From a virus, in the IMG/VR virus record IMGVR_UViG_3300027906_000164, positions 1 to 22,867 of that record: a DNA stretch of 22,867 bases. One strand, written 5' to 3'. The stretch's first letter is position 1. Each line of letters opens with the position of its first letter. This document shows positions 1 through 22,867 of the stretch, piece by piece. The translations under genes and the position numbers were made by a program. The notes under the pieces are model-generated. The model was given only the letters and a program-made list of their open reading frames with translations, was not told the DNA's origin and searched no databases.

Positions 1-97
1 CTCTGAGTATCAATACAAGTCTTCCTTTGTGGTAGATCAGGAGATTAATCTCGTCGCATTTATGACAGAGTTAATGATGAGGTGTGATTACAAATGA
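1..97 (+). CDS. 44: Clamp loader large subunit gp44, 3' end (partial)
   Basis: The frame that is open from base 2 encodes 31 residues (starting SEYQYKSSFVVDQEINLVAF) and stops with TGA at 95-97, overlapping the next ATG by the ATGA arrangement. The short C-terminal tail resembles the end of cyanophage gp44, the ATPase subunit of the sliding-clamp loader, as I remember it. The position supports this: gp62, the clamp-loader small subunit, and regA lie just downstream, matching the T4 order 44-62-regA once the inserted genes are removed. No Walker motif is visible because the body of the gene lies outside the window, so the call depends mainly on synteny. Confidence 0.6.
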   Translation, partial: SEYQYKSSFVVDQEINLVAFMTELMMRCDYK

Positions 98-765
98 GAC
101 AGGACTATGTGACACAACCTATGTTTCCTATCAGGTGCTTTAGTTTTAAGGCACCTGTTGGTCTGACTAAGGATACTCTAGCGAAAGCAGAGAAGATGGC
201 ATATAAAAACTATAATGCTGAGTATGGTGTTGGTACCACGTCTGACATATGTAACAACCCTATCTTTAAGGAGTTGCATGTGTGGTTTCAGAGTTGCATT
301 GACACATTACATGCTGACAATGGCTGGAACTGTGATAGACTAGTAGTTAATAAGTCTTGGATCAATAGATCCGATGCTGAGAGTGGTCATCACCATGCAC
401 CACACCGACATCCAATGTCATACTTGAGTGCTATATTCTATCTCACACCAGGACCAGTAACAATCTTTGCTGATCCAATAGCACAACGAGAGTGGGCTCA
501 GTTTCACTTAGATGGTGGACCTATAAGTGATTCTACACAGTATGTTACACCTATACCAGGTGGATTATTCATATTCCCTAGTTATATGATTCATTCTTCT
601 GATCCTAATTACAGTTTCCATAATAGATTCAGTATCGCCTTTAATACATTCCCTCAAGGGTCAGTTAATTCAGGTGGATGGGATCAATCTATGGTTGATG
701 TAAAAGTAACTGGAGCATGGGATGAGTTAGGTCCATTAGATTTGTCAACGTATGCTAAGAAGTAA
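94..765 (+). CDS. 2OG-Fe(II) oxygenase family protein (first of a tandem pair)
   Basis: A 223-residue protein with the double-stranded beta-helix signature of 2-oxoglutarate/Fe(II)-dependent oxygenases of the TIGR02466-like type. The segment HAPHRHPMSYLSAIFYL (about 101-117) carries the first metal histidines (H104/H106), a later FPSYMIHSS (161-169) supplies the distal histidine H167, and NRFSIAFN (177-184) holds the arginine expected to bind 2-oxoglutarate. These enzymes hydroxylate protein, nucleic-acid or small-molecule substrates; the substrate here cannot be read from sequence. The ATG overlaps the upstream stop (ATGA), and the stop overlaps the next start (TAATG), so translation is coupled. 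It resembles the next gene in motif order and length, suggesting duplication. The family call is firm, the function is not. Confidence 0.82.
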   Translation: MRQDYVTQPMFPIRCFSFKAPVGLTKDTLAKAEKMAYKNYNAEYGVGTTSDICNNPIFKELHVWFQSCIDTLHADNGWNCDRLVVNKSWINRSDAESGHHHAPHRHPMSYLSAIFYLTPGPVTIFADPIAQREWAQFHLDGGPISDSTQYVTPIPGGLFIFPSYMIHSSDPNYSFHNRFSIAFNTFPQGSVNSGGWDQSMVDVKVTGAWDELGPLDLSTYAKK

Positions 766-1415
766 TGCCAGCCTGGGAAGCAAGTAACGAACTTAATCTA
801 TTCCCTGTTAAGGTCAGGGAGTATCATAAACCCGAAGATGATATGCACAAGTATCTCTTGGAGTTTTTTGAGACGTACCCCCAACAGTTATCTAACTTTC
901 CAGAGGGTGTTATTACTAGCAGACCAGATCTACACAAGTGTGACAACGAACATGTCCGTAATTTGATGGGATGGTTTCGTGCATGTCTTGAAGAGTACCA
1001 TAACCAGTATCAATTATACTGTGATAATCTTGAGATCAGTGCCTGTTGGTTTAACAAAGCACCTGCTCAGAGTGGGGTTGGTCATCCACTCCATAGACAT
1101 CCTATGTCCTATGTGAGTGCTGTATATTATATTACAGAAGGAGCACCCACTGCCTTCGATGATCCCTGCACACCTAGAGTATATGATACACTAGAGTTAC
1201 ATCAGCAGGAGAAGATGGCCGACCCGTGGGGTATCTGTGAGACAGTCTCAGCAGAGCCAGGTAAGTTAATTATCTTTCCATCATGGTTAAGACACTTCTC
1301 TGGTAGACATCTAGAAGATTATGATAGATGGACAATTAGTTTCAATGCATTTCCAAATGGCAAGTGCAATACAGGGCCATTCCAAATGCCACAATTAGAG
1401 GTTAAAGTATTATGA
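765..1415 (+). CDS. 2OG-Fe(II) oxygenase family protein (second of a tandem pair)
   Basis: A 216-residue paralogue of the preceding gene. It has the same layout: GVGHPLHRHPMSYVSAVYYI (about 105-123) with H110 and H112, a DDP segment near 132-134, IIFPSWLRHFSG (169-180) with H177, and DRWTISFNAFPNG (187-199) with R188 for the 2-oxoglutarate carboxylate. The shared HRHPMSY...SA..Y and FP....H blocks show common descent, while the N-terminal 90 residues differ, so substrates may differ. The start overlaps the upstream stop by one base and the stop overlaps the Dam ATG, so the pair is co-translated with the methylase. Hydroxylation of a protein or nucleic acid is possible but not shown. Confidence 0.82.
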   Translation: MPAWEASNELNLFPVKVREYHKPEDDMHKYLLEFFETYPQQLSNFPEGVITSRPDLHKCDNEHVRNLMGWFRACLEEYHNQYQLYCDNLEISACWFNKAPAQSGVGHPLHRHPMSYVSAVYYITEGAPTAFDDPCTPRVYDTLELHQQEKMADPWGICETVSAEPGKLIIFPSWLRHFSGRHLEDYDRWTISFNAFPNGKCNTGPFQMPQLEVKVL

Positions 1416-2248
1416 AGTATTTGAAGACACCATTGAGATATCCAGGCGGTAAGTCTAGGGTTGCTAAAGATTTTATTCCTAGATTCCCTAATGATATTAG
1501 TGAGTATCGAGAGCCATTCTTAGGTGGTGGATCTGTGGCACTACTATTCAGTCAGATGTATCCTGATGTACCAGTGTGGGTCAACGATAAATATGTTTAC
1601 CTCTATAACTTCTGGGTACATCTACAGAAGTGTGGTAAGAAACTGTCAGATGATCTAGTTAGTATTAAAACAGAGCACTCGACAGAGGATAAGGCCAAAG
1701 AATTATTCAAAGATGCCAAAGATAAAATACACAAGGAAGATCCTTATAATCAAGCTGTTCTTTTTTGGGTTCTTAATAAGTGTAGTTATAGCGGACTTAC
1801 CGAGAACAGTTCCTTCTCTGCAACAGCTTCTAGACAGAATTTTACAATTAAAGGTGCCAGAAACCTCGTTAATATTTCCAATATAATACAACCGTGGAGG
1901 ATAACTAACCTAGATTATAGTGAAGTCATGCAAGCAGATGGTGACAATGTGTTTCTTTTCTTAGATCCACCCTATAAGATAGGGACATACCTATACGGTA
2001 GTAACGCTGAGTTGCATAAGAATTTTAAGCATGAAGATTTCCACGAGAGTTGCAATCTATGTAAGCATGATTGGTTTGTCACTTATAATAATGATGATGA
2101 CCTGAAAGAAATGTATAAAGACTACCACCAAGAAGAATTCAAAATCACCTATGGTATGAAGCATAGGCCAGACAACAAACTAAAGAAGGAGTTACTAGTA
2201 GTTAACTACGATGTAAACGCAACACCACTGGAGGCGATGTATGCATGA
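1412..2248 (+). CDS. dam: DNA adenine N6-methyltransferase, Dam (D12 class)
   Basis: A 278-residue class-alpha adenine methyltransferase. RYPGGKSR (9-16) is the N-terminal signature of the D12 family, EPFLGGGSVALLF (34-46) is the SAM-binding FxGG motif, and LDPPY (184-188) is the catalytic DPPY motif that flips and methylates the adenine N6. Between them lies the variable target-recognition region. The length is near that of E. coli or T4 Dam (about 260-278 residues), so GATC is the likely target, although specificity cannot be proven by eye. It would use host SAM and act on phage DNA, protecting it or marking replication state. The ATG overlaps the previous stop (ATGA), and the last bases overlap the start of gp62. 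Confidence 0.9.
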   Translation: MKYLKTPLRYPGGKSRVAKDFIPRFPNDISEYREPFLGGGSVALLFSQMYPDVPVWVNDKYVYLYNFWVHLQKCGKKLSDDLVSIKTEHSTEDKAKELFKDAKDKIHKEDPYNQAVLFWVLNKCSYSGLTENSSFSATASRQNFTIKGARNLVNISNIIQPWRITNLDYSEVMQADGDNVFLFLDPPYKIGTYLYGSNAELHKNFKHEDFHESCNLCKHDWFVTYNNDDDLKEMYKDYHQEEFKITYGMKHRPDNKLKKELLVVNYDVNATPLEAMYA

Positions 2249-2627
2249 GTATCCACTAAAGGATTACCTCAACAGTATCAATCTAAAGCAGGGAGACCTC
2301 TCTAATGATGAGAGAGCAATGAAAAAATACCCTGCTTTTGTTGTGAACAAGTGTCTTTCTTCCTTCATTGACACTGTAATGCATGCGAACGAGATGAATG
2401 CATCTTCACATTTAGATAAGGATCTTCAGTACCAATATTATATACATAGTGTTAGGAAATCGAAGAGATTTTCTCCTTGGGATAAGAAGTCTAAAGACTG
2501 TGACCTCGACTTAGTGAAAAGATACTATGGTTATAACACTGAGAAAGCTCAGCAAGCGATGAGAATTTTAACTCAAGATCAAATTGAAGTTATTAGATCT
2601 AAATTAGATACTGGAGGAAGACAATGA
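2241..2627 (+). CDS. 62: Clamp loader small subunit gp62
   Basis: A 128-residue protein matching the short cyanophage form of gp62 (T4 gp62 is 187 residues). The stretch KYPAFVVNKCLSSFIDTVMH, the downstream ANEMN, and RKSKRF around residue 75 correspond to the T4 features of a VNxxLS...P helix, an NxN turn and a GKRYGKW-like segment. gp62 joins the gp44 ATPase to load the gp45 sliding clamp onto primer-template DNA. The start is set by GGAGG at 2230-2234 six bases ahead of the ATG. The gene overlaps dam upstream and regA downstream by a few bases. The separation from gp44 by two oxygenases and dam is unusual, because these genes are adjacent in T4. Confidence 0.82.
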   Translation: MHEYPLKDYLNSINLKQGDLSNDERAMKKYPAFVVNKCLSSFIDTVMHANEMNASSHLDKDLQYQYYIHSVRKSKRFSPWDKKSKDCDLDLVKRYYGYNTEKAQQAMRILTQDQIEVIRSKLDTGGRQ

Positions 2628-3043
2628 GTGATGAGATCTCGTGGTCTCAAGACATGATGTTAGAAGTTACCCTAAAGGAACCCGATGACTTTCTCAAAGT
2701 GAGAGAGACATTGACTAGGATAGGAGTAGCATCTCGTAAGGAGCGTAAGCTTTATCAGTCTTGTCACATTCTACATAAACGTGGTAAGTATTACATAGTC
2801 CATTTCAAAGAACTATTTGCACTGGACGGTAAGCCAACTAACATAACCCCTAACGATGTGCAACGTCGCAATCGTATCGCTAAACTACTATCTGACTGGG
2901 GCCTAATAGATATTGGTAGTGAAGTTGAAGACTTAGCACCTCTTAACCAAATAAAAGTATTGTCCTTTAAGGACAAAGGTGAGTGGACTTTAGAATCCAA
3001 ATATAATATTGGCAAAAAGAAAACACCACAGGAGGTGAGTTAG
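2624..3043 (+). CDS. regA: RegA translational repressor
   Basis: A 139-residue protein closely matching T4 RegA (122 residues) along its length: LEVTLKEPDDFLKVRETLTR (13-32), then LYQSCHILHKRGKYYIVHFK (43-62), LLSDWGLIDI and a final SFKDKGEWTL...KYNIG block. RegA is a dimeric RNA-binding protein that occupies the start region of many early mRNAs and blocks ribosome loading, and it represses its own message. About 12 extra N-terminal and 7 C-terminal residues are present compared with T4. GGAGGA directly upstream of the ATG gives a good ribosome-binding site and the start overlaps the gp62 stop. The next genes downstream are not T4-like, so the 62-regA-43 order is interrupted here. Confidence 0.95.
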   Translation: MSDEISWSQDMMLEVTLKEPDDFLKVRETLTRIGVASRKERKLYQSCHILHKRGKYYIVHFKELFALDGKPTNITPNDVQRRNRIAKLLSDWGLIDIGSEVEDLAPLNQIKVLSFKDKGEWTLESKYNIGKKKTPQEVS

Positions 3044-3044
3044 T

Positions 3045-3479
3045 ATGGCTGAGGCTACAGAAGAGAAAAAAGAAGAGGAGTTGACAGAAAAAGGATTCCT
3101 TGGTAAACTAAAGGACAAAGTATTACCAGACGAGGAGGAACAAGCAGCACTACTCTCAAGTATGGTCAGATTGGGCGTACTTGTGTGGTCTGGTGGGATA
3201 TTGACTCTTAATTATGTGGCGATTCCTGGCATACCGCAACAAAAAATAGATCCAACTTTCATAGCTAGTGTTTTTACTGGAGTTTTAGCGAGCTTCGGGA
3301 TTCAAACAGCATCTAAGAAAGGAGATGGTACTATGAAGATGAATGGTGCTGGTAGTGGTACTAACGGCAACGGCAACGGTGCTGGTGGACCTGTCCAGAC
3401 TTTGAGGATTGAGCAAGCTCCCCTAAAGATTATTGCTGTAGATCCAGGTAAGAAAGATGAAAAACCCTATCAGTTGTAA
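3045..3479 (+). CDS. Small membrane protein with two hydrophobic segments; function unknown
   Basis: A 144-residue protein of unrecognised family. The first 35 residues are highly charged (many Glu and Lys), followed by hydrophobic stretches at about 40-60 (MVRLGVLVWSGGILTLNYVA) and 71-88 (TFIASVFTGVLASFGIQT), then a Gly/Asn-rich linker (about 98-115) and a polar tail. Two membrane spans with charged ends and small size would suit a holin or another inner-membrane phage protein, but there is no diagnostic motif and no endolysin gene nearby. GGAGG at 3031-3035, nine bases upstream, gives a strong ribosome-binding site. It follows regA by one base, so it is probably in the same transcript. Confidence 0.7.
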   Translation: MAEATEEKKEEELTEKGFLGKLKDKVLPDEEEQAALLSSMVRLGVLVWSGGILTLNYVAIPGIPQQKIDPTFIASVFTGVLASFGIQTASKKGDGTMKMNGAGSGTNGNGNGAGGPVQTLRIEQAPLKIIAVDPGKKDEKPYQL

Positions 3480-3484
3480 AGAAA

Positions 3485-3721
3485 ATGTGTCAAAAAATAA
3501 TTAATGTCGTTGCTGTTGCGTCTGGCATTGTATCTCTTGCCGTTGTTGGCGTTGGTGGTTACGTTTATGTTAACCAAGACTCCATCATAGAGTCGGTTAA
3601 AGAGAAAGCATTAGGTTCATTAGGCGGTGGAGCACTCGGTGCTCTCGGTGGAGGTGCTCTACCTAGTCTTGCGCCTTCCCCTTCACCTGCTGGACCTGAG
3701 CTACCTGCATCACCGTTTTAA
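3485..3721 (+). CDS. Short membrane-anchored Gly/Pro-rich protein; function unknown
   Basis: A 78-residue protein with one hydrophobic span at about residues 7-28 (VVAVASGIVSLAVVGVGGYV), a short amphipathic linker, a repeated GALG-GG run (about 43-57) and a Pro-rich tail. The repeat GGGALGALGGGAL is a small internal duplication. It looks like a single-pass membrane or lipid-associated phage protein; small proteins of this kind occur in cyanophage genomes, but I know no function. The ATG has only a weak A-rich upstream region (AAAGAAA) and lies five bases after the previous stop, so it is probably translated by coupling. Confidence 0.68.
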   Translation: MCQKIINVVAVASGIVSLAVVGVGGYVYVNQDSIIESVKEKALGSLGGGALGALGGGALPSLAPSPSPAGPELPASPF

Positions 3722-3737
3722 CTAACGTTTATTCGTC

Positions 3738-4412
3738 ATGTTTCAGAAACTTAAGTCACCAATGGAGACTCAATTCACTGGTGACTATTCTGCGTTCAAA
3801 GAATTAGTATTAGGACCAGACTTCGGTTGGTCATACAACGATCAGGCAACCCCAGGGTATACTGAGCACGTTAAGAGGACAGTAGCAGAGAATAAAAGGA
3901 AGTTAGATGAAGGAAATAGGACAGAGGCACTGAGTGCTGCTGATCAATTGATCAAAGAGAATACTCAACGTGCTGACTATCATATCAATGTGCAGAAGAA
4001 TGGAGACCTAGCATTCTATTCTCATGGGTTTCTACAGGGACCAAGTCCCATGCATAAGATGTATTCCAATGCCAATTCGGAGTACTTACCGCATGTTACT
4101 CAAGTTATAGCACAGATATTTGAGATAAATAATATTAGTCCCCAATGTGTCTACCGTATCAATGCCAATGCAGTTCATCCTGTTGAGGGTAATGTATTAA
4201 CGGTACCTCATTATGATCATGAGTTTCCTCATACGAATCTATTGATATATCTTACCGATGTAGGTGGAGATACAATATGTTTCGATGAGCATGGGAAGAA
4301 ACATACATTCACCCCTAAAGAGGATGATATCGTAATCTTTGATGGATTACATTGTATGATACCACCTAAGAAGGGAAGACGTGTCGTCATAATAGCAACC
4401 TATCTAGACTAA
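3738..4412 (+). CDS. 2OG-Fe(II) oxygenase-like protein (third in window)
   Basis: A 224-residue protein whose C-terminal half has the oxygenase metal triad: VPHYDHEFPHTNLLIYL (157-173) gives H158-x-D160, IVIFDGLHCMIPP (198-210) gives H205, and KKGRRVVIIATYL (211-223) supplies the 2-oxoglutarate arginine. The N-terminal 120 residues are not recognisable. It is not closely similar to the two tandem oxygenases, so it was probably acquired separately; the H-x-D spacing is closer to the prolyl-4-hydroxylase/SM-20 type. No good ribosome-binding site is visible upstream of this ATG; another in-frame ATG follows at 3762. The stop overlaps the next start (TAATG). Confidence 0.75.
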   Translation: MFQKLKSPMETQFTGDYSAFKELVLGPDFGWSYNDQATPGYTEHVKRTVAENKRKLDEGNRTEALSAADQLIKENTQRADYHINVQKNGDLAFYSHGFLQGPSPMHKMYSNANSEYLPHVTQVIAQIFEINNISPQCVYRINANAVHPVEGNVLTVPHYDHEFPHTNLLIYLTDVGGDTICFDEHGKKHTFTPKEDDIVIFDGLHCMIPPKKGRRVVIIATYLD

Positions 4413-4669
4413 TGGACGTTCAGAAAGTATTATCCACAGGTACAGCAGTTGCAGTCGTAGGGACTGGTGCTGTGGTAGGTGGTGGACAGGTAGTAGATAA
4501 CTATACTGGTGGTCCTCAGAAGAGAGCCACGCAAGAAGAGGTTAGACTACGTGAGATCATCAGAGAAGAATTATATCTACAGTTGGTTAACGCATGGCCG
4601 ACTACTAGTGGCCCAGTGAAGGGCACTCCAACTCCTAAGAATTACAAAGAACAAATACCCAAGAAGTAA
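4412..4669 (+). CDS. Small protein with a Gly/Val-rich hydrophobic N terminus; function unknown
   Basis: An 85-residue protein of unknown function. Residues 5-30 are hydrophobic and glycine-rich (VLSTGTAVAVVGTGAVVGGG), probably one membrane span or a signal-anchor. This is followed by a charged helix (TQEEVRLREIIREEL, about 40-54) and a short Pro/Lys tail. The start overlaps the stop of the preceding oxygenase by one base and the next ATG starts two bases after the stop, so all three are likely co-translated. It is similar in character to the other small membrane proteins at 3045-3721, without visible sequence identity. Confidence 0.65.
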   Translation: MDVQKVLSTGTAVAVVGTGAVVGGGQVVDNYTGGPQKRATQEEVRLREIIREELYLQLVNAWPTTSGPVKGTPTPKNYKEQIPKK

Positions 4670-4670
4670 T

Positions 4671-4835
4671 ATGTCAGATCTACTCTTCCATGTCTACGAT
4701 AAACACAACGATGTTGTTGTGCATAGTCTGAGGGTGGAGGAACTAGAAAAGATGCTAAGAGAGGAGGTTATAAGCGTCCAAAAGCACGACATTGTACCTG
4801 TTTGGGAACCACCATATGATGAAGCTTCGTATTGA
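4671..4835 (+). CDS. Conserved-looking 54-residue protein; function unknown
   Basis: A 54-codon gene beginning MSDLLFHVYDKHNDVVVHSL and ending in PPYDEASY. It is acidic with one predicted beta-hairpin (LLFHVYDKHNDVVVHSLRVEE) followed by a helix. The compact packing supports it: its ATG lies one base after the previous stop codon and it fills exactly the space before the candidate promoter at 4835-4842. I have a vague recollection of similar short proteins in cyanophages but no function. Its small size is the main reason for caution. Confidence 0.6.
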   Translation: MSDLLFHVYDKHNDVVVHSLRVEELEKMLREEVISVQKHDIVPVWEPPYDEASY

Positions 4836-4842
4836 CTAAATA
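4835..4842 (+). promoter_or_regulatory. Candidate late-type -10 element ACTAAATA
   Basis: ACTAAATA matches the T4-type late promoter TATAAATA at six of eight positions and keeps the TAAATA core. It lies 21 bp before the ATG at 4864, the only gap of any size ahead of the synthetase-like gene. Weak on its own; the same core recurs upstream of the tRNA, of the gene at 5775, and on the minus strand at 8458-8465. Confidence 0.35.
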
Positions 4843-4863
4843 GATTCAGTTTGTACAAAGATA

Positions 4864-5661
4864 ATGACAAGTATTATTGACCCAAAGGAATTTACAGACG
4901 TGGTGACCGAATTGAGGTCATTTTTTTTGTCTAAAAATTTCTATGAGGTGCACACCCAAAATCGTTTGAGTATCCTTGCTGCTTGTGAAGATCCAGAGAC
5001 AGTAGCAACCTACAATTATGCCGATAACATTTGGCCCCTACCTCAGACAGGTCAGATGTGGTTAGAATATGAATTGTTAAACAACCCCAAAGCAGAGGGG
5101 TTTTTCTGTGTCTCAACGTCGTATAGGGCAGAGCCTAACCCAGTCCCAGGTAGACATGAAACCATCTTCCCTATGTTTGAGTTTGAAATGAAGGGAGGTG
5201 TTAAAGAACTTCAAGACATGGAGTGGGAACTATGTGAATGGTTAGGTATACCATTAAGTAAATCAGACATCATGACCTATGATGACTGGACTAATAAGTT
5301 TAATGCTAAAGAGTTAGACCATGACCATGAGAAAAAGATTGGTCGTGGTATGATTACTGACTTCCCTGAGTGGACATCACCTTTCTGGAACATGGCACGT
5401 AACGATGACGGCACCAGTAAGAAGATTGATGTGATCTTAGGTGGTCAGGAAACTATCGGTAGTGCTGAACGTAGTACAGATAAGGATCAGATGAGAGATA
5501 CATTCTATACCATCTCTGATGGACAGTATGCTCAACTCATCATTGATCTGTTTGGTAAGGAAAGAGTAGAGAAAGAACTAGAAGACTTCCTCTCATTTGA
5601 TTTCTTCCCTAGAAGTGGGGGTGGAATCGGTATTACTCGTCTCATATCAGCCCTTAAATAG
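4864..5661 (+). CDS. Class IIb aminoacyl-tRNA-synthetase-like catalytic domain (Asn/Asp type)
   Basis: A 265-residue protein with the three class II motifs. Motif 1-like FFLSKNFYEVHTQ lies at 20-32; LPQTGQMWLEYELL (59-72) parallels the class IIb 'QSPQ' segment; motif 2 YRAEPNPVPGRHETIFPMFE (88-107) has the ATP-binding arginine, the RHE loop and a final acidic residue; motif 3 GGGIGITRL (252-260) has its arginine. DVILGGQETIGSAERS (189-204) fits the amino-acid pocket of AspRS/AsnRS. The N-terminal OB-fold anticodon-binding domain (about 100 residues or more) is absent, as in asparagine synthetase AsnA, archaeal AsnRS-like asparagine synthetase and EpmA. It could make asparagine, aminoacylate something other than a normal tRNA, or act on the unusual tRNA that begins 8 bp after its stop. 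The fold call is strong, the reaction open. Confidence 0.8.
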   Translation: MTSIIDPKEFTDVVTELRSFFLSKNFYEVHTQNRLSILAACEDPETVATYNYADNIWPLPQTGQMWLEYELLNNPKAEGFFCVSTSYRAEPNPVPGRHETIFPMFEFEMKGGVKELQDMEWELCEWLGIPLSKSDIMTYDDWTNKFNAKELDHDHEKKIGRGMITDFPEWTSPFWNMARNDDGTSKKIDVILGGQETIGSAERSTDKDQMRDTFYTISDGQYAQLIIDLFGKERVEKELEDFLSFDFFPRSGGGIGITRLISALK

Positions 5662-5665
5662 GGCT
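5649..5665 (+). other. Hairpin across the synthetase stop codon with a TTAAATA loop
   Basis: AGCCC (5649-5653) pairs with GGGCT (5661-5665) around a seven-base loop TTAAATA. It covers the synthetase stop codon and ends five bases before the tRNA. There is no T run, so it is not a convincing terminator; it may guide tRNA 5' processing, or the loop sequence may simply be a late-type -10 core for the tRNA. Confidence 0.4.
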
Positions 5666-5669
5666 TCCT

Positions 5670-5755
5670 TGTGAGGTGACGAAACTGGTAAACGTGGTAG
5701 GTTGTTTCCCTACTGTTCCTGGCGGGACTTGATGGTTCGACTCCATCCCTCACAG
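5670..5755 (+). tRNA. tRNA with anticodon GUU (Asn), long variable arm (class II, Leu-like body)
   Basis: A complete 86-nt cloverleaf. Acceptor TGTGAGG/CCTCACA (7 perfect pairs), D stem ACG/CGT with loop AAACTGGTAAA (GG at 5687-5688), anticodon stem GTAGG/CCTAC with loop TTGTTTC and anticodon GTT at 5704-5706, a 17-nt variable arm with stem GTTCC/GGGAC and loop TGGC, T stem GATGG/CCATC with loop TTCGACT, and discriminator G73; CCA is not encoded. U1-A72 and G73 are as in bacterial tRNA-Asn, whereas the 3-bp D stem, large D loop and long variable arm are those of tRNA-Leu. Position 37 is U where a purine is nearly universal. It follows the synthetase-like gene by 8 bp and is probably co-transcribed. 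Confidence 0.85.
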
Positions 5756-5762
5756 TTAAATA
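5755..5762 (+). promoter_or_regulatory. Candidate late-type -10 element GTTAAATA
   Basis: GTTAAATA starts at the last base of the tRNA and ends 12 bp before the ATG at 5775. It matches TATAAATA at six of eight positions. A start about six bases downstream would leave a leader of only 7-8 nt, consistent with the absence of a ribosome-binding site before that ATG. Weak evidence by itself. Confidence 0.35.
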
Positions 5763-5774
5763 ACTATATAGTGC

Positions 5775-6665
5775 ATGGAAATACCCCACATCTCCACGCC
5801 AAATTCAGGCATACCTAATATCCAAGTTAATGGTACAGGTATTCCTTTGATACGTTCTAATTATGTGAGACAACCTAACATAAGACCTGTAAGGGGTGTC
5901 TACGTGGCCGACTTACGCAGTTGGATGACAAGTCCACAGGTTACTACACCATTGTCACCACCAGTAGTGATATATGCAGGGACACCCATCGTTGATATGC
6001 CTGGTTGTGTTGCTATACACAAAGAGAATTTAAAGAACAGATCACGCAATAAGATGCTGGTCAATGATGACCCTAAAGGTAACGTGGTCTTATGTGATGC
6101 AGGTATGCCATACTATGAACCACCTAACTATGATGCTAGAGAATTAACATGGCAGACCATCACACCTGATCAGGAAGAGCAGGAAGAGGGTCTTGATATA
6201 GCAGATCCAGAATTAAGTACAGATACACCTGAACCTCCTGATACATCACAACCTCCTGGTGAAATTGAATGTCCTCCACCTAATGCTAGACGCATAGGAG
6301 ATAGGAATCAGAAGGGTGATGAGCAAGTTAAAGAATATAAACTAACACCTGACGGTAAAATTTGTGAGACTATCTGGGAGCCTGTGCCAGCAGTGGAACA
6401 ATTCCTCCCATCAGCAGGTGTTGTAACAACTACTGCGACGATTGCGACTGTGGCGACAGCGAGTGCCCTATTTGCCAAACCCCTAGCAGATCTGCTGCTG
6501 AAGGCTGTGAAGCCTGTGATAAAGAAGGTGATGGACGCAGTGAAGAAGAAACTGGGGAAGGTTGAACGCCGTCCGAGTTTGTCTGAGATGAGGACTCAGA
6601 AGTACCGAGAGAAGAGGGGTCTACCTCCACTGAAGTCGAAGAAGAAGAAGGGTCAGTCCACTTAG
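5775..6665 (+). CDS. Proline-rich protein with a C-terminal membrane segment and basic tail; unknown
   Basis: A 296-residue protein of unknown function. The first 120 residues are rich in Pro, Ile and Asn with short repeats of the NSGIPNIQVNGTGIP kind; 130-175 is acidic and Pro-rich (PEPPDTSQPPGE); about 214-236 is a Thr/Ala hydrophobic segment (VVTTTATIATVATASALFAK); the end is strongly basic (KKKLGKVERR, LKSKKKKG). The pattern suggests a virion or membrane-associated protein with a DNA- or RNA-contacting tail, but no domain is recognised. The last 236 bp overlap, in the opposite direction, the end of the minus-strand gene at 6430. Codons in that stretch are strikingly G-ending compared with the rest of the gene. 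No ribosome-binding site is visible. Confidence 0.75.
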   Translation: MEIPHISTPNSGIPNIQVNGTGIPLIRSNYVRQPNIRPVRGVYVADLRSWMTSPQVTTPLSPPVVIYAGTPIVDMPGCVAIHKENLKNRSRNKMLVNDDPKGNVVLCDAGMPYYEPPNYDARELTWQTITPDQEEQEEGLDIADPELSTDTPEPPDTSQPPGEIECPPPNARRIGDRNQKGDEQVKEYKLTPDGKICETIWEPVPAVEQFLPSAGVVTTTATIATVATASALFAKPLADLLLKAVKPVIKKVMDAVKKKLGKVERRPSLSEMRTQKYREKRGLPPLKSKKKKGQST

Positions 6666-7446
6666 GTTTAGGTAACTGATGCTCATGAGGTACTAAAGTA
6701 CCACCTGGTGCTGTTACTACAACGTCAGCACAAACAGAATGATAAGGAGATGCTGGATGGAAAAATATACCTGCCTTCTTGAGCTCACCACAATTTTTGA
6801 GACGAGCTAATTCAAAGTCTAATCGTTTGTTAGATACTAACTGATTCTGCATTGATATCTGTGCTTGTGCTGCTTCATGGCACTGCCTAACTAACTTTCT
6901 GTTCAATGGTATAGACAGGGTAGCAGAGAGACCTGCATTGAATGACTGGTTGGCAGACATATCAGTCCTAACTGGTTTGTACCATGTAGGAGTCATCTTA
7001 CCACCACTATTAACTACGTCAGGCACACCGTCAGGACCATCTATATCCATTTCGATCTGCATATCCTCTCCATCAGGGAACCATCTAGTCCCATCTGCTT
7101 TAGTCCTTGTGTCATACCAGTCTGCCCAAGGATAGTTTTTAACAGTGACAGTCTGTTTAGTAGTCTTACCTGTAGTATCAGTCAAATTATATTGTGGTTC
7201 ATCATAAAAATCGACCCAAGGATCCTTCCGAGAGTCGGCAAATTGTATGTAAGGAGTCACGTTAAAGGTACTACCTTGACACTGGACACCACCACCATAG
7301 GTGTTGGTTATGTATGGACCTTGTAAAACTTGTATTGCCTGGTTGGTTACTGAGCCAGAACTATTGGCGATAGGGTTCGCTGTAGCACTAACACCACCAA
7401 CTTCTGCTCTTGCAGGTAAAGTTTGGACGCTGAGAAGTGCTGCTAT
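6430..7446 (-). CDS. Predicted exported protein with Ser/Pro-rich tail; start uncertain
   Basis: A minus-strand frame open well upstream of the given start. The recognisable protein begins with a signal-peptide-like segment (YVYPVIAALLSVQTLPARA, predicted cut after ARA, then EVGGV) whose first few codons lie within the end of the upstream gene. It continues with Trp/Tyr/Asp-rich repeats (KDPWVDFYD, YPWADWYD), a helical QCHEAAQAQISMQNQL segment, four Cys in the body and a Ser/Pro-rich tail. No ATG, GTG or TTG lies near the signal peptide; the nearest in-frame ATG is at 7755, inside the upstream gene. The coordinates use an ATA (7446-7444) that overlaps the upstream TAA; a -1 frameshift from the upstream frame is the alternative. 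The tail overlaps the + strand gene. Function unknown. Confidence 0.62.
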   Translation of the reverse strand: MAALLSVQTLPARAEVGGVSATANPIANSSGSVTNQAIQVLQGPYITNTYGGGVQCQGSTFNVTPYIQFADSRKDPWVDFYDEPQYNLTDTTGKTTKQTVTVKNYPWADWYDTRTKADGTRWFPDGEDMQIEMDIDGPDGVPDVVNSGGKMTPTWYKPVRTDMSANQSFNAGLSATLSIPLNRKLVRQCHEAAQAQISMQNQLVSNKRLDFELARLKNCGELKKAGIFFHPASPYHSVCADVVVTAPGGTLVPHEHQLPKPKWTDPSSSSTSVEVDPSSLGTSESSSQTNSDGVQPSPVSSSLRPSPSLSQASQPSAADLLGVWQIGHSLSPQSQSSQ

Positions 7447-7913
7447 TACTGGGTAAACGTACTTGTTGTGTCGGTCACGCTTTTTACGGTGGTGACTCTT
7501 TGTATCAGGGTCTGGTTGGTCATCCCTGGTCCTTGATAACTCTGTACGAATTGAAACGCATCCCCTGGAGTCGTTATCGTGAATTTCCCTGCGCTTCCAA
7601 AGTCTAAGTTGTCGAAGGAAGAGGTTACTTGTCCAGTTATGGCTCCTTCTCCCGATCCCACACTCGGTGCGACTGTTACTGTTGATGTATTCACGTTTGG
7701 ATTGAGTGCGTCTCCGTCGTGGGAGATCCCTACCCCTGACACTGTGTATTCCCATCCTGTTCTAAAATCAATTGAATTTATTGTTTCCGTTATCGTACTT
7801 TCAGTCTCCGTATGGCTGGTCATCGAACCCTGCTGGAAATTTGGTACCACGGGGACTGCTTGTGCAGCAGTTCCCCCGAAACTAAGCAGTAGTAGTACTA
7901 AAACTCGTTTCAT
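7446..7913 (-). CDS. Small predicted exported protein; function unknown
   Basis: A 155-residue protein with a classical signal peptide: MKRVLVLLLLSFGGTAAQA, with cleavage expected after AQA. The mature part is Thr/Ser/Val-rich (TETESTITETINSID, NPNVNTSTVTVAPSVGSGEG), as in beta-rich surface or fibre proteins, with no cysteine and no recognised domain. AGGAG overlapping the end of the upstream gene lies nine to ten bases before the ATG, so it is the middle gene of a minus-strand operon. Its TAA overlaps the putative start of the next protein. Codons are more C- and G-ending than in most of the window. Secretion by host Sec is expected; the role is unknown. Confidence 0.75.
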   Translation of the reverse strand: MKRVLVLLLLSFGGTAAQAVPVVPNFQQGSMTSHTETESTITETINSIDFRTGWEYTVSGVGISHDGDALNPNVNTSTVTVAPSVGSGEGAITGQVTSSFDNLDFGSAGKFTITTPGDAFQFVQSYQGPGMTNQTLIQRVTTVKSVTDTTSTFTQ

Positions 7914-7925
7914 TATGTATCACTC

Positions 7926-8435
7926 CTAGCGTATGGTGACCTCGGTGACAAACTGTCCCGTAGCTGTAGTGCCAGCCCCACCAGCCGTTATCGCCATAGC
8001 ACCTGCTGAAGTTATGGTACCTGCCAAATTACCAACGGTACCAGGGGCAGTCGATACTGTGTTGGAGTAACCATTTACATCACCTACATCAGCAGCAGTA
8101 GTGACTATACTGTCACCTAACGACACTGATTGTGTAAAGGAGTATGCATTTCCTTGAGTTGTCTGTGCTGCATCAGGTAGAGCAAAAGTTGCTGCACCAG
8201 AAGTTGCCACAGATTGAATGCCACCTAGATCACTAGCTGCACTACCACCTGACGGTGTAATAGTTGTAGAGACACCAGATCCACTAGTGCTATATGTATT
8301 TGCTGCTCTAGAAACTGAAGTATAACCCGCATCTACCGAAAGCTGTGTCGAGCTACTAAGTCTATGAGTCAGATCGGCACGTGCTGCTGTGCCACTCATC
8401 AAAATCATTCCAAAAAGCAGTATCGCTTTTTTCAT
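7926..8435 (-). CDS. Predicted exported Ser/Thr/Ala/Gly-rich protein; function unknown
   Basis: A 169-residue protein starting with a signal peptide (MKKAILLFGMILMSGTAARA, likely cut after ARA) followed by DLTHRLSSSTQLSVDAGYTS and a low-complexity Ser/Thr/Ala/Gly beta-rich region without cysteine. The composition is like extracellular fibre or adhesin proteins, but no repeat unit or domain is certain. AGGAT about six bases ahead of the ATG serves as ribosome-binding site, with a 14-bp palindrome and a TAAATA element farther upstream. It is the first gene of the minus-strand cluster, transcribed away from hsp20. Phage proteins with Sec signals are uncommon, and three in a row stand out. Confidence 0.75.
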   Translation of the reverse strand: MKKAILLFGMILMSGTAARADLTHRLSSSTQLSVDAGYTSVSRAANTYSTSGSGVSTTITPSGGSAASDLGGIQSVATSGAATFALPDAAQTTQGNAYSFTQSVSLGDSIVTTAADVGDVNGYSNTVSTAPGTVGNLAGTITSAGAMAITAGGAGTTATGQFVTEVTIR

Positions 8436-8445
8436 TTATCCTAAG

Positions 8446-8459
8446 TAGAAGTACTTCTA
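8446..8459. repeat. Perfect 14-bp palindrome TAGAAGTACTTCTA
   Basis: TAGAAGTACTTCTA is a perfect palindrome located 10 bp ahead of the minus-strand ATG at 8435, partly overlapping the candidate -10 at 8458-8465. It may be an operator for the minus-strand operon or, in RNA, a small hairpin beside the ribosome-binding site. Confidence 0.55.
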
Positions 8460-8465
8460 TTTAGC
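8458..8465 (-). promoter_or_regulatory. Candidate minus-strand late-type -10 element GCTAAATA
   Basis: Read on the minus strand the sequence is GCTAAATA, six of eight positions of TATAAATA. It sits 22 bp upstream of the first exported-protein gene and would give a leader of roughly 15 nt. It is the only such element in the divergent gap facing this operon. Confidence 0.4.
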
Positions 8466-8472
8466 AATTAAG

Positions 8473-8527
8473 ACATGTAACGAATGTACTAGTGACGGAT
8501 ACCACTACATGTAGTTTTCCACATGTG
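8473..8527. repeat. Three ACATGT palindromes in a divergent intergenic region
   Basis: ACATGT occurs at 8473-8478, 8507-8512 and 8521-8526. The second is inside the perfect 12-bp palindrome ACTACATGTAGT (8504-8515), the third inside CACATGTG (8520-8527). They lie between the two diverging transcription units and end three bases before the late promoter of hsp20, a typical place for operators. Confidence 0.5.
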
Positions 8528-8530
8528 TGC

Positions 8531-8538
8531 TATAAATA
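8531..8538 (+). promoter_or_regulatory. T4-type late promoter TATAAATA
   Basis: An exact TATAAATA, preceded by GC and followed by GATG. In T4-like phages this -10 element is read by host RNA polymerase carrying gp55 and gp33. Transcription would start near 8544, giving hsp20 a leader of about 50 nt. It lies after the ATG at 8523, which excludes that ATG as the hsp20 start. Confidence 0.85.
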
Positions 8539-8543
8539 GATGT

Positions 8544-8560
8544 GGTTGCCTTCGGGGACC
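8544..8560 (+). other. 5'-terminal hairpin with UUCG loop in the hsp20 leader
   Basis: GGTTGCC TTCG GGGACC folds as a stem closed by C(UUCG)G, with G8548 bulged. Its first base is where the late transcript is expected to begin. A stable hairpin at the very 5' end is a known mRNA-stabilising arrangement. Confidence 0.5.
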
Positions 8561-8594
8561 ATACAATACAAACTCGCTCAATGGAGGAGCTATT

Positions 8595-9029
8595 ATGTCT
8601 AAGATACAGAGATACCGTGCAGCTGATTTACCACAGCTGATGGATAAGATTTTTACCAACTCGCTAGGGCTGGATGATTACTTCGAGAGCTTCAATCATA
8701 TAGAAGCAAGTAATTACCCACCCTTTAATATTGTTCACATAAACAATCACGAGTCTAGGTTAGAGGTCGCACTAGCAGGATTTAAAAAGGAAGAGGTTAA
8801 TGTCTACACCGAGTATGGAAAACTTCAAGTCGAAGGAGAGAAATCTACCCCCGACGAGGACACCACGACGTTTATACACAGAGGACTGGCTCAAAGAAGT
8901 TTCAAGAGGTCGTGGACAATCGCAGAAGACACGCACGTCACAGACGTTACCTTTGAGGACGGACTCCTCGTTGTCAAGTTAGGCAAGGTAGTACCTGAGC
9001 ACCACGCAAGGAAGGATTATCTCACCTAG
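8595..9029 (+). CDS. hsp20: Small heat-shock protein, Hsp20 family
   Basis: A 144-residue alpha-crystallin-type chaperone. The N-terminal arm (1-40) is followed by the crystallin domain: PPFNIVHINNHESRLEVALA (42-61), GFKKEEVNVYTEYGKLQVEG (62-81), IHRGLAQRSFKRSW (94-107) and the conserved DVTFEDGLLVVKL (117-129). It would hold unfolding proteins in soluble complexes, probably during late infection. The start is fixed by GGAGG at 8583-8587 and by the late promoter at 8531. The C-terminal I-x-I anchor is replaced by a VVPE segment. Hsp20 genes of this kind are a common cyanophage trait. The latter half uses noticeably more C- and G-ending codons than neighbouring genes. Confidence 0.95.
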   Translation: MSKIQRYRAADLPQLMDKIFTNSLGLDDYFESFNHIEASNYPPFNIVHINNHESRLEVALAGFKKEEVNVYTEYGKLQVEGEKSTPDEDTTTFIHRGLAQRSFKRSWTIAEDTHVTDVTFEDGLLVVKLGKVVPEHHARKDYLT

Positions 9030-9051
9030 ATATTAGAGATGTCTAGGATCT

Positions 9052-9237
9052 ATGAAGACTGAAGACGCACTAGGGCACCCCTTATTCCTGATGCCAATAA
9101 TGCTACTGGGAATGATCGCTCTAATAGAAGGTCTACACACATCTGCCCACTTACATCAACAGATAGATGTCCACGGATACTGTCGAAACAATGCTGAGTG
9201 GGTAGAGTCAAAAACAAATGGTGATGATGACTGGTGA
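9052..9237 (+). CDS. Small single-span membrane protein; function unknown
   Basis: A 61-residue protein, MKTEDALGHPLFLMPIMLLG at the start, with a hydrophobic span at about 9-27 (HPLFLMPIMLLGMIALIEG) and a polar, His- and Asp-rich C-terminal part (HTSAHLHQQIDVHGYC ... GDDDW). AGGAT lies five bases before the ATG. It follows hsp20 by 22 bp and precedes the terminator at 9257, so it is probably the last gene of the hsp20 late transcript. No family is recognised. Confidence 0.65.
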   Translation: MKTEDALGHPLFLMPIMLLGMIALIEGLHTSAHLHQQIDVHGYCRNNAEWVESKTNGDDDW

Positions 9238-9241
9238 CATA

Positions 9242-9247
9242 TATAAT
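9242..9247 (+). promoter_or_regulatory. Candidate sigma70 -10 box TATAAT just before a terminator
   Basis: A perfect TATAAT inside CATATATAATAC. At the proper distance upstream TGGTGA is only a poor -35. Transcription would start near 9254, right at the terminator hairpin, so the element may be chance or may set up an attenuated leader for the replication operon. Confidence 0.3.
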
Positions 9248-9256
9248 ACACAACCG

Positions 9257-9280
9257 AAGAGACCCCAAGGGTCTCTTTTT
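9257..9280 (+). terminator. Intrinsic terminator after the hsp20 unit
   Basis: AGAGACCC (9258-9265) pairs perfectly with GGGTCTCT (9269-9276) around a CAA loop, extended by A9257-T9277 and followed by T-rich TTTTGTTT. It separates the hsp20 transcript from the replication operon starting at 9295. Confidence 0.85.
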
Positions 9281-9294
9281 GTTTGGAGATTAAC

Positions 9295-9537
9295 ATGAAC
9301 ATGTATGTAAACCTGTGTCCAGCTATGAGCGAGAAGAAGGACACCTTGACAGTTGACATCCCACCAGAGTATACTGATGAGTTCAACCAGATGGTACACA
9401 TCCTCGCTGAAGAAAAGAATATCACTGCTCGACGTGCATTCGTTGATATGGTGAAGTTTACCTTTGATAATCTAATGGAGAAAGACTATGAGCGTAAAGG
9501 TCGTAAGAATGCAAAACGGAGAGGACGTAGTAGCTGA
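9295..9537 (+). CDS. Small ribbon-helix-helix-like protein
   Basis: An 80-residue protein. The segment KDTLTVDIPPEYTDEFNQMV followed by HILAEEKNITARRAFVDMVK looks like a strand-helix-helix DNA-binding fold, and the end is strongly basic (RKGRKNAKRRGRSS). A role as a transcriptional regulator at the head of the replication operon would fit, but the family match is by pattern only. The start at 9295 is chosen because GGAG at 9285-9288 lies six bases upstream; an in-frame TTG at 9283 and an ATG at 9337 are less likely. Its end overlaps the next gene by 50 bp. Confidence 0.6.
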   Translation: MNMYVNLCPAMSEKKDTLTVDIPPEYTDEFNQMVHILAEEKNITARRAFVDMVKFTFDNLMEKDYERKGRKNAKRRGRSS

Positions 9538-9874
9538 CGTAAAGGAGATCCGTCCTGAGTCAGGTAAGTCTGCTATTGCATACGAGTTTGTTGACGCAAT
9601 GGTTGTAACGATCCTTAGATCAACTGAGGATATGTTTGAAGAGAAGACAGAGATGGAGTCATTAGGTGAGATTCAATTAGAATTTTTTCCTTGGTCACCA
9701 TTAGGGACAGGCCGAAACATTGTTACCCTATATTCAGTGGTATCAATCTCTGATCCACATTCCAATGTCGTAGAGGGATGGCAACAGGCAATAGAGAAAT
9801 ACAAATCATTAACTAAAGACGATGCTAAAATTGATTATACTCAAACACCACCCGACAACTTATTTGCTGGGTAA
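9488..9874 (+). CDS. Conserved small protein, Sm/Lsm-like beta barrel possible
   Basis: A 128-residue protein. VKVVRMQNGEDVVADVKEIR (3-22) reads like the first strands of an Sm-like or SH3-type barrel, where a nucleic-acid-binding 'xxGEDVIADV' turn is common among cyanophage proteins of this locus as I recall them. The middle has a Phe/Glu-rich stretch (LGEIQLEFFPW). The function is unknown. The ATG at 9488 lies in the last 50 bp of the preceding gene in another frame; an in-frame ATG at 9509 is an alternative. Its 3' end overlaps the next gene. Confidence 0.6.
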   Translation: MSVKVVRMQNGEDVVADVKEIRPESGKSAIAYEFVDAMVVTILRSTEDMFEEKTEMESLGEIQLEFFPWSPLGTGRNIVTLYSVVSISDPHSNVVEGWQQAIEKYKSLTKDDAKIDYTQTPPDNLFAG

Positions 9875-10067
9875 GATAACTGAGTTAGATGAAGAACCAA
9901 GTCTTCTTATTGAGAATTGTTACTATGTGACACCAGAGGGTGTCCTTGAGGAGTATCCTTTACATAGCAGCCAACGTGACATCTTCTTGACAGGAGATGA
10001 TGTTATGACTATGATGGATCCATCCTTGACGGTAACCAAATTGTACGACGAAGCAACCAGTGAGTAG
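9822..10067 (+). CDS. Conserved small acidic protein ahead of DNA polymerase; function unknown
   Basis: An 81-residue protein whose conserved-looking part begins LLGKITELDEEPSLLIENCY (15-34) and continues YPLHSSQRDIFLTGDDVMTM. The run DEEPSLLIENCY resembles small barrel proteins found beside gp43 in cyanophages. The first 14 codons overlap the preceding gene and look non-conserved, so the real start may be TTG at 9864 (residue 15). Its stop overlaps the GTG start of gp43. It may be a partner of the preceding protein, but no role can be read from sequence. Confidence 0.55.
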   Translation: MLKLIILKHHPTTYLLGKITELDEEPSLLIENCYYVTPEGVLEEYPLHSSQRDIFLTGDDVMTMMDPSLTVTKLYDEATSE

Positions 10068-12549
10068 TTTCTATACAAATCTTTGTTTATTAGGTGATGA
10101 TATTCTCTACCGTGGGTATGAGAATGGAGAACCTGTGCAGTATAGAGAGAAGTCAAAGCCAGTAATGTATCTGGTACCTGATGCTCAGAGCAAACCTTCC
10201 AAGTATAAAACCTTGGATGGTAGGAAGGCATACCCAAAGCAGTTTGATGGTGCTAGAGAGGCACGTGACTTCCTTAGACAGTATGAAAATGCTGCTGGTT
10301 TAGAGGTGCATGGGTATGAGAGATTCCTCTATCAACATGTTGCTCAGAAGTTTCCTTCTGACATAGACTATGACATGTCCAAGATGAAGATCTATACGAT
10401 TGACATTGAGGTAGCATGTGAGAATGGTTTCCCTGATGTAGAGGCATCTGCTGAGGAGATGCTATGCATTACTATTAAGGACTTCAATACTAAAAAGATT
10501 GTCACGTGGGGTACACGTGAGTATCAATCTAAGCATGAGTATCGTGTCTTCTGGACTGAAGCAGAGATGCTTGAGGACTTTGTAGGATGGTGGGTGCAGA
10601 ATACTCCTGACATTATTACAGGATGGAACTGTAACCTCTATGACATACCTTATATCTGTCGCAGAGTAGAGAGAATACTAGGAGAGAAGTGGAAGAAGTC
10701 TCTGTCACCTTGGAAGAGGGTATATGACAGAGAGATTATCATTCAAGGTCGTAAGAATATTGCTTATGAAATTACAGGAGTAAATATACTTGACTATCTT
10801 GATCTCTATAAGAAGTTTACTTACACCAACCAAGAGTCCTATAGACTAGATCATATAGCTATGGTAGAATTGGATGATGCTAAGTTAGATCACTCTCAGT
10901 ATGAAAACTTTAAAGATTTCTATACTAATGATTGGGATCGCTTCGTAGAATACAACATACATGACGTTGATCTTGTTGACCGTCTGGAAGACAAGATGAA
11001 ACTCGTTGAGTTGTGTGTTGCTATGGCATATGATGCTAAGGTTAATTTCACAGATGTGTATTCGCAGGTGAGAGTCTGGGACACACTGATATACAATGAC
11101 CTAAGTAAAATTAATGTGGTAGTACCACCTAAAAGTAAAACAAAGAAAGATGACAAATACGCAGGAGCATATGTCAAGGAGCCCGTCCCTGGCATCTATG
11201 ATTGGGTGGTCAGTTTTGACCTTAACAGTCTCTACCCTCATCTCATCATGCAGTACAACATCTCCCCAGAAACCCTCGTTGAAAGAAGACATCCAACCGC
11301 CAGTGTTGATGGACTGCTCAACAGAAAGGTTCGAATCAATGGAGATTTTGCAGTGTGTGCCAATGGAGCACAATACCGCAGAGATATCCACGGATTCCTA
11401 CCACAGATGATGCAACGCATCTATGATGAGAGGACAATATATAAAAAGAAAATGCTCAAAGCGAAGCAAGAGTATGAAAAAAGACCAACCGACCAACTCA
11501 GACGAGACATTGCTAAATTTAATAATGTCCAAATGGCAAGAAAGATCCAACTTAACTCTGCCTACGGTGCAATCGGTAACCAATACTTCAGGTATTACAA
11601 TCTTGCGAACGCTGAAGCAATTACCCTCAGTGGACAAGTCGCAATCAGATGGATCGAAAACAAAGTAAACAATTATTTAAACAAAGTTCTTAAAACAGAG
11701 GAGACTGATTATGTCATTGCTAGTGATACTGATTCCATTTACCTTAATCTTGGTCCTCTGGTACAAGCTGTATTCCCCAGTGGAGAGAAGGACGATCAGA
11801 GTACACTTAGTTTCCTTAAAAAGGTGTGTGATGTGGAACTTGATCGCTATATTGCGAGTGCTTATGAAGAAATGGCAGCCTATGTAAATGCTTATGAGCA
11901 GAAGATGGTGATGAAGAGAGAAAACATTGCCAACAAAGGTATATGGACAGCGAAGAAGAGATATATTTTAAACGTATGGAATAGTGAGGGTGTCCAGTAT
12001 GAGAAACCTAAACTAAAGATGATGGGTATAGAAGCAGTCAAGTCTTCTACACCCATGCCATGTCGTACTGCCATTAAGGAAGCACTTAATGTTATAATGA
12101 CTGGTAGTGAAGAGAATACTCAGAAATATATCAAGGACTTCCGTGAGAAGTTTGAGAAGATGCCACCAGAGGAAGTAGCATTCCCTCGTGGTTGTAATAA
12201 TATACAGAAGAATACATCCACTGCTACCATATATGGTAAGGGATGTCCCATGCATGTCAGAGGTGCTCTATTATATAACTTCTACATTAAGAAGAGGAAG
12301 TTACATCATAAGTATCCCATCATACAAGAGGGTGAGAAGATCAAATACATACATCTTCGGACACCTAACAAGATTAATGAGAATATAATCTCATTTTTTC
12401 AGACTCTTCCTAAAGAATTTGGGCTTGACGAATCCATCGACTATGACCTACAATTTGAGAAGAGTTTCCTAGCACCACTCAAAGCCATCTTGGACACGAT
12501 AGGATGGAAAGCAGAGAAACAGAATACATTGGAGGCACTTTGGTCGTGA
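10060..12549 (+). CDS. 43: Family B DNA polymerase gp43
   Basis: An 829-residue replicative polymerase with proofreading. Exonuclease motifs: [12 protein letters not shown] with D115/E117, [17 protein letters not shown] near 181-197, and YNIHD at 298-302. Polymerase motifs: DLNSLYP at 387-393, KIQLNSAYG from K495, and DTDS at 556-559 with the catalytic aspartates. The length equals that of other cyanophage gp43 proteins (T4 gp43 is 898). It replicates the phage genome with the gp45 clamp and the gp44/62 loader. The start is GTG, overlapping the previous stop; no alternative ATG fits the conserved N terminus. The coding region from about 11150 to 11690 uses more C-ending codons than the flanks. 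Confidence 0.98.
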
Positions 12550-13553
12550 GTTTTTTAAAGGATATAGTAAAGGAAATAGACAATGAATACGCTGCTGTCG
12601 TTAGTGATGGTGTCGCTGCTGGTGACACAAGTGGTTATATCGACACGGGTTCGTACATCTTTAACGGACTTGTCAGTGGATCCATCCACAAAGGGGTTCC
12701 AGGAAACAAAATCACTGCTATTGCAGGTGAATCAAGTACAGGTAAAACGTTTTTCTGTCTTGGTATTGTACGTCACTTCCTCGAATCTAATCCTGATGGC
12801 GGGGTTATTTATTTTGAGTCTGAGAGTGCCATAAGTAAAGACTTGATTGAGACCAGAGGTATTGACTCCAGTCGTATGATCTTAGTGCCAGTTAATACTG
12901 TCCAAGAGTTTAGGACACAAGCAATCAAGGTGCTTGATAAGTATATGTCCGAGAAGAATCAACCACCTATGATGATGGTACTTGATTCACTAGGTATGTT
13001 ATCCACTTCTAAGGAGATGGAAGACAGTGAAGCAGGTAAAGAAACAAGGGATATGACACGTGCTCAGGTAGTTAAAGCTATCTTCCGTGTGTTGACTTTG
13101 AAACTTGGTAAAGCAAATGTTCCGCTAATAGTTACCAACCATACATATGATGTGGTGGGTGCATATATGCCCACTAAAGAGATGGGAGGAGGATCAGGTC
13201 TTAAGTATGCTGCTTCTAATATTATCTACCTTAGCAAGTCTAAGGAGAAGGATGGTAAGGAGGTAGTTGGTAATATTATTAGAGCTAAACTTGCTAAGTC
13301 AAGGTTAGCGAAAGAGAATTCTCAAGTGTTGATTCGATTATATTATGACCAACGTGGGTTGGATCGTTACTATGGTCTGTTAGAATTGGGAGAGAAGTAT
13401 GGAGTCTTCGAGCGAAAGGGTAATAGAATTGTCATTGGAAATGATTCTGTATATCCATCGGTTGTATATAAAGACCCCGAAAAATATATCACCCCCGAAA
13501 TACTACAAGCACTAGACGAGTGTGCACAAAAGGAATTTTCATATGGATCTTAA
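12546..13553 (+). CDS. uvsX: RecA-like recombinase UvsX
   Basis: A 335-residue recombinase. Walker A GESSTGKT (61-68) and Walker [10 protein letters not shown] (142-150) are clear, followed by [13 protein letters not shown] and the [14 protein letters not shown] segment typical of phage RecA homologues, with basic residues in [15 protein letters not shown]. UvsX coats single-stranded DNA and drives strand exchange in recombination-dependent replication and repair. The start is taken as GTG at 12546, which overlaps the gp43 stop and has GGAGG at 12531-12535; an in-frame ATG at 12504 would add 14 residues inside gp43 with no conservation expected. The adjacency gp43-uvsX-gp41 matches T4 functional grouping. 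Confidence 0.96.
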
Positions 13554-14109
13554 GGACTACATCGTCACCTATGATGACGTACTTGACGAAAATGTATGCA
13601 AGAATGCTATTGAGTTCTTCAATGAGGATCCAGCAGACATCACCAGATATGATGCTGAGATGTGTGGTTTCTCATCTGTTAACTTAACTGAGCAGTGTGA
13701 AGTCAAGAAGAATACCAAGTGGGATCCTGTTAACCAGGCGATCATATTAACAATCAAAGAATGTGGTGAGAGATACATCAAGGACATTGATTGTGAGAGG
13801 TATTGGCCCAGACAGAATGCACTTGAGCAAGTCAAGATCAATAAGTATCAACACAAGACAGCGGATAGGTTTGATCGTCACATTGATGTGGGTGATCACA
13901 ACTCTGCAAGGAGGTTCCTTACCTATGTCATCTACTTGAATACTGTTGATGAAGGTGGTGCAACATATTTTAACGATATTGACGTTGAAATACCTGCGAA
14001 GTGTGGTAGAGTGTTGATGTTCCCTTCTACGTGGACATACCCACATACCTACTGTGCTCCGAAAGAGCAGGACAAGTATGCAGTCTCCACCTATCTACAC
14101 TATACATGA
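13543..14109 (+). CDS. 2OG-Fe(II) oxygenase, prolyl-4-hydroxylase-like (fourth in window)
   Basis: A 188-residue protein of the prolyl-4-hydroxylase-like type. [10 protein letters not shown] (111-120) gives H113-x-D115, LTYVIYLN and GGATYFND follow as the jelly-roll strands, [17 protein letters not shown] (157-173) gives H168, and [10 protein letters not shown] supplies K178 as the 2-oxoglutarate-binding residue. The whole core is intact, so it should be active; possible substrates are prolyl residues or nucleic acids. The ATG at 13543, with AGGA eight bases upstream, is preferred over an in-frame ATG at 13522 inside uvsX. It lies between uvsX and gp41, an inserted gene in an otherwise core order, and overlaps gp41 by ATGA. 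Confidence 0.88.
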
Positions 14110-15476
14110 CCTTAAAGATTGAAGAGATCACCCTTAGTAAACTCATTCTTAATGACACGTATACTAAGAAGGTCTTACCATTTATAAAGGATGATTACTT
14201 TGATACGTCCTCTCACAAGATACTGTTTAGTACCTTGTCTGAGTATGTTAATAAGTTTGAAACCACACCCGAACCCAATGCCCTAAAGATAGAAGTAGAG
14301 AAACGTCGGGACATCTCCGAGGAAATATACAAGGAGGTTGAGCAGTTTCTTAATAATTTAGATAGGGATGCGTATAACGAGGACTGGTTAATCGAGACCA
14401 CTGAGAAGTGGTGCAAAGAAAGAGCAATTTATCTTGCTCTGATGGAGTCTGTCAAGATTGCTGACGGACAAGACAAAACACGTACGAAAGATGCTATTCC
14501 GTCTATCATGTCGGAAGCTATTGGCGTGTGTTTTGATGATCATGTTGGACACGATTACATACTAGATTCTGATGACAGATATGACTTCTATCACAAGAAG
14601 GAAGAGAAGATACCGTTTGATATCGAGTATCTTAACAAGATTACCAAAGGTGGCCTCCCTAATAAAACTCTTAATATCGCACTCGCTGGTACAGGTGTCG
14701 GGAAGTCTCTATTCATGTGCCATTGCGCTAGCTCCGTCTTGCTCCAAGGACGGAACGTATTATATATTACAATGGAAATGGCAGAGGAGAAAATTGCTGA
14801 ACGAATTGATGCCAACCTCTTGGACATCCCAATCCAACAACTCAGCGACCCCCTCCTCAGCAAAGAAAAGTACTCCTCCAAGTTGCTTCAGTTAACCAAG
14901 AAGACACAAGGTAAACTGATCATCAAAGAGTATCCCACAGCGTCAGCACATGTGGGTCACTTTAAGGCACTCTTAAATGAGTTGTCTATGAAGAAAGGAT
15001 TCAGTCCTGATATTATATTCGTGGACTACCTAAACATTTGTGCCTCTGCTAGGTACAAAGGAACCATTGTAAATTCTTATACTTATGTCAAAGCGATTGC
15101 AGAAGAGTTACGAGGACTCGCTGTCGAATTCAATCTCCCGATTGTATCTGCCACTCAAACTACTCGTGCTGGCTTTGGTAGCAGCGATCCTGATCTCACA
15201 GATACCTCTGAGTCTTTTGGATTACCTGCTACTGCTGACCTTATGCTCGCTCTTATTTCAAATGAGGAAATGGAGGAGCTAGGTCAGATAATGATCAAGC
15301 AGTTGAAGAATAGATACAATGACCCTACAATGTATAAGAGATTTGTAGTGGGTATTGACAGAGCGAAGATGAGGCTGTATGATTGTGACCAAGGAGCACA
15401 AGATGGAATCATCGATGCAGGTGATATTGAACCTGCTACTGACACTAAGAAAACCTTTGAAGGATTCAAAATCTAA
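14106..15476 (+). CDS. 41: Replicative DNA helicase gp41 (DnaB-like)
   Basis: A 456-residue hexameric helicase of the DnaB family. The N-terminal 150 residues form the helical region, followed by NKITKGGLPNKTLNIALAG, Walker A AGTGVGKS (194-201), MEMAEEKIAERIDANL, Walker B PDIIFVDYLNI and SATQTTRAGFGSSDPDLTDT, all typical. gp41 unwinds the fork and works with primase and polymerase. The ATG at 14106 overlaps the stop of the previous gene (ATGA); an in-frame ATG at 14031 adds 25 improbable residues. The stop overlaps mazG by one base. The stretch 14690-14890 around the Walker A motif uses more C-ending codons than the rest. Confidence 0.97.
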   Translation: MTLKIEEITLSKLILNDTYTKKVLPFIKDDYFDTSSHKILFSTLSEYVNKFETTPEPNALKIEVEKRRDISEEIYKEVEQFLNNLDRDAYNEDWLIETTEKWCKERAIYLALMESVKIADGQDKTRTKDAIPSIMSEAIGVCFDDHVGHDYILDSDDRYDFYHKKEEKIPFDIEYLNKITKGGLPNKTLNIALAGTGVGKSLFMCHCASSVLLQGRNVLYITMEMAEEKIAERIDANLLDIPIQQLSDPLLSKEKYSSKLLQLTKKTQGKLIIKEYPTASAHVGHFKALLNELSMKKGFSPDIIFVDYLNICASARYKGTIVNSYTYVKAIAEELRGLAVEFNLPIVSATQTTRAGFGSSDPDLTDTSESFGLPATADLMLALISNEEMEELGQIMIKQLKNRYNDPTMYKRFVVGIDRAKMRLYDCDQGAQDGIIDAGDIEPATDTKKTFEGFKI

Positions 15477-16123
15477 TGACTGATAAATTTACTAACTCAC
15501 CAGGTGAAAACTATGAGCAGGATAAGGCTGCTGAACAGGTATCTAATGCTGCTAGAGACAAGGTAGATGATGCCCAAGACAAAGGTCAAGAGGTCTATGA
15601 CAAGACTGCTAAGACACCAGAAGAGCAGTCTAAAAACATGGGTACTGCCCACAAGAGTAAGAAGATCCTAGATGAAAAGATTAAAGATAAGAAGAAGAAG
15701 GAAAAGAAACCTCAAAAGTTTGAGATTGATCTTGATAACTACACAGATTTTGTGGATAGAGTTACTAGTCCACCTAGTAAGGACTTCAATGCACTCCTAG
15801 CAAGGTATGGTGAGTTGAAAGGTGCTGGTTGTGACATTGCTAGGTTAGATACTGCTGCATCAGGGTTATGCTCAGAGGCAGGTGAGTTTATGGAGATAGT
15901 TAAGAAGTTAAAATTCCAAGGTAAACCATACAACGAAGCACAGAAGGAGCACCTTACTAAGGAGTTGGGTGACATCATATGGTATGCAGCACAAGCATCA
16001 CTAGCATTAGGTGTACGTTTAGATGAAGTGATCTATACTAACACTCTTAAGTTAGCAGCACGTTATCCTAATCAGATGTTTGAAGTAGGTTACTCTGAGA
16101 ATAGAGCACCAGGAGACATTTAA
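15476..16123 (+). CDS. mazG: MazG-type nucleotide pyrophosphohydrolase with a charged N-terminal extension
   Basis: A 215-residue protein. The MazG domain is in the second half: LCSEAGEFMEIVKKL (131-145) gives the ExxE metal pair E134/E137, and KELGDIIWY (162-170) gives ExxD with E163/D166, followed by LALGVRLDEVIYTNTLKLAARYP. Phage MazG is proposed to hydrolyse (d)NTPs or alarmones and so to redirect host nucleotides. About 80 N-terminal residues are extra, highly charged and rich in Lys, Asp, Glu and Ala (KVDDAQDKGQEVYDK, DEKIKDKKKKEKKPQ), predicted helical or disordered; they are not part of the catalytic domain. It starts at the gp41 stop (TAATG) and ends on the next ATG. Confidence 0.92.
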   Translation: MTDKFTNSPGENYEQDKAAEQVSNAARDKVDDAQDKGQEVYDKTAKTPEEQSKNMGTAHKSKKILDEKIKDKKKKEKKPQKFEIDLDNYTDFVDRVTSPPSKDFNALLARYGELKGAGCDIARLDTAASGLCSEAGEFMEIVKKLKFQGKPYNEAQKEHLTKELGDIIWYAAQASLALGVRLDEVIYTNTLKLAARYPNQMFEVGYSENRAPGDI

Positions 16124-16305
16124 TGGCAGAAGCATATACTAACGGATCTTTATCTGTTGTAGTACCAATGGATGATTTCAAACTCATCCTCAGACAGATG
16201 TGGAAGTCACGGTCTACAGAACCTAAGATGGGTGAGTTGTATAAGAAGTATAAAACACTGACAACATTTGAAGACACTGCTGATGATTCCCCGTGTGACA
16301 TATGA
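16123..16305 (+). CDS. Small protein between mazG and purM; function unknown
   Basis: A 60-residue protein, starting MAEAYTNGSLSVVVPMDDFK, containing one predicted helix (DDFKLILRQMWKSR) and an acidic end. It has no recognisable domain. Its reality is supported by exact packing: the ATG overlaps the mazG stop (TAATG) and its own TGA overlaps the purM ATG (ATGA). It is likely translationally coupled with both and may serve nucleotide metabolism, which cannot be inferred from its sequence. Confidence 0.6.
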   Translation: MAEAYTNGSLSVVVPMDDFKLILRQMWKSRSTEPKMGELYKKYKTLTTFEDTADDSPCDI

Positions 16306-17228
16306 GATACCCCGTAGACATTGATAAAGGAAATGAGTTTGCAAAATCCATTAAGGCTCCTGGTCTTGGTGGATTTTCTGGTATGTTTCCATTGGATACA
16401 TTTGACTATGACGAACCAATACTAGTAGCAGGTGCTGATGGAGTAGGTACTAAATTAAATGTAGCAAGGGTTGCTAATGACTATACTACTATTGGTATAG
16501 ATCTAGTTGCTATGTGTGTCAACGATGTGATCACCTCTGGTGCTACACCATTATACTTCCTAGATTATATCTCTACCAAGAAGATAGATGACAACGTTGC
16601 TGACATCATGGTTGGTATCCTTAAGGGATGTGAGATAGCAGGTGTCCAGTTGTTAGGTGGAGAGACAGCAGAGCATTTCAGACAGTCAGAGTATGACCTA
16701 GCAGGATTCTGCACAGGTATAGTAGACAAATATAATGTTGTCGATGGTAGTGGTATAATGAAGGGTGATAAGATTGTTGGTGTAGCAAGTAGTGGACTGC
16801 ATAGCAATGGGTTTAGTCTTATCAATGATATGTTATGGAGACATGAGTTAGTTTATAAAGAGCACCCAGAGATACTTACTCCTACTACAATCTATACTGC
16901 ATCTGTATCAAGAGTAATGGAAGATGTATATGTCTCAGGTATGGCACACATCACAGGTGGTGGATTGCAGGAGAATATTAATAGAATTATACCAAGGAGT
17001 CTTCATGCTCAGATCGACTGGACATCATGGGAGAGACCTGAGATATTCAATGTCATACAAAGAGGTGCAGCAACCAACCCTCTAACTGAGGACATAACTG
17101 AGGAAGAGTTGAGAAGAGTATTCAATTGTGGTATAGGATACTGCTTTGTAACTCCATACCCTGCTGAGGCTATGAAAATGATTGTTGAGGATTGTTACAT
17201 TATTGGAGAGGTGGTTGACAACTCTTGA
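16302..17228 (+). CDS. purM: Phosphoribosylformylglycinamidine cyclo-ligase PurM
   Basis: A 308-residue AIR synthetase, the fifth step of purine synthesis (FGAM plus ATP to AIR). VDIDKGNEF, GGFSGMFPL, ADGVGTKLN (45-53), GIDLVAMCVNDVITSG (65-80), GGETAEHF, AGFCTGIVDK, GVASSGLHSNGFSL, HITGGGLQENI and RRVFNCGIGYCF follow bacterial PurM along its whole length. E. coli PurM has 345 residues; the missing parts are mainly at the N terminus and in the HGEDYD loop. It is a cyanophage auxiliary gene thought to raise purine supply for DNA synthesis. The ATG overlaps the previous stop. The 3' end carries the -35 element (17215-17220) of the downstream RNA gene. Confidence 0.97.
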   Translation: MRYPVDIDKGNEFAKSIKAPGLGGFSGMFPLDTFDYDEPILVAGADGVGTKLNVARVANDYTTIGIDLVAMCVNDVITSGATPLYFLDYISTKKIDDNVADIMVGILKGCEIAGVQLLGGETAEHFRQSEYDLAGFCTGIVDKYNVVDGSGIMKGDKIVGVASSGLHSNGFSLINDMLWRHELVYKEHPEILTPTTIYTASVSRVMEDVYVSGMAHITGGGLQENINRIIPRSLHAQIDWTSWERPEIFNVIQRGAATNPLTEDITEEELRRVFNCGIGYCFVTPYPAEAMKMIVEDCYIIGEVVDNS

Positions 17229-17243
17229 CGATGGTAGTATATT
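17215..17243 (+). promoter_or_regulatory. Near-consensus sigma70 promoter of the putative RNA gene
   Basis: TTGACA at 17215-17220 is a perfect -35 box and TATATT at 17238-17243 a five-of-six -10 box, separated by exactly 17 bp. The predicted start is near 17250. The -35 lies within the last codons of purM. No downstream protein start follows for over 200 bp, so the promoter serves an untranslated transcript. Confidence 0.75.
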
Positions 17244-17446
17244 ACATTTGTTGAGAGCTCAACAAGGGAGTGACTGAATAAACTTACTGGCATATAGCTG
17301 GTTAAGGTGATGAGGCAGAGGTGGTGCTCGCTGGTTAATACCAGAACCCTTACCAAGGGGTCTCAGGCAGAGATGTTTTTACTACTGTAGTAATGCCCGT
17401 CTCTTGTTGGTACACAGGAACCCAACCTCCCACACCAACACAAAGG

Positions 17447-17454
17447 AATAAATA
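17447..17454 (+). promoter_or_regulatory. Late-type promoter AATAAATA for the gene at 17479
   Basis: AATAAATA matches TATAAATA at seven of eight positions and lies 24 bp before the ATG at 17479. Transcription would begin near 17460, inside the 5' arm of the terminator hairpin, so late transcripts would not carry the complete terminator. Confidence 0.55.
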
Positions 17455-17477
17455 GAGGGTAGAGATACCCTCTTTTT
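17454..17477 (+). terminator. Intrinsic terminator with GAGA tetraloop
   Basis: AGAGGGTA (17454-17461) pairs perfectly with TACCCTCT (17466-17473) around the GNRA loop GAGA, followed by TTTT. It ends the purM/ncRNA transcription and lies one base before the next ATG. Confidence 0.88.
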
Positions 17478-17478
17478 A

Positions 17479-19170
17479 ATGGACCTCAATCAAACGATAG
17501 CAAATAATATTGATAAGATATTCAAGGATAACCTAGAGTTGTCTAACATGTACTCTGGTATCTCTGTTGTTGGTGCTGGTAAGGAGATCAACCCCTTTGA
17601 TACTAGTAATGTAGGTGCTAACACATCAAATGATATTGCTGTTAAGGGTAAGAAGGAAGTTATACTCTTTCCAAAGATCAAGAATAAGAATGAAAGAGAT
17701 TGGTTAGTCCAAAAGGTTGCTGCACATGTTGACAGTCATCTGGATGACCTGAAAGAAAATATAATGCCCTTCTATGATGAAGAGCTACAGGCATGTTGGA
17801 CTACTTCTATAAAGAAACATGCTGCTAGTAGTGCTCAGTCTTATGTTGTAGAGGCAGCAGTTAAGAAGGGATTTGATCTTAGAATAGTATTCTCTGCTAA
17901 GGGATTAACATCAGGTGGTAAGTTACCTGATCCTCATGAGTTGATGACCGCATGTCTTATATTAAAGAAGCAAAAGATTAATCCTAATGCTATCAATGCT
18001 CTGGCTCCTGACAAGAAACTAGAGAAGATAAAGGAGATAGTTGATGGGTTATATAATGTAGCAGGTGACATAGTAGGTGGATCAGGACTACCTGGTTTCT
18101 ACTTAGAGAAGGAGAGAATCAACCCAGACATAGTTAACCTAGCTAAAGCTATATCAGTATCTAATACCATAATAGATAAGTTAAATGGTGCAACTATACA
18201 TACTATCTGGCAGACTGGTAAGCAATGGGCACAAGAGATTAGAAAGTATGATATAGGAAAGGATGATATCAAACACTATAACTCATCTGATATTGTTATT
18301 AAGTTTGAAACCACAGCGATGCACTACTGGGGTATATCATTAAAGAAAGCGAAGTGGAATCCATCTGGACAGGCAGACGAACCAACTCTACTAAACAAAC
18401 CCATGTATGGTGCAAAGGGTTTCATTGAGAAGAGGATAAAACCAGCAGATGCTATGCAGGTTGAGGCTTGTAAGAAGAAATTCTTCGTAGGAGCACTGAA
18501 GTTAAAGTATCCTCAAGGTGAGTATAAGAAAAAGAAGATCACCACGATGAATATCAAAGAAGTTCTTAAAGCAGCTGATGCATCCTTCGTTGATAAAGAT
18601 AAGGGAGACATGCTGACTGGTCAGGGTGAGTATAAGACCAACCCTAATGTATACTTCAAGAAAATGAATGATGTATTCATTAAAAACTTTGATGGTAATA
18701 GAGATTTCTTTGAGGACTTCTTAGATACTGTGTTTAAGTTTAAGATGGGTACCTATCTTAAGGATGCTGTGTTTCATTTCACACTGATAACTGGTGTTGG
18801 TGACTGGAAGAATGGTGATATTAAGGTGCAAGAGATGACTGAGATCTGGCACAAGACTACCACTGAGGTCTTTAGAATCTTGTTTGGTGATGAGGATAAC
18901 ACTACCTTCAGACTGGTACCAGGTTTTGATAAGAATGGGAAACCTAAGAAGCAAGCATTTGAAAAGGATGCTACGGCAGCTAAATTATTCTATGACATGA
19001 GGATAGGTAAACCTGGTATTGAACATACTCTGGTTAACCTAGAGGTAAGATATAAGGGTGCACTGACTGCTGAGCCACAGTTTCAGGTCTTTATATCAAT
19101 GGCACAGAATGGATTCAAGTCCCTGTATAAAAAGACAGCTGCTAAACTGACCACTCAACCTAGATGGTAG
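17479..19170 (+). CDS. Large protein of unknown function (563 residues)
   Basis: A 563-residue soluble-looking protein. No family is recognised. It is rich in Lys and Asp, has no signal peptide or clear membrane span, and contains several conserved-looking blocks, for example DIVIKFETTAMHYWGISLKK (near 275), VFHFTLITGVGDWKNGDIKV (near 430) and KPGIEHTLVNLEVRYKGALT (near 520). The clustered acidic and aromatic residues in the second block could be catalytic. Its neighbours downstream are a ligase-like and a HIGH-type nucleotidyltransferase, so a nucleic-acid processing role is possible. There is no ribosome-binding site: the ATG follows the terminator T run directly, and the late-type promoter at 17447 would yield a leader of about 20 nt. 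Confidence 0.75.
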   Translation: MDLNQTIANNIDKIFKDNLELSNMYSGISVVGAGKEINPFDTSNVGANTSNDIAVKGKKEVILFPKIKNKNERDWLVQKVAAHVDSHLDDLKENIMPFYDEELQACWTTSIKKHAASSAQSYVVEAAVKKGFDLRIVFSAKGLTSGGKLPDPHELMTACLILKKQKINPNAINALAPDKKLEKIKEIVDGLYNVAGDIVGGSGLPGFYLEKERINPDIVNLAKAISVSNTIIDKLNGATIHTIWQTGKQWAQEIRKYDIGKDDIKHYNSSDIVIKFETTAMHYWGISLKKAKWNPSGQADEPTLLNKPMYGAKGFIEKRIKPADAMQVEACKKKFFVGALKLKYPQGEYKKKKITTMNIKEVLKAADASFVDKDKGDMLTGQGEYKTNPNVYFKKMNDVFIKNFDGNRDFFEDFLDTVFKFKMGTYLKDAVFHFTLITGVGDWKNGDIKVQEMTEIWHKTTTEVFRILFGDEDNTTFRLVPGFDKNGKPKKQAFEKDATAAKLFYDMRIGKPGIEHTLVNLEVRYKGALTAEPQFQVFISMAQNGFKSLYKKTAAKLTTQPRW

Positions 19171-19179
19171 ACTAAAACC

Positions 19180-19188
19180 TGCTATAAT
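19180..19188 (+). promoter_or_regulatory. Extended -10 promoter TGCTATAAT
   Basis: TGC directly followed by a perfect TATAAT is an extended -10 element, which needs little or no -35. The predicted start is about 19195, the first base of the next ATG, so the transcript would be leaderless. Confidence 0.5.
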
Positions 19189-19194
19189 AAAGAC

Positions 19195-20388
19195 ATGGCA
19201 AAGAACACACACTTAGAGCACCTAGAAGATGATATATTCAACAGTGGTACTGCTGGTGTAACAAATTCTATTAACTTCCTGAAGTCACTTAGAGATATGC
19301 TGACTGAAGGAGATGGACAGTCTCAGATGAAGGTCACTACCAAATGGGACGGTGCTCCTGCTATTATATGTGGCAGAGATCCACAGTCACAGAGGTTCTT
19401 TGTTGGCACAAAGTCAGTCTTTAATAAGACTGATCCAAAGATAGTATACACAGAAGCAGATGCCGATAGATTCTATCCAGGTCAGACTGTTGGGGGTATC
19501 CTTAAAAATTGTCTACAAAGACTATCCACTCTACCTATACAAGGTGTGTTACAAGGTGACCTGTTATATCAGACAACACCTTCAGTCATAATGCTAGAGG
19601 GTAAACGCACCTATAGTTTCAGACCTAATACTATTACATATACTATTGATGTTAATAGTGAGTTAGGTGAGAAGGTAGGTAAGAGTAAGTTGGGTATAGT
19701 ATTTCATACAGAGTATACTGGAAGGACTATGCAAGACCTTCAAGCAGGGTTTGGTGCTGATGTAAGTAAGTTACAAGGTAAACCAGACGTTGCAGTATTC
19801 TCCTCAGAGTTTACTAATGTGGGTGGTGCTGCTAACCTATCAATGGTTGAGAAAGCAAATGTAAATAGGAATATACTTGCTGCTGAGAGAAATCTTAGAT
19901 CAGGATCAGCATTTGTTAAAGGTATACAGGGTGTAGGTAAAGGACCATTTACTCTACCTGCATTGTTTAAGGTATACTTTAACCAAGTAGTGAGGGAAGG
20001 TAGGGTACCACCTGCTAATATAATGTCAAAACAATTCTGTTGCTTCATAGATTCTAAGTTCAATGCTGAGATTGGTAAGAAGAAGACTGCCAAGTCACGT
20101 GTTGAGTGGATGAAACGTCGTAATGAAGCTGTCAGATACATAAATACTAACAGATCTTCCATGAACTCAGCTCTTGATGGCTTTAAAAACCTGATGGATG
20201 CTAAGGTTATGATCATAAATAAATTGACTAAGATTAAAAGTGTTGGTACATTTCTGGAAGAGGAAGGTGGTCTAAGGGCTACTAACCCAGAAGGATTTGT
20301 TGCCATTAAAGATGGGGCAGCACTGAAACTTGTTGATAGACTGGAGTTTTCCAGAGCAAACTTTACAGCCGCTAAGGATTGGGGTTAA
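19195..20388 (+). CDS. ATP-dependent DNA/RNA ligase-like nucleotidyltransferase
   Basis: A 397-residue protein with the covalent nucleotidyltransferase motifs. TTKWDGAPAIICG (48-60) is motif I, K50 being the lysine adenylated in ligases; GVLQGDLLYQ (117-126) resembles motif III; LGIVFHTEY (166-174) motif IIIa; PEGFVAIKDG (365-374) motif IV; and ALKLVDR (376-382) motif V with K378. The spacing between motifs I and IV (over 300 residues) is longer than usual, the insert holding a basic helical region. DNA or RNA end-joining is the simplest role; RNA repair or protein AMP transfer are alternatives. The stop overlaps the next gene. No ribosome-binding site is seen, in line with the leaderless promoter proposed. 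Confidence 0.75.
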   Translation: MAKNTHLEHLEDDIFNSGTAGVTNSINFLKSLRDMLTEGDGQSQMKVTTKWDGAPAIICGRDPQSQRFFVGTKSVFNKTDPKIVYTEADADRFYPGQTVGGILKNCLQRLSTLPIQGVLQGDLLYQTTPSVIMLEGKRTYSFRPNTITYTIDVNSELGEKVGKSKLGIVFHTEYTGRTMQDLQAGFGADVSKLQGKPDVAVFSSEFTNVGGAANLSMVEKANVNRNILAAERNLRSGSAFVKGIQGVGKGPFTLPALFKVYFNQVVREGRVPPANIMSKQFCCFIDSKFNAEIGKKKTAKSRVEWMKRRNEAVRYINTNRSSMNSALDGFKNLMDAKVMIINKLTKIKSVGTFLEEEGGLRATNPEGFVAIKDGAALKLVDRLEFSRANFTAAKDWG

Positions 20389-21467
20389 TGAAATTTATAG
20401 AGTTTCTAAAAGAAGCAACTGCAAAGGGTAAAACTCCTGCTGAGAAGAAGAAAGAAGCTCAGGAGGCAGATAACCATGTGGCGATTACTTTCGGGAGGTT
20501 TAATCCTCCTCATGCTGGTCACGGTAAGCTCCTCGATGCTGTTAAGGCACATGGTGGAGACTCAGGTAATTATAGAATCTATCCAAGCAGGTCACAAGAC
20601 CATAAGAAAAACCCCCTAGGTGCTCAACAGAAGATTGATCACATGCGTAAGATGTTTAAAGGACATAAGGACGCAATACAAAACAATGAAGGTCAACGTA
20701 ACGTGTTTGATATCCTACGTGATATAAATGACGAGGGTAAAGAGCATGTAACAATGGTAGTAGGAGATGATCGTGTCAAAGAATTCGAGAAAATCACTCA
20801 GAAATACAATGGAATACATTATGATTTCAAAACTATTAATATCAAGTCTGCTGGTGCTAGATCTGGAGATGACCCTATTGAAAACCTAAGTGCTAGTGCA
20901 CAGAGGAAACATGCACAGGGTGATGATCACGATTCATTCCATGCTGGTATGCCTAAAGGTACCAGTAAGAAACACAGTAAAGTTTTGATGTCTGATGTCA
21001 AGGCAGGTATGACACCTCCTAAGAAAGACAAGAAGACATCCAAGAAGAAGAATGTTAAAGAAGGTACAGTGTGGGAGTATGCTCCTAAGCTAGACTTTGA
21101 AGCATTCAGAGACCACTATATGTTAGATCAGATCTTTAAGGTCGGTGCTCTAGTAGAGCATGACGACACTGGTTTACGTGGTCATATCGTACACCGTGGA
21201 ACTAACTACATCATTATGAAAGACGATAAAAATATTGAGTTACGTGCTTGGTTACAGCATGTGACAGAGGTAACAGAACTCACTCCTGAGCAGGAGAGAG
21301 CCGCTGATACCACTAAGGACCAGTCTAACTACTCTGCTGATGATGGCAGTGGTAATACGTGGAAGGCAGGTACCGATACTTATAGAATAGCACTTCAAGA
21401 TATGACACCTGGTCAAGGGGTCAAGAAGTTTTCTGACTTCAACGTAGAAATCAGAAATACTAAATAA
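20388..21467 (+). CDS. HIGH-motif nucleotidyltransferase (NMNAT/cytidylyltransferase-like) with C-terminal extension
   Basis: A 359-residue protein. The N-terminal domain has ITFGRFNPPHAGHGKLLDAV (33-52), in which HAGH is the HxGH nucleotide-binding motif of NMN adenylyl- and cytidylyltransferases, and later KSAGARSGDD, similar to the SxTxxR motif closing the active site. It transfers a nucleotide to a phosphorylated substrate, for instance in NAD or sugar/lipid precursor synthesis. Residues 170-220 are a basic linker (PPKKDKKTSKKKN), then a small barrel-like domain (KVGALVEHDDTGLRGHIVHR, NYIIMKDDKNIELRAW), an unusual fusion. The ATG overlaps the ligase-like stop (TAATG), preceded by AAGGA; an in-frame TTG at 20379 is rejected. 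Confidence 0.8.
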   Translation: MKFIEFLKEATAKGKTPAEKKKEAQEADNHVAITFGRFNPPHAGHGKLLDAVKAHGGDSGNYRIYPSRSQDHKKNPLGAQQKIDHMRKMFKGHKDAIQNNEGQRNVFDILRDINDEGKEHVTMVVGDDRVKEFEKITQKYNGIHYDFKTINIKSAGARSGDDPIENLSASAQRKHAQGDDHDSFHAGMPKGTSKKHSKVLMSDVKAGMTPPKKDKKTSKKKNVKEGTVWEYAPKLDFEAFRDHYMLDQIFKVGALVEHDDTGLRGHIVHRGTNYIIMKDDKNIELRAWLQHVTEVTELTPEQERAADTTKDQSNYSADDGSGNTWKAGTDTYRIALQDMTPGQGVKKFSDFNVEIRNTK

Positions 21468-21507
21468 TCACGTAGAGAAAAACCCTTTCTTTTAGGTTAA
21501 GAAGAAA

Positions 21508-22089
21508 ATGACATTAGAAATGCTTGTATCATCTGCTCTTATGGAGTATACTCAAGTGGAGCAGCAGCGAATCCTTTTAGCGTTGGAAGAAGGCACAGGA
21601 ATGCCAACCCCACGTCTTAAGAAGGGACTTGAGAAGGTCATGGAGGTTATGAATACATGGGAGCCTATCGTAGAAGGATATGCTGGTTTCCCTGTCGAAA
21701 GAGATCATATCGATAAGAAGAAGCGTGAGCACGACAAAGATAGAAACATTGGTCGTGTCATACGTGACTTCGTTATCACTGGTAAGAAGGCTGACGGACG
21801 CTACATAGTTGTCGGCAAAAAAGGAGAGAAGACTGCTAAAGCACCAGAAGATATGGGCTTGACGGCTGTTAAAGAAGGTATTGACATAGAGATACTTCAT
21901 CAGCAGATGCTTGCTGAAGCCAAGAAGTCTAAGAAAGTGAAGAGATGGTGGGACGATGATGGCGATGGTAAAGGTTATGAGAAAGGTGAAGTCAAAAAGG
22001 AATCCACTGATCTTATAAATAAGCTACGTGCCTCTGGTGTCTTTACCGAGGAGGAGCTTAAAAAGATAGCGGAGACTGACCATGATTAA
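21508..22089 (+). CDS. Charged protein with DxDxDG motif; function unknown
   Basis: A 193-residue, Lys/Glu-rich protein. The N terminus (1-55) is helical; about 66-115 has a basic stretch (DKKKREHDKDRN) and a beta-type segment (GRYIVVGKKGE). KRWWDDDGDGKGYEKGEVKK (145-164) contains DxDxDG, a calcium-binding loop pattern like dockerin or EF-hand; in cyanophages similar blocks occur in structural or head-associated proteins as far as I recall. There is an A-rich AAGAAG upstream but no strong ribosome-binding site. Its TAA overlaps the start of the next gene. Function unknown. Confidence 0.68.
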   Translation: MTLEMLVSSALMEYTQVEQQRILLALEEGTGMPTPRLKKGLEKVMEVMNTWEPIVEGYAGFPVERDHIDKKKREHDKDRNIGRVIRDFVITGKKADGRYIVVGKKGEKTAKAPEDMGLTAVKEGIDIEILHQQMLAEAKKSKKVKRWWDDDGDGKGYEKGEVKKESTDLINKLRASGVFTEEELKKIAETDHD

Positions 22090-22450
22090 TGAAGTTAATC
22101 AGAATGGTAAGTCTGCACAGGACAGCTATCTCAAAACCAAAAAGAAGGGTAACGTTACGGTTAACCCAAAGAAGGAGGATCTAATGTCCGAATTATACTC
22201 AAAGAATTTACGCAATGCCCTTCAGGATATTAAAGAGAAGGCAGTCACTGCGGTCAACACAACTAAGCAAAAAGAAAAGCCAGCGAAGAAAGCACAAGGG
22301 GATGTCAAGCCCGAAGAGCCCGTTGCATGTGAAGAGATTGATGATTCAGCAGCAAAGAAAGAGATTCAAGAGCGAATGCGTCAGCGTTTACTTCAATTGA
22401 CTCAGGAGCATGACACAAAATACATGATTGATATAGCTGACCCTAAGTGA
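22082..22450 (+). CDS. Small charged protein; two possible starts
   Basis: A 122-residue Lys/Glu-rich, probably helical protein (ELYSKNLRNALQDIKEKAV, then KEIQERMRQRLLQLTQEHDT). Two starts are possible: ATG at 22082, overlapping the previous stop, with GGAG seven bases upstream; and ATG at 22184 (residue 35), preceded by AAGGAGGA at 22172-22179, the stronger site. The shorter product has 88 residues. The extension (NGKSAQDSYLKTKKKGNV) is basic and may not be translated. No function is recognised; charged helical proteins here may be head-associated. Confidence 0.6.
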   Translation: MINEVNQNGKSAQDSYLKTKKKGNVTVNPKKEDLMSELYSKNLRNALQDIKEKAVTAVNTTKQKEKPAKKAQGDVKPEEPVACEEIDDSAAKKEIQERMRQRLLQLTQEHDTKYMIDIADPK

Positions 22451-22459
22451 GCTTATACA

Positions 22460-22476
22460 TAGAGTACTATACTCTA
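22460..22476. repeat. Inverted repeat TAGAGTA-CTA-TACTCTA
   Basis: TAGAGTA (22460-22466) and TACTCTA (22470-22476) pair perfectly around CTA. It lies between two small genes, contains a TATACT -10-like sequence (22468-22473), and has no T run. An operator or short mRNA hairpin is likely. Confidence 0.45.
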
Positions 22477-22483
22477 GTTGATC

Positions 22484-22672
22484 ATGATTAACTTTTTAAT
22501 GCCCATTGCTATCAGCATCATTAACAAGGCTGTTGATAATATTCCAGACGATCTGGATTCAGTTATAAAAGATTTCGTTATTAAGTTGCTAAAGAAAGCA
22601 GCTGCTAAGACAGAGAACAAACTCGATGATGAGTTGGTTGCTGCTGTTGCCAAGGCACTGCTTGAATCTTAG
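22484..22672 (+). CDS. Short amphipathic helical protein; function unknown
   Basis: A 62-residue protein, MINFLMPIAISIINKAVDNI at the start, with a hydrophobic first helix and amphipathic helices afterwards (DFVIKLLKKAAAKTENKLDD). It could sit on a membrane or form a small helical bundle. The ATG at 22484 is preferred over an in-frame TTG at 22478; there is no ribosome-binding site. It is followed at once by a late promoter. Function unknown. Confidence 0.6.
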   Translation: MINFLMPIAISIINKAVDNIPDDLDSVIKDFVIKLLKKAAAKTENKLDDELVAAVAKALLES

Positions 22673-22676
22673 TGCT

Positions 22677-22684
22677 TATAAATA
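22677..22684 (+). promoter_or_regulatory. T4-type late promoter TATAAATA
   Basis: An exact TATAAATA within TTATAAATAAATTATAGG, five bases after the stop of the preceding gene and 35 bp ahead of the next ATG at 22720. It predicts a start near 22690 and marks the gene after it as a late, probably virion, gene. Confidence 0.85.
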
Positions 22685-22719
22685 AATTATAGGAAAATTA
22701 ATTCTCAGAGGAGAAACTC

Positions 22720-22867
22720 ATGGCAGTCTTTGGTACAATAGACGCTGCTACCTTCGGCAATAATGTTGCTGTCACTCAGAATGACGCTACTGTTACCAAG
22801 AATGCAGCAGACGCAGTTAACGTTGGAGATATTCTAGTGTTGAATAGCGTTAACTATCTCGTAAGAG
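22720..22867 (+). CDS. Probable virion protein, N-terminal part (partial at window end)
   Basis: The first 49 codons of a gene running past the window edge, beginning MAVFGTIDAATFGNNVAVTQ. It is Ala/Asn/Val/Thr-rich, without charge clusters, as in capsid or tail proteins of cyanophages. AGAGGAG at 22707-22713 is a strong ribosome-binding site seven bases before the ATG, and an exact TATAAATA late promoter lies just upstream. The actual structural role cannot be named from 49 residues. Confidence 0.72.
   Translation, partial: MAVFGTIDAATFGNNVAVTQNDATVTKNAADAVNVGDILVLNSVNYLVR

What the first reader, a model, noticed from the sequence alone, without database searches (positions are those of the whole stretch)
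17215..17477. Self-contained RNA gene: sigma70 promoter, multi-helix RNA, intrinsic terminator
Seen: TTGACA, 17-bp spacer, TATATT; then, with no credible protein gene, five perfect helices plus a nested one in 190 nt, two of them directly abutting (17404/17405); then an 8-bp terminator with GNRA loop. Each part could be chance, but together they describe a discrete transcript of about 228 nt. A host-type promoter inside the end of purM suggests transcription by unmodified host polymerase, so the RNA could be made early. Inference: a regulatory RNA or a mimic of a host RNA. I recognise no family.
Basis: partly seen in the sequence, partly recalled or inferred. Interest (0 to 1): 0.85.

Follow-up and report, generated by a model that had tools for sequence, protein, structure and literature searches.

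The report
Single-copy, relocating cyanophage manA RNA gene
The stretch is a full-length member of a known but functionally unsolved marine-phage RNA family (manA); comparing about 100 relatives suggests it is a one-per-genome phage RNA gene with its own promoter that changes place among genes, rather than the gene-control switch it is filed as.

Summary
The promoter (TTGACA-17-TATATT) and terminator (8 bp, GAGA loop) are exactly where stated. Base pairs covary strongly across 48 relatives.

Rfam files manA as cis-regulatory. The comparative evidence points elsewhere. Thirteen isolate genomes and two large phage contigs hold exactly one manA each; 12 related Synechococcus phages hold none; no record holds two. 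It sits beside about 30 different downstream gene families, nearly unlinked to its own tree. A near-consensus sigma-70 promoter fires into its first helix in 78% of 97 loci (control 0.8%). P-HM1 and P-HM2 carry it at different sites with reciprocal empty sites. In this window it lies between purM and purM's ancestral terminator, and the next gene has its own late-promoter motif. It is phage-only: the single hit in 300 host-family genomes is a phage contig.

Best reading: a trans-acting, early-transcribed phage RNA gene, sometimes fused to an mRNA leader. What it acts on is unknown, and no expression data were seen. By-product: about a fifth of manA RNAs carry a conserved 3' hairpin absent from the Rfam model.

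The parts
16302..17228 (+). purM (phosphoribosylaminoimidazole synthetase), upstream neighbour; its 3' end carries the -35 box
   Evidence: PHROG 1207, E 2e-131; Pfam AIRS and AIRS_C
17215..17220 (+). -35 hexamer TTGACA
   Evidence: kept in purM-manA relatives
17238..17243 (+). -10 hexamer TATATT
   Evidence: kept in relatives
17249..17436 (+). manA RNA, full length (model 1-192). The predicted transcript start, about 17249-17251, is inferred from the -10 box.
   Evidence: RF01745, 175.7 bits; helix 1 begins 4-6 nt after the -10 box in 80 of 84 relatives
17249..17264 (+). 5'-terminal hairpin, 6 bp (17249-17254 with 17259-17264)
17266..17431 (+). outer closing helix GGGAG/CTCCC (17266-17270 with 17427-17431) around a multi-branched core
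   Evidence: 100% paired in 48 relatives, two pairs with double changes
17311..17365 (+). inner multi-branch helix 17311-17316 with 17360-17365, enclosing three hairpins (17318-17329, 17331-17344, 17347-17359)
   Evidence: helix 6: five of six pairs with double changes, 99% paired
17369..17404 (+). long hairpin 17369-17375 with 17398-17404 (inner stem 17379-17393)
   Evidence: helix 11: 7 of 7 pairs with double changes, 97.6% paired
17406..17426 (+). 3' hairpin 17406-17410 with 17422-17426, next to the previous helix
   Evidence: 100% paired, two pairs with double changes
17448..17454 (+). late-promoter motif ATAAATA (NATAAATA type), probably for the next gene
   Evidence: consensus from PMC2984593; the same motif lies at this spot in the purM-site relatives and in the empty site L202
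17454..17477 (+). intrinsic terminator, 8 bp, GAGA loop, T4; shared with purM
   Evidence: the same type of element directly follows purM in L202, which lacks manA
17479..19170 (+). 563-aa protein, family of unknown function (phrog_3060), downstream neighbour
   Evidence: E 6e-171; no Pfam family

Best explanation
A manA RNA (RF01745) gene of a T4-like cyanophage. Shown: it is a full-length member with a covarying structure; it has a conserved host-type promoter whose start point falls at its first helix; the genomes tested hold one copy or none; its place and neighbours change while the RNA and promoter stay; here a terminator and a separate late-promoter motif lie between it and the next gene. 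Inferred: host RNA polymerase makes a transcript of about 228 nt early in infection, from about 17250 to 17477, and the folded RNA acts in trans on a host or phage target rather than controlling the gene beside it. Where no terminator follows (gp32, talC or tRNA next to it), the same RNA would be the 5' leader of a longer transcript, acting there or after being cut out. The target is unknown; my guess is a protein, because the conserved parts are structured and internal rather than a long free antisense segment.
For: Membership. Covariation. Copy number: exactly one in 13 of 13 isolate genomes that have it and in two contigs of 210 and 163 kb; none in 12 Synechococcus-phage genomes; never two. 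Promoter: at least 11 of 12 consensus matches in 76 of 97 non-redundant loci, against 0.8% of far windows and 0.05% of shuffles, with helix 1 starting 4-6 nt after the -10 box. Terminator within 110 nt downstream in 40 of 105 loci against 3.7% of random windows. Neighbours: 30 downstream and 39 upstream gene clusters; downstream family makes 74 changes on the manA tree against 79.9 in shuffles, although features at the RNA's edges do follow that tree (34 against 49.8; 41 against 60.5). Relocation: reciprocal empty sites in P-HM1 and P-HM2. In P-HM1 manA is a closed unit: terminator with promoter, RNA, terminator, then a late promoter for the next gene. Window: terminator and late motif before the next gene, empty site L202. 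Phage-only.
Against: In 46 of 105 loci the RNA runs into an open reading frame with no terminator, tRNA or late-promoter motif between, and two downstream families recur (one recognised as gp32, 19 loci; talC, 13 loci), which fits a 5' leader. At the gp32 site manA lies between that gene's own promoter and its start. The manA tree is only partly resolved (28 of 99 nodes at 0.9 or better), which inflates the apparent shuffling. Carriers of manA were picked because they matched. No expression, target or phenotype data.
Confidence: 0.62

Rival explanations
1. Cis-regulatory leader or riboswitch, as filed by Rfam and Weinberg et al.: the RNA binds a metabolite and controls the gene after it.
For: Rfam type Cis-reg; the 2010 paper lists manA as a likely riboswitch candidate upstream of sugar, nucleotide, ibpA and photosynthesis genes. 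46 of 105 loci run straight into an ORF.
Against: One copy per genome at most. 30 downstream gene families that barely follow the RNA's tree. tRNA genes next to it at several loci. Terminator plus a separate late promoter before the next gene in P-HM1 and the window. In 38 of 40 MFE folds the 3' terminator forms together with manA, so no competing antiterminator is seen. No host-cell copies.
Confidence: 0.22
2. Antiterminator RNA acting on the polymerase that makes it, like the put RNA of phage HK022 (recalled, not tested): it starts at the first nucleotide of transcripts and would let polymerase ignore the terminators behind it.
For: At the 5' end next to a promoter; terminators often follow directly; phage-only.
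Against: One copy per genome in changing operons; 65 of 105 loci have no terminator close behind; the downstream gene in P-HM1 and the window has its own late-promoter motif.
Confidence: 0.08
3. A 5' cap structure that shields phage mRNAs from RNase E; no specific target.
For: A stable hairpin begins at the predicted transcript start; it is the leader of several mRNAs.
Against: A 190-nt core with dozens of invariant bases is far more than a cap needs; one per genome; closed units with a terminator have nothing behind them to protect.
Confidence: 0.06

Closest known systems
manA RNA, Rfam RF01745 (Weinberg et al. 2010, PMC2864571)
   Same: Full-length match to sequence and structure; T4-like cyanophage habitat
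   Different: Filed as cis-regulatory and as a riboswitch candidate. Here: own promoter, single copy, changing sites, terminator and separate late-promoter motif before the next gene; a 3' hairpin extension in about a fifth of members (not in this window)
GOLLD and ROOL RNAs (PMC12286853, abstract only)
   Same: Structured noncoding RNAs with unsolved roles; the link to phages is from memory
   Different: Much larger; no sequence relation tested
CfrI RNA of S-PM2 (PMC2984593)
   Same: About 225-nt noncoding RNA of a cyanomyovirus
   Different: CfrI is antisense to psbA; manA is not antisense to a gene in this window
put RNA of phage HK022 (from memory)
   Same: Multi-helix RNA at the start of phage transcripts
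   Different: Two per genome at fixed operons, acts on its own polymerase; not shown here

Membership tests
manA RNA (RF01745) | Covariance-model score above the gathering cut-off over the whole model | tested here: met
   175.7 bits against 55.2, positions 1-192 of 192
manA RNA (RF01745) | Conserved secondary structure with covariation | tested here: met
   29 of 52 pairs with double changes in 48 relatives including this one
manA RNA (RF01745) | Found in T4-like cyanophages and marine metagenomes | tested here: met
   T4-like genes in the window; relatives in Kyanoviridae
manA RNA (RF01745) | Cis-regulatory leader of the adjacent gene (Rfam type label) | tested here: inconclusive
   Terminator and late-promoter motif intervene here; the pattern across relatives speaks against it, but many relatives are leaders
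Riboswitch | Ligand binding coupled to expression of the downstream gene | not testable with these tools
   No ligand known; no antiterminator in folds
Trans-acting small RNA gene | Own promoter and own 3' end | tested here: met
   By sequence only; no RNA data
Trans-acting small RNA gene | Acts on a target elsewhere | not testable with these tools
   Needs complementation or pull-down

The most novel reading that the evidence does not exclude
manA is not a riboswitch but a phage-only, single-copy, trans-acting RNA gene, expressed early, that is lost and regained at different genome sites, either as a closed promoter-RNA-terminator unit or set at the +1 position of an existing phage promoter; a subset carries an extra conserved 3' domain.
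Probability: 0.55. Interest if true: 0.75.

Novelty: new member of a known kind. Interest (0 to 1): 0.55.

Why it matters
manA RNAs have been catalogued since 2010 as likely riboswitch candidates of marine phages, and I found no ligand or experiment reported in the open library. If they are instead trans-acting phage RNA genes, the search for a ligand is the wrong experiment; the question becomes which host or phage component they bind during infection of Prochlorococcus, and P-HM1 and P-HM2, which infect the same strain (MED4), give a ready pair for testing it.

Tried and rejected
Other Rfam families: only chance-level hits. Protein-coding gene: the one recurrent ATG gives peptides of scattered length, and few sequences are open in any frame. 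Classic attenuator: the terminator and manA fold together in 38 of 40 cases. Host riboswitch copied by phages: no copies in 299 of 300 host-family genomes, and the exception is a T4-like phage contig; the exact-word scan of genome contigs gave 75 hits, of which only three are manA; two of these read as phage, the third is too short to judge. Box C/D or kink-turn mimic: the GUGAUGA and CUGA words are present, but the UGA of the first lies in a covarying helix, so dropped. wcaG in the same phages: none found, but that search had no positive control. Glutamine-II: weak single hits, not informative as a control. Literature: no experimental work on manA found in the open library; most subscription papers are not held.

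Full report
The promoter TTGACA (17215-17220), 17 nt, TATATT (17238-17243) matches 11 of 12 consensus bases and is the best on either strand of a 2.6-kb stretch; the terminator has an 8-bp stem, a GAGA loop and four T. A covariance scan of the window gives one hit: RF01745, manA RNA, at 17249-17436 on the plus strand, 175.7 bits, over the whole model.

The structure is real. In 48 diverse relatives 29 of 52 consensus pairs show changes on both sides, with 190 such cells against 57.9 in shuffles, and 88.8% of cells pair against 38-49% when partners are slid by 1-3 columns. Single-sequence folding energy gives only z = -2.0, so the case rests on covariation. The window is from a T4-like phage with DNA polymerase, UvsX, DnaB-like helicase, RegA, Hsp20, MazG and PurM.

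I then asked whether it is a leader of the next gene, as the Rfam label says, or a gene of its own. Copy number: 13 complete isolate genomes that carry manA have exactly one each, as do two phage contigs of 210 and 163 kb; 12 other Kyanoviridae genomes, all from Synechococcus-type phages, have none. Most carriers infect Prochlorococcus, but they were chosen for having a match, so the host link is only a lead. Place: among the 13, manA lies after gp23, after the ferredoxin near psbA, after pstS, between regA and purL, before talC or before gp32.

Promoter: in 97 non-redundant loci, 76 have at least 11 of 12 sigma-70 consensus bases at a fixed place, against 0.8% of far windows and 0.05% of shuffles. 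The first helix begins 4-6 nt after the -10 box in 80 of 84, so the RNA would start at the base of its own first hairpin. At least one of the remaining loci (L117) lies just behind a tRNA. In 41 of 101 a terminator-like hairpin lies just upstream; its common form, GAGGG-TTGACA-CCCTC-TTTTTT, has the -35 box as its loop.

Downstream: 40 of 105 non-redundant loci have an intrinsic terminator within 110 nt, against 3.7% of random windows; at least five more run into a tRNA, 14 have a late-promoter motif before the next frame, and 46 run straight into a frame. The downstream genes fall into 30 clusters, the upstream ones into 39. On the manA tree the downstream family changes 74 times against a shuffled mean of 79.9, almost no link, while features at the RNA's own edges do follow the tree (34 against 49.8; 41 against 60.5). 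The tree is only partly resolved, so this is supporting evidence.

Relocation was read base by base. P-HM1 and P-HM2, listed under one species name, carry manA after gp23 and before gp32 respectively, and each has an empty site where the other has the RNA. At the gp32 site the promoter is present in the empty site too, so manA sits between an existing promoter and the gene. At the gp23 site manA is a closed unit with a terminator on both sides, and the next gene has its own CTAAATA late promoter. For this window, relative L202 (purM 75% identical) lacks manA, and the terminator directly follows purM. So manA lies between purM and what looks like its old terminator, and the ATAAATA late-promoter motif at 17448-17454 (consensus NATAAATA, PMC2984593) stays with the next gene.

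Phage-only: in 300 genomes of the host family one has a match, on a contig with gp46, gp47 and other T4-like genes.

A by-product: a hairpin GACCTAAGATGCAACT..GGGCAGATGGTC lies directly 3' of manA in 91 of 93 newly fetched contigs, the other two being cut by the contig end, and in 23 of 105 non-redundant manA loci. Its outer pair is G-C in 45 and A-T in 14 of 59. It is outside the Rfam model and hit no Rfam family. About half the copies end in a T run. It is absent from this window.

Conclusion. Membership in manA is near certain. That manA is a trans-acting RNA gene rather than a riboswitch is my best reading at about 0.6. Shown: structure, promoter, copy number, relocation, intervening terminator. 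Inferred: early expression, discrete transcript, action in trans. Unknown: the target.

Noticed in passing
L012:3494-3526, L078:4151-4183 and about 118 viral contigs: Conserved hairpin GACCTAAGATGCAACT..GGGCAGATGGTC directly 3' of manA, with covarying stem and a conserved internal loop, in about a fifth of manA RNAs; not in Rfam. About half the copies end in a T run, half lack it.
   Followed up: partly
L009, L032, L084, L105, L281, L283 upstream of manA: Compact terminator-promoter overlap: GAGGG-TTGACA-CCCTCTTTTTTT, in which the -35 hexamer is the terminator loop.
   Followed up: partly
window 17448-17477: Late-promoter motif ATAAATA abuts the terminator hairpin, so late transcripts would start inside the hairpin and escape it while read-through from purM or manA would stop.
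   Followed up: partly
window 4864-5756: Class II tRNA-synthetase-like protein (Pfam PF00152) directly followed by a tRNA-Asn gene; a similar protein fragment with a tRNA-Asn lies upstream of manA in L005.
   Followed up: no
L023, L059 downstream of manA: Sequence resembling a glutamine riboswitch follows manA in tandem (by eye only).
   Followed up: no
L014, L086, L117, L034: A tRNA-like gene with nearly the same sequence (GCGGATGTCGTATAAAAG...) follows manA or its 3' hairpin in several contigs; Rfam scores it as tRNA in the first three.
   Followed up: partly
window 6430-8435, minus strand: Long open frames on the strand opposite to the rest of the window.
   Followed up: no
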